From Loktanella atrilutea (lineage in GTDB: Bacteria; Pseudomonadota; Alphaproteobacteria; Rhodobacterales; Rhodobacteraceae): 64,000 nt of DNA. Both the position numbers and the translations under genes were made by a program. Positions 1 to 64,000 of the stretch are shown one piece after another. The number at the start of each line of letters is the position of its first letter. The stretch's first letter is position 1. The stretch is from positions 479,853 through 543,852 of the forward strand of contig NZ_FQUE01000002.1 of assembly GCF_900128995.1 (NCBI RefSeq), written 5' to 3'. The notes beneath the pieces were generated by a model that saw only the letters and a program-made list of their open reading frames with translations, had not been told where the DNA came from and did not search any database.

Positions 1-425
1 TGCTGCTCGGCAAGATGGAAAACCGCATCCGCCTGATCGGCCCGCCGACCCTGATGCCCGCCGGCATCTCCGACTTCGGGGTCGAGGTCTTCGACGACAT
101 GGAGGAAGGGCTGGCCGACGTCGACGTCGTCATGATGTTGCGCCTGCAGAAGGAACGGATGGACGGCGGCTTCATCCCCTCGGAACGCGAATATTTCCAC
201 CGATACGGCCTCGATGCCACGAAACTCGCCTGCGCCAAGCCCGACGCCATCGTCATGCACCCCGGACCGATGAACCGCGGGGTCGAAATCGACGGCACCA
301 TCGCCGACGACATCAACCGCAGCGTCATCCAGACCCAGGTCGAGATGGGCGTCGCCGTCCGCATGGCCGCGATGGATCTGCTGGCGCGCAACCTGCGGGC
401 GGACCGCGCCTCGGCCGTCGCCTGA
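1..425 (+). CDS. pyrB: Aspartate carbamoyltransferase catalytic subunit, C-terminal part (5' truncated by window)
   Basis: Transfers carbamoyl phosphate to aspartate, the committed step of de novo pyrimidine synthesis in the cytoplasm. The reading frame is open from base 3, so the gene begins outside the window and about 140 C-terminal residues are seen. The carbamoyltransferase signature [11 protein letters not shown] is intact, and the stretch before it (IGPPTLMP, then [10 protein letters not shown]) is the aspartate-binding domain of this family. It is followed by a small membrane protein and a pyrC-like gene, so it is the first gene seen of a pyrimidine cluster. The call is secure; only the N-terminal carbamoyl-phosphate domain cannot be inspected. 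Confidence 0.95.
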
Positions 426-530
426 CCGGACAATTGGCCAGATCCCTCGCGGCGGTATGGCCGCAAAAAAGGAACCAGACCGGGGCGGACCGGTTGATAG
501 TTCGAATGATCCTACACTCAGGCCACATCG

Positions 531-1052
531 ATGACATTGACCCTGCCCGCCGACGACCACGGCCTGATCCGTATCTTCAAGATCGCGATACCCGCCCCCG
601 CCGGGCTGGAGGAGCGGACGCCCGCCGCCCTTGCCGCACTCTTCGGCACGGATGATCTGGATCCCGACTACATCGACGTCGTCGATACCCGGCACCTCGC
701 CGGGTTGTCCCTGATCGATTACCTGCATCAGGGTTACGACATTCCGGACACCGCGACAGACGACCCGGCCCTGCGCGACCTGAAAGGCGTCGTGGTGCTG
801 CTCATGTCCCGGGCCGCCCGCGGGCGTGCGTTGACATTGACCCTCGCCGACACGGTCACCCATGTCACGACGACCGGCGATCCTGCCCGCCTGCGGGTGC
901 CGTCCCCGCCGGTCGAAACAGCAGCGGCGGCGGGCACCGTCCCCGGCGGGCGGTCCGCGCCGTCGCAGGCCGCCATGTCGGGCCGGGTCGCCACCATCGC
1001 CTTGATCGTTCTCTTCGCACTGGTTGTCCTGATGATCTGGGTCGCCAGCTAG
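531..1052 (+). CDS. Hypothetical protein with one C-terminal transmembrane segment, between pyrB and pyrC-like
   Basis: 173 residues, function not recognised. The first two thirds are soluble and mixed alpha/beta in character. A Pro/Ala/Gly-rich linker (about 122-150) leads to a single hydrophobic segment at about 152-171 (VATIALIVLFALVVLMIW), with only two residues after it. This is the layout of a tail-anchored inner-membrane protein whose domain faces the cytoplasm. It begins 105 bp after pyrB and ends 69 bp before the pyrC-like start, on the same strand. The context suggests a link to the pyrimidine genes or simple co-transcription, but nothing in the sequence shows a catalytic site. Confidence 0.7.
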   Translation: MTLTLPADDHGLIRIFKIAIPAPAGLEERTPAALAALFGTDDLDPDYIDVVDTRHLAGLSLIDYLHQGYDIPDTATDDPALRDLKGVVVLLMSRAARGRALTLTLADTVTHVTTTGDPARLRVPSPPVETAAAAGTVPGGRSAPSQAAMSGRVATIALIVLFALVVLMIWVAS

Positions 1053-1121
1053 CGGCAAAGATTGACCCTGTCGCCCGCGCTGCCTACACCTTGCCGCATC
1101 GCCGCAAGGATCGACACCCGC

Positions 1122-2405
1122 ATGACGACTGTCCATTTCACCAACGCCCGCATCATCGACCCTGTCGCGTTGACCGACCTTTCGGGATCGCTGACCGTGC
1201 GCGACGGGGTCATCATCGCCCGCGACGCCAAATCGCCCAAGGACGCGGATGTCATCGATTGCCACGGCGCCTGCCTTGCCCCCGGCATCATCGACATCGG
1301 CGTCAAGGTCTCGGAACCGGGCGAGCGCCACAAGGAATCCTTCCGCTCTGCCGGGCGCGCCGCGGCCGCCGGCGGCGTCACCACCATGGTCACCCGCCCC
1401 GACACCCACCCCCCGATCGACACGCCAGAGGCGCTGGAGTTCGTCCGCCGCCGGGCCGAGGTGGAATCCATCGTGAACGTCCTGCCGATGGCGACCCTGA
1501 CCAAGGGCCGCGCGGGGACCGAGATGACGGAGATCGGCTTCCTCCTCGACGCCGGTGCCGTGGCATTCACCGACGGCGCCCAGGTCGTCGCGGATACCAA
1601 GGTGCTGTCCCGCGCCCTCACCTACGCCCGCAGCCTCGGCGCGCTGGTAATCGGTCACCCGCAGGATCCGGGCCTGTCGCGCGGCGCCTGCGTGACCACG
1701 GGCAAGTTCGCCTCTCTCCGCGGCCTGCCCGGCGTCTCGCCGATGGCGGAACGCATGGGCCTCGACCGCGACATCGCCCTGCTGGAAATGACCGGCGCCC
1801 GCTACCACGCGGACCAGATCACCACCGCCCGCGCCCTGCCCGCCCTCGAACGGGCCAAGCGCAACGGCCTGTCGATCACCGCCGGCATCAGCATCCACCA
1901 CCTGACGCTGAACGACATGGACGTGGCCGACTACCGCACCTTCTTCAAGCTGACCCCGCCCCTGCGGTCAGAGGACGACCGTCAGGCCGTGATCCATGCG
2001 GTGGCGGAAGGTCTGATCGACATCGTCTGCTCCATGCACACCCCGCAGGACGAGGAATCCAAGCGTCTGCCCTTCGAACAGGCCGCGCCCGGCGCCGTCG
2101 GCCTGCAGACCCTACTGCCCGCCGCACTGCGCCTCGTGCACAACGACCAGATCGACCTGCCCCGCCTGTTCCGCGCCCTGTCGCTGAACCCCGCCCACCT
2201 GCTGAACCTGCCCGCCGGGCGCCTGACTGAAGACGCGCCGGCCGACCTCGTCCTCTTCGATCCCGATGCGCCGTTCGTGCTGGACCGCAGCACCCTGCTG
2301 TCGAAGTCCAAGAACACCCCCTTCGACGGCGCCCGTCTGCAGGGCCGCGTCCTCGGCACATGGGTCGCCGGCACCCGCGTGTTCGGAGAGTCCGTCGATG
2401 CCTGA
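1122..2405 (+). CDS. Dihydroorotase homologue lacking metal ligands (PyrC-prime-like, probably non-catalytic)
   Basis: 427-residue amidohydrolase-fold protein of the dihydroorotase family. The order of blocks is right (APGIIDIGVKVSEPGERHKE, then ITAGISIHHLTL, then the C-terminal GRLTEDAPADLVLFDP). However, the HxH metal motif is DIGVKV, with Gly60 and Lys62 in place of the two histidines, and the DHAPH block carrying the catalytic Asp reads SMHTPQ. In Pseudomonas-type pyrimidine operons an inactive dihydroorotase serves as a structural partner of the PyrB catalytic chain; that role is inferred here. The start at 1122 is preferred over an in-frame 1062 start because AAGGA lies about 11 bp upstream. 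It overlaps plsY by 8 bp. Automatic annotation would call it pyrC. Confidence 0.85.
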   Translation: MTTVHFTNARIIDPVALTDLSGSLTVRDGVIIARDAKSPKDADVIDCHGACLAPGIIDIGVKVSEPGERHKESFRSAGRAAAAGGVTTMVTRPDTHPPIDTPEALEFVRRRAEVESIVNVLPMATLTKGRAGTEMTEIGFLLDAGAVAFTDGAQVVADTKVLSRALTYARSLGALVIGHPQDPGLSRGACVTTGKFASLRGLPGVSPMAERMGLDRDIALLEMTGARYHADQITTARALPALERAKRNGLSITAGISIHHLTLNDMDVADYRTFFKLTPPLRSEDDRQAVIHAVAEGLIDIVCSMHTPQDEESKRLPFEQAAPGAVGLQTLLPAALRLVHNDQIDLPRLFRALSLNPAHLLNLPAGRLTEDAPADLVLFDPDAPFVLDRSTLLSKSKNTPFDGARLQGRVLGTWVAGTRVFGESVDA

Positions 2406-3006
2406 ACTCACCTCTCCCGCCGCCGTCCTGCTGCTCTGGGCCGCGATCGGCTATCTGCTCGGATCGATCCCCACCGGGGTGATCCTCGCCCGCGTGATGG
2501 GCCTTGGCGACCTGCGCCAGATCGGGTCGGGCAACATCGGGGCCACGAACGTTCTGCGCACCGGAAACAAGACCGCCGCCGCCCTCACGCTGCTCGGCGA
2601 TGCGCTGAAAGGCGCCGCCGCCGTGCTGTTGGCCCGCGCCATGGCCGCCCCCGATGCGGTGCAGATCGCCGCCCTCGCCGCCTTCCTCGGGCACTGCTTC
2701 CCCGTGTGGCTCCGGTTCCGTGGCGGCAAGGGCGTTGCCACGTTTCTCGGCGTCGTGCTGGCTCTGACACCGCTCGGCGGCGCAATCGCCTGCGCAATCT
2801 GGGCGCTGACGGCATGGATCGCCCGCATGTCGTCCCTCGCCGCGCTCCTCGCTGCCGGATGGACGCCTGTCGTGGTCATTTTGATCGGACAAGGTCACTT
2901 GTCGCTCCTCACACTTGCACTCGCGATTCTCGTCTACATCCGCCATGCCGCCAACATCCGCCGTCTGCGCACAGGAACCGAACCCCGTATAGGCTCCAAA
3001 GGCTGA
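2398..3006 (+). CDS. plsY: Acyl-phosphate:glycerol-3-phosphate acyltransferase
   Basis: Inner-membrane enzyme that acylates glycerol 3-phosphate from acyl phosphate, the first step of phospholipid synthesis. 202 residues, five hydrophobic segments, and all three PlsY signature loops: YLLGSIPTG near the N-terminus, GSGNIGATNVLR at about 42-53, and FRGGKGVAT at about 106-114. The start lies inside the last codons of the pyrC-like gene, so the two are translationally coupled. The pairing of plsY with pyrC is often seen in this bacterial group, without a known metabolic reason. Length and motifs are normal. Confidence 0.93.
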   Translation: MPELTSPAAVLLLWAAIGYLLGSIPTGVILARVMGLGDLRQIGSGNIGATNVLRTGNKTAAALTLLGDALKGAAAVLLARAMAAPDAVQIAALAAFLGHCFPVWLRFRGGKGVATFLGVVLALTPLGGAIACAIWALTAWIARMSSLAALLAAGWTPVVVILIGQGHLSLLTLALAILVYIRHAANIRRLRTGTEPRIGSKG

Positions 3007-3151
3007 TGATCTCTTGACCCGGTACGCCATCGTGCTCCGGCTCGTCTCGATCACACCGCGGTCCTTGGACTATCCGGGCAATCCCCGCACAGTTCCGCGC
3101 CTGTTGCTTTAGCACTTGTTTCCGCGCCGACTGGCACCTAAAAGCGACCTC

Positions 3152-3241
3152 GGAGACGTGGCCGAGTGGTCGAAGGCACGCCCCTGCTAAGGGCGCATAC
3201 CGGAAACGGTATCGAGGGTTCGAATCCCTTCGTCTCCGCCA
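3152..3241 (+). tRNA. tRNA-Ser (anticodon GCU)
   Basis: 90-nt serine tRNA. The acceptor strand GGAGACG (3152-3158) pairs with CGTCTCC (3231-3237), followed by discriminator G and an encoded CCA (3239-3241). The anticodon GCT is at 3186-3188 in a CCCCT/AGGGG-type anticodon stem. A long variable arm (the ATACCGG-AAA-CGGTAT hairpin) and the T-loop TTCGAAT are present, as expected for a class II tRNA. It reads AGC/AGU codons. It stands alone between plsY and the TonB-dependent receptor. Confidence 0.97.
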
Positions 3242-3682
3242 CCACCCCCTGCATGAGCGATCTTTTCACTTGTGGAAGCTAGGCTTGTCGGCCTCTGCCA
3301 AGGTCTTGCGCCCCGGAGCGAGCGCGCTTCGACCGAAGCGCAGAACATACGACCGATAAACGTATAACTTGCGACTAAGCTGTTCGCAGAATTCGGAGCC
3401 ATGAGAGAATCCCGTCATGGCCTCCCTCGGGCCAGCCGATCGGGCATGGCTATGGCTTCGTTTCATCGCCGCAGCCTTTGCTAAACAAGCCCTTGATCGG
3501 TTCAATCGCTTTCAAGTGGTTATCCCATGTATTCCGGAAGTTACGGTCCTGCCCGATGGACACCTGGCACAATCCAACAATCCAAGACCTCGCTTCAAAT
3601 ACGAATGACCCTTGCCACCACCATATTCCTGACTAAAAGACTTTTTTATACCTTACTATTTTTGTAGTCCATTGGAGGGCAC
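3242..3682. other. Gene-poor interval between tRNA-Ser and the siderophore receptor
   Basis: About 440 bp with no frame I can support. The first 350 bp hold only short open frames on both strands without recognisable domains or ribosome binding sites. The last 80 bp (3600-3682) turn AT-rich and hold the probable promoter of the receptor gene, including the CCTGACTA iron-box-like element described separately and an SD GGAGGG 7 bp before the ATG. A decayed gene cannot be excluded, but I could not identify one. Confidence 0.5.
3628..3645 (+). promoter_or_regulatory. Candidate iron-responsive operator upstream of the siderophore receptor
   Basis: CCTGACTAAAAGACTTTT begins 55 bp before the receptor start, and a second half-type sequence TAGTCC lies at 3665-3670. 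The CCTGACTA core recurs on the minus strand upstream of the ABC exporter/SIP operon (14948-14965), where it forms a full inverted repeat. Rhodobacterales are known to regulate iron genes through an Iron-Rhodo-box, and this resembles my recollection of it. The consensus was not checked, so the identity of the regulator is inference. Confidence 0.45.
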
Positions 3683-5800
3683 ATGCGCGAACATCATCTC
3701 ATCGGCGGCAGACGCAGCTTTGCCCTTCATGCTCTACTCGGCTGCACGTCCTTGAACCTGCTGCCCATGTCCGCACTCGCGCAGGATGCAGCAACTCCTT
3801 ACCGGCTGTCGCCGATCATCGTGACGGGGGCGGTCGCCGTTGACGACGATGCGCAATCGGTCGTGGCGCAGGAGTTGTGGGTCGGCGGCAAGGTCGCGAC
3901 GAGCATCCTCGATACGCCTGCCTCCGTCTCCGTCGTCACGGCGCAGGAGATCGAGGCCCGCAACGCGGATACGCTCGAAACCGTCCTGCAATACACCCCG
4001 GGCATTCACACCGATTTCTACGGATCGGACGACCGCAACGACTATGTCCTGATGCGCGGGTTTCAGGCGACGAGCTACCGCGAGGGCATGACCCTCGGAT
4101 CCATGCGTGGCGTGCGGGAAGATCCTTTCGCCTATGCACGGGTCGAGGCGATCCGCGGTGCGAACTCCACCCTGTTCGGCGTCTCCGATCCGGGCGGTTC
4201 GATCAACTTCGTAACCAAGACGCCGCGGTTCGAACGCTTCGGCGATGCCTATTTGACCGCTGGCAGCAACGATCACGCAGAGGTGGGCATCGATTTCGGC
4301 GACATTCTGGACGACGAAGCGACGCTCGCCTATCGCCTGACCGCCAAGGCACAGGACAGCGGGCTGGACTACGCGACGTCACGGGACGATTCGACCTTTC
4401 TGATGGGCGGTCTGACTTGGTCGCCGTCGGATGCCACAGAATTGACGGTCACCTTCGACCGGCTGACCCGCGACGGCACGCCCAACAGCGGCGGCTATCC
4501 GATGGACAGGCAGTACGACCGTTCCGACTTCTTCGGTGAACCGGACTATAACGACCACGCCGTCGACCGTTCCACACTCTCGGCGTTCCTGCGGCATGAA
4601 TTCGCGAATGGCCTGAACCTTCGGGCCAACCTGCGCTACAGCGACCTGACAGACGATTTCGGCTATGCCTACATCGTCGATCCCGGCACCGGGACCGGCA
4701 CCGTCTTCGACCGTGCCTTCTTCGGCACCGACAGGACGGCGCAGGAACTGATCGGCAACGTGATGGTGCAGTACGATGCGCAATTTGGCGCCATCGACAG
4801 CAGCACGCTCGCGGGGATCGAGTTCCGCGACGCCCAGACCGAAAGCGCGTCCTACTATACCGCGGCACCGGCGATCGACGTGGCCGACTCGGTCTACTCC
4901 GGCGCGCCGGTCGGTCTGACACCCTACGCCACCGCGGACGAGGACTATACGACGAAATCGCTTTTCGTGCAGCAGAACCTGTCGTTCGACGACCGCTTCA
5001 TCGCGACGGTCGGCCTGCGACGCGACTGGCTGGAACTGGCCAGCGTAGGCGACAGCTTCGGCGTGCCGTCGGACCTTCAGGACGACTTTGCCGAAACGTC
5101 GTGGCGCGGCGCGCTGACCTACAAGATCAACGAGGGTCTTTCGACCTATGCCAGCTACGTCCAGTCCGTCGCCCCGCCGGAGTTCGGGGTTTCTCCCGAA
5201 CGCGGTCATCAATACGAGGTCGGCGTGAAATATCAGCCGGCCGGGACGACCGCCCTGATCTCTGCCGCCGCCTTCGATCTGGAAAAGAACAATATCACCG
5301 TCCCGGTCGTGCAGGCCGACGGGTCGATCACCCGCGAACTGGTCGGCAAGACCCGTGCGCGTGGGTTCGAAATCGAGGGCAAGGCCGAGCTGTCCAACAA
5401 CCTCAGCATCATCGGCGGCTACTCTTATGTCGATGCAGAAGTCGAACGGGCGGTCGTGCGTGGGACCGACGTGTCGGGGCAAGCCTTCGCCAACGTCCCG
5501 CGGCATACGGCGTCCCTGTGGATGAGCTATGCCGTGCCGGAGTCCGGCAACCTGGGCGCACAGACCTTCGGCATCGGTGCGCGTTACCTGGGTGACTACT
5601 ATTTCGGGCTGCCAAATGCCGACAAGGCAGAGGCCGCGATCCTCGTCGACGCCGCCTATACCTACGCCTTCGACGCCGCGACAGAGGTGGCGCTGAATGT
5701 CAGCAACCTGTTCGACGAACAGCATGTTGTGGGCTCTGGCACCGCGAACTACTACAACCCGGCCCGCAACGTGGCCGTGACCCTTCGCAGAAGCTGGTGA
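3683..5800 (+). CDS. TonB-dependent ferric-siderophore receptor (outer membrane)
   Basis: 705-residue gated porin for uptake of a ferric siderophore across the outer membrane using TonB energy. A signal peptide ends near ALAQDA (about residue 34). The plug domain follows with its typical blocks (TPASVSVVTAQEI, LETVLQYTPGI, VLMRGF, VEAIRGANSTLFG, DPGGSINFVTKTPR), then a 22-strand-type barrel ending in the aromatic LRRSW. A TonB-box-like stretch (SPIIVTGA) is near mature residues 10-20. This is the FhuA/FpvA-type siderophore family; the ligand cannot be read from the sequence. It is the first gene of the plus-strand iron cluster, 60 bp before the binding protein. Confidence 0.92.
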   Translation: MREHHLIGGRRSFALHALLGCTSLNLLPMSALAQDAATPYRLSPIIVTGAVAVDDDAQSVVAQELWVGGKVATSILDTPASVSVVTAQEIEARNADTLETVLQYTPGIHTDFYGSDDRNDYVLMRGFQATSYREGMTLGSMRGVREDPFAYARVEAIRGANSTLFGVSDPGGSINFVTKTPRFERFGDAYLTAGSNDHAEVGIDFGDILDDEATLAYRLTAKAQDSGLDYATSRDDSTFLMGGLTWSPSDATELTVTFDRLTRDGTPNSGGYPMDRQYDRSDFFGEPDYNDHAVDRSTLSAFLRHEFANGLNLRANLRYSDLTDDFGYAYIVDPGTGTGTVFDRAFFGTDRTAQELIGNVMVQYDAQFGAIDSSTLAGIEFRDAQTESASYYTAAPAIDVADSVYSGAPVGLTPYATADEDYTTKSLFVQQNLSFDDRFIATVGLRRDWLELASVGDSFGVPSDLQDDFAETSWRGALTYKINEGLSTYASYVQSVAPPEFGVSPERGHQYEVGVKYQPAGTTALISAAAFDLEKNNITVPVVQADGSITRELVGKTRARGFEIEGKAELSNNLSIIGGYSYVDAEVERAVVRGTDVSGQAFANVPRHTASLWMSYAVPESGNLGAQTFGIGARYLGDYYFGLPNADKAEAAILVDAAYTYAFDAATEVALNVSNLFDEQHVVGSGTANYYNPARNVAVTLRRSW

Positions 5801-5860
5801 CAGGGCGCGCACCGGCCTGCGGGCGGGTGCGCATCCGCCGCACGACAAAGGAAAGGACCC

Positions 5861-6850
5861 ATGTCCCTATCGCATCCCATATCAAGAGCGCTTCCGCTTG
5901 TCCTGGCGCTGGCCGGCGCAGGTCAGGGCGCCTGCGCGCAGGATTATCCGCTGACCATCCAGCATGCCTTCGGCACCACGATGATACCAGCGAAACCGGA
6001 ACGGGTGGCCACCGTATCCTGGGCCAATCAGGAGGTGCCGCTGGCACTGGGGGTCGTGCCCGTCGGCTTTGCACGGGCGAACTTCGGAGATGTTGACGGC
6101 GATGGCCTGCTGCCTTGGGTCGACGCCCGCCTGAAGGAACTTGGCGCCGACGCGCCGCCCCTCTTCGACGAAGGCGACGGCATCGATTTCGAGGGGGTCG
6201 CCGCGGTTCAGCCCGACGTCATCCTCGCCGCCTATTCCGGTCTTTCGCAGGTGGACTACGATACGCTCAGCCAGATCGCGCCGGTGGTGGCCTATCCCGA
6301 CCAGCCCTGGGCCACCGACTGGCGAGAGATGATCCGGCTGAACAGCGCGGGCCTTGGCATGGTGGATGCGGGCGAGGATCTGATCGTCGAACTGGATCGG
6401 ACCATCGCGCAGGCCACAGCCAATCATCCGGAACTCGCGGGCAAGACGGCGATGTTCGTCACCCACCTCGACGCCCGAGACCTCAGCACGATTTCATTCT
6501 ACACGGCAAACGATACACGCGTCCGCTTCTTCGCTGATCTGGGCCTCGCCTCTCCCGCCAGCGTGCAGGCGGCCTCCTCGGACGGACGGTTTTCCGCGCA
6601 GGTCAGCGCAGAGCGGATCGACGACTTCGCAGATGCGGATATCGTCGTGACCTACGGGACCGCCGCGCTGCGCGATGCCATGAAAGGCAATCCGCTCGCC
6701 TCCCGCATGGCGGCGGTGCAATCGGGGTCTGTCGTGCTTCTGGGCGACGACGCGCTTGGCACGGCGGCAAACCCCACGCCGCTGTCGATCAGCTGGCTAC
6801 TGGACGACTACGTGGCATTGCTCGCCGACGCCGCCCGCAAGGCAGAATGA
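5861..6850 (+). CDS. Periplasmic iron-siderophore binding protein (FepB/FhuD class)
   Basis: 329-residue helical-backbone substrate-binding protein that captures the ferric siderophore and delivers it to the inner-membrane permease. A Sec signal peptide ends near ACAQDYP (about residue 26). The class motifs include PERVATVSWANQEVPLALGVVPVG and EGVAAVQPDVILAAYSGL. The stop overlaps the first permease start by 4 bp (ATGA), so binding protein and permease are co-translated. It lies 60 bp downstream of the receptor in the same direction. The substrate is inferred from family and neighbourhood. Confidence 0.9.
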   Translation: MSLSHPISRALPLVLALAGAGQGACAQDYPLTIQHAFGTTMIPAKPERVATVSWANQEVPLALGVVPVGFARANFGDVDGDGLLPWVDARLKELGADAPPLFDEGDGIDFEGVAAVQPDVILAAYSGLSQVDYDTLSQIAPVVAYPDQPWATDWREMIRLNSAGLGMVDAGEDLIVELDRTIAQATANHPELAGKTAMFVTHLDARDLSTISFYTANDTRVRFFADLGLASPASVQAASSDGRFSAQVSAERIDDFADADIVVTYGTAALRDAMKGNPLASRMAAVQSGSVVLLGDDALGTAANPTPLSISWLLDDYVALLADAARKAE

Positions 6851-7866
6851 CGGCGATCCTGCATATCCGACGGGTGGCGATCGGGCGCCCGGGCTGGCTC
6901 GCGCTGGCGCTGGCCGCCCTGTGCCTGACGGCCGTGCTGTCGGTGACGGTCGGCACGCGCGCGGTCGGTTGGGACGATATCGGCGCCGCGTTGACCGGCG
7001 GAACCGAGACCATCGGTCAGGCGGCCGTTGCCCTGCGCCTGCCGCGCACGGCGTTGGCGGCGCTGGCCGGCGCGGCGCTGGGTCTTGCGGGGGCGGTGAT
7101 GCAGGGCGTCACGCGCAATCCGCTTGCCGATCCGGGGCTTCTGGGCGTGAACGCCGGTGCGGCGCTGGCCGTCGTCATCGCCATCGCATACTTCGGGATC
7201 GACACGCTCGGCGCCTACGTCTGGGCCGGCATCGGGGGTGCGGGTGCCGCATCCTGCTTCGTCTACGCGGTCGGATCGCTCGGCCGGGGCGGGGCAACCC
7301 CGCTGAAACTGACGCTGGCCGGGGCCGCAACCTCGATCGCGGCGGGGTCCTGTGTGACGGCGGTGATCCTTGGGCGGAACGACATCGCGGGGGCGGTGCA
7401 GTCCTGGCAGGTCGGCGGCGTCGGCGGTGCGACCTTCACCGGCGTCATTCCAATGCTGCCGTTCCTTCTGGTCGGACTGGTGGTCGGCCTGCTGTCGGCC
7501 CGACACCTGAACATGCTGGCCTTGGGTGACGAAACCGCCTCCGCCTTCGGCGTGCGCGTGCCTCTTGCCCGCGGCGCGGCACTGGTCAGCGCCGTTCTCC
7601 TTTGCGGTGTCACGACCGCGATCTGCGGGCCTATCGGTTTCGTCGGGCTGATCGTGCCGCATCTGTGCCGCCTGCTGGTGGGCGTCGATCACCGCTGGCT
7701 GCTGCCGCTGTCTGCAGTCACGGGGGCGGCCTTGCTGATCGCGGCAGACGTGCTGGGACGCGTCATCGCCCGCCCGGCAGAGGTCGACGTCGGCATCGTC
7801 ACCGCCTTCATCGGCGCCCCCGTCTTCATCTGGATCGTCCGTCGGCGGCAGGTGCGCGACCTGTGA
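6847..7866 (+). CDS. Iron-siderophore ABC transporter permease (FecCD family, first subunit)
   Basis: 339-residue inner-membrane permease of the BtuC/FecCD fold with about ten hydrophobic segments. Family blocks are present: LRLPRTALAALAGAALGLAGAVMQG and TRNPLADPGLLGVNAGA near the N-terminus, the coupling region ALGDETASAFGV (about 222-233), and GPIGFVGLIVPHLCR (about 258-272). It pairs with the next gene to form a heterodimeric channel. It overlaps the binding protein by 4 bp at the 5' end and the second permease by 4 bp at the 3' end. Confidence 0.92.
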   Translation: MTAILHIRRVAIGRPGWLALALAALCLTAVLSVTVGTRAVGWDDIGAALTGGTETIGQAAVALRLPRTALAALAGAALGLAGAVMQGVTRNPLADPGLLGVNAGAALAVVIAIAYFGIDTLGAYVWAGIGGAGAASCFVYAVGSLGRGGATPLKLTLAGAATSIAAGSCVTAVILGRNDIAGAVQSWQVGGVGGATFTGVIPMLPFLLVGLVVGLLSARHLNMLALGDETASAFGVRVPLARGAALVSAVLLCGVTTAICGPIGFVGLIVPHLCRLLVGVDHRWLLPLSAVTGAALLIAADVLGRVIARPAEVDVGIVTAFIGAPVFIWIVRRRQVRDL

Positions 7867-8918
7867 TCGTCAGCCCGCCCCGAACACACGCCGACCTGAT
7901 CCCGCAGCTGTCGCATCAGCGCCGAAGGCGAGAGCGGCGACGCCTGCAAATCGTGGCGGCGCTGGCCGCCCTGCTGATCGCGGGTGGCGTCCTGACCCTC
8001 ATGGTCGGCCAGTCGACGACTCCGCTGCACGTCGTGCTGCGCGTCCTGAGCGGCGAGGATGTGCCGGGTGCGAGTTTCACCGTCGGCACGCTGCGCCTGC
8101 CGCGCATGACACTGGCGGTGCTTGCGGGCCTGTCCTTCGGTCTCGGCGGGGCCGCCTGCCAGACCCTGCTGCGCAATCCGCTGGCGAGCCCCGACATCAT
8201 CGGCATCACCGCCGGCAGCGGGGCGGCGGCGGTCCTTGGCATCGTCATGCTGCAATGGTCCGGTGCGGCGATATCCGTGCTTGCCATCGTGGGCGGGCTG
8301 GGGACGGCCCTGCTGATCCATGCCCTCGCGTGGCGCGACGGGCTGTCCGGCGCCCGCCTGATCCTGATCGGCATCGGCATCGCCGCCATGCTGAACAGCG
8401 TCACCGCCTACGTCCTGCTGCAGGCTCCGGCCTGGAGCCTGCAAGAGGCCCTGCGCTGGCTAACCGGCAGCGTGAACGGTGCGCGACTTGGGCAGGCCCT
8501 TCCCCTGCTGACGGCCCTGCTGACCTTCGGCAGTCTCCTTTTGGTGCGATCCCGCGACATTGACGCCCTGCGTCTCGGCGACGACAAGGCTGCAGCGCTA
8601 GGCGTGCGCTTGGGTGCGGTGCGGTTGCAGGTCATCATCGGCATCGTCGGACTGATCTCCACCGCCACGGCGGCGGTCGGACCGATCGCCTTCGTCTCCT
8701 TCCTCGCGGGACCCATAGCGGCCTGGATCGTCGGCCCGGGCCGCCCGGTGCTGGTGCCGGCTGCGCTGGTCGGGGCGGTGCTGGTGCTGGGCGGCGATTA
8801 TGCAGGACAGTTCCTGCTGCCCAACCGCTACCCGGTCGGCGTGGTGACGGGCGCGCTGGGCGGTCCCTACCTTCTGTATCTCATCGTCCGGATGAACCGG
8901 ACAGGACGTGTCGCATGA
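7863..8918 (+). CDS. Iron-siderophore ABC transporter permease (FecCD family, second subunit)
   Basis: 351-residue partner permease. The GTG at 7863 is taken as the start because it overlaps the preceding stop in a GTGA arrangement; the frame is open further upstream, but that part is antisense-like low-complexity Arg/Pro. Family blocks: LRLPRMTLAVLAGLSFGLGG, LLRNPLASPDIIGITAG, the coupling loop ALRLGDDKAAALGVRLG, and GPIAFVSFLAGPIAAW. About ten hydrophobic segments are visible. It overlaps the ATPase start by 4 bp. Confidence 0.9.
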   Translation: MIVSPPRTHADLIPQLSHQRRRRERRRLQIVAALAALLIAGGVLTLMVGQSTTPLHVVLRVLSGEDVPGASFTVGTLRLPRMTLAVLAGLSFGLGGAACQTLLRNPLASPDIIGITAGSGAAAVLGIVMLQWSGAAISVLAIVGGLGTALLIHALAWRDGLSGARLILIGIGIAAMLNSVTAYVLLQAPAWSLQEALRWLTGSVNGARLGQALPLLTALLTFGSLLLVRSRDIDALRLGDDKAAALGVRLGAVRLQVIIGIVGLISTATAAVGPIAFVSFLAGPIAAWIVGPGRPVLVPAALVGAVLVLGGDYAGQFLLPNRYPVGVVTGALGGPYLLYLIVRMNRTGRVA

Positions 8919-9766
8919 CCGGATCTTCCCTTTCCGCCCGCAACCTGACCGCCGGCTACGGCGACCGGACCGTGCTTCAGTCCCTCGACCTGGATGTCGC
9001 CAAAGGCGGAATCACCGCCATCGTCGGGGCCAACGCCTGCGGCAAGTCCACGCTGCTGCGCACCATGTCGCGCCTGCTGGTCCCCGCGACCGGACAGGTC
9101 CTGCTCAACGGCAAGTCGATCCACCATACGCCGCCCCGCGCGCTAGCACAGCGGTTGGGCCTGCTGCCGCAGTCCCCGACCGCGCCGGACGGCATGACCG
9201 TGGCCGACCTCGTGTCGCGCGGTCGCCATCCGCATCATGGAATGCTGTCGCGCTGGACAGCCGCGGACGATGCCGCGGTCGCGCGCGCAATGACGGTAAC
9301 CGGCACGGCCGATCTGGCAGAGCGCGAAATCGACGCCCTGTCCGGCGGGCAGCGGCAGCGGGTCTGGATCGCCATGGCACTGGCCCAGCAGACCGATGTG
9401 CTGCTGCTGGACGAGCCGACGACCTTCCTCGACATCGCGCACCAGATCGAGGTGCTGGATCTGCTGGTTGACCTCAACCGTGCCGACGGTACGACCATCG
9501 TCATGGTGCTGCACGACCTGAACCTCGCCGCGCGCTATGCGGACCGCATCCTGGCGCTGGCGCAGGGGCACCTGCATGCCGCCGGCACGCCAGAGGACGT
9601 CCTGACCAGCGACACGGTGCGCCATGTCTTCGGTCTGGCATGCCAGATCATCACCGACCCGGTGTCCGGAAAACCGATGATGCTGCCCCGCAGCCGTCAC
9701 GACCGGACCGCACCGCGCGTCATGAAACCCCTTCGATCAGTTCCCACGAAAGCGAGCCCGACATGA
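8915..9766 (+). CDS. Iron-siderophore ABC transporter ATP-binding protein (FepC/FhuC class)
   Basis: 283-residue ATPase that drives the two FecCD permeases. Walker A is GANACGKST (about 34-42), the Q-loop is LLPQSP, the ABC signature is LSGGQRQR (about 141-148), Walker B is VLLLDEPTTFLD, and the switch histidine sits in MVLHDLN. The ISxxYG-type spacing and the C-terminal ALAQGHLHAAGTPEDVL tail are typical of the iron-chelate subfamily. The gene overlaps its neighbours by 4 bp on both sides, so the import system and the following exbB are probably one transcript. Confidence 0.93.
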   Translation: MTGSSLSARNLTAGYGDRTVLQSLDLDVAKGGITAIVGANACGKSTLLRTMSRLLVPATGQVLLNGKSIHHTPPRALAQRLGLLPQSPTAPDGMTVADLVSRGRHPHHGMLSRWTAADDAAVARAMTVTGTADLAEREIDALSGGQRQRVWIAMALAQQTDVLLLDEPTTFLDIAHQIEVLDLLVDLNRADGTTIVMVLHDLNLAARYADRILALAQGHLHAAGTPEDVLTSDTVRHVFGLACQIITDPVSGKPMMLPRSRHDRTAPRVMKPLRSVPTKASPT

Positions 9767-10425
9767 CCCTCCTCGACACGACCATCGCCGCCCTGCAGGA
9801 TCTCATGGCGATCGGCGGCCCGGCGATCATCGTCATCGCGGCGCTCTCCGTCGCCACCCTCGCCATCATCCTGTGGAAGGTCTACCGCCTCGTCCGCCTC
9901 GGGGCCTGGGCCGGCGGCCGCACGCGACGGGCGGTGCAGCTGTGGCAGGATCATGACGATCGCGCGGCCGTTGCGTTGCTGCAATCCTCCCGGTCCCTGC
10001 GTGCACGCGTCGCCCTGACCGCCATGCGCGCATCCTGCCACGATGATCGCGACGACGCCGCCGCGCGCGAGGAAACCGCCCGTGTCGCACGCGGATCGCT
10101 GGAGCAGGCGCGCAGCGGCCTGCGCGCGCTCGAACTCATCTCCACCATCGCACCCTTGCTGGGACTGCTGGGCACGGTCCTTGGCATGATCGGCGCCTTT
10201 CAGGCGCTGCAACAGTCCGGCGTCCGCGCCGACCCGGCCGCACTGGCCGGCGGCATCTGGGAGGCTCTGCTGACAACAGCTGCAGGGATGGGCGTCGCCA
10301 TCCCCGCGTCCGTGGCGTTGACCTGGTTCGAAAGCGTCGTCGACCGTCTGCGGTTCGACATGGAGGATACGGCGTCGCGGATCTTTCTGCGCAGACCTGA
10401 TACCGCGGTCGCCGCGGCCGCCTGA
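9763..10425 (+). CDS. exbB: ExbB-type proton channel subunit of the TonB energy-transducing complex
   Basis: 220-residue MotA/TolQ/ExbB family protein with three hydrophobic segments: about 20-40, then the pair 125-150 and 170-195. The family block LELISTIAPLLGLLGTVLGMIGAFQ is present, followed by GIWEALLTTAAGMGVAIPA. With ExbD it uses the proton gradient to energise TonB. The start at 9763 overlaps the ATPase stop in ATGA; an in-frame start at 9640 would lie deep inside the ATPase gene. The stop is directly followed by the ATG of the first exbD. TolQ is the alternative, but the siderophore context favours ExbB. Confidence 0.9.
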   Translation: MTLLDTTIAALQDLMAIGGPAIIVIAALSVATLAIILWKVYRLVRLGAWAGGRTRRAVQLWQDHDDRAAVALLQSSRSLRARVALTAMRASCHDDRDDAAAREETARVARGSLEQARSGLRALELISTIAPLLGLLGTVLGMIGAFQALQQSGVRADPAALAGGIWEALLTTAAGMGVAIPASVALTWFESVVDRLRFDMEDTASRIFLRRPDTAVAAAA

Positions 10426-10809
10426 ATGTTCACCTTCGACACCCCCCGCCCGCGCCGCAAGCCAAGCCTCACGCCGATGATCGACGTGGTGTTCCTGCTG
10501 CTGGTGTTCTTCATGCTTGCCGCCCGTTTCGGGATGGACACGGCCCTGCCCCTGATCGCCGCCGGATCGGGAGAGGCCTATTCCGGCCCACCGCGTCTGG
10601 TCGACGTCGCCCCCGACGGTCTGGCGCTGAACGGCGTCTCCATGCCGCTCGATGCTTTGGTCGCACGACTGGACACGATGACCGAGGCCCCCACGGACAT
10701 GATCGTCCTGCGGCCCGCGGCGGACACCGACCTGCAGCGCGCCGTCGATGTGATGCTGGCGATGAACGCGGCGGGCCATGCCCGCGTCGTGATGGTCGCG
10801 GCGCCATGA
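10426..10809 (+). CDS. exbD: ExbD-type biopolymer transport protein, catalytic-Asp paralogue
   Basis: 127-residue ExbD/TolR family protein: a short cytoplasmic tail (RPRRKPSLTP), a single transmembrane helix starting PMIDVVFLLLVFFM (about 17-35), and a periplasmic domain. The membrane aspartate that carries protons in the family is Asp20. It starts immediately after the exbB stop and overlaps the next gene by 4 bp. The next gene is a paralogue in which this Asp is Asn, so this copy is expected to provide the proton-binding carboxylate. Confidence 0.9.
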   Translation: MFTFDTPRPRRKPSLTPMIDVVFLLLVFFMLAARFGMDTALPLIAAGSGEAYSGPPRLVDVAPDGLALNGVSMPLDALVARLDTMTEAPTDMIVLRPAADTDLQRAVDVMLAMNAAGHARVVMVAAP

Positions 10810-11183
10810 CCTTCGACATGCCGCCCCGGCGCACACCGCCCGAAAGCATCGTGCCGATGATCAACGTCGTCTTCCTGCTGCTGATCTTCTTCCTGATGAC
10901 GGCGCAGATCACGCCGCCCGAACCGGTAGAGGTCACGCCGCCCGTCGCCACCATGGACGACCCGAGCGACGGCGACCTGACGCTGTTCATCTCCGCCGAC
11001 GGCACGCCGGCCTACGACACGGCACAGGGCGATGCGGCACTGGCGGCGCTCTTCGCGGCACAACCGGCCGCCTTGACCATCAAGGCCGACGCCGCGGTGC
11101 CCGCCTCGACGGTCGCCGCCCTGCTGCCCCGCCTTGCGGCGGCCGGCTTTGACGCCATTACACTCGTCACGGCAGCACCATGA
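10806..11183 (+). CDS. ExbD-type protein, paralogue with Asn in place of the membrane Asp
   Basis: 125 residues, same architecture as the preceding ExbD: basic/proline tail, one transmembrane helix, periplasmic domain of about 85 residues. The helix reads PMINVVFLLLIFFLM, so the family's proton-carrying Asp is Asn20. Everything else (PM-N-VVFLLL, periplasmic hydrophobic pattern, length) is well kept, which argues against decay. ExbD works as a dimer in the ExbB pentamer, so a D/N heterodimer is the natural inference. Tandem exbD genes are known in several proteobacteria. It overlaps tonB by 4 bp. Confidence 0.88.
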   Translation: MTFDMPPRRTPPESIVPMINVVFLLLIFFLMTAQITPPEPVEVTPPVATMDDPSDGDLTLFISADGTPAYDTAQGDAALAALFAAQPAALTIKADAAVPASTVAALLPRLAAAGFDAITLVTAAP

Positions 11184-12052
11184 GGCGCCCTGCCGAATGG
11201 CTGGTCTTCGGCTCCTTGGCTGTTGCGCTGCACCTCGGCGCGCTGGCGGCCTATCGCCAGGAACCGAAGGATGGGGCGACCTCCACCGGTGACGGGGGAG
11301 AGGCGATGGTATCCCTTGAAGCGGCCAGCGCCACAGTGATCGACATGGTCGCGGAATGGGACCGCCCGCCAGAGGTGACGGTCTCAGCCCCGCCATCCAT
11401 GCCCGCGGCCCCGTCTGCCCCTCCGATGACGGCAGAGGCTCCGCCGATGGCGGCCCCACCGGACATGTCCACCCCCGACATCGCAAGCCCCGCCCTGCCG
11501 GTCGCACCTCAGGCCCCGCCGCCGGAACCCCTGCCGGAGGCCGTCACCGCCGCGCCGAGCTTTGCCCCGCAGGCGTCGCTGCGTCCCGTGAACCGGCCAG
11601 CGCGGCCAACGCCGCAGCCTGCGCGTCAGGCGCCCCCCGCACCCGCACCGCAGCAGGCGGCACCCCGTCCGGCTGCGCCGGCGCAACGCGCTGCGGGTCA
11701 GGGCAGTGGTGCTGCAGCCGGCACCGCAGGCACCAGCCCGGCGCCGACGGCCAGCGCGGCACAGGTCCAAAGCCTGATGGCCCGCTGGGGCGGCGAAATC
11801 AGATCCCGGATCGAACGGCGCAAGTCCTATCCCCGCGCCGCCGGCGGCGCCTCCGGCACCGTGCAGGTCGCGATCCGTGTGGGGGCGGACGGGCAACTTC
11901 GGGGCCTTGGCATTGCGGGATCCTCCGGCAACGCGGCCCTCGATCAGGCGGCCCTGACCGCGGTGCAGCGGGCGGGGCGGTTCCCCGCAGCGCCCGCCGG
12001 CATCGGCGGGGGGGCGCACAGCTTCACCCTGCCGATGGCCTTCAACCGTTAA
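11180..12052 (+). CDS. tonB: TonB energy-transducer protein
   Basis: 290 residues. The N-terminal membrane anchor (about 7-24, EWLVFGSLAVALHLGAL) includes the conserved His seen in TonB anchors. A periplasm-spanning Pro/Ala-rich linker follows (about 70-185), then a C-terminal TonB domain with RIERRKSYPRAAGGASGTV, the VxIRVGADGQL strand and LDQAALTAVQRAGRFPAAP. It couples ExbB/ExbD to the receptor encoded at the start of the cluster. It is the last plus-strand gene and overlaps the end of the convergent siderophore-interacting protein gene by about 4 bp. Confidence 0.9.
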   Translation: MRRPAEWLVFGSLAVALHLGALAAYRQEPKDGATSTGDGGEAMVSLEAASATVIDMVAEWDRPPEVTVSAPPSMPAAPSAPPMTAEAPPMAAPPDMSTPDIASPALPVAPQAPPPEPLPEAVTAAPSFAPQASLRPVNRPARPTPQPARQAPPAPAPQQAAPRPAAPAQRAAGQGSGAAAGTAGTSPAPTASAAQVQSLMARWGGEIRSRIERRKSYPRAAGGASGTVQVAIRVGADGQLRGLGIAGSSGNAALDQAALTAVQRAGRFPAAPAGIGGGAHSFTLPMAFNR

Positions 12053-13107
12053 AGCTGGCGCGTCCAGTAGTAGGAGATGTAGCTGCGGTCGCGGGTCAGC
12101 CCCAGCGCCTTGAAATGCGCCTTGGCCTGACGGATCGTCGCCTGTTCCGCAGCGATCCAGACGAATGTGTCCGGCAACAGGCTGTCCACGCGTCGCAGCC
12201 ACGACCACAGGTCGCTGTCCGGTCCCCGCACGATCCAGTCAAGCGACATGCCGGACGGCATGGCCAGTGCCACGATGTCCGCCGGATCGCCCACCTCGAT
12301 CACCGCGCGACCGCGCAGGTGCCGCGGAGCCTGCTCCAGAATGCTGCGGATCGCGGGCAAGGCCGTCTCGTCACCGGCGATGAGCAGGTCGTCCGTGACC
12401 GGATGGTCGCCGCTGCCTGGCCCCATGACCCCCACGACCTCTCCACCCACGAGGCTCTGCGCCCATGTCGTCGTGCGGCCGCCGTCGTGGATGAAAATGT
12501 CGAAGCTGAATGTGCCCTGCGCGGGATCGCGCGTGACGAAGGTATAGGGCGCCCGGTGCAGGGCATCGGCGTCTGCAGGCCAGACCGTGCGCATCCGGTC
12601 GTTCAGCATGGGCCAGACAGGGGCGCGGCCCCCCGGCGGCAACAACAGCGAAAAGTGCATCCCACCCACGCACAACGCCGCGACATCGTCGCACGCCATA
12701 TGGACCCGGATGAAATGCGCACCGACCCGGTCCGTGCTCCGGACCGTTGCCAGATGAAAGTTTGGCGGACGATGACTGGCAGGCGCCGGACCGGTCCACG
12801 CCAGCCTGCCGCTAATGTCGGGCATGACGTGATCGAGCAGGTAGATGACGCTTTCCCGGGCCTGATGCAGCATCACCTCCGTCGGCGCCGTGATACGGAC
12901 GTCAAAGCGGTCGTCTACGGCATGGATCGCCACACGGGCATCGCCCCGCATCAGGTCGAGGCCGTGGGGCCCGCGCGTGACCGGCAGCCCGTATTCGATC
13001 ACGTGATCATGGATGTGGTTCAGCAACCGGGCGGGCAACGGACCATCGTGACGGGTCTCGGTCGTCAGGATCACCGGGGCCGATGCGGGATGAAAGGCAG
13101 ATGTCAT
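12049..13107 (-). CDS. Siderophore-interacting FAD protein (ferric-siderophore reductase, ViuB/SIP family)
   Basis: 352-residue cytoplasmic flavoprotein expected to reduce ferric siderophore and release iron after import. The N-terminal about 110 residues are an extra DUF2218-like domain (HDHVIEYGLPVTRGPHGLDL, then ESVIYLLDHVMPDI). Next comes the FAD-binding domain with VGAHFIRVHMACDDV and YTFVTRDPAQGTFSFDIFIHD. The C-terminal NAD(P)H domain has LLIAGDETALPAIRSIL and ends with YISYYW. The start at 13107 has a strong GAGGA 7 bp upstream. It is second in the minus-strand operon, 31 bp after the ABC exporter. Confidence 0.88.
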   Translation of the reverse strand: MTSAFHPASAPVILTTETRHDGPLPARLLNHIHDHVIEYGLPVTRGPHGLDLMRGDARVAIHAVDDRFDVRITAPTEVMLHQARESVIYLLDHVMPDISGRLAWTGPAPASHRPPNFHLATVRSTDRVGAHFIRVHMACDDVAALCVGGMHFSLLLPPGGRAPVWPMLNDRMRTVWPADADALHRAPYTFVTRDPAQGTFSFDIFIHDGGRTTTWAQSLVGGEVVGVMGPGSGDHPVTDDLLIAGDETALPAIRSILEQAPRHLRGRAVIEVGDPADIVALAMPSGMSLDWIVRGPDSDLWSWLRRVDSLLPDTFVWIAAEQATIRQAKAHFKALGLTRDRSYISYYWTRQL

Positions 13108-13138
13108 GGGATGATCCTCGAGCGTTGTCCTGACACCG

Positions 13139-14842
13139 TCATGCGGCGGCCAGCCGGGCGTAGTGGCCTTCGGCATGGATCAGGTCGGCATGGCGACCGG
13201 TCTCGACGATCCGCCCCTCGACCATCACGGCGATGCGGTCGGCATTGCGGATCGTGCCAAGGCGATGGGCGATCACCAGCGACGTGCGGCCGACCGACAG
13301 CGCTTCCAATGCCGCCTGAATCTGGCGCTCGGTCTCGGTGTCGAGGGCCGAGGTCGCCTCGTCCAGAATCAGGATCGGCGGGTTCTTCAGGAAAGCGCGC
13401 GCGATGGCGACGCGCTGCTTCTGACCACCCGACAGGGTCACACCGCGTTCGCCGACGATCGTATTAAGTCCCTCGGGAAGGCCCGCGATCATGGACGACA
13501 GCTGTGCCTGCGCCGCCGCCTGTCGGATGTCATCCTCGGTCGCGTCAAACCGACCGTAGGCGATGTTCTCGCGCAGGGTGCCACCGAAGAGGAAGACATC
13601 CTGACTGACGATGCCCACCTGCCGCCGCAGGCTTTGCAGCGTCATGTCGCGAATGTCGATGCCGTCGATCAGGATGCGCCCGGCCTGCGGGTCGTAGAAC
13701 CGCGGCACCAGCGCCAGCAGCGACGTCTTGCCCGCACCCGACGGACCGACGAAGGCCAGCGTCTCGCCCGGCGCCACGGTGACAGAGATGTCCTGCAGCA
13801 CCGCCCGGTCCGGCGCGTAGGCAAAGCCCACGCCGTCGAACGTGATCGACCCTTTCAGATCCGGCGCCGGCCGGGCGTCGGGACGGTCCGCGATATCCGG
13901 CGCCGTGGCCAGCAGATCGAGGTAGCGGCGGAATCCCGCGATGCCCCGCGGATAAAGCTCGATCACCGCGGCGATCTTGTCGATGGGACGAAAGAACACG
14001 CCGACCAGAAGCAGGAACGCGACGAAGCCGCCGGTCGTCAGATCGCCGCGGAGCACGAAGACCGCACCAGCGACCATGACCACGATCTGGATCATTCGCA
14101 TCCCCATGTAGTTCAGCGAGGCAGAGGCCGCCATCGTGCGGTAGGCCAGCAGCTTGGTGTCGCGGTAGCGGGCATTGTCGCGGGCAAAAAGCTGCTTCTC
14201 GTGCTCCTCGTTGGCAAAGGCCTGCACGACGCGCATGCCGCCGACGTTCTCCTCCAGCCTTACGTTGAAATCGGCGACACGGGCATAGATCGCCTGCCAC
14301 GCGCTGGTCATGCGGCCGCCGAAGATCGTGACGATCGCCACGCTGGCGGGCACGATGGCCGCGGTGATCAGGGCCAGATCGGTGTTGATCGTCATCATCA
14401 GCAGAAAGGCCCCGACGAAGGTCATCACCGCGATAAACAGATCTTCCGGTCCATGGTGCGCGACCTCTCCGATCTCCTCCAGATCACGGGTGACCCGGGC
14501 GACCAGCTTCCCGGTCCGCACCTTGTCGAAATAGGCGAAGGACAGCCGCTGCAGATGCTCGAACGCGCGGCGGCGCATCTCCGTCTCGATATTGATGCCC
14601 AGCTTGTGGCCCCAGTAGATGACCACGGCCATCAGGCCCGTATTGACCAGATAGACGGCCAGCAGGGCGACGGACACGAGGATCGTCAGCCACAGATCAC
14701 CACGCGGCAGCAGCACGTCGATGAAGCCCTTGATTGCCAGCGGAAAGGCAAGCTCCAGCAATCCCGACAGCACGGCGCAGCCGAAATCGAGCCAGAACAG
14801 ACCCGCCCAGGGGCGGTAGTAGGCATAGAACTGGCGCAACAT
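13139..14842 (-). CDS. ABC exporter-fold transporter, fused membrane and ATPase domains, iron-cluster associated
   Basis: 567 residues in MsbA/IrtAB-like order: six transmembrane segments (about 1-300), then a nucleotide-binding domain with Walker A GPSGAGKTS, signature LSGGQKQR, Walker B ILILDEATSALD and switch His in IAHRLGTI. The start at 14842 has GAGGA about 9 bp upstream; an in-frame start at 14917 lacks one. It is first in an operon with a siderophore-interacting reductase and has an iron-box-like palindrome in its leader. Options are siderophore export, or import by an exporter-fold pump as in mycobacterial IrtAB, where a SIP-type domain is part of the transporter. A half-size homodimer is expected. 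Confidence 0.85.
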   Translation of the reverse strand: MLRQFYAYYRPWAGLFWLDFGCAVLSGLLELAFPLAIKGFIDVLLPRGDLWLTILVSVALLAVYLVNTGLMAVVIYWGHKLGINIETEMRRRAFEHLQRLSFAYFDKVRTGKLVARVTRDLEEIGEVAHHGPEDLFIAVMTFVGAFLLMMTINTDLALITAAIVPASVAIVTIFGGRMTSAWQAIYARVADFNVRLEENVGGMRVVQAFANEEHEKQLFARDNARYRDTKLLAYRTMAASASLNYMGMRMIQIVVMVAGAVFVLRGDLTTGGFVAFLLLVGVFFRPIDKIAAVIELYPRGIAGFRRYLDLLATAPDIADRPDARPAPDLKGSITFDGVGFAYAPDRAVLQDISVTVAPGETLAFVGPSGAGKTSLLALVPRFYDPQAGRILIDGIDIRDMTLQSLRRQVGIVSQDVFLFGGTLRENIAYGRFDATEDDIRQAAAQAQLSSMIAGLPEGLNTIVGERGVTLSGGQKQRVAIARAFLKNPPILILDEATSALDTETERQIQAALEALSVGRTSLVIAHRLGTIRNADRIAVMVEGRIVETGRHADLIHAEGHYARLAAA

Positions 14843-14947
14843 CTGCGATCCGTCCTCGTCTGCGAGGACTGGATCGACCGCCCCGACACATGGCTTGAGG
14901 AACGCGCCATCCGCCACACGGCGACGCGTATCCCTGCCCAGCAGTAT

Positions 14948-14965
14948 CAGACTATTATAGTCAGG
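14948..14965 (-). promoter_or_regulatory. Candidate iron-responsive operator of the ABC exporter/SIP operon
   Basis: On the minus strand this reads CCTGACTATAATAGTCTG, an inverted repeat GACTAT-A-ATAGTC with flanking CC/TG. It lies 106-123 bp before the exporter start. The CCTGACTA core matches the element before the TonB receptor at 3628. Two iron genes transcribed from distant promoters sharing this element is the evidence for a common iron regulator; which protein binds is inference. Confidence 0.5.
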
Positions 14966-15042
14966 AATAGCGCGGAAATCGCAGAAGCATCAAAAGATGC
15001 AGGAATATCCTCTGCCGCCCCGCCTCCGCGGTCGCTCTGCGC

Positions 15043-16005
15043 CTACCCCTCGTTCTCCGGAAAGAAGCAGGCCGCCGTATGCGCGCCTGTCCCCAGTTCC
15101 GGACGCTCTGCCCGGCACTTAGGCTGGGCCTTCCAGCAGCGCGGGGCAAAGGGGCAGCCGTCCGGCACGGACAGGGGCGAGGGCAATTCGCCTTCCAGCT
15201 TGATGCGTTTCTTGTCCTTGGTCGGATCCGCCTGCGGCGTCGCGGACAGCAGCGCCACGGTATAGGGATGCTTTGGCGCGGCGAACAGCGCGTCCTTCGG
15301 CCCCTTCTCGACCGCGCGACCCAGATACATCACGATCAGCTCGTCCGCCACGTGGCGCACGACGCCCAGATCGTGGCTGATGAACAGATAGGCCAGTTGC
15401 AGCCGGTCCTGTAGCCCCAGCAGCAGGTTCAGGATCGCACTCTGGATCGACAGGTCCAGCGCCGACACCGGCTCGTCCAGCACCAGCACCTTGGGGTCGA
15501 GCATCAGCGCGCGAGCGACCGCAATCCGCTGTCGCTGCCCGCCGGAAAACATATGCGGGTAGCGGTCGAAATGTTCGGGCCGCAAGCCCACGAGCTTGAG
15601 CATGTCGCGCGCCTTGGCTTCACGCTCCGCCTTCGGCATCGTCGTGTTGATGACCAGAGGTTCCATCAGGATGGTGCCGATGCGCTGGCGCGGGTTCAGT
15701 GATCCGTAGGGGTCTTGGAAGACGATCTGGACGTCCTTGCGCTGGTCGGCCCAGTTCTCCGGCAGCACGTCCTTGCCGTCGAGGGTCAGGGTGCCCTTCG
15801 TCGGCTCCTCGATCATCGCGACCATCCGCGCGAGGGTTGACTTGCCACAGCCGCTTTCGCCCACGACGGCCAGCGTCTTGCCGGGCACCACCTGAAAGTC
15901 GAGTCCGCCCACGGCCTTCAGGACGCGGGATTTCTTCAGGAAACCGCCGCTGACGTCGTAATGTCGTTCCAGCGCCTTGGCCTGCATCACCGGGGTATCG
16001 GTCAT
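15043..16005 (-). CDS. Dipeptide/oligopeptide ABC transporter ATP-binding protein (DppF/OppF class)
   Basis: 320-residue ATPase. Walker A GESGCGKST, the Q-loop IVFQDPYGSLNPRQRIG, signature FSGGQRQR, Walker B VLVLDEPVSALD and the C-terminal oligo_HPY region with cysteines (CPFAPRCWKAQPKCRAERPEL) are all present; that region binds an iron-sulfur cluster in some DppF proteins. The start at 16005 has AAAGGA 8 bp upstream and overlaps the preceding ATPase gene by 4 bp; a longer frame to 16134 is inside that gene. Last gene of the dpp-like operon. Confidence 0.9.
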   Translation of the reverse strand: MTDTPVMQAKALERHYDVSGGFLKKSRVLKAVGGLDFQVVPGKTLAVVGESGCGKSTLARMVAMIEEPTKGTLTLDGKDVLPENWADQRKDVQIVFQDPYGSLNPRQRIGTILMEPLVINTTMPKAEREAKARDMLKLVGLRPEHFDRYPHMFSGGQRQRIAVARALMLDPKVLVLDEPVSALDLSIQSAILNLLLGLQDRLQLAYLFISHDLGVVRHVADELIVMYLGRAVEKGPKDALFAAPKHPYTVALLSATPQADPTKDKKRIKLEGELPSPLSVPDGCPFAPRCWKAQPKCRAERPELGTGAHTAACFFPENEG

Positions 16006-16979
16006 GATGCAATCCTTTCGTCGGTATTCAGCGGATAGAAACAGCGTGCATAACCCAGGTCCGGTCCAAGCACCGGCGGCGGCGTCGACTTGCACCGCGC
16101 ATCGGCGAACTTGCACCGGGGCGAGAAGAGGCATCCCGCCGGCCGGTCGAACTGCCCCGGCACGACGCCGGGAATGGTCGGCAGCAGACGTTCCGTCGCC
16201 CGTTCCGGCAGCGCGTCCAGCAGCGCCGCCGTATAGGGGTGGTGCGGGGTCGAGAACAGGTCGACGACGGACTGTTCCTCGACCTTCTGACCCGCGTATT
16301 GCACGCTGACCCGCTCCGCCGTTTCGGCCACCACGCCCATGTCATGGGTGATCAGCACCAGCCCCATGCCGCTTTCGTCGCGCAGAAACGCCAACAGATC
16401 AAGGATCTGGGCCTGAATTGTCACGTCAAGCGCCGTCGTCGGCTCGTCCGCGATCAGCAGCTTGGGTTTGCAGGCGATGGCCATGGCGATCATCACACGC
16501 TGGTTCATGCCCCCCGACAGCTGGTGCGGAAAGGCCGACAGCCGCTTCTCCGGGTCGGGGATGCCCACCTGCTCGAACAGTTCGACCGCCCGGGCGTGAC
16601 GCGCGCGCCGGTCCATGCCAAGGTGGAAGCGCAGTGCCTCCTTGATCTGCCAGCCGACGGTGAAACAGGGGTTCAGCGAAGACATCGGCTCCTGAAAGAT
16701 CATCGCAAGATCCTTGCCGATGATGCGGCGGCGAGCGCGGTTGTCGATGCGCAGCAGGTCGTGGCCGTCGAAGGTGATCTCGTCCGCCGTGACCTTGGCG
16801 GTCCAGGGCAGCAGGCCCATCACCGCCAGCATGGACACCGACTTGCCCGACCCGCTTTCGCCGACGATGGCCAGGATTTCCCCGGTGTCGACGTCCTGAT
16901 CGACGCTGTCGACGGCCCGGAACCGGCCCGATGCGGTGGCGAATTCGACGGTGAGGTTGCGGATGCGCAGCAATGCCAT
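16002..16979 (-). CDS. Dipeptide/oligopeptide ABC transporter ATP-binding protein (DppD/OppD class)
   Basis: 325-residue ATPase that pairs with the DppF-like subunit. Walker [11 protein letters not shown]-loop [17 protein letters not shown], signature LSGGMNQR, Walker [13 protein letters not shown], switch His in LITHDMGV, and the C-terminal oligo_HPY block with [14 protein letters not shown]. Four base pairs separate its start from the upstream permease stop, and it overlaps the next ATPase gene by 4 bp. Normal length and motifs. Confidence 0.9.
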
Positions 16980-16983
16980 CAGC

Positions 16984-17889
16984 TCAGCTCCGTTTCAGTT
17001 TGGGGTCGAGGGCGTCGCGCAGGCCGTCCCCCATCAGGTTGATCGCAAGCACGGTCACGAGGATCGCGATGCCCGGAAAGGTGACGACCCACCAGGCGCG
17101 CAGGATGAACTCGCGCGCCTCGGCCAGCATGGTGCCCCATTCCGGCGTCGGCGGCTGCGCCCCCATGCCGAGGAAGCCGAGCGCCGCCGCGTCGAGGATC
17201 GCGGTCGAGAACGACAGCGCCGCCTGCACGATGATCGGCGCAAGGCAGTTCGGCAGCACGGTGACGAACATCAGCCGCCACAGCCCTGCCCCGGCCACCC
17301 GGGCCGAGGTGACGTAATCCTTCTGCCGTTCCGAGATCACGCTGGCCCGGGTCAGCCGGACGTAGTGCGGCTGCAGCACGATCGCGATGGCGATCATCGC
17401 GTTGATCAGCGACGGCCCGAGGATCGCGACCAGCACCAGCGCCAGCAGCAGCGACGGGAAGGCGAGGATGATGTCCATGATCCGCATGACGATCCCGTCG
17501 AGCCACTTTGGCGCGAAGCCCGCCAGCAAACCGATCAGGATGCCCCCCGTCGCGGCGACGGTGACGACCACGATGCCCACGAAGAACGAGAACCGCGCGC
17601 CGACGATCAGCCGCGACAGCATGTCCCGTCCCAGCGGATCGGTGCCCAGGATGAACCGCCAGTCGCCGCCCTCCTGCCAGACGGGCGGCACCAGCGTGTC
17701 GCTGCGGAACTGGGCAGTGGCGTCGTGCGGCGCGATCCACGGGCCGAAGACGGCGAGGATCGCGAAGACGACGAAGATCCACAACCCGATGACGGCGCCA
17801 CGGTTCTCCCGGAAATAGAACCAGAACTCGCGCAGGCGGCCCGGGCGTTCGTGAACCATCTCGGCTTCGGCAGAGAGTGCTTCATCCAT
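16984..17889 (-). CDS. Dipeptide/oligopeptide ABC transporter permease (DppC class)
   Basis: 301-residue inner-membrane permease. The N-terminal OppC_N segment (ENRGAVIGLWIFVVFAILAVFGPWIAPHD) is followed by a periplasmic loop with LGTDPLGRDMLSRLIVGARFS, then the BPD_transp_1 domain with the coupling EAA region (YVTSARVAGAGLWRLMFVTVLPN) and FLGMGAQPPTPEWGTMLAEAR, a hallmark of DppC. About six transmembrane segments. It starts 1 bp after the DppB-like stop. Confidence 0.92.
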   Translation of the reverse strand: MDEALSAEAEMVHERPGRLREFWFYFRENRGAVIGLWIFVVFAILAVFGPWIAPHDATAQFRSDTLVPPVWQEGGDWRFILGTDPLGRDMLSRLIVGARFSFFVGIVVVTVAATGGILIGLLAGFAPKWLDGIVMRIMDIILAFPSLLLALVLVAILGPSLINAMIAIAIVLQPHYVRLTRASVISERQKDYVTSARVAGAGLWRLMFVTVLPNCLAPIIVQAALSFSTAILDAAALGFLGMGAQPPTPEWGTMLAEAREFILRAWWVVTFPGIAILVTVLAINLMGDGLRDALDPKLKRS

Positions 17890-17890
17890 C

Positions 17891-18898
17891 TCAGCGCTTC
17901 CTGATCTTGGGGTTGATGACGCCGTAGAGCATGTCGACGGTCAGGTTGACGATCATCACCATGACGGCGATCAGCAGCAGACCGCCCTGCACCACCGGGT
18001 AGTCGCGGCGGAAGATGCTGTCGACCATCCACTTGCCGATGCCCGGCCAGCTGAAGATCGTCTCGGTCAGGATCGCGCCCGCCAGCAGCGTGCCGACCGA
18101 CAGGCCGATGACGGTGATGACCGGGATCATGGCGTTGCGCAGGGCGTGGATGCCGTTGATACGCCCCGGCGACATGCCTTTGGAACGTGCGGTGCGGATG
18201 TAATCTTCGCCCAGCACCTCCAGCATGGCGGACCGGGTCTGGCGCGCGATGACGGCAAGGGGGATCGTGCCCAGCACGACGGTCGGCAGGATCAGGTGCA
18301 GCACGGCGGACTTGAACGCGCCGCTTTGACCCGATGCCAGACTGTCGATCAGCATGAAACCGGTGGCGTCGGGGAAGTAATACAGCAGGTCGATCCGGCC
18401 CGACACCGGGGTCCAGCCCAGATTGCCGGAAAAGACGATGATCAACAGCAGCGCCCACCAGAAGATCGGCATCGAATAGCCCACCAGCGCCGTCGACATC
18501 AGTGCCCGGTCAAAGAACTTGCCCCGGTTCACGGCGGCGATGACGCCCGCCGGCAGGCCAAGCAGCAGCGCAAAGATCATCGCGCAGATCGACAGTTCCA
18601 GCGTTGCGGGAAAAAGGGCGAAGAATTCGTCGAAGACGGGGCGTTTTGTCACAAAGGACGTGCCCAGATCCCCGTGCAGCACGCCGGTCAGGTAGTCCCA
18701 GAACTGGACGTAGATCGGCTGGTCGAACCCGTATTGCACCTTCAGTTCGGCATAGCGCTCTGCCGACACGCCGCGTTCGCCCGCCATGACGGTGATCGGA
18801 TCGCCCGGCAGCGCCCGGATGAACCCGAAGGAAATCAGCGTCACCCCGATGAACGTCGGAATGAACGTCAGCAGCCGGCCAAGGACGTAGTTCAGCAT
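17891..18898 (-). CDS. Dipeptide/oligopeptide ABC transporter permease (DppB class)
   Basis: 335-residue partner permease. It begins MLNYVLGRLLTFIPTFIGVTLISF, has the DppB block RALPGDPITVMAGERGVS, and the coupling region DYIRTARSKGMSPGRINGIHALRNAMIPVIT. About six transmembrane segments. It overlaps the M24 peptidase stop by 7 bp, so that peptidase is translationally linked to the transporter. Confidence 0.92.
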   Translation of the reverse strand: MLNYVLGRLLTFIPTFIGVTLISFGFIRALPGDPITVMAGERGVSAERYAELKVQYGFDQPIYVQFWDYLTGVLHGDLGTSFVTKRPVFDEFFALFPATLELSICAMIFALLLGLPAGVIAAVNRGKFFDRALMSTALVGYSMPIFWWALLLIIVFSGNLGWTPVSGRIDLLYYFPDATGFMLIDSLASGQSGAFKSAVLHLILPTVVLGTIPLAVIARQTRSAMLEVLGEDYIRTARSKGMSPGRINGIHALRNAMIPVITVIGLSVGTLLAGAILTETIFSWPGIGKWMVDSIFRRDYPVVQGGLLLIAVMVMIVNLTVDMLYGVINPKIRKR

Positions 18899-20001
18899 GA
18901 CAGCACCGTCAGGTCCTTCGGAAAATGGGTCAGCGTCTCGTATCCGTCCGCCGTGATCAGCACGTCATCCTCGATCCGGACGCCGAAATTGCCGATCTGA
19001 TACAGGCCGGGTTCGTTCGTATAGACCGTTCCCTCCGGAAGAACCATGTGGTTGCCCCGCATGATGTAGGGTGCCTCGTGCACATCGCGGCCCAGACCGT
19101 GGCCCGTCTTGGTGCGGATGCGGTCGGCAAAGGGCGAAGCCTCCAGCACTGAAATCACGGCATCGTCGATCTGGTGGGCCGTGACACCGGCGCGGGTGAC
19201 GTCCAGCCCCGCCAGATTGGCACGCAGGACGGTGTCGTAGACCGCCCGGCCTTCGTCGGTGACATGGTCCAGAAACACGGTGCGGGTAATGTCGGCACAA
19301 AAGCCGTCCTTGCGCGCGCCGAAGTCCAGCAGCAGCGCGTCGCCCGCCTTGACGGCATAGTCGTCGCGGGCATGGGCATGGGGTCGCGCCGAATTGTCGC
19401 CGGCGGCGACGATGGGCGGAAACGACAGGCCGTCGGCGCCTTCCTCGAACAGCATCTGCACAAGGGTCTGTTCGATCTGCTTTTCGGTCTGCCCCAGCCG
19501 GACGGTGTCCAGCGTCCGCGTCAGGGCGCGTTCGGAAATGTCGATGGCCCGCTGCAGGGCCGTCAGATCCTCGGTCGTCTTGATCATCCGCAGGGCGGAA
19601 ATCTCGCGCTCGGCATCCACGATCCTCAGATCGGGCTGCGCCGCCAGCATCGCGTGATGCACGAAGACGCGCATCACCTGCCCCTCGACCGCGACAGAGG
19701 AGATGGCGAGGTGCCGCATCAAATCGTCAAAGGCCTTGGCATAGCCGTCCTGATCGCGCCAGTCGAAGATCGCGCCGTCGAAGCCGACCAGTTCCCAGCT
19801 GCCCAGTTCAAGGTTGGGCACCACCGCCGCGGCCGGACCCTTCGCCGGGATCATCAGCACCAGCGGGCGTTCATTGCCACCGAACCCGTGCCGCACGGCG
19901 CGCATGAAATTCGGCCCGGGGACCAGCGCCACGGCATCGACCCCCAGATCGGCGGCGACAGCGGCATAGTCCGCAAGGCGGTGAGCTAAGGATGGGGACA
20001 T
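18892..20001 (-). CDS. M24-family metallopeptidase (Xaa-Pro aminopeptidase/prolidase type)
   Basis: 369-residue pita-bread peptidase. The five dinuclear metal ligands are visible: the two Asp in LLLDFGARKDGFCADITRTV, the His in TGHGLGRDVHE, and the Glu residues in NEPGLY and VRIEDD. The N-terminal creatinase-like domain is present (about 1-140). No signal peptide, so cytoplasmic. It sits between the binding protein and permease genes of a dipeptide importer, which suggests it hydrolyses imported proline-containing peptides; the exact specificity is not determined by sequence. Confidence 0.88.
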   Translation of the reverse strand: MSPSLAHRLADYAAVAADLGVDAVALVPGPNFMRAVRHGFGGNERPLVLMIPAKGPAAAVVPNLELGSWELVGFDGAIFDWRDQDGYAKAFDDLMRHLAISSVAVEGQVMRVFVHHAMLAAQPDLRIVDAEREISALRMIKTTEDLTALQRAIDISERALTRTLDTVRLGQTEKQIEQTLVQMLFEEGADGLSFPPIVAAGDNSARPHAHARDDYAVKAGDALLLDFGARKDGFCADITRTVFLDHVTDEGRAVYDTVLRANLAGLDVTRAGVTAHQIDDAVISVLEASPFADRIRTKTGHGLGRDVHEAPYIMRGNHMVLPEGTVYTNEPGLYQIGNFGVRIEDDVLITADGYETLTHFPKDLTVLSC

Positions 20002-20030
20002 GTGGGGATTTTCCGTCTTTCAAACAGCAA

Positions 20031-20056
20031 GGGGCGGCACACGATGGTGCCGCCCC
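20031..20056 (-). terminator. Intercistronic hairpin after the dipeptide-binding protein gene
   Basis: A perfect 10-bp stem, GGGGCGGCAC and GTGCCGCCCC with a 6-nt loop, lies 20 bp beyond the binding protein stop and 30 bp before the M24 peptidase start. No T-run follows on the minus strand. It is likely a 3'-stabilising or partial-termination hairpin that keeps binding-protein mRNA in excess over permease mRNA, as is common in ABC importer operons. Confidence 0.7.
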
Positions 20057-20075
20057 GGATGGTCAGGGCGACCGG

Positions 20076-21665
20076 TTACTCTTTCAGGCCGACGGCGTTG
20101 AAGATGTGACCGCCCAGCGGGTGCACGACATAGCCTTCGACCTCGGGACGCATGGTCATGTAGACGACCGAATGCGCGATCGTGTCCCAGGGGGCCTGAT
20201 CCTTGAAGATCTGCTGCGCCTGTTCGTACAGCGGCGCACGCTCTTCCTGCGTCGGCAGGACCTTCGCCTCTTGGATCAGCTTGTCGAAGTCCTCGTTGCA
20301 CCAGTTGGCGCGGTTCGAGTTGCCGACCGCATCGCAGCCCAGCAGCACGGCGAGGAAGTTGTCGGGATCACCGTTGTCGCCGGTCCAGCCCAGCAGCACG
20401 GCGCCGTCACGGTCGGCGGCCTTGGACCGTTCCAGATACTCGCCCCACTCGTAGGACACGATCTCCACATCGACGCCGACCTTGGACAGATCGTCCTGCA
20501 TCAGTTCGGCCATGCGGCGGGCGTTCGGGTTGTAGGGACGCTGCACCGGCATCGCCCAGATCTTCATCGACAGGTCGGTGACGCCTTCCTCTTCCAGCAT
20601 CGCCTTGGCGGCCTCGGGGTCATACTGATCGTCCTCGATCGCGTCGTTGTAGGACCACATCGTGGGCGGGATCGGGTTCTTGGCGATCTGGCCGGACCCT
20701 TGGAACACGACGTCGATGATCGACTGCTTGTCGATCGCCATGTTCAGCGCCTTGCGGACCTTGGCGTTGTCGAAGGGGGCCACGTTCGTGTTGTAGGCCA
20801 GATAGCCCACGTTCAGGCCTTCCTGCTCCATCACGACGACATCGTCGCTGTCCTTCATCGCCTGCACGTCCGCGGGGTTCGGGTAGGCCATGATGTGGCA
20901 CTCGCCCGCCTGCACCTTCTGGTAGCGGACCGAGGCGTCGGGCGTGATCGCGAAGATCAGGCTCTCGACCTTGGCCTTGTCGCCGTAATACTCGTCATTG
21001 CGCAGATAGCGGATGACGGCGTCCTTCTGGTAGGCTTGGAACTTGAACGGTCCGGTGCCGATGGGCGCCTGGTTCAGCATTTCCGGCGTGCCGGCTTCCA
21101 TCATCGCGTCGGCGTATTCCTTCGACACGATCGACGCGAAATCCATCGCCATGTTCGCGATGAAGGGCGCCTCGGGGCGGGTCAGGTTGAACTTGACGGT
21201 ATAATCGTCGACCTTCTCGATGCTCTCGACCAGATCGGGCATCGACATGGACCCGTAGTATTCCCACGTGCCGCCAGAGTAGCTGTTGTAGGGGTTGTCC
21301 GGGTTGCCCTGACGATCGAAGGTAAAGATCACGTCGTCGGCGTTGAAATTGCGGGTCGGCGTGAACTGGTCGTTGGCGTGGAACTTGACGCCCTGACGCA
21401 GCTTGAACGTGACGGTCTTGCCGTCCTCGGAAACCTCCCAGCTTTCGGCCAGACCGGGCAGAACCTCTGTCGTGCCGACCTTGAATTCCGTCAGGTGGTC
21501 ATAGATCGGGTGGCTGGACGCGTCGAAGGTCGTGCCGGCGGTATAGAGCGCCGGGTCGAACCCTTCGGGCGACCCTTCCGAGCAATAGACCAGCGACTGG
21601 GCAGAGGCAGAGACCCCCACCGTGGCCAGCAACAGGCCCGTTGCAACCGTTGATTTGAAGGACAT
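20076..21665 (-). CDS. Dipeptide ABC transporter periplasmic binding protein (DppA class, SBP_bac_5)
   Basis: 529-residue extracytoplasmic solute receptor. The Sec signal peptide ends at SASAQ-S (about residue 23). SBP_bac_5 blocks follow: LVYCSEGSPEGFDPALYTAGT, LAESWEVSEDGKTVTFKLRQGVKFH, and NVGYLAYNTNVAPFDNAKVRKALNMAID. The close match to DppA layout points to dipeptides; DppA homologues can also bind haem or 5-aminolevulinate, so those remain options. First gene of the operon that continues with peptidase, permeases and ATPases, behind a 230-bp upstream interval. Confidence 0.9.
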   Translation of the reverse strand: MSFKSTVATGLLLATVGVSASAQSLVYCSEGSPEGFDPALYTAGTTFDASSHPIYDHLTEFKVGTTEVLPGLAESWEVSEDGKTVTFKLRQGVKFHANDQFTPTRNFNADDVIFTFDRQGNPDNPYNSYSGGTWEYYGSMSMPDLVESIEKVDDYTVKFNLTRPEAPFIANMAMDFASIVSKEYADAMMEAGTPEMLNQAPIGTGPFKFQAYQKDAVIRYLRNDEYYGDKAKVESLIFAITPDASVRYQKVQAGECHIMAYPNPADVQAMKDSDDVVVMEQEGLNVGYLAYNTNVAPFDNAKVRKALNMAIDKQSIIDVVFQGSGQIAKNPIPPTMWSYNDAIEDDQYDPEAAKAMLEEEGVTDLSMKIWAMPVQRPYNPNARRMAELMQDDLSKVGVDVEIVSYEWGEYLERSKAADRDGAVLLGWTGDNGDPDNFLAVLLGCDAVGNSNRANWCNEDFDKLIQEAKVLPTQEERAPLYEQAQQIFKDQAPWDTIAHSVVYMTMRPEVEGYVVHPLGGHIFNAVGLKE

Positions 21666-21897
21666 TCATTTCTCCCGTTTGGTTTTGGTTATTCTTTGGT
21701 CCGGTTCATCCGACCTCGACGTGGAGTAACTTGGTCTGCACGAAAATGAAACCATTCTTGCCCCGCCATCGGTCCCCCCTTCTACACCGCACCCCCGCCG
21801 TGGCCAACCGCCTCCGCGCCAATGCCTCCCGCAAAATTCCTCGGTCTGGTGAAGCGCCGGACGCAGTCGCAATAGGCGGTCGGGACAGGCCGACCGA

Positions 21898-22911
21898 CTA
21901 GCCGGCCACGCAGATCGTTCGGCGGGCCTTGCCATGAACGGCAATCAGATCCCACCAGCTTTCGAGGAAGGCATCCTCAAGCCGACTTGCCGAACGGATC
22001 GTCGCGCGCCGTTCGATGCCGCCCGATATGGCGCGTTCAAGCACACGACGGATATCATCGGTGGTCTGAAGCGCGACGACGGCGGCACCATGCGGGGCGT
22101 GATCCTGCAACCCGTCCACATCGGCGCAGATGACCGGGCGTCCGGCACTCAGGGCTTCGATGGCCACGAGGCCGTAGGCCTCCCAGCGGGAGGGCATGAC
22201 CACGGCATCGACCTCCGCATAAGGGCGGGTCGGGTCGGCGGCGAAGCCCTTGAAATGGATGCGTGGATCACCGGCGGCCAGCGCGCGCAAGGATGCCTCC
22301 TCCTCCCCCTGACCGTAGACGTGCAAGGCGATGTCTGCCTGCGGCAAGGTGCGGAATGCCGTGACGAGGGCGTCGAATCCCTTCTGCCGATCAAGGCGCC
22401 CGATCGCGCCGAAGACCCGCACCGGGCCCGCACGGTCGGGGACGGCGCGAAGGGCCGACAGGTCCACGCAGGACGGAATGACAGCAACCTTGTCGGACCG
22501 GCACAGGCCGGCATTTCGGATCCAGACGGCCTGCCCCGCGCTCACCGCGACGATCCTGTCGAACAGCCCGAACCCAACGCGCAGCATCCTGCGGAAACGC
22601 CGGGGCCGGGCGACGTTATGCGCCACGAACCCTGCGGTATAGCTGTGTTCCACATGGATCATCGGAGTCATGGGATTGGCAACGCGTAACGCCGCCAGAC
22701 CCGGCAACCCGCGCCAGTTCATCGTCAGATGAGAGACGATGATGTCGGCTTTCAACCGTTCGGGCCTGATTCGGCCACGCGCGACCTGCCGCGTGATGTG
22801 CCGGGCCTGATCCTGCAACGGGCCAGAGGTCACGAGGAAGTCGACGACACGCATGACACCGCCCGCGGTGGTGTCGTCGATCAGGTGCATCACGACGGGA
22901 CGGCGGGTCAC
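21898..22911 (-). CDS. GT4-type glycosyltransferase of the EPS locus
   Basis: 337 residues with a GT-B fold. The C-terminal nucleotide-sugar domain has VRVFGAIGRLDRQKGFDALVTAF and PSRWEAYGLVAIEALSAGRPVI, including the E-x7-E motif. The N-terminal domain begins VMHLIDDTTAGGVMRVVDF. The GTG start at 22911 overlaps the preceding stop as GTGA; a longer open frame upstream is antisense-like low complexity. Probably adds a sugar to the lipid-linked EPS repeat unit in the cytoplasm; donor and acceptor unknown. Last gene of the four-gene minus-strand EPS operon. Confidence 0.85.
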   Translation of the reverse strand: MTRRPVVMHLIDDTTAGGVMRVVDFLVTSGPLQDQARHITRQVARGRIRPERLKADIIVSHLTMNWRGLPGLAALRVANPMTPMIHVEHSYTAGFVAHNVARPRRFRRMLRVGFGLFDRIVAVSAGQAVWIRNAGLCRSDKVAVIPSCVDLSALRAVPDRAGPVRVFGAIGRLDRQKGFDALVTAFRTLPQADIALHVYGQGEEEASLRALAAGDPRIHFKGFAADPTRPYAEVDAVVMPSRWEAYGLVAIEALSAGRPVICADVDGLQDHAPHGAAVVALQTTDDIRRVLERAISGGIERRATIRSASRLEDAFLESWWDLIAVHGKARRTICVAG

Positions 22912-23888
22912 GGGCGCTGCGCCTTCAGCGGCAAAAAGGTCGCCATGACCGCCCGGCCGCCCAGCCGCAGCACAAGGGCGGCGATGACCGTGGTGACGGT
23001 CCTGACCGGCTCTTCGATCAGCGGCAGGCGGGACTGGCCCAGCGCCCGGACAGTCAACCGCCACGCGCGGTCGCCGTCGCAATCGCTGACCGCGCGGCGG
23101 GACAGGTAGCGCAACTGATAGGCACGGGCGACCGGGGTCAGGCGGGTCATCATCGCCGGGTCGAGGGGCGTCAGCTTGGCGATCATCGCCTCCCACGCGG
23201 CCAGCTGCCGGTCGGTTGCGGCGGACAGGCCACCGGCGCTAATGCGGTAGCGCGTCAGCAGGCCGGGCACGCCTTCGAACTGCCAGTTGGTCGTCAGGGC
23301 GATCCGCATCCAGCACTCGATGTCCTCCGACTGGCGGAAGGTCTCGTCGAAATACCAGTCGCGCACGGTCTCGAACGCCGGGCGATAGGCGATGGCGTCA
23401 AGCACCGCGCGGCGGATCACCGCCGCCGACCCGTTGCCGATCGGGTTGCGCTTGAGGATATGCGCGGCGTCGATGCCGGTCAGGCGCGGGCACTGCGCCT
23501 GCTTCAGCAGGGTGCCGGTATCGTCGATCAAGGCCGACCCGGCGTAGCTGATGCCCACGTGCGGCGCCGCATCCAGATGGCGGACATGAGCCTGCAGCTT
23601 CCATGGCTCCCACAGGTCGTCGGCATCGCAGAATCCGATCAGCTCCCCCGCGGCGGCGGCGATGCCGCTGTTGCGCGCCCCGGCAAGGCCCCTGTTGCGT
23701 TGCCGGACAAGGCGCACACGCGGGTCGCTCTGGAACGAGGCCGCGATGGCGGCGGTGGTGTCGCTGGACCCGTCGTCGACGACGACGATCTCGAAATCTT
23801 TGAAGGTCTGGGCAAGCAGGCTGGACAGGGTCTCTGCCAGGGTCCGGGCGCAATTGAAGGCGGGGACGACGATGGTGGCGCGGGGCAT
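22908..23888 (-). CDS. GT2-family glycosyltransferase of the EPS locus (first)
   Basis: 326 residues. The GT-A N-terminus is clear: ATIVVPAFNCARTLAETLSSLLAQTFKDFEIVVVDDGSSD, then GLAGARNSGIAAAAGELIGFCDADDLWEPWK with the DXD metal site (DAD). The C-terminal third is helical and conserved with the next GT2 (SAGGLS block). The start at 23888 has AGGAAA upstream; the frame stays open further 5' without meaning. 17 bp after the neighbouring GT2 stop. Sugar specificity unknown. Confidence 0.87.
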   Translation of the reverse strand: MPRATIVVPAFNCARTLAETLSSLLAQTFKDFEIVVVDDGSSDTTAAIAASFQSDPRVRLVRQRNRGLAGARNSGIAAAAGELIGFCDADDLWEPWKLQAHVRHLDAAPHVGISYAGSALIDDTGTLLKQAQCPRLTGIDAAHILKRNPIGNGSAAVIRRAVLDAIAYRPAFETVRDWYFDETFRQSEDIECWMRIALTTNWQFEGVPGLLTRYRISAGGLSAATDRQLAAWEAMIAKLTPLDPAMMTRLTPVARAYQLRYLSRRAVSDCDGDRAWRLTVRALGQSRLPLIEEPVRTVTTVIAALVLRLGGRAVMATFLPLKAQRP

Positions 23889-23905
23889 GGATGGTTTCCT
23901 TTTTG

Positions 23906-24826
23906 TCAGCGAGAGAAGAGGCGGCCCGTCAGGGCGGGTGGCATCAACAGCGCCGTGCAGGCCCCGATCAACGTCAGCAGCCCCCGGCGAGGGGTGGAAA
24001 AGAAGGCGGCCGGGCAAAAGATCAGGCCACGGGCCGCATAGCGAAGGGGATCGATCCGGCTTTGCCCAAGGCGCAGGGACCGGCGGGCGAGGTAGCGCTG
24101 ATGCACCGCCTCTGCCGCCCGGTCCGGCGCATGGCCGAAACGCGCAGCGGTCTGCAGCGCGGTCCGGCGCCCCTGCGCCATGGCCTGCAGATCGGATGAC
24201 AACCCGCCGGCGCTGGTGCGATACCACGTCTGGCACAGGTCGATGCCGACGATCCGGGCACCCCCGCCGACAAGGCGGATCAGCCATTCCAGATCCTCGT
24301 TGTGCACGATCCGGGCGTCGAACCCGCCGGAGGCGACGAAAAGCTCCCGCCGGACGGCGATGTTCGACATGGTGCAGACCGGGTTCTCTCCCAGCAGCCG
24401 GGGGATGGTCAGGGCTCCCTCCGGCACGGTGGAAAACGTGACCGCGTCCTCCGGCACATCGCGGAAGAAGGCGATCTGACCATAGACGGCATCCACCCCG
24501 GAATCGGTGAAGATCGTCGTCAGCTCGGCCAGCTTCGTCGGCGACCAGAGGTCGTCGGCATCGCAGAACGCGATGATCGTGCCGTGCGCAACAGTGGCGC
24601 CGTGATTGCGCGCGTCCGACGGCCCCTTGCCCGGATTGCGCACCAGCCGGATACGCGGATCGCACGCGGCATGTGCGCGGACGATGGCCACGGTGTCATC
24701 CGTCGACCCGTCGTCGACGCAGATCACCTCCCACGCCGGATGGGTCTGGCAGGTGATGCTGGCCAGCGTATCCCGGATGGTCGCGGCGGCATTGTAGCAG
24801 GGGATGACGACAGAGTATTGCGGCAT
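23906..24826 (-). CDS. GT2-family glycosyltransferase of the EPS locus (second)
   Basis: 306 residues, GT-A fold: YSVVIPCYNAAATIRDTLASITCQTHPAWEVICVDDGSTDD, then GPSDARNHGATVAHGTIIAFCDADDLWSPTK with the DAD metal site. Clearly paralogous to the downstream GT2, including the W-x-RTSAGGLSSDLQ-type block. The C-terminus has a weakly hydrophobic stretch. It starts 3 bp after the flippase stop. Likely an EPS repeat-unit transferase. Confidence 0.87.
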   Translation of the reverse strand: MPQYSVVIPCYNAAATIRDTLASITCQTHPAWEVICVDDGSTDDTVAIVRAHAACDPRIRLVRNPGKGPSDARNHGATVAHGTIIAFCDADDLWSPTKLAELTTIFTDSGVDAVYGQIAFFRDVPEDAVTFSTVPEGALTIPRLLGENPVCTMSNIAVRRELFVASGGFDARIVHNEDLEWLIRLVGGGARIVGIDLCQTWYRTSAGGLSSDLQAMAQGRRTALQTAARFGHAPDRAAEAVHQRYLARRSLRLGQSRIDPLRYAARGLIFCPAAFFSTPRRGLLTLIGACTALLMPPALTGRLFSR

Positions 24827-24829
24827 GGA

Positions 24830-26065
24830 TCAAACCTCGGCCAGACGGGGAAAGAAGGCGGTACGGATCGCGGGAAGCGAAGCGACGACGAAGATGATCG
24901 TCGTGACAATGGCATAGCCGGTGGCGACGGCGGTCAGGCCAAGGGGGGCCAGCAGCACCGTGTTCGCGACGACCCCCGCGGCGAGGGCCACTGTCACGGC
25001 CAGTTCCACCTGCGGCCGGTCGTTGGCCCGCAGCCAGCCGGCGGCGGCGGTCCACAGCGTGGTGGGAATCGCCACGAGGCAGAGGATCGAGACGATATCG
25101 CCGATCCCCGCCCAGTCGTCGCCCAGCAGGACGGGCACGTAATAGGGTGCGGCCAGCGCCTGCAGGATCACCACCGGACCGATCAGGCCGATCCCGGTCA
25201 GGATGCTGCCGCGCAGGGCCGCGCTGCGGTCGGCGGTCTGGGTCAGGTGCGGAAACAGCACCGTGGCGAAGGCGACGGTAAAGGCGTTCGACAGGCTCAA
25301 CCCCGCATTGAAGGCCATGAAATAAAGGCCCAGCGCCTGCGACCCCATCAGCAGACCGACGATCAGCTTGTCCGCCTGCAGGCGCAGCGCCTTGACCAGC
25401 TCCACACCCAGCACCGCCCAGCCGTAGCTGACGAAGGGGCGCAGTGGGGCGAAGCCCGCGGCGGGCTGTCGAACCCACGGATGCAGGCGACGCACGGCGA
25501 CCAGCCAGATCGGCGCGGACAACAGGCGCGGCAGGATTAGCGCCAGCGCCGAAGGCCAGAAGAGGACCAGCAGCACCGACATCAGGTTTGCGCCGACGAC
25601 CTGCGCCCCGGCAATCGACGCGGTGCGGCGCAGCTTGCCCGCACGCATCGCCAGCGCGACCTGCACCAGTCCCGCCGGCATGAAAAGATACTCGGCCCCC
25701 AGCAGCAGGATCAGCAGGGACAGCGTAACGCTGCCGCCCGTCAGCCAGAACCCGGCAGCGACAAGGGTCTGGATCGCGAACAGCCCGATACTCCACCCCC
25801 AAAAGATGCGGTGCGCCGTGGCGCAAACGGCCTCCAGCGTCTCGTCGGTGGCGGCGATGATGCGCTGACCGACGCCGGTTTCCGTCAGCGACTTCAGGAT
25901 GTCACCGGCGGCGATCGCTGTCGCAGCGACGCCGATCTGGTGCAGGTCCAGCGTTCGCGCCACCGCCATCACGACGATCAGGCGCGACGCCTTGGACGCC
26001 ACTTCGGACGCACCGTAGGCCATGAGGTTGCCGATCAGGGCCTTCGATCGTGATGTCGTCTGCAT
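24830..26065 (-). CDS. Wzx-like polysaccharide flippase
   Basis: 411-residue MOP-superfamily membrane protein with about 11-12 hydrophobic segments. The N-terminal segment LIGNLMAYGASEVASKASRLIVVMAVARTLD is typical of PST/Wzx proteins. Expected to flip the undecaprenyl-linked EPS repeat unit across the inner membrane. First gene of the minus-strand operon, divergent from the Wza-like exporter gene; the shared 198-bp intergenic region contains the degenerate palindrome at 26166-26187. Confidence 0.87.
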   Translation of the reverse strand: MQTTSRSKALIGNLMAYGASEVASKASRLIVVMAVARTLDLHQIGVAATAIAAGDILKSLTETGVGQRIIAATDETLEAVCATAHRIFWGWSIGLFAIQTLVAAGFWLTGGSVTLSLLILLLGAEYLFMPAGLVQVALAMRAGKLRRTASIAGAQVVGANLMSVLLVLFWPSALALILPRLLSAPIWLVAVRRLHPWVRQPAAGFAPLRPFVSYGWAVLGVELVKALRLQADKLIVGLLMGSQALGLYFMAFNAGLSLSNAFTVAFATVLFPHLTQTADRSAALRGSILTGIGLIGPVVILQALAAPYYVPVLLGDDWAGIGDIVSILCLVAIPTTLWTAAAGWLRANDRPQVELAVTVALAAGVVANTVLLAPLGLTAVATGYAIVTTIIFVVASLPAIRTAFFPRLAEV

Positions 26066-26165
26066 GGCTGGGCCGTCCCCTTCGTTAAGGTCAACGAACC
26101 ATTAAGGCGCCGCCCGCCACCTGTCGCGGGCGCCTCCGGTCACCGGGATCGCACAAATGCGCAAC

Positions 26166-26187
26166 AACCTACCCGTCAGGATAGACC
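26166..26187. promoter_or_regulatory. Degenerate copy of the EPS palindrome in the wzx/wza divergent promoter region
   Basis: AACCTACCCG-N2-AGGATAGACC lies 77 bp before the wza-like start and 101 bp before the flippase start. It aligns without gaps to the two perfect 22-bp palindromes at 30610 and 33791, with 15 of 20 arm positions identical. Position and match suggest a weaker operator of the same regulator. Confidence 0.5.
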
Positions 26188-26263
26188 GGTATCCCGCTGG
26201 CCCTTGGACCGCGTCGCGGGATTCGCATAAGGTCGCTGCAACGACAGGTAGGCGAGGTGAGCG

Positions 26264-27493
26264 TTGGCCCATTCAATTCCATTGTGCTGCGCGTTGTCGC
26301 TCCTGATGCTGACGCCCGCCTGCACGGCCTACGACACGCCCGACAACATCGAGCCCGTGGCCACAGGAGACGCCTATCAGGCGCAGTACCGCGACCCCAG
26401 TGTGACCCGCGCGAATGCGATGTTCCTCCGGTCAGAGGCGCTGAACGCGCAGAAATGCCTTCCCTACGGCGGGCTGGACGCGAATGGCGCCGGGCTCGGC
26501 AAGGGCAGCGCGATGGCCGATGCGATCCTGCAGGGCGAGCGGCTGACCCGGAACGACCTCCTTGACGTGCGCGTCGGCGACGACCCGACCTTCAGCGGGT
26601 CCTATGTCGTGTCGCGCGACGGCACGCTCAAGCTGCCCTTTCTCGACCCGATCCAGGCCCAGGGCCGGTCCACGACAGAGGTCGAGGCCGACATATTGCG
26701 CGGCCTGCAGGCCAAGGATTTTTACGCGGATGCGCCGCAGCTGTCGGTGCGCGTCACGGATTTCGCCTCCGTCACCGTCGGCGTATCCGGCGCCGTCTTC
26801 GAACCCCATGCGGTCGAAATCGGCGGCGTGCCGGGCGATGGCCTCGACGTGCTGCGTCAGGCGGCGCTGGGCGCCTCGACCGAAGGGCGCAACCTCTCGG
26901 CAGCCCTGCGCGCGGTCGGCGGCGTGCGGCCCGACGCCGACATCTCGGCGGTCGAGGTGCGGCGCGGCGGCGTGCTCTACCGCCTCGACATGCGCGGCGT
27001 GTTCGAGGGGCAGAATGCCGTCGACATCATGCTGCTGACCGGGGACGAGGTCCGCGTCCCCAGCCGCCAGTGCTTTCAGGAAGACCTGATGCGCCCCAGC
27101 CCCATCAGCCCGCCGGGTGTCAGCCTGTTCCTGTCCAATCTGACGCAGCCCGCCAGCAACAACGCCGCGGCGGCCATCGGCCAGACGGTGCGAGAGGTGC
27201 CGTATGGCACGCGCTACCTGCAGGCGGTGATCGACGCGAACTGCGTCGGCGGGCCGCGCAGCACCAGCGCCGACCGGTCGTCTGTGCTCTTCACCCGCAA
27301 CCCGGTGACCGGCGTGTCCGCCGTGATCGAACGGGATATCGAAGATCTTCTGCGGCGTGCCGACCGTGACGACTACGATCCCTACCTGCTGCCGGGCGAT
27401 GCGCTGGCCTGCTACGACAGCACGGTCACGAACATTGCCGAAGTCGGGCGCATCTTCGGCATCCTCGGGGCCGCGACGCTCATCGCTAGATAA
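26264..27493 (+). CDS. Wza-like polysaccharide export protein (outer-membrane/periplasmic)
   Basis: 409 residues. An N-terminal export signal is followed by Cys at about residue 20 (LMLTPACTAYD), suggesting a lipoprotein, though the lipobox is imperfect. The Poly_export block is NDLLDVRVGDDPTFSGSYVVSRDGTLKLPFLDPIQAQGRSTTEVEADIL; a SLBB-like repeat follows (VTVGVSGAVFEPHAVEIGG). A C-terminal about 120-residue region is less typical. Expected to form the EPS export channel with the Wzz/Wzc-like protein at 33903. Its 3' end overlaps the convergent kinase gene by 8 bp. Confidence 0.87.
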   Translation: MAHSIPLCCALSLLMLTPACTAYDTPDNIEPVATGDAYQAQYRDPSVTRANAMFLRSEALNAQKCLPYGGLDANGAGLGKGSAMADAILQGERLTRNDLLDVRVGDDPTFSGSYVVSRDGTLKLPFLDPIQAQGRSTTEVEADILRGLQAKDFYADAPQLSVRVTDFASVTVGVSGAVFEPHAVEIGGVPGDGLDVLRQAALGASTEGRNLSAALRAVGGVRPDADISAVEVRRGGVLYRLDMRGVFEGQNAVDIMLLTGDEVRVPSRQCFQEDLMRPSPISPPGVSLFLSNLTQPASNNAAAAIGQTVREVPYGTRYLQAVIDANCVGGPRSTSADRSSVLFTRNPVTGVSAVIERDIEDLLRRADRDDYDPYLLPGDALACYDSTVTNIAEVGRIFGILGAATLIAR

Positions 27494-30008
27494 GGGCGTC
27501 GCGGGTGCGGTCCCAGACGGCGGCAAGGTCCGCGATCGCCGCTGTCACGGTCGCCGGGTCGCCCGCCTTGGCCGCCGTCTCGATCCGCTTCAGCTGATCC
27601 CGAAAGGCGGTGGCGCCGAAGACCCCGGCGCTGCCGGCGATCTTGTGCGACCGGGCCGCGACCTCTGCCAGATCGGTGTCGGCCACGTCCTGCAGCCAGA
27701 CCAGCAGATCATCCGCTTCCTGTACGAAACGCCCCGCAAGCCGGGCGTAGCCCGCGGGCCCGAGCACCTCTCGCGTTTCGGCGGCGTGATCGCGGTCGAT
27801 CACGCCGGCAGCAACGCCGGGCGCCGGTCCTTGATGGGCAGCCAGCACCTCGGCCAGCGCCGCCTTCGACAGCGGCTTCATCAGGATGCCGTCCATGCCG
27901 TCCGTCATGAAGGCATCCTGTTCGTCGCGCATCGCGTTGGCCGTCAGCGCGACAATGGGCGATTGCGCCGACGGGCCGTCGCCCTTCCGGATGGCACGGG
28001 TCGCGGTGCGCCCGTCCATCACGGGCATGCTGATATCCATCAGGATCAGGTCGAACCGTCGTGCCTGCGCCGCGGCGACGCCCAACTGCCCATCCGCGGC
28101 CTCGGTCACCCGATGCCCGCCAGCTTCAAGCATGTCGCGCACCACGGTCCGGTTGATCTCGTTATCCTCGACCACCAGCACATGCAGCGGGCGCTGCGGC
28201 GCCTGCGCCGGCGCGGCGACCTCGACGATCTCTGCCGGTTCGGCGACGGCGACCGGCAGCCTGACCCAAAAGGTGCTGCCCCGCCCCGGCGCACTGTCGA
28301 CGCCGATGTCCCCGTCAAGCGCCTGCACGAACCGCCGCGCGATGCTAAGGCCAAGGCCGGTCCCGCCGACCTCTCGGTCATAGGCGGAATTGCCGGTCAC
28401 GAAGTCGTCGAAGACGCGCGCCGCCAGATCGGCATCCAGCCCGGGGCCGGTATCCGTCACGGCAAAGGTCAGCCCGATCCTGTCGCCGTCGGGCTCTGCG
28501 GCGACCGTCACCGTGATCTTTCCGGCCTTCGTGAACTTCACCGCATTGCCGACGAGGTTCATCAGAATGTGCTGCAGGCGGTCGTGATCGGACATGATCC
28601 AGTTGTGCGGTGCCCCGTTCCAGCCCCATTCCAGCGCCGTGCCGTTCGCCGCGGCCATGCTGGTCTGGCTGTCGACGATGTCCTGCAGCAGGACGGACAG
28701 ATTCATCGGCTCCGCCCGCACGCTCATCTTGCCGGCGTCATAGCGCGTGATGTCCAGCACGTCAGAGATGTGCCGCATCAGCAGCCGGCCAGAGGTTTCC
28801 ATGTTGCGCACGAAGCGGGCCTGCTGCGGGTTCAGCTGTGTATCCTGCAACAGGTCCATGTTGCCAAGCAGACCGTTCAGCGGCGTCCGGATCTCGTGGC
28901 TCATCGTGGCCAGGAATTCCGTCTTCAGCTTTTCGTTGGCGAGGGCCGTGTCGCGCGCGGCCATCAGCTCTGCCTCGTCCGCCACCCGGCGCGAGATGTC
29001 GCGCACGAAGGCGATGAAGATCTCGCCGGCCTCCGTCACCGACGACTGGATCGACAGCTCGATCGGAAAGACCTCTCCGCTGGCGCGCATCCCCTCCAGC
29101 CGGACGCGGCCTTGGCCCACGACCCGCTTGGGTCCGCCGTTCCGCATCCGTTCCATCCCCGCGTCATGGGCGGCACGCAGATGCGGCGGCACGATGACGC
29201 CGCCCAGATCGCGCCCAACGACATCCTCGGCGAAATGACCGAAGATCGCCTCGGCCGCGGGGCTGAAGGTCATGATCCGGCCCGCAGCATCGCTGACGAT
29301 GACGCCGTCGAGCGATGTCGCGATGATCGCGTTCATCCGGGTGACGGTCTGGGCCTGCAGGTCCGCCCGCCGCGTATTCGCGGCAATCAGCCGGTTCAGG
29401 TAAAGCACGGCGACCGCCAGCGTGCCGATCAGGATCGCAAGGGCGATCGCCAGTTCCGTCAGGGTCCGGGCAACGGCGCGGCGCTGCACGTCGGATGCGA
29501 CGGCGAAAAGGTCCAGCCCCGCGGTGGACAGATCGCGCACGACGGGGCGGACGGCGTCTGCTCGGTCGCGCAGGGCCGGAAGGCTGGCCCTCAAAGCCAG
29601 ATCGTCAGAATCAATGACGGGGATGCTGTCTTCAAGGAAGGTCTGAATCTGGGCAAGCTCCGTGCGGAACCCAGCATCCGCGCGCAGGTCAGCAAAGACC
29701 CTCGCCTCGCGGATGGTGCCGATCCGGCTGTAGAAGATGTCGAACTTGCGACGCACGTCACCCAGATCGACCGGGGTCATCGTCATCCGTTTGGTGAACT
29801 CAAGAAACTCCACCTCGGTCTGGGACAGCGACCACTGGACGTTGTCCGAACTGGCGGACCCCAGCAGGCGGATTTCTCGCGAGACATTGAGGGTCAGGAA
29901 CAGGATCGCCGCAAACGCGACAAGGCCGGACACCACCGCCATGGTGCGCCCGGCCCGCTTGCGTCTGTGCGGCATCATCGCCAGATCCGTCACTCCCCCG
30001 TCGGACAT
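27486..30008 (-). CDS. Hybrid sensor histidine kinase (periplasmic sensor, PAS, HisKA, HATPase, REC, HPt)
   Basis: 840 residues. TM helices at about 24-42 and 183-205 bracket a periplasmic sensor of about 140 residues. Then PAS (about 222-342), HisKA with phospho-acceptor His371 (MSHEIRTPLNG), HATPase with N-box NLVGNAVKFT, GPG and GLGLSI G-boxes, a receiver with Asp658 and Lys711, and a C-terminal HPt with His788 (RSHKIAGSAG). All phosphorelay residues are present. It follows a periplasmic protein gene by 20 bp and has no response regulator in its own operon; the LuxR-type regulator at 33178 is the obvious partner candidate within the EPS locus. Confidence 0.9.
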   Translation of the reverse strand: MSDGGVTDLAMMPHRRKRAGRTMAVVSGLVAFAAILFLTLNVSREIRLLGSASSDNVQWSLSQTEVEFLEFTKRMTMTPVDLGDVRRKFDIFYSRIGTIREARVFADLRADAGFRTELAQIQTFLEDSIPVIDSDDLALRASLPALRDRADAVRPVVRDLSTAGLDLFAVASDVQRRAVARTLTELAIALAILIGTLAVAVLYLNRLIAANTRRADLQAQTVTRMNAIIATSLDGVIVSDAAGRIMTFSPAAEAIFGHFAEDVVGRDLGGVIVPPHLRAAHDAGMERMRNGGPKRVVGQGRVRLEGMRASGEVFPIELSIQSSVTEAGEIFIAFVRDISRRVADEAELMAARDTALANEKLKTEFLATMSHEIRTPLNGLLGNMDLLQDTQLNPQQARFVRNMETSGRLLMRHISDVLDITRYDAGKMSVRAEPMNLSVLLQDIVDSQTSMAAANGTALEWGWNGAPHNWIMSDHDRLQHILMNLVGNAVKFTKAGKITVTVAAEPDGDRIGLTFAVTDTGPGLDADLAARVFDDFVTGNSAYDREVGGTGLGLSIARRFVQALDGDIGVDSAPGRGSTFWVRLPVAVAEPAEIVEVAAPAQAPQRPLHVLVVEDNEINRTVVRDMLEAGGHRVTEAADGQLGVAAAQARRFDLILMDISMPVMDGRTATRAIRKGDGPSAQSPIVALTANAMRDEQDAFMTDGMDGILMKPLSKAALAEVLAAHQGPAPGVAAGVIDRDHAAETREVLGPAGYARLAGRFVQEADDLLVWLQDVADTDLAEVAARSHKIAGSAGVFGATAFRDQLKRIETAAKAGDPATVTAAIADLAAVWDRTRDALI

Positions 30009-30028
30009 GGGCTGTCCGCCCGACCGGG

Positions 30029-30538
30029 TTAGCGGTCCACCTCGATCCTGTCGAGTTGCCAGATGCTCCGCGAATAGACGACCTCCGACCGGAAGGCGGC
30101 GCTGCTGTCGTAGGGGTAGATGATCCAGAGCGGGCCCTTGTCGCGCACCGGCATCTCTGCGTCGTCCATCAGATAGGCGATGATCGGTCCGCCCGCGACG
30201 GCGTCAGAGACAGGGATCTCGACCGTGTAATCATTGATTGCCGTGGCCAGCAGCGTGCCGTCCTCCACCCCCAGCTGATCCATCAGATCGGCCAGCGACA
30301 CGCCGGTGAAGGTATGCGTGCCTTCCGTCCAGATCGTGCTGGTCTCGATCGTGGTGACAGGCAGGGCCATCAGTGCCGCACGATCAAAGGTCAGCGCCGC
30401 CTCGGGCGCATCGACCTCGCCGGATATGGTCAGCAGCACCTCCGGCGTGGCAGTGGGCGCATCCTGCGCCGCGACGCCCGTGGCACAGGTCATCGTCATC
30501 AGCGCCAGACCGGCGGTCTTTTGGATTCGTGCAAACAT
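30029..30538 (-). CDS. Periplasmic protein resembling the molybdopterin-binding oxidoreductase fold, without cysteine
   Basis: 169 residues with a Sec signal peptide ending near GVAAQDA (about residue 26). The mature part (VLLTISGEVDAPEAALTFDRAALMALPVTT, then FTGVSLADLMDQLG) matches the small SUOX-like domain often annotated as molybdopterin-dependent oxidoreductase. It has no Cys, so the molybdenum-ligating residue is missing and enzymatic activity is unlikely. It is 20 bp upstream of the hybrid kinase in the same operon, which suggests a ligand-binding or sensory partner for the kinase's periplasmic domain. A 22-bp palindrome lies 72 bp upstream of its start. Confidence 0.75.
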   Translation of the reverse strand: MFARIQKTAGLALMTMTCATGVAAQDAPTATPEVLLTISGEVDAPEAALTFDRAALMALPVTTIETSTIWTEGTHTFTGVSLADLMDQLGVEDGTLLATAINDYTVEIPVSDAVAGGPIIAYLMDDAEMPVRDKGPLWIIYPYDSSAAFRSEVVYSRSIWQLDRIEVDR

Positions 30539-30609
30539 GACAGGCTCCCTTGTCGATTTCCCTCTTGTCGCGCAAATCGCGGCAGAATGCATGCGGCCTT
30601 CGGGATAGC

Positions 30610-30631
30610 GACCTATCCGGACGGATAGGTC
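30610..30631. promoter_or_regulatory. Perfect 22-bp palindrome upstream of the periplasmic-protein/kinase operon
   Basis: GACCTATCCG-N2-CGGATAGGTC, 10-bp perfect arms, spacer GA. It starts 72 bp before the start at 30538 and lies 10 bp beyond the galU stop. An identical pair of arms occurs at 33791. No T-run follows in either direction, so an operator is preferred over a terminator, but its position just after galU leaves the second reading possible. Confidence 0.65.
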
Positions 30632-30641
30632 GCGCGCCGCG

Positions 30642-31529
30642 TCACGCGGCGATACGGCCTGCCGGACGGTCCCCGTCGACGATGCACCGCACGCCCGCCG
30701 CCAGATCTCCCCGCGCCAGGGCAAAGGCGACGGTGGCCTGCACGAAGCCCGCCACCGACCCGCAGTCGAAGCGTTCGCCGGCAAAGCGATAGCCGGTCAC
30801 GCCGGTGTCGACGACATCCGCGTTGATCGCGTCGGTCAGTTGCAGCTCTCCGCCGGCACCCGGTGTCAGATCGGCCAGCCTATCAAAGATCGAGGGCTGC
30901 AGGATATAGCGCCCGACGACCGCCAGTGTGGACGGCGCCCGCGCCGGATCCGGCTTCTCGACCAGACCGCGTGCCTGGGCCAGCCTGCCGTCCTGTCGGG
31001 CGACGTCCAGCACGCCGTAGGACGCCGTCTCGGCCCGCGCGACGTCCATCGTCGCCACCATGTGGCCGCCGGTCAGGCGATGCGCCGCCACCATCTGCGA
31101 CAAGGCACCTGTTTCTCCCGCGATCACGTCGTCGGGCAGCAGGACGGCAAAGGGTTCGTCACCGATCAGCCGCCGGGCCTGCCGCACCGCGTGGCCCAGA
31201 CCCAGCGGCTGCGCCTGCCGCAGGATCGTCAGCGCGCCCTCGGGCATCCGCGTCCGGTCCAGCGCCGCCAGCGCATCCGTCTTGCCCTTCGCGCGCAGGC
31301 GCTCTTCCAGCAGGGCGGCTGTGTCGAAGTAATCCTCCAGCGCGCACTTTCCGGCGGCAGAGACGAAGATGAACTCCTCGATCCCCGCCGCGCGCGCCTC
31401 GTCCACGGCATACTGGATCAGCGGGCGGTCGATCAGCGTCAGCATCTCTTTCGGGATGGACTTGGTGGCGGGCAGGAAACGGGTGCCCATGCCGGCGACG
31501 GGAAAGACGGCCTTGCGGATATGGGTCAT
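30642..31529 (-). CDS. galU: UTP-glucose-1-phosphate uridylyltransferase
   Basis: 295 residues. Makes UDP-glucose for EPS and other glycans in the cytoplasm. Family blocks: KAVFPVAGMGTRFLPATKSIPKEMLTLIDRPLIQYAVDEA at the N-terminus, LGLGHAVRQARRLIGDEPFAVLLPDDVI, and LVEKPDPARAPSTLAVVGRYIL. It lies 21 bp downstream of the WecG/sugar-transferase fusion in the same direction, fitting precursor supply for the polymer. Confidence 0.93.
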   Translation of the reverse strand: MTHIRKAVFPVAGMGTRFLPATKSIPKEMLTLIDRPLIQYAVDEARAAGIEEFIFVSAAGKCALEDYFDTAALLEERLRAKGKTDALAALDRTRMPEGALTILRQAQPLGLGHAVRQARRLIGDEPFAVLLPDDVIAGETGALSQMVAAHRLTGGHMVATMDVARAETASYGVLDVARQDGRLAQARGLVEKPDPARAPSTLAVVGRYILQPSIFDRLADLTPGAGGELQLTDAINADVVDTGVTGYRFAGERFDCGSVAGFVQATVAFALARGDLAAGVRCIVDGDRPAGRIAA

Positions 31530-31550
31530 GGTCTTAATCCTTTCTGGGTG

Positions 31551-32930
31551 TCAGTGGGCGCCGCGACCGGACACGACGGCGCGGAATGTCAGGGCGATCA
31601 ACATCAGGTCAAGCAGGATGGTCCGCGACCGGGCATAGGTCAGGTCCATGTCGATCATCTGGTCGAAGGCGATGTCGGCACGGCCCGACACCTGCCAGAG
31701 GCCGGTGATCCCCGGCTTTACCGCCAGACGCCCCATGGCGCGGGCCGGATAGGCCGCGACTTCATCCGGCAGCGCCGGGCGCGGACCGACGATCGCCATC
31801 TCGCCGCGCAGCACGTTCAGGATCTGCGGCAGCTCGTCGATGGACAGACGACGGATCACCTTGCCGACCTTCGTGATGCGCGGATCGGATTTCGACTTGA
31901 AGCAGACGCCTTCCCGATCCGACGTCGCCAGCAACGCCGCCCGCCGCGCCTCGGCATCCTGCGCCATGGACCGGAACTTGTAGATCGTGAAGGGCCGGCC
32001 GTTCTGGCCGATCCGGGTCTGCCGGAACAGCACCGGCCCCTGCGAATCCGCCTTGATCGCCAGCGCCGTCAGCGCAAGGACCGGTGCCAGTGCCACGCAG
32101 GCAAAGCCCGCCACCGTGATATCGAGCGCCCGGCGCGCCACGCTGGCACCAGAAACGCGACGCAGCACCGTCGCCCCCGCGCGCGCCATGAAGGTGAAGT
32201 TACCGGCCAGATAGCGACGTGCCAGACGGCGCGGCTCCTGGGCCAGACGCCAGATCCACTCGGACCGCGCCCGCCGCAGCCAGAGGGGGGCGCGGCTGAC
32301 GTTGCCAGCCAGAAAATCCAGCGCCGCCCCGACACCGGTGACCAGCTGCGCGTCGATCCTGTGGGCGTTGCGGTGGATCCAGATCTCCTGCAGCGGCACA
32401 CCAAGGGCGACCAGCACGATATCGGCGCCGCTGGCGTTGATATCGGCGATGACGGCATCCGTATCCTGCGCGCCGTCGAACCCGTCGCGGGTGCCGACGA
32501 CCCGCAGGTGCGGAATGCGCCGGATCAGCGTGGCGGCCGCCGCATCCGCTGTGCCGGGCGTGCCGCCGAACAGATAGACCGCCTTGCCGGTCTTCGCCGC
32601 CCGCGCCAGAAGCGCCGGGATCAGGTCCGTACCATTGAGGTTGCCCGCAAGGCGCTGGCCCGTCATCCGGCCCGCCAGGGCGATACCGATCCCGTCTGGC
32701 AGCAGCACGTCGGCGCAGCGCACCGCCGTCATGTAGGTGCGGTCCCGATGCATCACGTTGCAGCAATGGGCATTGATGAAGAAGGCAGTGCGCTTTCCGG
32801 GTGACAGAAGCAGGTCGACAGCCCTTTCGGCCGTGCTGTCCAACAGCGTCAGGTCGAGTGCGGGCAAGTAGCTCTGTGCGTCCTCAAAGGCATCCGGAGT
32901 GGTCAGGAAATCGAAGGTTGCGTGTTTCAT
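31551..32930 (-). CDS. Fusion of WecG/TagA/CpsF glycosyltransferase and initiating sugar-phosphate transferase
   Basis: 459 residues with two enzymes. Residues about 25-225 are a GT26 WecG/TagA domain (TAFFINAHCCNVM, LLPDGIGIALAGRMTG, LFGGTPG, ALGVPLQEIWIHRN). Residues about 262-459 are a bacterial sugar transferase of the WcaJ/PglC core: RRALDITVAGFACVALAPVLAL, GPVLFRQTRIGQNGRPFTIYKFRSM, RRLSIDELPQILNVLRGEM, VGPRPALP. Only one hydrophobic segment precedes the catalytic core. It probably links the first sugar phosphate to undecaprenyl phosphate and adds the next sugar. It begins 247 bp from the divergent response regulator. Confidence 0.9.
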   Translation of the reverse strand: MKHATFDFLTTPDAFEDAQSYLPALDLTLLDSTAERAVDLLLSPGKRTAFFINAHCCNVMHRDRTYMTAVRCADVLLPDGIGIALAGRMTGQRLAGNLNGTDLIPALLARAAKTGKAVYLFGGTPGTADAAAATLIRRIPHLRVVGTRDGFDGAQDTDAVIADINASGADIVLVALGVPLQEIWIHRNAHRIDAQLVTGVGAALDFLAGNVSRAPLWLRRARSEWIWRLAQEPRRLARRYLAGNFTFMARAGATVLRRVSGASVARRALDITVAGFACVALAPVLALTALAIKADSQGPVLFRQTRIGQNGRPFTIYKFRSMAQDAEARRAALLATSDREGVCFKSKSDPRITKVGKVIRRLSIDELPQILNVLRGEMAIVGPRPALPDEVAAYPARAMGRLAVKPGITGLWQVSGRADIAFDQMIDMDLTYARSRTILLDLMLIALTFRAVVSGRGAH

Positions 32931-32945
32931 CTGGGGTGTCCCGTT

Positions 32946-32960
32946 TGCAGATCATCTGCA
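32946..32960. promoter_or_regulatory. 15-bp perfect palindrome just upstream of the WecG/sugar-transferase fusion gene
   Basis: TGCAGAT-C-ATCTGCA, 7-bp perfect arms, located 16-30 bp before the start at 32930 and 218 bp before the divergent regulator. Different in sequence from the 22-bp EPS palindromes. Possibly an operator or a 5'-UTR element; no factor can be named. Confidence 0.4.
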
Positions 32961-33177
32961 TTCAGATCAATGAAAACAGGGGTTTGGCGCAACGAAGCGA
33001 CGGGACAGGTGCAGGGGTCAGACGGGCCGCGGGACAGCCGGGCGGTGACCCGCCCCCCTGCCGTGGGTTGGTGAACATATCCTTAATGGTTAAGAGACTC
33101 GCCGAATGTGCATCACATTCAGCCTTTGATTGGCCACACTCCCGGATTAAGAACATCGTAACCATGAGGGACACGTC

Positions 33178-33792
33178 ATGAGAGTATTGATCGCAGACGA
33201 CCATGATCTTCTGAGGGACACGCTGGTCATGTATCTGGAGGGTCAGGGCGGGATCGAGACCGCCTCGGTCGGCAACTTCGCCGATGCCTGTGCCCGGATC
33301 GCGGCGGACGATCCCTACGACCTCGTCCTGCTGGACTACAACATGCCCGGCATGAACGGCCTTGCCGGCCTGCGTACGGCCATCGCCATGGGCACCGGCC
33401 AGCGCGTCGCCCTTATCTCCGGCGAGGCGACGCGCCGGATCGCAGAGGATGCGCTGGAAGCCGGTGCAGCCGGTTTCGTGCCGAAGTCGCTGCCCGCCAA
33501 GTCGCTGATCAATGCCGTCCGCTTCATGGCCATGGGCGAGCAATACGCGCCGATCGACTTCATGACGGCGGTCGAGGAAAAGGTGACGAACCCGCTGGCC
33601 GACAAGCTGACCGCGCGCGAACTACAGGTCCTGCAGGGCCTGACCGAAGGCAAGTCCAACAAGGAAATCGCCCGCGATCTGGATATCCAGGAGCCGACGG
33701 TCAAGCTGCACGTCAAGACGCTCTACCGCAAGGTCGGTGCCGCGAACCGCACGCAGGCCGCGATGATCGCCCGAGAGGCCGGACTTTACTGA
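33178..33792 (+). CDS. LuxR/NarL-family response regulator in the EPS locus
   Basis: 204 residues. Receiver domain with Asp-Asp at 7-8, phospho-acceptor Asp53 (LLDYNMPGMNG) and Lys at about 104 (FVPKSLPAK). The C-terminal LuxR HTH (about 140-204) reads LTARELQVLQGLTEGKSNKEIARDLDIQEPTVKLHVKTLYRK. Placed between the initiating-transferase operon (divergent) and the wzc-wzy operon, 110 bp before wzc. Likely the transcriptional regulator of EPS genes; the palindrome starting in its stop codon is a candidate target. The phosphodonor is probably the hybrid kinase at 27486, by inference. Confidence 0.88.
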   Translation: MRVLIADDHDLLRDTLVMYLEGQGGIETASVGNFADACARIAADDPYDLVLLDYNMPGMNGLAGLRTAIAMGTGQRVALISGEATRRIAEDALEAGAAGFVPKSLPAKSLINAVRFMAMGEQYAPIDFMTAVEEKVTNPLADKLTARELQVLQGLTEGKSNKEIARDLDIQEPTVKLHVKTLYRKVGAANRTQAAMIAREAGLY

Positions 33793-33812
33793 CCTATCCG
33801 GGCGGATAGGTC
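33791..33812. promoter_or_regulatory. Perfect 22-bp palindrome upstream of the wzc-wzy operon
   Basis: GACCTATCCG-N2-CGGATAGGTC with spacer GG, arms identical to those at 30610. It overlaps the response-regulator stop codon and ends 91 bp before the wzc-like start. Its position matches an upstream activator or operator site; no T-run follows, which speaks against an ordinary terminator. Confidence 0.65.
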
Positions 33813-33902
33813 GCCGCCTCCGATGCGACCGCCGCATCCCCGTCCGCGCGCGTGCTGCCCTTGCTTCAAATTGTTAGGACATTGGTTAAGGAGACTTGAA
33901 CC

Positions 33903-35348
33903 ATGTCCTACGCCCCAGCCGACACCACGCTGATCGCCCCGCGTCCCAAACCCGCCAAAGGCCGTATCAGGCGCGCCATCGTCGGTGGCCGCCTCGGCGA
34001 TCTGGGACGTCTGCCACGCTACGCGGCCTTCGCGCTGCTGGGCGGTGCGATGATCTGGGCCCCGATCACCGGCTACCTGCGCACCGCGCCGCTGAAATAC
34101 AAATCCTCCACCTCGCTGATCTTGCCCGGCTCCGGCGCCTCCGCCTCCTTGAACCTGAACGGCATCGGGCAGGCTTCGTCCTCCGCGAACTCCGCTTTTT
34201 CCAGCAATGCGGTCAGCCCGACCGAGACCTACAAGCGCCTGCTGGCCGCCGACCGGATTCTCGCCGCCGCGGCACGATCGCTCGACATCAGCCAGGGAGA
34301 GCTTGGCCAGCCCCGCGTCGAACTGGTCGACCAGACCAGCCTGATCCATTTCGAGATGACCGGCGGCAGCCCCGAGGATGCGCAGGCCCGCGGCGAGGCA
34401 ATTCTGACCGCCTTCTTCCGCGAACTCGACGCGCTCCGCGCCGACGAGGTGAACACCCGCGAGGACAGCAGCCTGCAGGCGATCGCCGACTACCGCGACT
34501 CCGTCGGCGGCACACGGGCCGAGATCTCGCGTCTGCAGGATGAAACCGGCCTGCTGTCGGTGAAGCAATACGACGTGCTGCTCGACCGCAACCTGGCGCT
34601 CGAAACCGAAATCCGCAGCCGTGCCGCGGCACTTGCGGACGCCGATGCAGCGGTCGCGGCGATGTCGCGGCAGCTGGGCCTCGATCCCCTGACCGCGGCA
34701 AGGACGCTGAAGCTTTACGCAGACGGGTCCTACCTCGCCCTGCTGGACGACATCGCCCGGTTCGAGGCGGCCCATGCCGAAGCCTCCGCCCATTATGGCC
34801 CCGCGCATCCCAAGGTAGTCGCCGCCCGGGACGGACGCGACAAGGCCCGCACCGCCGCACTGCAACTGGCCTCTGCCACGACAGGACTGGACATCGCCAC
34901 GCTTGCGACCCTCGACCTCGCCCCGCAGGGCGCGCGCGCAGAGCTGCTGTCGGACCTCGTCCGCAAGGATGTCGACCGGGCCGGCCTGAAGCAGGAACTG
35001 ACGACGCTCAAGGCGCAGCACGCCGAAGGTCAGGCCGACCTGAACCGCAAGGCCGCCGCAGCCGCGCAACTTCAGGATCTGGAACGGGACTTTTCCGTTG
35101 CCGAGGCGGTCTTCGCCTCCGCCATCGCCCGCGCGCAGTCCAGCAAGTCCGACGTCTATGCTTCCTACCCGCTGGTGCAGGTGCTGGAAAACCCCTCGCT
35201 GGCCGACCGCCCCTCGTCGCCCAACCGCAAGCTTGCCATCGCCGCTGGCATCGCGGCCACGCTGATGATGCTGATGGCCCTCGCAATGGGCTGGGTCCGG
35301 CTGGCCCTGATCAGCCGCCTGCTTTCCAAGACACCGGTCGCCGCATGA
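33903..35348 (+). CDS. Wzz/GumC-like polysaccharide co-polymerase lacking the tyrosine-kinase domain
   Basis: 481 residues. TM1 at about 40-60, a large periplasmic domain with Wzz N-terminal block (PLKYKSSTSLILPGSG) and heptad-rich helices (about 170-410), the PNRKLAIAAG block before TM2 (about 450-475), and a short cytoplasmic tail. No Walker A follows, unlike Wzc. Controls chain length and couples polymerisation to export. SD AAGGAGA 8 bp upstream. It overlaps the polymerase start by 4 bp. Confidence 0.87.
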   Translation: MSYAPADTTLIAPRPKPAKGRIRRAIVGGRLGDLGRLPRYAAFALLGGAMIWAPITGYLRTAPLKYKSSTSLILPGSGASASLNLNGIGQASSSANSAFSSNAVSPTETYKRLLAADRILAAAARSLDISQGELGQPRVELVDQTSLIHFEMTGGSPEDAQARGEAILTAFFRELDALRADEVNTREDSSLQAIADYRDSVGGTRAEISRLQDETGLLSVKQYDVLLDRNLALETEIRSRAAALADADAAVAAMSRQLGLDPLTAARTLKLYADGSYLALLDDIARFEAAHAEASAHYGPAHPKVVAARDGRDKARTAALQLASATTGLDIATLATLDLAPQGARAELLSDLVRKDVDRAGLKQELTTLKAQHAEGQADLNRKAAAAAQLQDLERDFSVAEAVFASAIARAQSSKSDVYASYPLVQVLENPSLADRPSSPNRKLAIAAGIAATLMMLMALAMGWVRLALISRLLSKTPVAA

Positions 35349-36607
35349 CCGACCTCAACCCGGTCGAGCGTATGGTCTATCGCACGCTGGTCTGGACATG
35401 GCCCTTCTATGCCATCGGCGCCCTTTACGTCGTGGGGCCTGTGCTGGCGTGGTCGCTGGGTGGCCTTGCCGTTCTGATCCTCTACCTCGGCGACGCCGTG
35501 CGCGACGACCTGCGGGCCACGGGGCCGGTGCCCGTCGTGGTCTGGCTCTGGATCATCGGCATGGCCGTCATGCTGATTGCCTTGTGGGTGGGTCACCTGA
35601 ACTGGTCGCTCGGCCTCAAGCAGACCATCAAGTCCTCCATCGGCTGGGCCAAGGGCTGGGCGCTGCTGGCGCTCTTTCCCTTCGCCGGTGCGGTGCTGCC
35701 GATCCGGCGCGGCGTTCTGGTCCGCGGTCAGTGCGTCGTGGGCCTTGGGACCCTGATCCTTGCCCCCCTGATGCTGGCCGCACCGCACATCGGCCTGCCG
35801 GAACGGATCTTCACCTCGCCGCTCAAGGCGATCGGTGGACCGGGGCCTGAATATTTCTCGGTCTTCATGTTCACCTGGGACCCGGCCAGCTGGACGCCGC
35901 GCTGGCAGTTCTACGCCCCGTGGTCGCCCTTCGCAGCTCTTCTGGGCGTGGTTCAGGTGCTCTTCGCGCTGGAAGACCCGGACCGCCGCTGGCGTCGCAT
36001 CGGGATCGCCGCGGGTCTTCTGATGATCTTCGCCTCCAAGTCGCGCATGGGCCTCGTCGGCCTCGCCGCCTGCACCGTCGCCCCGCGGATGATGCCCCTG
36101 ATCCTGCGGGGCTGGGCGTGGCGCGTCCTGTCGGGCCTCACCGCCTCCCTCGCCATCTCCGGCGCGGCGCTGGCCGCGGCGGCCAAGGATGCGGTCTCCG
36201 CCTTCAAGGGGGCCCGCGCCGACAGCACCCGCGTCCGCGAGACGTTGCAACGCATCGCCACCGAACGCTGGCGGGCCGAGGCGGTCTGGTTCGGCCACGG
36301 CACCGTGCAGCCGGGGTCCCACGCGGTCGAATACATGCCCATCGGCAGCCATCACACGTGGTATGGCCTGCTCTTCGTCAAGGGTCTGGTGGGTTTCGGC
36401 GCCCTGCTGGTGCCGCTCGTCTGGCAGACCCTCCTGACCCTGCGCGACGCCACCTGCAGCCCCCGCGGTCGCCTGCCCATGGGCCTGATGATGACCATCA
36501 TCCTGCTGACCTTCGGCGAGAACCTCGAGATCGAAGCCTACCTCCTGTGGCCCGCCCTCCTCCTGCTGGGCATTCATGCGCAAGAGATGCAGAGCAGCGA
36601 GATCTGA
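35345..36607 (+). CDS. Wzy-like O-antigen/EPS polymerase or ligase
   Basis: 420-residue inner-membrane protein with about 10-11 hydrophobic segments and the Wzy_C-type large periplasmic loop. The block RMGLVGLAA, a long Arg-rich loop (about 280-330) and GSHHTWYGLLFVKGLVGFGALLVPL fit the family, where H-x-TWYG-type loops carry the functional residues. Translationally coupled to the co-polymerase by a 4-bp ATGA overlap. Expected to polymerise flipped repeat units in the periplasm. Confidence 0.83.
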   Translation: MTDLNPVERMVYRTLVWTWPFYAIGALYVVGPVLAWSLGGLAVLILYLGDAVRDDLRATGPVPVVVWLWIIGMAVMLIALWVGHLNWSLGLKQTIKSSIGWAKGWALLALFPFAGAVLPIRRGVLVRGQCVVGLGTLILAPLMLAAPHIGLPERIFTSPLKAIGGPGPEYFSVFMFTWDPASWTPRWQFYAPWSPFAALLGVVQVLFALEDPDRRWRRIGIAAGLLMIFASKSRMGLVGLAACTVAPRMMPLILRGWAWRVLSGLTASLAISGAALAAAAKDAVSAFKGARADSTRVRETLQRIATERWRAEAVWFGHGTVQPGSHAVEYMPIGSHHTWYGLLFVKGLVGFGALLVPLVWQTLLTLRDATCSPRGRLPMGLMMTIILLTFGENLEIEAYLLWPALLLLGIHAQEMQSSEI

Positions 36608-36730
36608 GGCCTGCGGGGCTTGGACATCGGCCAATCCATGACGGTTGCCGGAGAAGCGTTTGCAGGGCCCCGACGGCCACTACCGCATGGCTCTCGCGGC
36701 TGCCGACAACCGAACCCGACTGCCAGACGA

Positions 36731-38377
36731 TCAGGCGCGGAAGGTGTCGAGCGAACTCCGAAGCGCTTGCAACGCTGCGTGAACATTGCCGCGCGACCCG
36801 ATATCGGCCAGCAGCCCCTCGACCTTGGGCTGCAGGAATCCGTCCATGTCGTCCCACACGATGGTCCGCGCCTTGTCCGGTCGCCCCGCGGCGGCCACAC
36901 GCGCTGCCTCGTACAGGGGCACCGTCGCCGGCGACAGGATGTCGCGCGCATCGCAGGACCCCGTCTCGACCCGTGACCGCACCTCGACCGCCTGCACGCC
37001 GGTCAGAAGGGCGGCGGCAAGGAAATGCTCGGTCACGTCCATCTGGTCGCGGGCAAGGTTGGCCGCATTCATCGCCTGGCTGTTGATGTTCTGATTGTAC
37101 ATCTCGGCATGGGTCGGAAAGCGGTCGGCCACGCTCTGCCCCAGATAGGAAATCTGCGTGGACATCTGGTTCATCCCGATATGCAGCGATTTCAGCCCCA
37201 CGTTCACGCCGGTGTCCATGTTGCCGACCAGCGCAGGCGTCAGGCCGTTCGAGAAGGCTGGCGTGATCATCAGCGCGATCTGGCTGTCGATATGCTTGCA
37301 CATCAGGCCGATCAGATAGCGCGTGCTGTCCATCGCGATCGCCGTGTATTGCGCGAGGAAGTTGCCGGTATGAAAGGTCTCGCCCGTCGCGGGGTTGATC
37401 AGCGGGTTGTCGTTGGCGGTATTGGCCTCTGTCTCGATCTGCCGGGCGGCCGTCGACAGGCCATCCACGATGGGGCCAAAGAACTGCGGCAGACAGCGGA
37501 TGCCGTAGCGATCTTGGATCAGGTCGCCCTTGCGCCGCGCCCGATCACCGCCGGCTTCCGAGCGGATGGTCCTGCCGCCCGTCAGAAGCTCTGCCATGCG
37601 GGCGGCGGACCAGACCTGGCCGGGGTGCGGCTTCTGGGCGTGGATATAGGGATCGAAGCTCTGGTCGGTCGCAAGAAGGGCCTGCGCAAAGAGGGCGTGG
37701 ACGCCCAGCGCCATCGTCGCGGCATCCAGCGCCCGGGCCATCACGTTGGCGGCGACCCCCGTGCAGGCCCCGGTGCCGTTGTTCAGCGCCAGCCCCTCCT
37801 TCGGATCGGGGTCCATGGGCGTAAAGCCGAGCTTGGCCAGCACGGTATGGCAGTCGAGCGTCTCTCCATCCAGATCGACGAGGAATTCGGGCGAGAGGCC
37901 GAGGATCGACGCGCCGATGTACGTCAGCGGCACCAGATCGCCGGAGGCCCCGATGGACCCGCGCTGGTACACCTGCGGCGATGCGCCAGCGTTGAGGAAC
38001 GCGACCAGGCGTTCGATCAGCGCGATCCGCACGCCCGAGGCGCCCCGCATCAACGAATTTGCCCGCAGCAGCATCGCGGCGCGCACATCCGCATCCGGCA
38101 GCCTTGGCCCGGTGGTCGACTTGTGCTGCCACAGCGCAATCTTCTGCACGTCGATCAGCTGATCGCGCGTGACGTGCACATCCGCCATGCCACCGAAAAG
38201 CGTGGTCACGCCATAGATCTCCTCACCGCGTTCGACGGCGCGGGCGATCACGTCGCGCGACCCGTGCACCCGTGCAAGAACGTCGGCATCGCCGGTGATG
38301 GCGACCTTCGCCCCTCCGCGCGCAACCGCATCGATATCGGCAAGCGTCAGGCTTGCGCCATCCAGCGTGATCGTCAT
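36731..38377 (-). CDS. MIO-type aromatic amino acid ammonia-lyase homologue, atypical substrate motifs
   Basis: 548 residues, PAL/HAL/TAL superfamily. The MIO triad Ala144-Ser145-Gly146 (GSIGASGDLVPL) is intact, as are NNGTGACTG and the QNINSQ-type block (YNQNINSQAMN). Two substrate-site elements differ from known classes: YGVTTLFGG at 55-63 instead of YGVNTGFG, and Gln84-His85 (ALWQHKSTTG) where HAL has Ser-His, TAL His-Leu and PAL Phe-Leu in my manual alignment. The start at 38377 has GGAGGGG upstream. It is divergent from a TRAP transporter/dehydratase operon. Elimination of ammonia from an amino acid is likely; the substrate is unknown. Confidence 0.85.
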   Translation of the reverse strand: MTITLDGASLTLADIDAVARGGAKVAITGDADVLARVHGSRDVIARAVERGEEIYGVTTLFGGMADVHVTRDQLIDVQKIALWQHKSTTGPRLPDADVRAAMLLRANSLMRGASGVRIALIERLVAFLNAGASPQVYQRGSIGASGDLVPLTYIGASILGLSPEFLVDLDGETLDCHTVLAKLGFTPMDPDPKEGLALNNGTGACTGVAANVMARALDAATMALGVHALFAQALLATDQSFDPYIHAQKPHPGQVWSAARMAELLTGGRTIRSEAGGDRARRKGDLIQDRYGIRCLPQFFGPIVDGLSTAARQIETEANTANDNPLINPATGETFHTGNFLAQYTAIAMDSTRYLIGLMCKHIDSQIALMITPAFSNGLTPALVGNMDTGVNVGLKSLHIGMNQMSTQISYLGQSVADRFPTHAEMYNQNINSQAMNAANLARDQMDVTEHFLAAALLTGVQAVEVRSRVETGSCDARDILSPATVPLYEAARVAAAGRPDKARTIVWDDMDGFLQPKVEGLLADIGSRGNVHAALQALRSSLDTFRA

Positions 38378-38497
38378 GGCATCCCCTCCCAAATTGTCCG
38401 ACTCGTGCGGCGGACTTGCTGAATGAAAATGCATAAGCCATTGTCAAACTGCAATCCGACCGGTTCGAGTCGGGCGCGCAAAACCGGGAGGAAGACC

Positions 38498-39505
38498 ATG
38501 AAGATCATCAGGATGATGGCCTGCGCTACGCTTGCCGCCATCACGACAGGAGCGGTCACAGCGCAGGAGGTGACGCTGAGGCTTTCCCATTGGGTGCCGC
38601 CGACGCACCCGATCCAGACCATGGGCATCGAGCCTTGGGTCAAGTCGCTGTCAGAGGCATCGGACGGCCGCATCGCCGTGACGATCTTTCCGGCCCAGCA
38701 GCTGGGCGCCGCGCCCGACCACTACGACATGGCCCGCGACGGCATCGCCGACATCACCTATACCAACCCGGGCTATCAGGCCGGGCGCTTTCCGATCTAC
38801 AGCCTGATCGAAATTCCGTTTCTGGCCGACGATGCCATCGGCGGCGCGCAGGCGATGCACGAATGGTACGCCCCGATTGCGGAAACCGAGATGCCGGACG
38901 TCAAGTTCTGCCTTGCCAACCCCCACGATCCGGGAACCTTCCATTCCAAGAACCCGATCAAGGTCCCGGCCGACATCGACGGCCTGAACGTCCGCCCCGC
39001 ACATGCGACCATGTCGCGCTTCATCAGCTCTCTCGGCGGCGGCCCGGTTCAGGTGCCGGCCCCCGAAGCCCGCGAAGCCATCGCCAACGGCACGGCGGAC
39101 GCCATCACTTTTCCCTGGAACTCCGTCTACATCTTCGGCGTCGACAGCGAGACGAAGTACCATCTCGACATGCCGTTCTACATCTCGGCGCAGCTTCTGC
39201 TGATCAACAAGGATACCTACAATGGGATGCCCGAGGATCTGAGGCAGATCCTCGACGATCACTGCACGCCGGAATGGTCCCGGAAATTCTCGGAAGGCTG
39301 GGCCAAGGACGAAGCCTCCGGTCGCCAGAAGATGATCGACAGCGGCGAACACACGCTCTACGCGCCCACCGACGAAGAGGTGCAGTTGTGGCGTGACGCC
39401 GCCGCACCCCTGATCGAGGAGTGGAAGACCGAGGTGGGGGCCGACGCACAGGGCTACTACGACGGCTACATCGAGGCGCTCGAGCGCCACGACGCCCGCT
39501 ACTGA
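38498..39505 (+). CDS. TRAP transporter periplasmic solute-binding protein (DctP family)
   Basis: 335 residues. The signal peptide ends near GAVTAQEV (about residue 22). DctP blocks: LRLSHWVPPTHPIQTMGIEPWVKSL, GIADITYTNPGYQAGRFP, and the carboxylate-anchoring region LNVRPAHATMSRFISSLGG with conserved Arg. It binds an organic acid and delivers it to DctQM. The ATG at 38498 has GGGAGGAAG 4-5 bp upstream. Separated from dctQ by 42 bp holding a GC-rich hairpin. Confidence 0.92.
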   Translation: MKIIRMMACATLAAITTGAVTAQEVTLRLSHWVPPTHPIQTMGIEPWVKSLSEASDGRIAVTIFPAQQLGAAPDHYDMARDGIADITYTNPGYQAGRFPIYSLIEIPFLADDAIGGAQAMHEWYAPIAETEMPDVKFCLANPHDPGTFHSKNPIKVPADIDGLNVRPAHATMSRFISSLGGGPVQVPAPEAREAIANGTADAITFPWNSVYIFGVDSETKYHLDMPFYISAQLLLINKDTYNGMPEDLRQILDDHCTPEWSRKFSEGWAKDEASGRQKMIDSGEHTLYAPTDEEVQLWRDAAAPLIEEWKTEVGADAQGYYDGYIEALERHDARY

Positions 39506-39514
39506 TCACGTGAA

Positions 39515-39536
39515 CGGGCGGCCCCGGTGCCGCCCG
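39515..39536 (+). terminator. Intercistronic hairpin after the TRAP binding protein gene
   Basis: CGGGCGGC and GCCGCCCG form a perfect 8-bp stem with a 6-nt loop, 9 bp after the dctP-like stop and 12 bp before the dctQ-like start. No T-run follows. As with the hairpin in the dipeptide operon, it would protect the binding-protein message and lower expression of the membrane subunits. Confidence 0.65.
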
Positions 39537-39547
39537 CCGCATCACAC

Positions 39548-40072
39548 ATGAAAAATCTGGAAAAATCACTCGCGCGGATGTCGCACGGCATCGAGGTCGT
39601 GGCCGGCCTGATCATGGGTCTGGTCACCCTGCTGGTCGTGGCCTCCGCGGTGGGGCGGTATCTCTTCGCATACCCGCTTCCCGACGCCTTCGACATGTCG
39701 CGCCTCCTGCTCGGGGCGGCGATCATGTGGGGCTTTGCCAGCGTCGGCTACCGCGGGTCCCACATCAAGGTCGATATCCTCGCCGAACGCTTGCCGCCGG
39801 GCCCGCGCCGCTGGATCGATACCTTCGCCTGGACCGTGCTGCTGATCTTTGCCGTCCTTCTGGCGTGGAAGCTGTTCGGCCGCGTCTCGAGCGCCGCCGC
39901 CAGCAACGAATCCACCATGGACCTGCGCCTGCCCGCCTGGCCGATGATGGGACTGATCTGGCTGGGCGTGCTGGTCAGCGTGCCCGCGATCCTCGCACGG
40001 CTGATCCTGATCGTGACGGGCCGGGGCACGCTGGATCCCTATGAAAGCATCGACGTGAAGGACGAGGCATGA
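39548..40072 (+). CDS. TRAP transporter small membrane subunit (DctQ family)
   Basis: 174 residues with four transmembrane segments (about 15-38, 50-70, 85-105, 125-148). The GSHIKVDILAERLPPGPRRWIDT block is the DctQ hallmark. The ATG at 39548 is used; a GTG 21 bp earlier in frame falls in the hairpin. It overlaps dctM by 4 bp. Confidence 0.88.
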   Translation: MKNLEKSLARMSHGIEVVAGLIMGLVTLLVVASAVGRYLFAYPLPDAFDMSRLLLGAAIMWGFASVGYRGSHIKVDILAERLPPGPRRWIDTFAWTVLLIFAVLLAWKLFGRVSSAAASNESTMDLRLPAWPMMGLIWLGVLVSVPAILARLILIVTGRGTLDPYESIDVKDEA

Positions 40073-41361
40073 GCGGCGACCTGATCGCGATCTCGGGGTT
40101 CGTCGCGCTGTTCGCCATGATGATCCTGCGGGTGCCCATCGGCGTGGCGATGGGTCTCGTCGGCGTCGGCGGATTTGCCGCCGTGGCGGGCTGGAAGCCC
40201 GCGCTGAACCTTCTGGCGCAATCGCCGATCCGCACGGTCACCGACTTCAACCTCACCCTCATTCCCTTCTTCGTCCTCATGGGTGTGCTGGCAACCAATT
40301 CCGGCATGTCGCGCGAGTTGTTCCGGACCGGTCGCCACTGGTTCGGCTTCATGCGGGGCGGCATGGCCATGTCGACCATCGGCGCATGTGCCGGGTTCGC
40401 CGCGATCTGCGGGTCGTCCGTCGCGACCGCGGCGACCATGACGAAGATCGCTCTGCCCGAAATGAAGCAGGCCGGCTACCCGGACGAGGTCTCGACCGGG
40501 GTCATCGCGGCGGGCGGCACGCTCGGCATCCTGATCCCGCCCTCCGTGGTGCTGGCGGTCTATGGCTACATCACCGAACAGGACGTGGGCGTGCTGTTCA
40601 TCGCGGGCATCGTGCCCGGCATCATCGCCATCGGCATGTACATGCTCGCCGTCCGCCTCGCCTACGGCAGCCGTCTGCCGGCAGGAGAGACGTTCGACCT
40701 GCGGCAGGCCGTCGCGTCGCTGGCAGGCGTCTGGGCGGTCATGCTGCTCTTCATCCTCATCATCGGCTCGATATACTTCGGCTTCACCACGGCGACGGAG
40801 GCGGCCGCCGTGGGATCGTTCCTGACTGCGCTGATCGGCATCCTGCGGCGGCGGCTCTCGGCCCGCCTCCTCCTCGACAGCCTTGTCGAGGCGCTGCGGA
40901 CCTCGGTCGCGATCTACACGATCCTGATCGGCGCGATCCTCTTCGGATACTTCCTCGCCGTCACGCAGAGCCCGCAGAAGATCACCGCCTGGCTCGTGGC
41001 GCTGGATCTGGGGGCCTACGGCACGCTCGCGCTGATCCTGCTTTTCTTCGTCATCATGGGCTGCATCCTCGATGCGATGGCGATGATCATCCTGCTGGTG
41101 CCCATCGTGTTTCCGATCGTCACCAAGCTCGGGTTCGACCCGATCTGGTTCGGCGTCATCATCGTGATGACCGTGGAACTGGGCCTGATCACGCCGCCGG
41201 TGGGGATGAACGTCTTCGTCATCAATTCCATCGCACGGGACGTCTCCCTGACGCAGATCTTCCGGGGTGTGCTGCCCTTCGTCGCCGCCGACATCATCCG
41301 CCTCGTCCTGCTGGTGGCGTTCCCGGTCCTCGTCCTCTGGCTGCCGACGACCATGCAATGA
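40069..41361 (+). CDS. TRAP transporter large permease (DctM family)
   Basis: 430 residues, about 12 transmembrane segments plus re-entrant loops. DctM blocks: LIPFFVLMGVLATNSGMSRELF, GGTLGILIPPSVVLAVYGYITEQDVG, and a C-terminal GLITPPVGMNVFVINSIARDV. Sodium-driven uptake of the acid bound by the DctP-like protein. It overlaps the dehydratase start by 4 bp (ATGA), so transport and dehydration are one transcription-translation unit. Confidence 0.92.
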   Translation: MSGDLIAISGFVALFAMMILRVPIGVAMGLVGVGGFAAVAGWKPALNLLAQSPIRTVTDFNLTLIPFFVLMGVLATNSGMSRELFRTGRHWFGFMRGGMAMSTIGACAGFAAICGSSVATAATMTKIALPEMKQAGYPDEVSTGVIAAGGTLGILIPPSVVLAVYGYITEQDVGVLFIAGIVPGIIAIGMYMLAVRLAYGSRLPAGETFDLRQAVASLAGVWAVMLLFILIIGSIYFGFTTATEAAAVGSFLTALIGILRRRLSARLLLDSLVEALRTSVAIYTILIGAILFGYFLAVTQSPQKITAWLVALDLGAYGTLALILLFFVIMGCILDAMAMIILLVPIVFPIVTKLGFDPIWFGVIIVMTVELGLITPPVGMNVFVINSIARDVSLTQIFRGVLPFVAADIIRLVLLVAFPVLVLWLPTTMQ

Positions 41362-43055
41362 GGCGGTTCCCCACCATCTACTCCACCCTGATGCGCGAGA
41401 ACGCGAAGGCGTTCCTCTACGGCATGGGCATGACCGACGCGGACATCGCCAAGCCCCAGATCGCCATCGCCCACACGGGCGGCGGCATGAGCCCCTGCAA
41501 CATGAACCTCGGCGCGCAGGCGGCCATGGCCGCCGAAGGGGTGCGCCGCGCGGCGGGCTATCCGCACGAGACGCCCGTCGTGTCGGTCTCGGACGGTCTG
41601 ACCATGGCGCATGCGGGCATGCGCTTCTCGCTCATCTCGCGCGAACTGATCGCCGACAGTATCGAGGCGACGATGCGCGCCCATTGCTGGGACGGCCTGA
41701 TCGCCATCGGGGCCTGCGACAAGAACCTGCCGGGCATGATGATGGCTATAGTGCGGGTCAATGCCCCCGGCGTGTTCCTGCACGGCGGCGCGACCCTCCC
41801 CGGCATCGTGCGCGGGCGCGAGGTCTCTGCCCTCGATGCCTTCGAGACTGTGGGGCGGATGATCGCCGGTGACGCGGATCGCGCGGAGCTCGACGACTAC
41901 CAGCGCCACGCCATCCCCGGCCCGGGGGCCTGCGCCGGGCAGTTCACCGCAAACACGATGGGCATGGTGTCGGAGGCGCTGGGCCTGTCGCCCGTGGGCG
42001 TATCGATGGTGCCCGCCGCGGACCCGACGCGGGAAGCGCTGCTGCATCGGGCCGCCCGTGCCCTTGTCGCGGCCATCGACGGCGACGGGCCGCTGCCCCG
42101 CGACATCGTCACCCGCGCCGCCATTGAAAACGCCTGCGCCATCGTCGCGGCGACCGGTGGCTCGACCAATGCTGCGCTGCACATCCCGGCCATCGCGCAC
42201 GAGGCCGGCATCGACTTCGGCATCGCCGATGCCGCCCGCATCTTCCAGCGCACGCCGCTGATCGGAAACCTCAGCCCCGGGGGCCAATACCTCGCCACCC
42301 ACGTCAACGCCATCGGCGGCACACCCGTCATCCTGAAAGAACTGATCGCCGGCGGCTATGTCGACGGCACGACACTGACCGTCACCGGTCAGACGCTGGC
42401 CGAGGCCGTCGCGGATGCCCTGCCACCGGACGGCGAGGTGATCCGCCCCCTGTCGAACCCCATCGCGCCGACCGGCGGCGTCGTGGTCCTGACCGGCAAC
42501 CTCTGCCCGAAGGGTGCGCTTCTGAAGGTCGCGGGCCTGCCCTCCCTGACCTTTCGCGGCCCTGCCCGCGTCTTCGACGGCGAAGCCGCCGCGCAGAAGG
42601 CGGTCGAGACCCGCGCCTATGGTGAAGGCGAGGTCCTGGTGGTGCGCGGCGAAGGCCCGAAGGGCGCGCCGGGCATGAAGGAGATGCTGGGGATCACCGC
42701 GCTGCTTTACGGGCAGGGCATGGGTGCCAGAACGGCGCTGCTGACCGACGGCCGCTTCTCCGGCGCCTCGCGGGGCATGTGCATCGGCTACGCCTCGCCC
42801 GAGGCGGCGGTGGGCGGCCCGATCGCGCTGGTCGAGGACGGCGACATCATCGCCATCGATGCCCGCTCCGATGTCTCCAGCATCACGCTGGAGGTCGACG
42901 AGGCCACGCTGGAACGGCGCCGCGCCGCCCGGGGCACACCCGCCCTGCCCCGTCACGGCGGTTTGCTGGAGAAATATGCCGCCTCGGTGCAGGGGGCCGA
43001 GCGCGGCGCGGTCACCCATTCCGGGGCCGTGGACACGCGTGGAGATCTCGACTGA
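41358..43055 (+). CDS. IlvD/Edd-family iron-sulfur dehydratase
   Basis: 565 residues. The three cluster cysteines are visible: Cys47 (SPCNMNLG), Cys120 (GACDKNLPGMM) with adjacent Lys122, and Cys192 (GACAGQFTANTM). C-terminal blocks NPIAPTGGVVVLTGNLCPKGA and LLTDGRFSGASRGMCIGYASPEA complete the family. Members dehydrate 2,3-dihydroxy acids or sugar acids. Being fused by overlap to a TRAP permease, it is more likely catabolic than the housekeeping branched-chain enzyme. The start at 41358 was chosen for the ATGA overlap; the frame is open much further upstream without meaning. Confidence 0.88.
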   Translation: MRRFPTIYSTLMRENAKAFLYGMGMTDADIAKPQIAIAHTGGGMSPCNMNLGAQAAMAAEGVRRAAGYPHETPVVSVSDGLTMAHAGMRFSLISRELIADSIEATMRAHCWDGLIAIGACDKNLPGMMMAIVRVNAPGVFLHGGATLPGIVRGREVSALDAFETVGRMIAGDADRAELDDYQRHAIPGPGACAGQFTANTMGMVSEALGLSPVGVSMVPAADPTREALLHRAARALVAAIDGDGPLPRDIVTRAAIENACAIVAATGGSTNAALHIPAIAHEAGIDFGIADAARIFQRTPLIGNLSPGGQYLATHVNAIGGTPVILKELIAGGYVDGTTLTVTGQTLAEAVADALPPDGEVIRPLSNPIAPTGGVVVLTGNLCPKGALLKVAGLPSLTFRGPARVFDGEAAAQKAVETRAYGEGEVLVVRGEGPKGAPGMKEMLGITALLYGQGMGARTALLTDGRFSGASRGMCIGYASPEAAVGGPIALVEDGDIIAIDARSDVSSITLEVDEATLERRRAARGTPALPRHGGLLEKYAASVQGAERGAVTHSGAVDTRGDLD

Positions 43056-43525
43056 TGGAACCCAATCCCTATGACCCGCGCCTGCGGGACGATCTGACCG
43101 ACAACGAGAAGACCATCCTGCGCTTCATGGACGAGGTGATGCACGGCAACGACCTCTCGCTCCTCGATGAGCTGGTGGCGGAGGATTACATCCAGCACAC
43201 CCCCGGCATCGGACAGGGCCGCAAGGGCGTGCGCAAATATATCGAGGAGGTCGGCCACCGGCGGCCGGGACGGCACGACTGGCGACCGGTGCAGATCTTC
43301 TCGCAAGGCGACATGGTGATCCTGCACAAGATCAGCGGCACCCATGTCTTCGCCGACTTCGTCCGCTTCAACGACAGGGGCCAGATGGTCGAACATTGGG
43401 ACGTCGTGCAGCCGCACCCAGAACCCGGCTACGACCCGATGCGACCCTCGACGGAAAACCTCGACCGCTTCAGGACATTGTTCGATCTGGATCAGTCCAG
43501 TGCGAACAGCGACACGATCACCTGA
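43055..43525 (+). CDS. SnoaL-like (NTF2-fold) protein of the TRAP/dehydratase cluster
   Basis: 156 residues. NTF2-like cone fold signature: ILRFMDEVMHGNDLSLLDELVAEDYIQHTPGIGQGRKG, then DMVILHKISGTHVFADFVRFNDRGQMVEHWDVVQ, the classic SnoaL pattern. Its start overlaps the dehydratase stop as TGATG. Small cytoplasmic proteins of this fold act as isomerases, cyclases or dehydratases. Role in this pathway unknown. The last 34 bp overlap the convergent DUF3237 gene. Confidence 0.85.
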   Translation: MEPNPYDPRLRDDLTDNEKTILRFMDEVMHGNDLSLLDELVAEDYIQHTPGIGQGRKGVRKYIEEVGHRRPGRHDWRPVQIFSQGDMVILHKISGTHVFADFVRFNDRGQMVEHWDVVQPHPEPGYDPMRPSTENLDRFRTLFDLDQSSANSDTIT

Positions 43526-43959
43526 CCCTTCAGCCGCGCGCCGCTGCCGACGAACAGCGTCCGGTTGACCCAGGCATAGCGCGGATCGCCGGTTTCCAGC
43601 CGCGCGTGGGTGCGCATGTAGTAGGTGGCCGGATCGACGTCCTCCCCCCGGGCAACGGCGGCGATCACATCGGCGGGGCCGTGGCGAAAGCCGTAGTTCC
43701 TGATCTCGATCGTCGCTCCGTCCTCGGTCTCGAACCCGTAGCGTGTGTCAAGTTCCGCTAAGCCATCGGCAAAGATGGTCTGCCAGTCGGCGCCGAGGTT
43801 CAGGATCGTGCCATTGAGGCGCGGCCCCGAAACCCGCCCCCCCACGATGGGAACGATCCGTCGTCGCCCTGCACGCCCCGCCCCCATCTCGCGCAGCGGC
43901 CCAAGCGAGACCTCCAGATCGCAGACATGAGTGAGACCGGGAGGTGCAATTCTAGACAT
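43492..43959 (-). CDS. DUF3237 family protein
   Basis: 155 residues. A beta-rich small protein with the family pattern: GLTHVCDLEVSLGPLREMGAGRAGRRRIVPIVGGRVSGPRLNGTILNLGADWQ, then GFRHGPADVI and the C-terminal RTLFVGSGARLKGQVIVSLFAL. No biochemical function is known for certain for the family. It converges on the SnoaL-like gene with a 34-bp tail-to-tail coding overlap. Probably belongs to the same metabolic neighbourhood. Confidence 0.82.
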   Translation of the reverse strand: MSRIAPPGLTHVCDLEVSLGPLREMGAGRAGRRRIVPIVGGRVSGPRLNGTILNLGADWQTIFADGLAELDTRYGFETEDGATIEIRNYGFRHGPADVIAAVARGEDVDPATYYMRTHARLETGDPRYAWVNRTLFVGSGARLKGQVIVSLFALD

Positions 43960-44117
43960 AGGTTCGTCCGCCGTCAGGTTCTGGTGACCCGATCCTACCC
44001 TGCCGGTCCATCGCAGACCAGCCGACCTAACAGGATGCCGCTTTGCCTAGACCGGCGCTTTGGCGTCTCCGGTTACGGCCCATAATGCTTGAATATAGTG
44101 CCGGTGGCTCATCTGGA

Positions 44118-45305
44118 TCAGAAGACTCGGTCCGGTCCAGCCTGATCCAATCTCACCGAACTGGCAGCCCCGAGAAGCGCCGTGCGGGGAATTTCGAGGG
44201 TAAACGCACTCCCCAGTCCGGTTCCTGCGCTCGTGGCGAAGACCCTGCCACCGTGGAGTTGCATGAGTTGTTTGACCAGCGCCAGACCGATCCCCAGCCC
44301 TCCCTGCGCACTGTCGCGGTAACCGTCCACCTGCTCGAACAGATCGAAGATCGACTTCAGGGCATGCGCGGGCAACCCGAAACCGTTGTCGGTGACCGTA
44401 ACGCGATACACCGCCGGTTCCTCGACCACCGACAGACCGATGCGACCGCTGTTGTCGGTATACTTGGCAGCGTTGATCAGCAGATTGATGATGCACTGTG
44501 TGATCCGCACCTGATCGGCCGTGACCGGCAGCGGCGTGTCGGGCAGGTCCAGCGTCAACACATGGCTCTTTTCTGCGATGGCCCCGTCCGCCATCGCAAC
44601 CGCCATCCTGACCGCATCGCCCAGGTCGAAAGGTGCCAGTCGCAGTTCGATCTTGCCCTGACTGATGCGCGACACGTCCAGAAGATCGTCGACCAGCCGC
44701 AACAGGTGACTGCTCTGGTTCTGCATCAGACGGCCGATCTCCTCGGCCTTGTCCGGATCGCTGGCGCGTTGCAACAGCCGCAGCCCACCCTGCAGCGCCG
44801 CGATCGGGTTGCGCAGCTCGTGCACCAGGGTCGCGAGGAACTCGTTCTTGCGGCGATCGGCCGCCTCCAGCGCCAGCGCCTGCGCCTGCAGCTGGTCGCG
44901 CTGAAGTGAGATCGTGCGGCGCTGCTCATAGATCTGGGCAAAGACCTCTGCCTTGCTGCGCAGGATGTCCGGTTCGATCGGCTTCTGGATGAAGTCGACC
45001 GCCCCGGCATCGTAACCGCGAAAGCGACGCTCGGCGCTGTGGCTTCCGGCGGTGACAAAGATGATCGGCACGCGTCGGGTGCGCTCGCTGCCGCGCATCA
45101 GCTCGGCCAGTTCGAAACCGTCAAGGCCGGGCATCTGCACGTCGATCAGCGCCAGCGCCACATCGTGGTCAAGCAGCAGTTCCAGCGCCTCGTCGCCGGA
45201 CCGCGCCTTCAGCAGGACCAGATCGTCGCGACGCAGCAGGGCTTCCAGCGACAGCAGATTTTCGGACAGGTCGTCGACGAGCAGGAATTTGACCGGGTCC
45301 GTCAT
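44118..45305 (-). CDS. REC-histidine kinase (receiver first, then HisKA and HATPase)
   Basis: 395 residues, no transmembrane segment. N-terminal receiver: Asp11-Asp12, phospho-acceptor Asp55 (LALIDVQMPGLDG), Lys108. A coiled-coil linker (about 125-155), then HisKA with His162 (ATLVHELRNPIAAL), and HATPase with NLLINAAKYT, TDNGFGLP and GLGIGLALVK. The start at 45305 overlaps the CheB stop (ATGA). Last gene of the Che-like signalling operon; input is probably phosphate or protein contact through the receiver. Confidence 0.88.
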   Translation of the reverse strand: MTDPVKFLLVDDLSENLLSLEALLRRDDLVLLKARSGDEALELLLDHDVALALIDVQMPGLDGFELAELMRGSERTRRVPIIFVTAGSHSAERRFRGYDAGAVDFIQKPIEPDILRSKAEVFAQIYEQRRTISLQRDQLQAQALALEAADRRKNEFLATLVHELRNPIAALQGGLRLLQRASDPDKAEEIGRLMQNQSSHLLRLVDDLLDVSRISQGKIELRLAPFDLGDAVRMAVAMADGAIAEKSHVLTLDLPDTPLPVTADQVRITQCIINLLINAAKYTDNSGRIGLSVVEEPAVYRVTVTDNGFGLPAHALKSIFDLFEQVDGYRDSAQGGLGIGLALVKQLMQLHGGRVFATSAGTGLGSAFTLEIPRTALLGAASSVRLDQAGPDRVF

Positions 45306-45874
45306 GCGCAGGCCCCCTTCAGGTAGGACGTGATCTCGGCCAGCGACATGACCCGCGCCTGCGGACAGGAGGCGATGGCGGCTTCCGGCATCGCGCTGGC
45401 GTAGGCCGTCGCAGGGTCCTGGACGATGGCGACACCGCCGCCTGCCACGACTGCCTGCAATCCCTGCGCGCCGTCGTGGTTCGCGCCGGTCAGAATGATC
45501 CCGGTCAGCCCCTCGCCCCAGACATCCGCCGCGCTCTCGAAGGCCACGTCGATCGAAGGGCGCGAGAACAGCACCTCCGCGTCGCTCGACAGGGCGACGT
45601 GCCCCTCGTCCTCGATCAGCATGTGATAGTTGGGCGGCGCGAAGTAGATCCGGCCCGCCGCCACCGGCTCCTTGTCGGAAACCTCTACGGCAGGCAGCTG
45701 GCATTTCGCAGAAAATATCTGGGCCAGCACGCTGCGGCTGTGCGGCGGCACGTGGACGACGACATAGACCGGACAGGCGAAATCGGCGGGCAGGTCGGGC
45801 AGGATCGCCGACAGCGCCTCGAGCGCACCGGCCGAGGCACCGATGATGACGGCCTTCTGTGGCGTCCCGGTCAT
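45302..45874 (-). CDS. Stand-alone CheB-type methylesterase/deamidase domain protein
   Basis: 190 residues comprising only the catalytic domain, with no receiver. The catalytic triad is Ser14 (IIGASAG), His41 (VVVHVPPHS) and Asp134 (LTGANHDGA). In chemotaxis CheB removes methyl groups from MCPs. Here there is no MCP, CheW or CheA nearby, so the substrate is probably a domain of the neighbouring kinases or an unseen receptor. It overlaps both neighbours by 4 bp. Confidence 0.88.
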   Translation of the reverse strand: MTGTPQKAVIIGASAGALEALSAILPDLPADFACPVYVVVHVPPHSRSVLAQIFSAKCQLPAVEVSDKEPVAAGRIYFAPPNYHMLIEDEGHVALSSDAEVLFSRPSIDVAFESAADVWGEGLTGIILTGANHDGAQGLQAVVAGGGVAIVQDPATAYASAMPEAAIASCPQARVMSLAEITSYLKGACA

Positions 45875-46704
45875 GACCCGATCCTCTGGTAGATCCGGTC
45901 GTCGGGGACGAAGTCGCGGAACGCGGCCGCGTGATGTGAGAAACGCAAAGTCTCCTTCGCGCCGAGGCCCAGGAAACCGCTGCGCGGCAGCGCGTCGCGG
46001 AACAGGCCGACGGCCCGGTCCTGCAGATCGCGGTCGAAATAGATCATGACATTACGGCAGGACACCAGATGCATTTCACCGAAAACCTGGTCGGTGACAA
46101 GGCTGTGATCCGAAAAGACGACGTTGCGACGCAAGGTCTTGTCCAGCACGCAGCGGTTATAGCCGGTCTGGTAGTAGTCCGAAAGTGACGTCGAGCCTCC
46201 GGACAGGCGGTGGTTCTCGGTGAACTGCCGCATCCTGTCGATGTCATAGACGCCCGCCTCTGCCTGCGCCAGCGCGTCGCGGTTGATGTCCGTGGCATAG
46301 AACAGCGTCCGTTCCTCCAGCCCTTCCTCGCGGAACAGGATGACGAGGGAATAGAGCTCTTCTCCCGTGCTGCATCCGGCGATCCAGACCTTGAGAGACG
46401 GGTAGGTCGCCAGATGCGGCACGACCTTCTTGCGGATCGCCAGAAAGTAGGACGGATCGCGGAACATCTCGCTGACCTGCACGGTCAGATAGCCCAGCAT
46501 GCGCGGCATCATGTCCGGGTCATGCAACACCTTTTCCTGCAGCGCCGAAATGGTGGCGCAATCGAAGTCCGTCCGCGCCTGCCGCAGGCGGCGGCGCACC
46601 GACGACATGGCATAGCTGCGAAAGTCGTAGTGATAGCGCCGGTAGATCGCATCCAGCAGCAGCCGGATCTCGATGTCTTCAACCTTCTCTACCTTCGCGG
46701 TCAT
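45871..46704 (-). CDS. CheR-type protein methyltransferase
   Basis: 277 residues. N-terminal helical CheR domain (YHYDFRSYAMSSVRRRLRQARTDF), then the SAM-binding domain with VWIAGCSTGEELYSLVILF, YATDINRDAL and MHLVSCRNVMIYFDRDLQ. All conserved CheR motifs are present. It overlaps the giant kinase stop and the CheB start by 4 bp each, so the four genes form one tight operon. Methylation target unknown. Confidence 0.9.
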   Translation of the reverse strand: MTAKVEKVEDIEIRLLLDAIYRRYHYDFRSYAMSSVRRRLRQARTDFDCATISALQEKVLHDPDMMPRMLGYLTVQVSEMFRDPSYFLAIRKKVVPHLATYPSLKVWIAGCSTGEELYSLVILFREEGLEERTLFYATDINRDALAQAEAGVYDIDRMRQFTENHRLSGGSTSLSDYYQTGYNRCVLDKTLRRNVVFSDHSLVTDQVFGEMHLVSCRNVMIYFDRDLQDRAVGLFRDALPRSGFLGLGAKETLRFSHHAAAFRDFVPDDRIYQRIGS

Positions 46705-49700
46705 CGCGGCATCCAGACCCGCACCAGCGACAGCAGCTTGTCCACGTCCAGCGGCTTGGCCATGTAGTCGTTCGCCCCCGCCTCGATGCAGCGGCGCTGG
46801 TCGTCGGGCATCGCCTTGGCCGTCAGCATGATGATCGGCAGCTTCTTCCAGTCCCCATTGGCGCGGATCTGGCGGGTGGCGGTCAGGCCGTCCATCACCG
46901 GCATCATCACGTCCATCAGAACAAGGTCGATGGCCGTGTCGGATCCGCCGCCGGCCCGGCGCAGCTTCTCAAGGGCCTCCTCGCCATTGCGCGCGATCTC
47001 GACAACGGCACCGCGCGGTTCAAGGATGTTGGTCAGCGCGTAGATGTTGCGCACGTCGTCCTCCACCACAAGGATGCGGCGACCTTCCAACAGCGCATCG
47101 CGGTTGTGGGCCTTGCGGATCATCTTCTGCTGCTCGTCCGGCAGATCGGACACGACTTGATGTAGGAATAGCGTCACCTCGTCCAGCAGCCGCTCCGGCG
47201 ACTTGGCGCCCTTGATGATGATGGACCGGGAATAGCGGCGCAGCTCCTGCTCCTCCTCCGCGCTCAGCACGCGCCCGGTGTAGACGATGACCGGCGGGAA
47301 GGAATGGCTGTCGTCGCGGCTGATCGTGTCCAGCAGCGCCAGCCCCGACGAGTCCGGCAGCGACAGGTCCAATACCATGCAGTCGAAGGTCTGCTCCTTC
47401 AGCAGCGCAAGGCATTCGGCCCCGGTCGCGGCCCCCACCGTTTCCACGTCATGAGAGGCGATGAGCGCGGCGACGGCGTCGCGCTGCACGGCGTTGTCCT
47501 CGACGATCAGGACGCGCCGGGTTGCCTGCGACACCTTCGCGTCCAGCGACTGCAACACAGAGATCAGCTCGTCGCGCAGCACCGGTTTCATCGCATAGCC
47601 GATGGCACCCAGCGACATCGCCCGGTCCGCCGCATCCTCGCCCGAAACGATGTGAATCGGGATGTGACGGGTGCGCACGTCGCGCTTCAGCCGGTCAAGC
47701 ACCGACAGGCCCGACTGGTCCGGCAGACCGACGTCCAGCACGATGGCGCTCGGCATCTGCTGGCGCGCGAGGTCAAGCGCGTCCTGCGCCGTGTTGGCGA
47801 CGATGGTGCGGAATTCCAGCTCTCGCGCCAGATCGCGCAGGATCGTGGCAAAGGCGGGATCGTCCTCGATGATCAGCAGCGTCCGCGCCTGATCGGCGGC
47901 CGCCTGACGGTCGTCCTGCACGATCTGCGGCGTCGCGGGCCGGGGCTTTGCCGGCACCGGCGGCTCCTCCGCCGGATCGTCCTGCGCCGCGACGGCCGGC
48001 TCTGCCATGGCGGCGAGCGCGGGCTTCACGGCTTCGGGGTCGAAGGCGGCCGGGATGGTTACGGTAAAGGTGCTGCCCTCGCCGGGCTTGCTGGTCAGCT
48101 GCAACGTGCCCCCCAGCAGGCGAACAAGCTCGCGCGAGATCGACAGGCCAAGACCCGTGCCGCCGAACCGGCGGCTGATCGTGCTGTCGGCCTGGTGGAA
48201 CGCCTCGAATATCCGGCGCTGCTGATCGTCGGGAATGCCGATGCCCGTATCCGTGACGGCCAGCGCGATCCGGTCGTCCTCCGTCTGGCGCACCTTCAGC
48301 GTGACGCGCCCACCTTGCGTGAACTTGATGGCGTTCGACAGCAGGTTCTTGAGAACCTGCTCCACACGCTGCGGATCGGTCCGGATCTCGGCGGGGACGT
48401 CGTCGGCCACATTCACCACAAAGTCCAAGCCCTTGTCCTTGGCCAGCGGGTCGAACAGGCGCCGCACCCCGTCGACCATCCGCTGGACAGAGACCGGCTC
48501 GGGATTGATCTCGACGTGGCCCGCCTCGATCTTGGACAGATCGAGTATGTCGTTGATCAGATCCAGCAGGTCATTGCCCGCGGAATGGATCGTCTGGGCG
48601 AACTTGACCTGTTCGGGCGTCAGGTTGTCATCCGCATTGTCGGCCAGCAGCTTCGACAGGATCAGCGAGGAGTTCAGCGGCGTGCGCAACTCATGCGACA
48701 TGTTGGCAAGGAAATCGGACTTGTAGCGGCTGGCCTGCTCGACCTCCCGCGCTTTGGCCTGGATATCCGCGTTCGCCTTTTCCAGATGATTGCGCTGCCG
48801 CTCCAGCTCCTCCGCCTGCTCCTCCAGCTGGCTGTTCGTCTGTTCCAGCTCGACCTGCTGCACCTCCAGCCGCGCGGCGGATTCCTTCAGGGCCCGCCCC
48901 TGCTCCTCCAGTTCCTCGTTCGAGACGCGCAACTCCTCCCCCTGCAGCTGCAGCGTCTCGGATTGCTGCTGCATCTCCAGCACCAGCTCGCGCAGGCGGG
49001 TCCGGTAGGCCGCGGACCGGATCGCCACGGCCACGGTCGACGACGCCCTTTCCAGCAGGGTCAGCACCTGCTCCGGGATCGGGTTGAGGAAGCCAAGCTC
49101 GACGAGGCCCGCGACCTCTCCGTCGACGATGGCCGGCGCCAGAGCCAGATAGCGCGGCCGCGCCTGCCCCAGGCCCGAACCGAAGGCCATGTAGCCTTCG
49201 GGGACCTCGCCAACGGCGATAGGCCGGTGATCCTGCAGGACGTGACTGAAAAGGCTGTCGCTCTTGCCCAGCCGTGCGGCAATGGCGGACTTGTCCGGCA
49301 CCCCCTGCACCGCAGCAAGATCGAAATTGTCATCCTTCTCGACGTAAAGCGTCCCCGCGACTGCGCCCAGGGAATTGGTCAGGGCCTGCAACGTGCGCTG
49401 CGCCACCTGCTCGATCGACAATTCGCCTGCGACATGCTCACCCAGACCCAGTTGCGTGGTCTGGACCCATTGCTGCCTGCGCGCGGCCAGCGCCGCGCGT
49501 CGCATGATCAGGCCGATGATGACGGTCAGCGCGGCACCCAGCAGTCCGGTTGCGATGCTGACGAAGTCGGCGAACCTGAAATCGCGCGCCATGCGGTCGA
49601 GGCGCTGCGTCCGCACGTCGGTTTCCGCCGACCGCAGATCGGCGATCAGGCTGCGGATGGTGTCCATCACCGCAATGCCTTCGTCGGCATTCATCTCGGC

Positions 49701-50147
49701 AATCGCGGCCGCCTGCCCGGCGGTGCGATAGGTCGTGATGCTTTGCTCCATGATATCGAACTTGTCCTGGATGGTGATCTCCAGCTCGTCGAACTGGGCG
49801 CGCTGCGCACCATCGTCGACCACTAGGGCGCGCGCCTGCGACAAACGGCTTGCCAGACGCCCGACCGCCGCAAGATAGGGTGCCAGATACTGCTCGTCGC
49901 CCGTCAGCAGAAAGCCCCGGTGACCCGTTTCCGCATTCTGCACGTCCAGCAAAAGCTGATCGACGGCGACGATGGTCTGATGGGTCTGGACAACGCGATC
50001 GTTGCTGCCCTGAAGACGTGCGGTCACATAGATGGAAATGGCGCCGCTCAGGACGAAGAACGACAACGCCGCGACCAGACCCAGCGTCGTCATGGGACCG
50101 AATCCCAGCCAACCGAACTTGCCGGCTATGTCCTGTTTTCTGTGCAT
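46701..50147 (-). CDS. Giant hybrid histidine kinase (CHASE3-GAF-coiled coil-HisKA-HATPase-3xREC)
   Basis: 1148 residues. TM1 about 20-42, periplasmic CHASE3-type domain (about 45-190; NAETGHRGFLLTGDEQYLAPY), TM2 about 197-216, GAF (about 240-375), a Gln/Glu-rich coiled coil (about 385-475), HisKA His485 (MSHELRTPLNS), HATPase (NLLSNAIKFT, GTGLGLSI), and three receivers with Asp805, Asp927 and Asp1079. First gene of an operon with CheR, CheB and a REC-kinase. The receiver count suggests multi-step phosphorelay or phosphate sinks. The signal is unknown; GAF plus CHASE3 kinases often sense envelope or redox stress. Confidence 0.9.
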   Translation of the reverse strand: MHRKQDIAGKFGWLGFGPMTTLGLVAALSFFVLSGAISIYVTARLQGSNDRVVQTHQTIVAVDQLLLDVQNAETGHRGFLLTGDEQYLAPYLAAVGRLASRLSQARALVVDDGAQRAQFDELEITIQDKFDIMEQSITTYRTAGQAAAIAEMNADEGIAVMDTIRSLIADLRSAETDVRTQRLDRMARDFRFADFVSIATGLLGAALTVIIGLIMRRAALAARRQQWVQTTQLGLGEHVAGELSIEQVAQRTLQALTNSLGAVAGTLYVEKDDNFDLAAVQGVPDKSAIAARLGKSDSLFSHVLQDHRPIAVGEVPEGYMAFGSGLGQARPRYLALAPAIVDGEVAGLVELGFLNPIPEQVLTLLERASSTVAVAIRSAAYRTRLRELVLEMQQQSETLQLQGEELRVSNEELEEQGRALKESAARLEVQQVELEQTNSQLEEQAEELERQRNHLEKANADIQAKAREVEQASRYKSDFLANMSHELRTPLNSSLILSKLLADNADDNLTPEQVKFAQTIHSAGNDLLDLINDILDLSKIEAGHVEINPEPVSVQRMVDGVRRLFDPLAKDKGLDFVVNVADDVPAEIRTDPQRVEQVLKNLLSNAIKFTQGGRVTLKVRQTEDDRIALAVTDTGIGIPDDQQRRIFEAFHQADSTISRRFGGTGLGLSISRELVRLLGGTLQLTSKPGEGSTFTVTIPAAFDPEAVKPALAAMAEPAVAAQDDPAEEPPVPAKPRPATPQIVQDDRQAAADQARTLLIIEDDPAFATILRDLARELEFRTIVANTAQDALDLARQQMPSAIVLDVGLPDQSGLSVLDRLKRDVRTRHIPIHIVSGEDAADRAMSLGAIGYAMKPVLRDELISVLQSLDAKVSQATRRVLIVEDNAVQRDAVAALIASHDVETVGAATGAECLALLKEQTFDCMVLDLSLPDSSGLALLDTISRDDSHSFPPVIVYTGRVLSAEEEQELRRYSRSIIIKGAKSPERLLDEVTLFLHQVVSDLPDEQQKMIRKAHNRDALLEGRRILVVEDDVRNIYALTNILEPRGAVVEIARNGEEALEKLRRAGGGSDTAIDLVLMDVMMPVMDGLTATRQIRANGDWKKLPIIMLTAKAMPDDQRRCIEAGANDYMAKPLDVDKLLSLVRVWMPR

Positions 50148-50337
50148 GCCGACGCCAATCCTTCAAAACGTGTCACCCCAGCGACAAAGTTCAGAAATTG
50201 AAGTCATGGTCAACGCGCAGCATAGCCCAAAGACCAAACCCGCCTAAGATAAGGGGGGCCGAGGACCGCGACAGCGTCGTCGGGCCCTCCCGAAGGGATT
50301 TCGCAAAGGGCCGGTCAGGCGGGACATGTTCCGCCGG

Positions 50338-51378
50338 TCAGTGTGCAGTTCGCGCGTGGCTGCGGCGGGCCGTCTGCGGGACGTCCGCGATCGTGTGGGC
50401 CAGAACCTGTGTCTCGTAGGATTTCAGCTCCGGGTGCGCGATCATCATGCGGCGCTGATTGTCCGGGTCGCAAAGCTCTGGAAACAACAGTTCGAATTCC
50501 TTCCGGATCTCGGGGCGAATGCTCCGGAGGGTCAGGTCGCCGAGAAAGAGGCTCTCGGCTTCGACGCCGTTCGCCAGAAGGGTCACATGCTCACCGCACA
50601 GAATGTGATGGTATGTCACCGACTCCATCTCGTAGGCGTAATGCGCCAAGGTGCCGACCAGACACTTCGCGGCGGCAAAGCCACCGTCCAGACCAAAGAG
50701 ATATTCGGCCGCAGGATGGCGAAGAAGGATGCGGTGCTGCTGCGAGACGACAAGATCTTCTCTGGGCGCCAAACCAGACGACATGCATCCTTGGATGCGG
50801 ACGGGCACCAGACGTGCGTAGGCATCGGAACCCAATTCAGCGAGATTGATCCTTTTTTCGCCCCGCCACAGCACCTGATGATGGCAACCGTCCGTCCCGA
50901 TCACGTAGTCGCCAACCCGAATATTCTCGATGGCGATGTTACCCTTCGAAGTCATGATGCGGGTGCCCGATGCAAAGCAGGGAACGAAGTCCGGCAGGCC
51001 AATGCCCGTGTTTGCACTGATATCGATCCTGAACGTAATTGCTGATAATGGCGGCAATCCATTCGGCAGGTAGAAATAGAGCTGCCCCCCGGCTTCGAAG
51101 ATCGCGATCGGGTTTGAAAACAAGGTAATTCCGCTAAAGCCCAAGGTCGAAATCGTTCCTCCGCCGATATAGGTCAGCGTTTGGGGATCGGATGATCCGG
51201 CCAATGTAAACCGGGACGATCCCGTATCGCTCGCATCGAGGGTTCCATCATTGCCAGTGATGGTGCCTGTCACCGCCGGGTCCAGGTCGTTAAGCACATT
51301 CTGATTGATCAGACCTCCCAGATTCAGGGACGCCAGGGTTCCGTCGTAGGGTCTGACGGAAATCGTGGATTCACCCAT
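50338..51378 (-). CDS. Hint-domain protein (hedgehog/intein-type, self-processing candidate)
   Basis: 346 residues. An N-terminal about 140-residue beta-rich region of unknown type leads to the Hint block CFASGTRIMTSKGNIAIENIRVGDYVIGTDG, with catalytic-type Cys at the splice position, then LVVSQQHRILL, LAHYAYEMESVTYHHILCGEHVTLLANGVEAESL. This is the Hint_2 family common in Rhodobacteraceae, often at the C-terminus of secreted proteins. The ATG at 51378 has GGGAGG 9 bp upstream; two other in-frame starts lie up to 24 bp further. No signal peptide. Function unknown. Confidence 0.82.
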   Translation of the reverse strand: MGESTISVRPYDGTLASLNLGGLINQNVLNDLDPAVTGTITGNDGTLDASDTGSSRFTLAGSSDPQTLTYIGGGTISTLGFSGITLFSNPIAIFEAGGQLYFYLPNGLPPLSAITFRIDISANTGIGLPDFVPCFASGTRIMTSKGNIAIENIRVGDYVIGTDGCHHQVLWRGEKRINLAELGSDAYARLVPVRIQGCMSSGLAPREDLVVSQQHRILLRHPAAEYLFGLDGGFAAAKCLVGTLAHYAYEMESVTYHHILCGEHVTLLANGVEAESLFLGDLTLRSIRPEIRKEFELLFPELCDPDNQRRMMIAHPELKSYETQVLAHTIADVPQTARRSHARTAH

Positions 51379-52025
51379 TCTCTTCATCCTCCCAAACGCC
51401 ACCGTCGAGATATTGACGGAAGATGAAAGATTTTGAGGAGGCGCCTATTGCGTTGTCAAAGACAAAAAAGTTAATAAGAATCGTTGATGTATTTTACAAA
51501 ATCATGAAAATTTAATTAATGTCGAGATTTAGCACTCAGATCGATGCGAAAGGCCTCACATTCATTTAATTGCGTTTCGCGTTAACTATTTTTTAACCAA
51601 TCACAATATGATCCAAAAATCCTACCGGATTCCGGTTCTTTCGCGAATTTCCTGAAGATTGCAGTTAAAAGATTCGCCGAAGCACCCAAACGCATCGATA
51701 GTCAACTTGAGGGTGATTCGCATTAACGCGGCAGTTGACTCGGATTTCCAGTCTTGTCTTTAAAATCCAACGGCCGGAATTGAAGGTAACGATCGGGATA
51801 ACGTCCCGGGATGTGTTGCAGCTGTCGGCGAACATCGTGTGTCCCGGTATGGGTAAGTTGCGACACCAATTCGAACCAGGGTCGACCTCCTCTCACCTGC
51901 TGCGCAAAATGCTCGGCCTGCGACAGACTATCTCCTTCAGAAGATCGCCGGGGCTGGCCGCCGAGATCTGCGCCGGTGCTGCCCTCCGCCGGGAGAGAAC
52001 CTCGACGCGTCAGATGCGGCACAGA
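51379..52025. other. Gene-poor, partly AT-rich interval between the Hint gene and the DUF1348 gene
   Basis: About 650 bp. 51420-51620 is strikingly AT-rich for this genome (runs such as ATTTTACAAAATC and TTAACTATTTTTTAACC) and probably holds the Hint gene promoter. 51720-52020 returns to normal composition with short open frames on both strands but no domain I recognise; it could be a decayed gene. No terminator hairpin was clear. Confidence 0.45.
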
Positions 52026-52490
52026 TCACAGTCCAAGATGGCTGAGACTCGGATGGTCTTCGGGCCTCGGCCCCTGCGGCCAATGAAATAACCGATCGGC
52101 GGGCGCGATGGGAACGTCGTTGATAGAGGCATGACGTTCGGCCATGTAACCTTGCGCGTCAAAGGCCCAATTCTCGTTGCCGTGAGCACGGAACCATTGC
52201 CCCGCCGCGTCGTGGTATTCGTAGCAGAACCGCACTGCGATGCGGTCGTCGCCGTGAGACCATATCTCCTTGATCAGCCGGTAATCGCGTTCGGCCTCCC
52301 ACTTGCGCGTCAGGAAGGCCACCACGGCGGCGCGCCCGGTGAGGAACGTCGATCGGTTGCGCCACCGCGTGTCGGGCGTATAGGCCAGCGAGACCGCCTT
52401 TGGATCCTGCCCATTCCAGGCGTTCTCGGCTATCCGCACCTTCAGCACCGCGTCGGCGTGGCTGAAGGGAGGAACGGGCATACGGGTCAT
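52026..52490 (-). CDS. DUF1348 / NTF2-like protein of the cyanate cluster
   Basis: 154 residues with strong DUF1348 identity blocks: [78 protein letters not shown] and [31 protein letters not shown]2 cone fold, cytoplasmic, biochemical role not established. It lies 24 bp downstream of cyanase on the same strand and is probably co-transcribed. Normal length. Confidence 0.87.
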
Positions 52491-52514
52491 CGCGGGTTCC
52501 TCATGGCGTGGATC

Positions 52515-52982
52515 CTACCAGCTGTTGTAGCCCAGATACTTGCCCGACATCTCGACCTTCACCCGGTCACCCTTGGGGTTTTCCTCGCGGGTGACGGACA
52601 TGTGGAAGTCGATGGCCGACATGATGCCGTCGCCGAATTTTTCCTGAATCAGCGCCTTCAGCGTCGGGCCATAGACCCCCACGATCTCGTAAAAGCGATA
52701 GATGCAGGGATCGGTCGGCACGGACTGGGTCCAGATCTTGGTCGGGCTTTCCGACAGCAGGCTTTCCGCCTCTTGCGGCAGGCCCATGGCGCTGACCATC
52801 AGCTTGGCCTTCTCGGCCGGAAACGCGTTCATGCCCATCGCGGCGGAATGGGTCCAGACCGGGGACATGCCGATCTTGTCGGCGATCTGTTCCCAGGTCA
52901 TCCCGGTCTGCTTCTTGGCCGACAGGATCATGGCGGTCACGTCTTCACGGGTCATCGTTTCGGTCATCGCAAGGTCTTTCAC
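52515..52982 (-). CDS. cynS: Cyanate hydratase (cyanase)
   Basis: 155 residues. Converts cyanate and bicarbonate to ammonia and CO2 as a decamer. The N-terminal HTH-like domain (about 10-85) is followed by the catalytic domain with Arg96, Glu99 (IYRFYEIVGVYGPTLK) and Ser122 (GIMSAIDF), matching E. coli numbering, and a C-terminal KVEMSGKYLGYN. The GTG start at 52982 has AGAGGAG 6 bp upstream; an internal ATG at 52967 has none. Follows a cyanate/nitrate-type transporter, so it detoxifies cyanate and yields nitrogen. Confidence 0.94.
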   Translation of the reverse strand: MKDLAMTETMTREDVTAMILSAKKQTGMTWEQIADKIGMSPVWTHSAAMGMNAFPAEKAKLMVSAMGLPQEAESLLSESPTKIWTQSVPTDPCIYRFYEIVGVYGPTLKALIQEKFGDGIMSAIDFHMSVTREENPKGDRVKVEMSGKYLGYNSW

Positions 52983-53002
52983 TGGTTGCTCCTCTCTCGG
53001 TC

Positions 53003-53904
53003 TTAGCTGTTGACGGCGCGAAGGGCCGGTCGCAGGTCCTCCGGGTCGTCGGTGGGGTCCGTCCGGTCGATGCGCACGGTTTCGGGGCGGTTGGTGTCGG
53101 TGCCGGTCTGCTGACCCGCCAGTTCCTTCGACCGGCGGCCGAGGAACTGCACCAGATGATTGCGGATCGCGTAGTAGTTCGGATGCTCCACGATCTCGGT
53201 CCGACTACGGGGCCTTGGAATCGTGATTTCGACGCTTTCGGCGACGCGGGCGAAGGGGCCGTTGGTCATCAGCAGGATGCGGTCGGCCAGCAGGATCGCC
53301 TCGTCGATGTCGTGGGTGATCATGAAGACGGTCTGTTCGGTGCCACCCCAGATCTTGAGCAGTTCGTCCTGGATCGTGCCCCGCGTCAGCGCATCCAGCG
53401 CGCCGAAGGGTTCATCCAGAAGCAAGAGCTTGGGGTGGTTGGCAAAGGCCCGCGCGATCGACACGCGCTGGCGCATGCCACCCGACAGCTGGCTGGGCTT
53501 GCGATGGATCACGTCGCCCTCCAGCCCGACCATGGCGAGGTATTTGGTCGAATGTTCGACGACCTGCGCCCTCGACCATTCCGGGTGGCGGGCGGCGACG
53601 CCGAAGGTCACGTTCTTCAGCGTCGACAGCCAGGGCAGCAGGGAATAGTTCTGGAACACGACCCCCGGTCGAGGCTGGGGCCGCGCACCTCCTGACCGTC
53701 CATGACGACGGCACCGCTGGTGGGATCGGCAAGGCCCGCGAGGATATTCATGATCGTGGACTTGCCGCAGCCGGAATGGCCGAGGATGACGACGAACTCG
53801 CCCTTTTCGACGCCGAAGGTGGCATCCTCGAAGACCGTAAGCGTGCCGCCCTGCCCGTCCGGAAAGCGCTGGGTCAGTTTCTCGATGCTCAGGAATGGTT
53901 TCAT
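53003..53904 (-). pseudogene. Cyanate/nitrate ABC transporter ATP-binding protein, interrupted by a 1-base frameshift
   Basis: NrtD/CynD-type ATPase split into two frames. The N-terminal part from 53904 has MKPFLSIEKLTQRF, Walker A GHSGCGKST and runs to EVRGPSLDRG. The C-terminal part in another frame resumes at VFQNYSLLPW and has LSGGMRQR, LLLLDEPFGALD and FMITHDIDEA. The junction is a run of five C (plus strand, 53662-53666); one more base would restore RGVVFQN. Everything else looks intact and well conserved, so this is either a sequencing indel in a homopolymer or a recent inactivation. A C-terminal extension of about 40 residues is normal for some members. It starts 11 bp after the permease stop. 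Confidence 0.88.
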
Positions 53905-53915
53905 CGGATGGCTCC

Positions 53916-54749
53916 TTATTCGACGTAGGTGACGCGGGTCGCCAGCAGGCCGAACATCGCGTCCAGCAGCATGCCCACGACGCCGATCATGAGGATCGAG
54001 AAGATGACGGAGGTGAGGTCGAGGTTGTTCCACTCGTTCCAGACGTAGTAGCCGATGCCGGTGCCACCGACGAGCATCTCGGCCGCGACGATGACCAGCC
54101 AGGCGATCCCGATGGAAATCCGCATCCCCGTCACGATGGTCGGCGCGGCGGCAGGCAGGATCACGGTGAAGGCGGTCCTGAGCGAGCCCAGTTCGTGGGT
54201 GCGGGCCACGTTGACCCAGTCCTTGCGCACGCCCGCCACGCCGAAGGCGGTGTTCAGCAGCATCGGCCAGATCGAGCAGATGAAGATGACAAAGATTGCC
54301 GAGGCTTCGCTGTCCTGAATGATGAACAGCGCCAGCGGCATCCACGCGAGCGGCGAAATCGGGCGCAGCACCTGGATGAATGGGTTGAGCGCCTTGTAGG
54401 CCACCGGCGACATGCCGATCAGGAACCCCAGCGGGATCGCGATCAGCGCGGCCAGCGCATAGCCCGTCAGCACGCGCGAGATCGAATAGCCGATCTGGAT
54501 GCCGATGCCCTTGTCGTTGGGGCCCGCGTCGTAGAACGGATTGCTCAGCTCTTCCCAGGCCTTGGCGATGACCTGGCTGGGCGGCGGCACGCCGGCCCGC
54601 GGCGCGCCCCCGCCGGTCAGGCGTTCGTATTCCGTCAACTCACCGGCAGCCTGCTGCGCGGGGATCGCAAGTTCCCAGATCGTCAGGCCGACGACCAGCA
54701 GCAGGACCGACATGATCGCCGCGCGGGCATTGAGTGAAAGGCCCTGCAC
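53916..54749 (-). CDS. Cyanate/nitrate/bicarbonate-type ABC transporter permease (NrtB/CynB family)
   Basis: 277 residues, about six transmembrane segments plus an N-terminal helix. NrtB-type blocks: PSQVIAKAWEELSNPFYD, FIQVLRPISPLAWMPLALFIIQDSEASAIFVIF, and the EAA loop VARTHELGSLRTAFTVILPAAAPTIVTGMRISIGIAWLVIVAAEML. Starts 3 bp after the binding protein stop. With cyanase downstream, cyanate is the best substrate guess; nitrate cannot be excluded. Confidence 0.9.
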   Translation of the reverse strand: MQGLSLNARAAIMSVLLLVVGLTIWELAIPAQQAAGELTEYERLTGGGAPRAGVPPPSQVIAKAWEELSNPFYDAGPNDKGIGIQIGYSISRVLTGYALAALIAIPLGFLIGMSPVAYKALNPFIQVLRPISPLAWMPLALFIIQDSEASAIFVIFICSIWPMLLNTAFGVAGVRKDWVNVARTHELGSLRTAFTVILPAAAPTIVTGMRISIGIAWLVIVAAEMLVGGTGIGYYVWNEWNNLDLTSVIFSILMIGVVGMLLDAMFGLLATRVTYVE

Positions 54750-54752
54750 CGC

Positions 54753-56135
54753 TCAGCCCTTCTTGATCGCGAAGCTGTCGACGTAGGCGGCAGGTTCCGC
54801 CGGATCGAAAGTCTTGCCCATGATCGTGTGGGATTTGTAGTTCTCCGCCGGGGCCTCGTAGCCCAGATCGGTCATCACCTTGCGGCAGTCGGCCGCCAGA
54901 TAGACCTGCTCGGCCACGCCTTTGTAGTCGACGTCGCCCTCGATATAGCCCCACCGCTTCATCTGGGTCAGGATCCAGACGCCCATCGACTGCCAGGGGA
55001 ACGGGTCGAAGTCGATGCGATCGGGGACCTGCTTCACCTCGCCCAGGCCGTCGGCATAGGTGCCGGTCAGCACCTGTTCAATCACCGTCACTGGCTGGTT
55101 GAGGTAGTTCGTCGGCGCGATGGCCTCCGAGATTTCCTTTCGGTTTTCAGCCTTCTGCGCGTATTGCGTCGCGTCCACGATGGACTTCAGCAAAGCGCCA
55201 TAAGTGTTGGGCAGCTCGGTCGCAAAGGACAGCGGTGCGGCGAAAGCGCAGCACGGGTGCCCCTCCCAGATCTCCTTTGTCAGGATGTGGATGAAGCCGA
55301 TGCCTTCGTAGACGGCGCGCTGGTTGAACGGATCGGGCGAGAGGTAGCCGTCGATGTTGCCGGCCCGCAGGTTCGCCACCATCTCGGGCGGCGGGACGAC
55401 GCGGATCTGGATGTCGACGTCCGGGTCCAGCCCGAATTCGGCCACATAGTAGCGCAGCAGGAAGTTGTGCATCGAATATTCGAACGGCACGCCAAAGGTC
55501 ATGCCCTTCCACATCTTGGGGTCGCGCTTGTCCAGGTGCTCGTTCGACAGCACGATCGCCTGACCGTTGATGTTCTCGACCGCGGGCATGATGTAGGGTT
55601 CGGCCACGGACCCCGCCCCCAGCGTCATGGCCAGCGGCATCGGCGTCAGCATGTGGCTGGCATCGTATTCCCCCGCCAGCGACTTGTCGCGCGCCACTGC
55701 CCAGCCGGCGGTCTTGATGACCGAGGCGTTCAGCCCGTAGCGGCTATAGAAGCCCAGCGGTTCTGCCATGATGATCGGCGTCGCACAGGTGATCGGCACG
55801 AACCCGATGTTGAGATCGGTCTTTTCGGGCGTGCCGAGATTGTCGAGGATCGCGGCCTTTGCCTCGTTGATCGGAAAGACCGAGGCCAGCGCCGCCGCGA
55901 CCGTGGTGCCGCCCATCATCCCCATGAAGGACCGCCGCCCGATGTCGCTCTGCCCGAAGACGGACCGGACGATGGCGCTTTCGACCGCGCGTTCGAGAAT
56001 GCCGTCGGTGGTGGTCACGTCGATGCGGTCGTTTTGCGCCACAGCCGCGCTGACGCAGCCCCCGCAGCCGCAATCGGCCCCATGTCGCAGATCGGTGCTG
56101 GCGGAAAACGGGTTACCGAGGCTCTTGAAGGTCAT
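54753..56135 (-). CDS. Cyanate/nitrate-type ABC transporter substrate-binding protein, Tat-exported (NrtA/CmpA family)
   Basis: 460 residues. Tat motif GRRSFMGMMGG with Arg67-Arg68 sits unusually far from the N-terminus, after a 66-residue extension containing CGCGGC (Cys22, 24, 27). The mature domain carries LNIGFVPITCATPIIMAEPLGFYSRYGLNASVIKTAGW and RDKSLAGEYDASHMLTPMPLAMTLG, then VANLRAGNIDGYLSPDPFNQRAV. The start at 56135 has GGAG 7 bp upstream. First gene of the transporter-cyanase operon, divergent from a sigma54 activator. Confidence 0.9.
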   Translation of the reverse strand: MTFKSLGNPFSASTDLRHGADCGCGGCVSAAVAQNDRIDVTTTDGILERAVESAIVRSVFGQSDIGRRSFMGMMGGTTVAAALASVFPINEAKAAILDNLGTPEKTDLNIGFVPITCATPIIMAEPLGFYSRYGLNASVIKTAGWAVARDKSLAGEYDASHMLTPMPLAMTLGAGSVAEPYIMPAVENINGQAIVLSNEHLDKRDPKMWKGMTFGVPFEYSMHNFLLRYYVAEFGLDPDVDIQIRVVPPPEMVANLRAGNIDGYLSPDPFNQRAVYEGIGFIHILTKEIWEGHPCCAFAAPLSFATELPNTYGALLKSIVDATQYAQKAENRKEISEAIAPTNYLNQPVTVIEQVLTGTYADGLGEVKQVPDRIDFDPFPWQSMGVWILTQMKRWGYIEGDVDYKGVAEQVYLAADCRKVMTDLGYEAPAENYKSHTIMGKTFDPAEPAAYVDSFAIKKG

Positions 56136-56273
56136 CTGTCGCTCCATCTGGCTGAGTTGAACCGATCATGTGGCAGGGCCAGACGGATCAGAAGCGTGGC
56201 GCCACAAATTTGCGCTTTCCAAAATTCACATTCAAAACAGCTTGTTAACACAGATATAGCTGTGACGTGCATT

Positions 56274-56302
56274 ACGATATTTCGTAAATTACGATTTCTC
56301 GT
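56274..56302. promoter_or_regulatory. Tandem ACGA-N4-TCGT elements in the divergent nrtA-type/activator region
   Basis: Two inverted repeats, ACGATATTTCGT (56274-56285) and ACGATTTCTCGT (56291-56302), spaced 17 bp start to start, so offset by about 1.6 helical turns. They lie 38-66 bp before the activator start and 139-167 bp before the binding-protein start. This fits an upstream activating site for the divergent sigma54 activator or autoregulation. No clear -24/-12 promoter was found. Confidence 0.5.
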
Positions 56303-56339
56303 ATTGCGTGCCTCAGTGCAGAGGGGCTCACATGACATC

Positions 56340-58193
56340 ATGCAGGACCGCCCGCCATCCTTCGATTCCCACCTCGCCGGTGCCTTTGGCCCGACCCTTC
56401 TGATCGACCTCGACACCGACCGCATCCTGGCCGCATCGCCTGACGCGGTCCGGCTCTTTTCCGACGAAACCCTCGTGGGCAGCCGCCTTTCCACACGGAT
56501 CGCGCAAGATTTCACGCAGCTCGTCGTCTTCATCGACGAGGTCTTTCACCGGGCAGAGGCCTGGACCCGTCTGGTCGCCTTCCGGACCGCGCAGGTCCAG
56601 ATGCTGCGCTGCGAATTGCGGGGACGCGCCATGACCCATGTCGGCCCGCATGTCGTGCTGCTGAACATCATCGACCTTGACGCTCTCGATCACCGCACGG
56701 AACGCGCCGAGGCCGCCCGCATGCATGGTGGCGGCCTGCTGGAATGGCAGCGGGCGCAGGCGTTCTTTTCCGAACTGGAACGTCAGAACCAGTTGATCCT
56801 GAACGCCGCCGGCGAAGGCATCTACGGCGTCAACGCCGACGGCAAGACCACCTTCGTCAATCGCGCTGCGCAGGAAATGCTGGGCTGGACGACCGAGGAC
56901 CTGCTGGGCCGTGACATCCACAACATGATCCACCACCACCACCTGAGTGGAGAGGTCTATCCCTCGCAGCACTGCCCGATCTACCGGTCCTTCCGGTTCG
57001 AGCAGGTCAACCGGATCGAGGACGAGGTATTCTGGCGCAAGGACGGCAAGCCGATCCGCGTCGAATACGTTTCGACCCCGATCTACGAAGGGCAGGTGCT
57101 GGTCGGCGCCGTCGTGATCTTTCGCGACATCACCGAGCGGTGGGAAAATGAACGCAAGCTGCGCGACGCGATGGAAGAGGTCGGTGCCCTCCGCGACCGG
57201 CTGATGCAGGAAAACGCTTACCTGCAGGAAGCGATCAATCTGGAGCGCGCGCACCACGACATCATCGGTCATTCCTCGTCGGTGCGGCAGGTCATCGGCC
57301 AGATTGATCTTGTCGCGCGCACCGACACCAACGTGCTGATCACCGGAGAAAACGGGACCGGCAAGTCGCTCGTCGCGTCGGCGGTGCACAACGAAAGCCC
57401 GCGCAGCCGACGGCCGATGATCCATTTCAAGGGCGGCGCCGTGCCCCCCGACGCGATCGAGAGCGAGCTGTTCGGTCATATCCGCGGCGCCTTTACCGGT
57501 GCCCTGCGCGATCGCCCCGGAAAGCTGGAACTGGCCCACGGCGGAACGCTCTTCATCGACGAGCTTTGCGACATCCCGCTCGACCAGCAGGGCAAGCTAC
57601 TGGCGGTGCTGCAACGGCGGTCCGTCGCGCGACTGGGCGAGGATCGCGAACGCGCGCTCGACCTGCGGATCATCGCCGCAACTGCACGCAACTTGGATCG
57701 CGAAGTGCAGGCGGGCCGGCTGCGGCAGGACCTCGTGCTGTTCCTGAACGTTTTTCCGATCCACTGCACGCCGCTGCGCGACCGGCCAGAGGACATCCCG
57801 CCCCTTGTCGCTCACCTGCTGAAGCTGGCTTGCAAACGTCTGGGCCGCCGCGTGCCGGTGGTCACCGAAGGGATCATGGCCCAGTTGCAGCGCTACGACT
57901 GGCCCGGCAACGTGCGCGAACTGGCCAACGTGATCGAACGCAGCGCCATCGTGTCCCACGGCGACAAGCTGGTCGTGGACATCCGCACGCCTACGCAGCC
58001 CAGCATCCGCGGCACCACGGCCCTGCTGACAGATGCCGAAATCGACCAGATCCGAATCGCGAACACGATTGCCTGCCTGAAGGAAACAGGGGGCCGTGTG
58101 TCCGGCCCGGACGGCGCCGCGGCCATGCTTGGACTGCAGCCGACGACGCTCTATTCGCGAATCCGGTCTTTGGGCCTCACAGCACTTGATTGA
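56340..58193 (+). CDS. Sigma54-dependent transcriptional activator with PAS domain
   Basis: 617 residues. N-terminal sensor region (about 10-120), PAS (about 150-270; NAAGEGIYGVNADGKTTFVNRAAQEMLGW), an H-rich stretch (HNMIHHHHLSG), coiled-coil linker (270-300), and AAA+ domain: Walker A GENGTGKS, GAFTGA at 383-388 for sigma54 contact, Walker B GTLFIDEL, and WPGNVRELANVIERS. The C-terminal Fis-type HTH ends AAAMLGLQPTTLYSRIRSLGL. Divergent from the cyanate operon, which it probably activates. The frame is open upstream of 56340, but that is antisense to the binding protein gene. Confidence 0.9.
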   Translation: MQDRPPSFDSHLAGAFGPTLLIDLDTDRILAASPDAVRLFSDETLVGSRLSTRIAQDFTQLVVFIDEVFHRAEAWTRLVAFRTAQVQMLRCELRGRAMTHVGPHVVLLNIIDLDALDHRTERAEAARMHGGGLLEWQRAQAFFSELERQNQLILNAAGEGIYGVNADGKTTFVNRAAQEMLGWTTEDLLGRDIHNMIHHHHLSGEVYPSQHCPIYRSFRFEQVNRIEDEVFWRKDGKPIRVEYVSTPIYEGQVLVGAVVIFRDITERWENERKLRDAMEEVGALRDRLMQENAYLQEAINLERAHHDIIGHSSSVRQVIGQIDLVARTDTNVLITGENGTGKSLVASAVHNESPRSRRPMIHFKGGAVPPDAIESELFGHIRGAFTGALRDRPGKLELAHGGTLFIDELCDIPLDQQGKLLAVLQRRSVARLGEDRERALDLRIIAATARNLDREVQAGRLRQDLVLFLNVFPIHCTPLRDRPEDIPPLVAHLLKLACKRLGRRVPVVTEGIMAQLQRYDWPGNVRELANVIERSAIVSHGDKLVVDIRTPTQPSIRGTTALLTDAEIDQIRIANTIACLKETGGRVSGPDGAAAMLGLQPTTLYSRIRSLGLTALD

Positions 58194-58366
58194 ATGTCTC
58201 AAGGTCTGGTGCCGCGTCGTTCGCGCCGAAGAAAATTTTGTACTGTGCCCGCAAGCCGCGTTTGTCCGCTAAGCGGGACGAAGCTGCCATTTTGCCTGCA
58301 AACTCAATGTCCGCTTTGCTACCCATAACTCCCGACACCTTCTGACGAAGGCGAAGAATTAGGACG

Positions 58367-58403
58367 AACCAGACGGAACCGAATGTGCCGGCCCCGTCTG
58401 GTT
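58367..58403. terminator. Bidirectional terminator-like hairpin between the sigma54 activator and MDR oxidoreductase genes
   Basis: AACCAGACGG (58367-58376) and CCGTCTGGTT (58394-58403) form a perfect 10-bp stem with a 17-nt loop. It lies between two convergent genes, 174 bp after the activator stop and 28 bp before the oxidoreductase stop. The TT/AA ends give a short U tail either way. Confidence 0.6.
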
Positions 58404-58430
58404 TGAGTTATCCTTCGCTCGACTCAGCAC

Positions 58431-59444
58431 TTAGAACTCCGCAAGCACAGTCTTTCCGATGGCACTGCCGCTTTCCTGGTGCGCGTGGGCGCTGCGAAGG
58501 TTCTTTGCGGTGATGTTTCCGCCATCGCGGTTCGCGGATGTTTGGATGCGGCCTTCATTGACCAGACCGGCGACGCGATCCAGCAGGCGATGCTGCTCGG
58601 TCATATCTTCGGTATGATGCTGCGAGCGGGTGAACATGAATTCGAAGTGCAGGGTCAGCGCCTTTGGTTTGAGCGCCAAAGCGTCGAGTGTCTTGGGATC
58701 ATCGATCAGAGCGATGGTGCCGCGTGGAGCGATTAAATCGATGATAGCGGCCCAGTTCTGTTCGGTGCCGGTCAGCGAAGCGACGTATCGCGGCGCTATG
58801 CCAAGGGCCTTCAACTGTGCCGTCATATCCTTGTGGTGATTGACGACATGATCGGCGCCCATCTTGCGGACCCAATTCTGCGTATCGGCGCGAGAGGCCG
58901 TGGCAATGACCGTCAGTTTGGTCAGTGCCTTGGCAATCTGGATCAGGATCGAGCCGACTCCGCCTGCGCCACCCAAGATCAGTATCGCATCGCCGGCGCC
59001 ACCGCCTTCGGGTATTTTCATGCCGTCGAACAGCAGCTCCCACGCGGTGATCGAGGTCAGTGGTAAAGCGGCTGCCTCTGCGTCGGTCAGCGACGATGGC
59101 TTGTGCCCGACGATGCGCTCGTCAACGACGTGCAGCTGTGCGTTCGTGCCGGGCCGATCTATGGCACCAGCGTAGAACACCGCGTCGCCGGGGGAAAAGA
59201 TGGTGACGTTCGTTCCGACCGCCTTGACTGTGCCGCTGGCATCCCAGCCGAGCACCTTCCAGCCCTCGTCGGGGGCCATTGCCTTGCGAATCTTGGTGTC
59301 AACCGGGTTAACCGAGATCGCGGCGACCTCGACCAGGAGGTCGTGCGGGCCCAGGTCGGACTCGGTCGGATCGGGCAGCTCGATGTCCTGCAGGGACTTG
59401 GGGTCGTCGATAGGCAGGCTTTGCTGGTATCCGATGGCTTTCAT
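58431..59444 (-). CDS. Zinc-type alcohol dehydrogenase/quinone reductase family protein (MDR superfamily)
   Basis: 337 residues. GroES-like N-terminal domain (HDLLVEVAAISVNPVDTKIRKAMAP) and Rossmann domain with the NADP block ILILGGAGGVGSILIQIAKAL. The layout fits the Adh_fam_1 group, which lacks the catalytic zinc ligands of true alcohol dehydrogenases. Likely an NADPH-dependent quinone or enone reductase of stress type. The start at 59444 has AAGGACGATCCC upstream. It stands alone beside degraded DNA; composition is slightly lower in GC than the operons to the left. Confidence 0.87.
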   Translation of the reverse strand: MKAIGYQQSLPIDDPKSLQDIELPDPTESDLGPHDLLVEVAAISVNPVDTKIRKAMAPDEGWKVLGWDASGTVKAVGTNVTIFSPGDAVFYAGAIDRPGTNAQLHVVDERIVGHKPSSLTDAEAAALPLTSITAWELLFDGMKIPEGGGAGDAILILGGAGGVGSILIQIAKALTKLTVIATASRADTQNWVRKMGADHVVNHHKDMTAQLKALGIAPRYVASLTGTEQNWAAIIDLIAPRGTIALIDDPKTLDALALKPKALTLHFEFMFTRSQHHTEDMTEQHRLLDRVAGLVNEGRIQTSANRDGGNITAKNLRSAHAHQESGSAIGKTVLAEF

Positions 59445-59720
59445 GGGATCGTCCTTTTAGATATTTTTTTGGTAATAGTGTCGATTGGTTGCAACAGAAT
59501 GGTCGTCTTCACAGCGTCCATTGCCTCTGGATAAGGCGTGCAAAGTAACCTGCTTCATAGTAGGCCGTTACCGCATATGAAACCGGCATGGTATGATCGA
59601 TCAAGCGCGTAACATTCGCCGCAGCCATTCGCACAGCATGCAACACAGGTCCGGTGAGCGGATAAAGGCACCCTCAGTTTCTGCCAGCTTGATTGTAAAA
59701 CGATCGTTTTGCATCGGTGT
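59445..59720. other. Degenerate interval left of the IS21 remnant
   Basis: 275 bp without a supportable gene. On the minus strand a frame of about 38 codons (MQNDRFTIKLAETEG at 59715 downward) ends at an in-frame stop and resembles the start of some unidentified small protein. The AT-rich start of the interval next to 59445 probably contains the oxidoreductase promoter. Together with 59721-60463 this is decayed DNA. Confidence 0.4.
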
Positions 59721-60100
59721 CTATGGCCAGAACTCGACACGCTCGGCATAGGCACGGATCTCAACGGGGCGACCGACGGCGCGACCGTCCACCGAGTAGC
59801 GGTTCTTGTCGAACCGAACGAGGCAGGGTGAAGGGCGTCCCGGGATTGGTCCAGCGGACCAATTCAGCCCTGAACGGGCGGAGCCCCTGACTTGGACACC
59901 AACGCAGGCAGCGCGTGAAAGCCATTGAACGGGCCGACATAGGTGGGCATCTTGTCCCGCAAAGCCCAACGTCGAACGATGCTCAAAAATCCCATGTCGA
60001 TCACGCTAATATCCCTGACAAATCCCGTCAGGGGCAAGGTTCCACATGGGTCAAATCTCAGTGACAATTTCGACTGCTGCTGGGTCAGTTCTCAGTGACA
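59721..60100 (-). mobile_element. Internally deleted IS21-family element remnant
   Basis: Two parts of an IstA-type transposase survive on the minus strand: the N-terminal start MGFLSIVRRWALRDKMPT from 59995, and a C-terminal piece LVRFDKNRYSVDGRAVG-RPVEIRAYAERVEFWP ending at about 59721. The right end carries two direct repeats, TGGGTCAAATCTCAGTGACA (60047-60066) and TGGGTCAGTTCTCAGTGACA (60081-60100), 18 of 20 identical and 34 bp apart; multiple terminal repeats and a TG..CA end are hallmarks of IS21. The central transposase, istB and the left end are missing. Confidence 0.75.
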
Positions 60101-60463
60101 TCCAACACACGGCGTAGCGAATGAGAGACAAGTTCATTGTCCGGGTCTGGGTGCCGCCATGATGCGTCCCCGATCGCCCCTTTTGTCCGCAAACCCGTCC
60201 GAAAATCAAGTTGCCCGACTACCCATCGCGAAGGCAATCTGGGACAGCCTTCGCATTTGTCCACCAAACCCATGTTTAAAGGATCGCCTCTTGCGCCGGT
60301 CAGCCGGTTGCGGGTTTAAGTCCGAATGTATTGCCGCCCGTCCCGCTATTCTTCGGCCAAGTGCAGCATCGCGGCCTTTATGGCCGTCAGTCGTGCCGGG
60401 GCGCTACGGCTCAACGGATCCAGCATATTGCCGCAGATCCGCCTCAGCGCGTCTGTTTTGCGA
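60101..60463. other. Degenerate interval between the IS21 remnant and oxyR
   Basis: 360 bp with short frames only. The minus-strand frame 60085-60273 (GQLDFRTGLRTKGAIG) runs across the IS boundary and looks like a fragment rather than a gene. Nothing recognisable was found; it may be remains of the locus the IS inserted into. Confidence 0.4.
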
Positions 60464-61354
60464 TCAACTGGTCAAAACGCTTTTGATGATTCTGCCAAAG
60501 TCTTCCAGTTTCGCCGCGAGCGGATTTGTTCTGCGCCAGACGATGCCGATCGTCCGTGACGGTCGGGGTTCGGGAAATCGCGCGACAGCCACAGGAGCCG
60601 ACTTCGTTTCCAGCGGGACGGCGATCTCCGGAATGAGCGTCAGCCCCATGCCGGCTCCGACCATTTGCACAAGCGTCGAAAGCGAACTGCCTTCCATCAG
60701 GTATCGCGGTTCGTCGGCACCCATCTTGCAGAAACTCAGTGCCTGATCGCGAAAGCAATGACCTTCGGCCAGCAGCAGCAGCCCCCGCTTGCGAAGGACG
60801 TCGGGACTGGGCACTGGCTTGCCGTCTTCGCTCAGCGGCCGCAGCAGCAGAAATTCCTCCTTAAAAAGCGCAACCTCCTGCAGCGTCGGCTCTGATATCG
60901 GCAACGCGACGATCGCTGCATCAAGAGTGGAATTTGCAAGGTCCGCAATGAGTGAACGTGTGATATTCTCTTTGGGCTGCAGTTCGAGCGCAGGCATTTC
61001 GGTTGTCATCGCCTTCATGATTTGCGGCAGAAGATACGGCGCGACTGTAGGAATGACACCAAGCCGCAACCGTCCCGCAAGGGGACCGGGCGCCGAACGC
61101 ACCAGATCCTCGAGCTCGCGCACCTCCGACAGGATGCTGCGGGATCGTGTTAGAAAATCCTCACCCAAGGCGGTCAGCCTGATCTCTCTCGCCAAGCGCT
61201 CTACCAAAGGGCCGCCAAGCATCCTTTCAAGCTCCTTCATCTGCACCGAAAGGGCCGGCTGGGATATGCCGACGGAGTCGGCAGCACGGCCGAAGTGGGA
61301 ATGACGGGCAAGGGCGTCGAAATATCTGAGATGCTTGAGTGTAAGGCCTATCAT
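60464..61354 (-). CDS. oxyR: OxyR-type LysR hydrogen-peroxide-responsive regulator
   Basis: 296 residues. LysR HTH at the N-terminus (LKHLRYFDALARHSHFGRAADSVGISQPALSVQMKELERMLGGPLVER). The effector domain carries the OxyR redox pair Cys200 and Cys209 in GHCFRDQALSFC, the disulfide that switches on target genes. Divergent from katG, 96 bp apart, the classic arrangement for direct control. A TTAG-N6-CTAT half element overlaps its start region. Function is near certain. Confidence 0.93.
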   Translation of the reverse strand: MIGLTLKHLRYFDALARHSHFGRAADSVGISQPALSVQMKELERMLGGPLVERLAREIRLTALGEDFLTRSRSILSEVRELEDLVRSAPGPLAGRLRLGVIPTVAPYLLPQIMKAMTTEMPALELQPKENITRSLIADLANSTLDAAIVALPISEPTLQEVALFKEEFLLLRPLSEDGKPVPSPDVLRKRGLLLLAEGHCFRDQALSFCKMGADEPRYLMEGSSLSTLVQMVGAGMGLTLIPEIAVPLETKSAPVAVARFPEPRPSRTIGIVWRRTNPLAAKLEDFGRIIKSVLTS

Positions 61355-61381
61355 TAGCTTAAACTATCGGCTGGGTCATGA

Positions 61382-63628
<2,247 letters not shown>

Positions 63629-63636
63629 GAATGAAG

Positions 63637-63666
63637 TGTTCGGGCAGGGTAAAACCTGCCCGAACA
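63637..63666 (+). terminator. Terminator hairpin after katG
   Basis: A perfect 12-bp stem, TGTTCGGGCAGG and CCTGCCCGAACA with a 6-nt GTAAAA loop, 9 bp after the katG stop. No long T-run follows, but stem strength and position support a transcription end. Confidence 0.8.
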
Positions 63667-63903
63667 TCATGGGTCTTAATTCAAGACGATAGCGCTTCAC
63701 CCTACCTTTCATGGCCCGGTGCTTCTGATCGTCCGCTTGCGCGCTATGCTGAAATTCATGAAACGCCTGTGAGAGACTTGGTTACTCGCGCGAAACAGGT
63801 GCAGAGAGTGCGGTAAGAGATAATGTCCACAAAGCGCACATTTTTAGAAACCCTTCCTGCGCTGATCGACTGGTTGCGGGATCAGGCCCGGATGTACTGC
63901 CAC
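63667..63903. other. Gene-poor interval between katG and the IS3-type element
   Basis: About 240 bp with only short frames on either strand that lack domains, so no gene is called. The stretch shifts from katG-like composition to the IS end; the sequence before 63904 is the likely insertion target. Confidence 0.4.
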
Positions 63904-64000
63904 TGACCTGCCACGGGAATTTTCCTCCACCGTCGATTATAGTCCGGCCCAACCTGAGGAGGGACAATGAAACGAACGAGATTCACAGACGAACGGATCA
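63904..64000 (+). mobile_element. Left end of an IS3-family insertion element, truncated by the window
   Basis: A TGACCTGCC-type terminal sequence at about 63904 precedes a 50-bp leader, SD GAGGAGGGAC and the start of orfA. The exact boundary is approximate because the other end and target duplication are outside the window. Confidence 0.6.
63967..64000 (+). CDS. IS3-family transposase OrfA, first 11 residues only
   Basis: The frame starts MKRTRFTDERI, the typical beginning of IS3-family OrfA (HTH protein of the split transposase). A very strong SD lies 5-10 bp upstream. Cut by the window edge, so completeness and frameshift site cannot be judged. Confidence 0.7.
   Translation, partial: MKRTRFTDERI

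Follow-up and report, generated by a model that had tools for sequence, protein, structure and literature searches.

The Rcs phosphorelay joins a hybrid kinase, an Hpt step and a LuxR-type regulator, and an RcsAB inverted-repeat box stands upstream of the wza capsule operon. The NarL site has a 7-2-7 arrangement. In Agrobacterium tumefaciens, a different kind of surface polysaccharide control has been described: the part of the review drawn on here reports that PruR, a pterin sensor, works with DcpA, which acts via c-di-GMP, and that Trp160, Tyr104 and position 102 of PruR bind pterins (PMC13259868). According to the same source, PruR-DTB pairs, in which PruR is combined with a DcpA-TorS-BaeS-type kinase, are broadly represented in Proteobacteria; the terms "response regulator" and "LuxR" are absent from its main text, and in the part drawn on here the output of the PruR-DTB pairs is unnamed.

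The locus compared with these systems lies in a 64,000-nucleotide stretch of Loktanella atrilutea DNA, which was analysed as a whole and is called the window. Its features are as follows.

24830..26065, minus strand: flippase-like gene, divergent from wza and sharing its box (Pfam Polysacc_synt_3)
26166..26187, no strand: weaker box in the intergenic region from which flippase and wza diverge (core 26168-26185, 2 of 14 core positions mismatched)
26190..26194, plus strand: extra half-site TATCC at the wza box, seen in the sequence
26264..27493, plus strand: wza-like polysaccharide export gene, predicted target (Pfam Poly_export, SLBB_2)
27486..30008, minus strand: DTB-like hybrid kinase with PAS, HisKA, HATPase, REC and Hpt domains (WX7E motif at W59-E67)
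30029..30538, minus strand: pruR-like gene for a periplasmic pterin-binding-protein homologue (Pfam Oxidored_molyb; PDB 7kos)
30603..30607, minus strand: possible extra half-site TATCC, 4 nt beyond the core at the pruR promoter
30610..30631, no strand: box upstream of the pruR-kinase operon, perfect palindrome (core 30612-30629)
30642..31529, minus strand: galU-like gene whose stop codon adjoins the 30610 box (NCBIfam galU 304 bits, cut-off 326.8)
31551..32930, minus strand: EPS-locus gene encoding WecG and bacterial sugar transferase domains (Pfam)
33178..33792, plus strand: LuxR/NarL-type response regulator, candidate binder of the boxes (Pfam REC and GerE)
33791..33812, no strand: box upstream of wzc, perfect palindrome overlapping the regulator stop codon (core 33793-33810)
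33903..35348, plus strand: wzc-like chain-length determinant, predicted target (without a Pfam match; NCBIfam match weak and under the cut-off)

The earlier note on this DNA had described a periplasmic protein and a kinase behind the 30610 box; this description stands and is refined here, as the two resemble a PruR-DTB pterin-type sensor pair. The pruR product, at 169 aa, has the length (about 170 aa), the SUOX-type fold family and, by eye, the signal peptide of a PruR, and it matches solved pterin-binding proteins in the PDB (7kos, "Pterin Binding Protein", E 2.9e-30). Residues N102, Y104 and W160 stand at the same residue numbers as the pterin-binding positions of A. tumefaciens PruR and are conserved in 51, 50 and 51 of 53 homologues. 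The Mo-ligating Cys is absent, the sole Cys of the protein being C18 in the presumed signal peptide. The window PruR is a pterin-binding-protein homologue and a predicted pterin sensor. In the adjacent kinase, the periplasmic WX7E motif falls at W59-E67. Residues of the kinase were counted over 49 pairs, of which 8 rows were gapped at key places and 41 were scored: W59, the HisKA H371, the REC D658 and the Hpt H788 were invariant in all 41, and position 67 held E in 37 rows and D in the other 4. TorS ranked first among the NCBIfam matches to the kinase, and NCBIfam RcsC scored 252 bits, below its cut-off of 920. Judged from sequence, the window pair has the tested PruR-DTB features.

The window pair is like PruR-DTB in being a two-gene pair whose kinase carries the WX7E periplasmic motif and PAS, HisKA, HATPase and REC domains, and unlike PruR-DTB as presented in the part of the review drawn on here (PMC13259868) in having an Hpt domain and, around it, a LuxR/NarL-type regulator of its own, a predicted operator of palindromic form and EPS genes. 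As with PruR-DcpA in the same account, a PruR-type pterin sensor is tied to surface polysaccharide control; unlike that pair, for which the account gives DcpA acting via c-di-GMP, the output predicted here is transcription through a phosphorelay (PMC13259868). The likeness to Rcs is that of a functional analogue only (a hybrid kinase, Hpt, a LuxR-type regulator and an inverted repeat before wza), and both the sensor and the box sequence differ. The regulator shares REC and GerE domains with the NarL/FixJ response regulators, and its predicted site is 7-N4-7, unlike that of NarL. Among the papers listed in a literature search, within which the primary PruR-DTB paper did not fall, none described such a regulator, operator or EPS output, and priority for the three is not established. 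The matches listed in a search on the two arm words were all unrelated by title.

To return to the boxes themselves, inspection of the sequence reproduced the perfect-arm copies of GACCTATCCG-N2-CGGATAGGTC reported at 30610-30631 and 33791-33812, with all 20 arm positions matching, and the 15-of-20 arm match at 26166-26187, in which 5 of 10 arm pairs are complementary. The spacings given for them (72, 91 and 77 bp) are correct within 1 bp for the starts of pruR (30538, minus strand), wzc (33903) and wza (26264, where the start codon is TTG). The palindrome itself is real, and its extent was revised: the conserved core is not 10-N2-10 but 7-N4-7, CCTATCC-N4-GGATAGG. Likewise, the wza site holds up and its assignment to wza alone does not, the site at 26166-26187 being common to wza and the divergent flippase gene. 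A further TATCC at the 4-nt offset was found in 9 of 29 box-bearing pruR promoters and at no other offset within 45 nt, in 1 of 13 box-bearing wza promoters (the window's own) and in 0 of 15 wzc promoters; speculatively, this half-site may leave room for one more regulator subunit.

The two perfect copies stand out from chance. When the window was shuffled 100 times with its dinucleotides preserved, the 22-mer never appeared, even at 3 mismatches, and a scan of the organism's whole genome (46 contigs, 4.2 Mb) for the 20-bp form, allowing 3 mismatches, gave four places, namely the two perfect copies and two 3-mismatch places elsewhere. The core was exact at 2 places, both in the window; none were listed at 1 mismatch, and 15 places, the wza site among them, were listed at 2 mismatches. 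At up to 3 mismatches, there were 137 places vs 115 for the reversed control, and 16 of 1981 permuted-arm palindromes matched the flippase-wza intergenic region as well as the wza site did. Taken alone, the wza site is indistinguishable in sequence from the background of its own genome, so its support comes from conservation in relatives.

Comparison with relatives revealed a conserved site upstream of wza/flippase, wzc and pruR-kinase in many members of the family. The 20-bp form with up to 1 mismatch occurred in 21 of 147 genomes, the own genome included (reversed control, 1), and the exact core in 34 of 295 family genomes at 47 places (reversed control, 0 genomes). By inspection, 32 of these 47 copies are in EPS, pruR or regulator loci and 15 are elsewhere, with G283:C30:498696 counted uninspected. 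Within the genus, all three boxes are kept in G003 and G004 (0-1 mismatch); the wza box is exact in G001 and has 1 mismatch in G002, whose wzc box is exact. The sole match in G005 is away from these genes, and there are none at 1 mismatch in G006-G008, whether or not the locus is present. In alignments of 4-6 sequences, the box forms an island within diverged DNA.

Two sets of loci were scanned for a box with up to 2 core mismatches within 300 bp upstream of gene starts. The first consisted of the window and 80 loci (81 in all) from genomes with a regulator homologue: the first 70 listed, leaving out the window and a second G002 copy, and 10 hand-picked further down, of which one (G085) was already known to bear a box. 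A box preceded pruR in 30 of 53 cases, wzc in 15/19, wza in 13/19, the flippase in 13/19 (at wza's own site), WecG in 12/20, the regulator in 26/79 and galU in 2/10. The control classes gave 0/19 for the gene after wzc, 3/52 for the kinase and 3/38 for a glycosyltransferase, shuffled upstream regions gave at most 0.10 per gene class, and sixty permuted-arm palindromes matched at most 3 of 91 regions vs 58 of 91 for the true word. The second set took the 80 named loci best by regulator identity (63-88%), hence a closer group, and 68 new loci were counted after twelve first-set loci had been dropped. Here the box was found before pruR in 52/58, wzc in 28/38, wza in 25/33 and the regulator in 28/68, and before the control genes in 0/38 (gene after wzc) and 2/59 (kinase). 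The distance from core to pruR start was 45-101 bp in the second set and 60-106 bp in 27 of 30 first-set cases, the others being 149, 158 and 216 bp. These results support the operator proposed in the earlier note, as the box recurs upstream of equivalent genes; since both sets were picked via the regulator, neither tests the tie between box and regulator.

We consider it probable that CCTATCC-N4-GGATAGG is the operator of the 33178 regulator, which would be controlled by the PruR-kinase pair upon pterin sensing and would have the EPS genes and the sensor genes as its targets. In this scheme, the signal would run from pterin through PruR, the kinase and the regulator to the box, and from there to the EPS genes and the sensor's own operon. 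Phosphate would pass from H371 of the kinase to D658 of its REC domain, on to H788 of the Hpt domain and then to D53 of the regulator, a dimer of which would sit on the two 7-bp arms. The phosphorylated regulator would probably activate the genes for polysaccharide assembly and export together with its own sensor operon, giving feedback. The regulator promoter of the window is free of a box (its best match has 5 mismatches), so autoregulation here would go through the sensor operon only. Points that speak against the scheme are this missing box, the background-like wza site, the 15 exact family copies outside the EPS, pruR and regulator loci, and the presence of the box at only 12 of 31 divergent pruR promoters.

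Activation over repression is the least certain step of the model. The same regulator acting on the same operator as an EPS repressor is a possibility that we regard as unlikely, and the sensor class can restrain polysaccharide production: loss of PruR in A. tumefaciens raises it, in the part of the account drawn on here (PMC13259868). The box could not be placed against a promoter: a search for sigma-70-like promoters found none and the placement of -35 and -10 elements around the box gave no clear signal, for which reason the class of activation is left unclaimed. Against repression, the box lies 36-216 bp, mostly 60-110 bp, before the start codon over all targets, positions that would suit an upstream activator if leaders are short.

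The earlier note had named the LuxR-type regulator at 33178 as the simplest binder, and it is the best candidate. The protein has the REC domain, the phospho-acceptor Asp (D53, conserved in 81 of 81 aligned homologues) and the GerE HTH of the NarL/FixJ class; among named NCBIfam subfamilies none scored above cut-off (best, ErdR with 107.6 bits vs 390), and its best solved relatives include NarL, VraR, ChrA and DevR. A homologue at E 1e-40 is present in 148 of 295 family genomes, and box and regulator co-occur: the homologue was found in 32 of 34 exact-box genomes vs 116 of 261 without the box (Fisher 7e-9, overstated because kinship is ignored), and the box in 22 of 49 genomes whose homologue has at least 60% identity vs 12 of 246 others (9e-12, overstated for the same reason). 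The regulator-pruR-kinase neighbourhood is conserved: of the 100 pruR homologues that rank best among those listed from the 295 family genomes, at least 87 have the regulator within 6 kb, at a median of 919 bp. This adjacency in gene order is the indication least affected by bias that regulator and sensor pair belong together. As a separate observation, at L068, L072, L073, L076, L080 and L092, a second kind of locus has a regulator homologue beside a different hybrid-kinase-like gene, with 23-28% identity to the window's and with no pruR found nearby.

The form of the box also differs with the recognition helix of the regulator, of which there are two types over 81 homologues, EPT (46) and EVT or EAT (31 and 4). 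C..G was present in the box at 49 of 56 sites of EPT loci vs 3 of 13 for the other type (Fisher 1e-5), the scoring pattern having ignored the tested base, and a doubly changed A..T form was found at 5 sites, only at non-EPT loci. The 28 EPT rows of a 40-row tree fall into a single supported clade; the helix types are divided by one branch, and therefore the co-variation of box and helix may be a single event. A protein other than the 33178 regulator binding the same DNA operator is improbable in our judgement given this co-occurrence, adjacency and co-variation. On its side, the tie between box and regulator is one of association, 2 of 34 exact-box genomes have no regulator homologue at E 1e-40, and some loci retain the box with a different helix type: L071, L088 and L095 keep the standard box, and L158, whose regulator is of the EVT type (L126), is a further exception (L157 and L158 were fetched for their exact box and excluded from the counts).

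A non-canonical terminator or intercistronic RNA hairpin following galU and the regulator gene, which the earlier note had offered as the competing reading, is very improbable and contradicted by the relatives. A stop codon does immediately precede each perfect copy on the sense strand, and the RNA folds of both are stable (z -3.03 and -2.82), as expected of a perfect palindrome. A few exact family copies elsewhere resemble terminators as well: L125 has a T-run and L005 a T-run between convergent genes. However, neither perfect box has the G+C-rich stem followed by a T-run at a gene 3' end that marks an intrinsic terminator, and terminator calling found nothing at either. The box is retained between divergent genes, namely flippase and wza (13/19) and regulator and pruR (12/31), and it is kept when the gene upstream changes, being found before pruR (up to 2 mismatches) in 6/8 cases after galU and 12/13 after WecG, with neighbour genes identified solely through homology to proteins of the window. 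An exact box precedes wzc in G002 as well, with WecG divergent and no regulator gene found in the interval; the regulator gene of this genome is on another contig (L150, L025). Across 73 sites with up to 3 mismatches, 428 arm pairs were consensus, 55 broken and 21 G-U, and just 7 were changed on both sides with complementarity kept, a pattern that, by base comparison, is one of a conserved DNA word and not of an RNA stem. A GNRA loop preference was absent as well (8 sense vs 5 reversed, 45 spacers). Gene arrangement, the paucity of compensation and the lack of a called terminator led us to reject the RNA stem. Many exact copies genome-wide, the outcome that would have told against an operator, did not appear in the scan, and the reading as a genome-wide repeat was dropped for this genome with its 2 exact copies.

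With the operator of the 33178 regulator as the preferred reading, we incline, with reservations, to the view that Rhodobacteraceae hold a complete pterin-to-polysaccharide phosphorelay, made up of a PruR-DTB pair, its dedicated NarL-type regulator and, as operator, a 7-N4-7 site drifting with the recognition helix, in which transcription rather than c-di-GMP would switch EPS assembly and export as well as the sensor. If true, this phosphorelay would supply the output that the PruR-DTB class has lacked. The box would offer these pairs a testable output (regulator, operator and polysaccharide targets) in a large number of marine bacteria that can be cultured. As a simple motif, it would also help to predict EPS regulation throughout the family, and the naturally occurring variants of regulator and operator form a series in which the drift of binding specificity can be studied.

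Some copies and genes merit separate mention. Among the exact copies elsewhere, L113 and L118 lie between convergent genes and the one in G301 after the kinase gene. The exact copy in L121 (G303, box at 1501) is outside an EPS locus and near a GGDEF-like open frame (by eye), a possible link to c-di-GMP. L153 (G003) and L155 (G004) hold 1-mismatch copies in near-identical sequence with no EPS homologue nearby. Finally, neither the wzc-like gene nor its downstream neighbour (window 33903-36607) matches a Pfam family; the latter is 71-91% identical beside wzc in the EPS loci inspected and is possibly an unnamed EPS polymerase or ligase.
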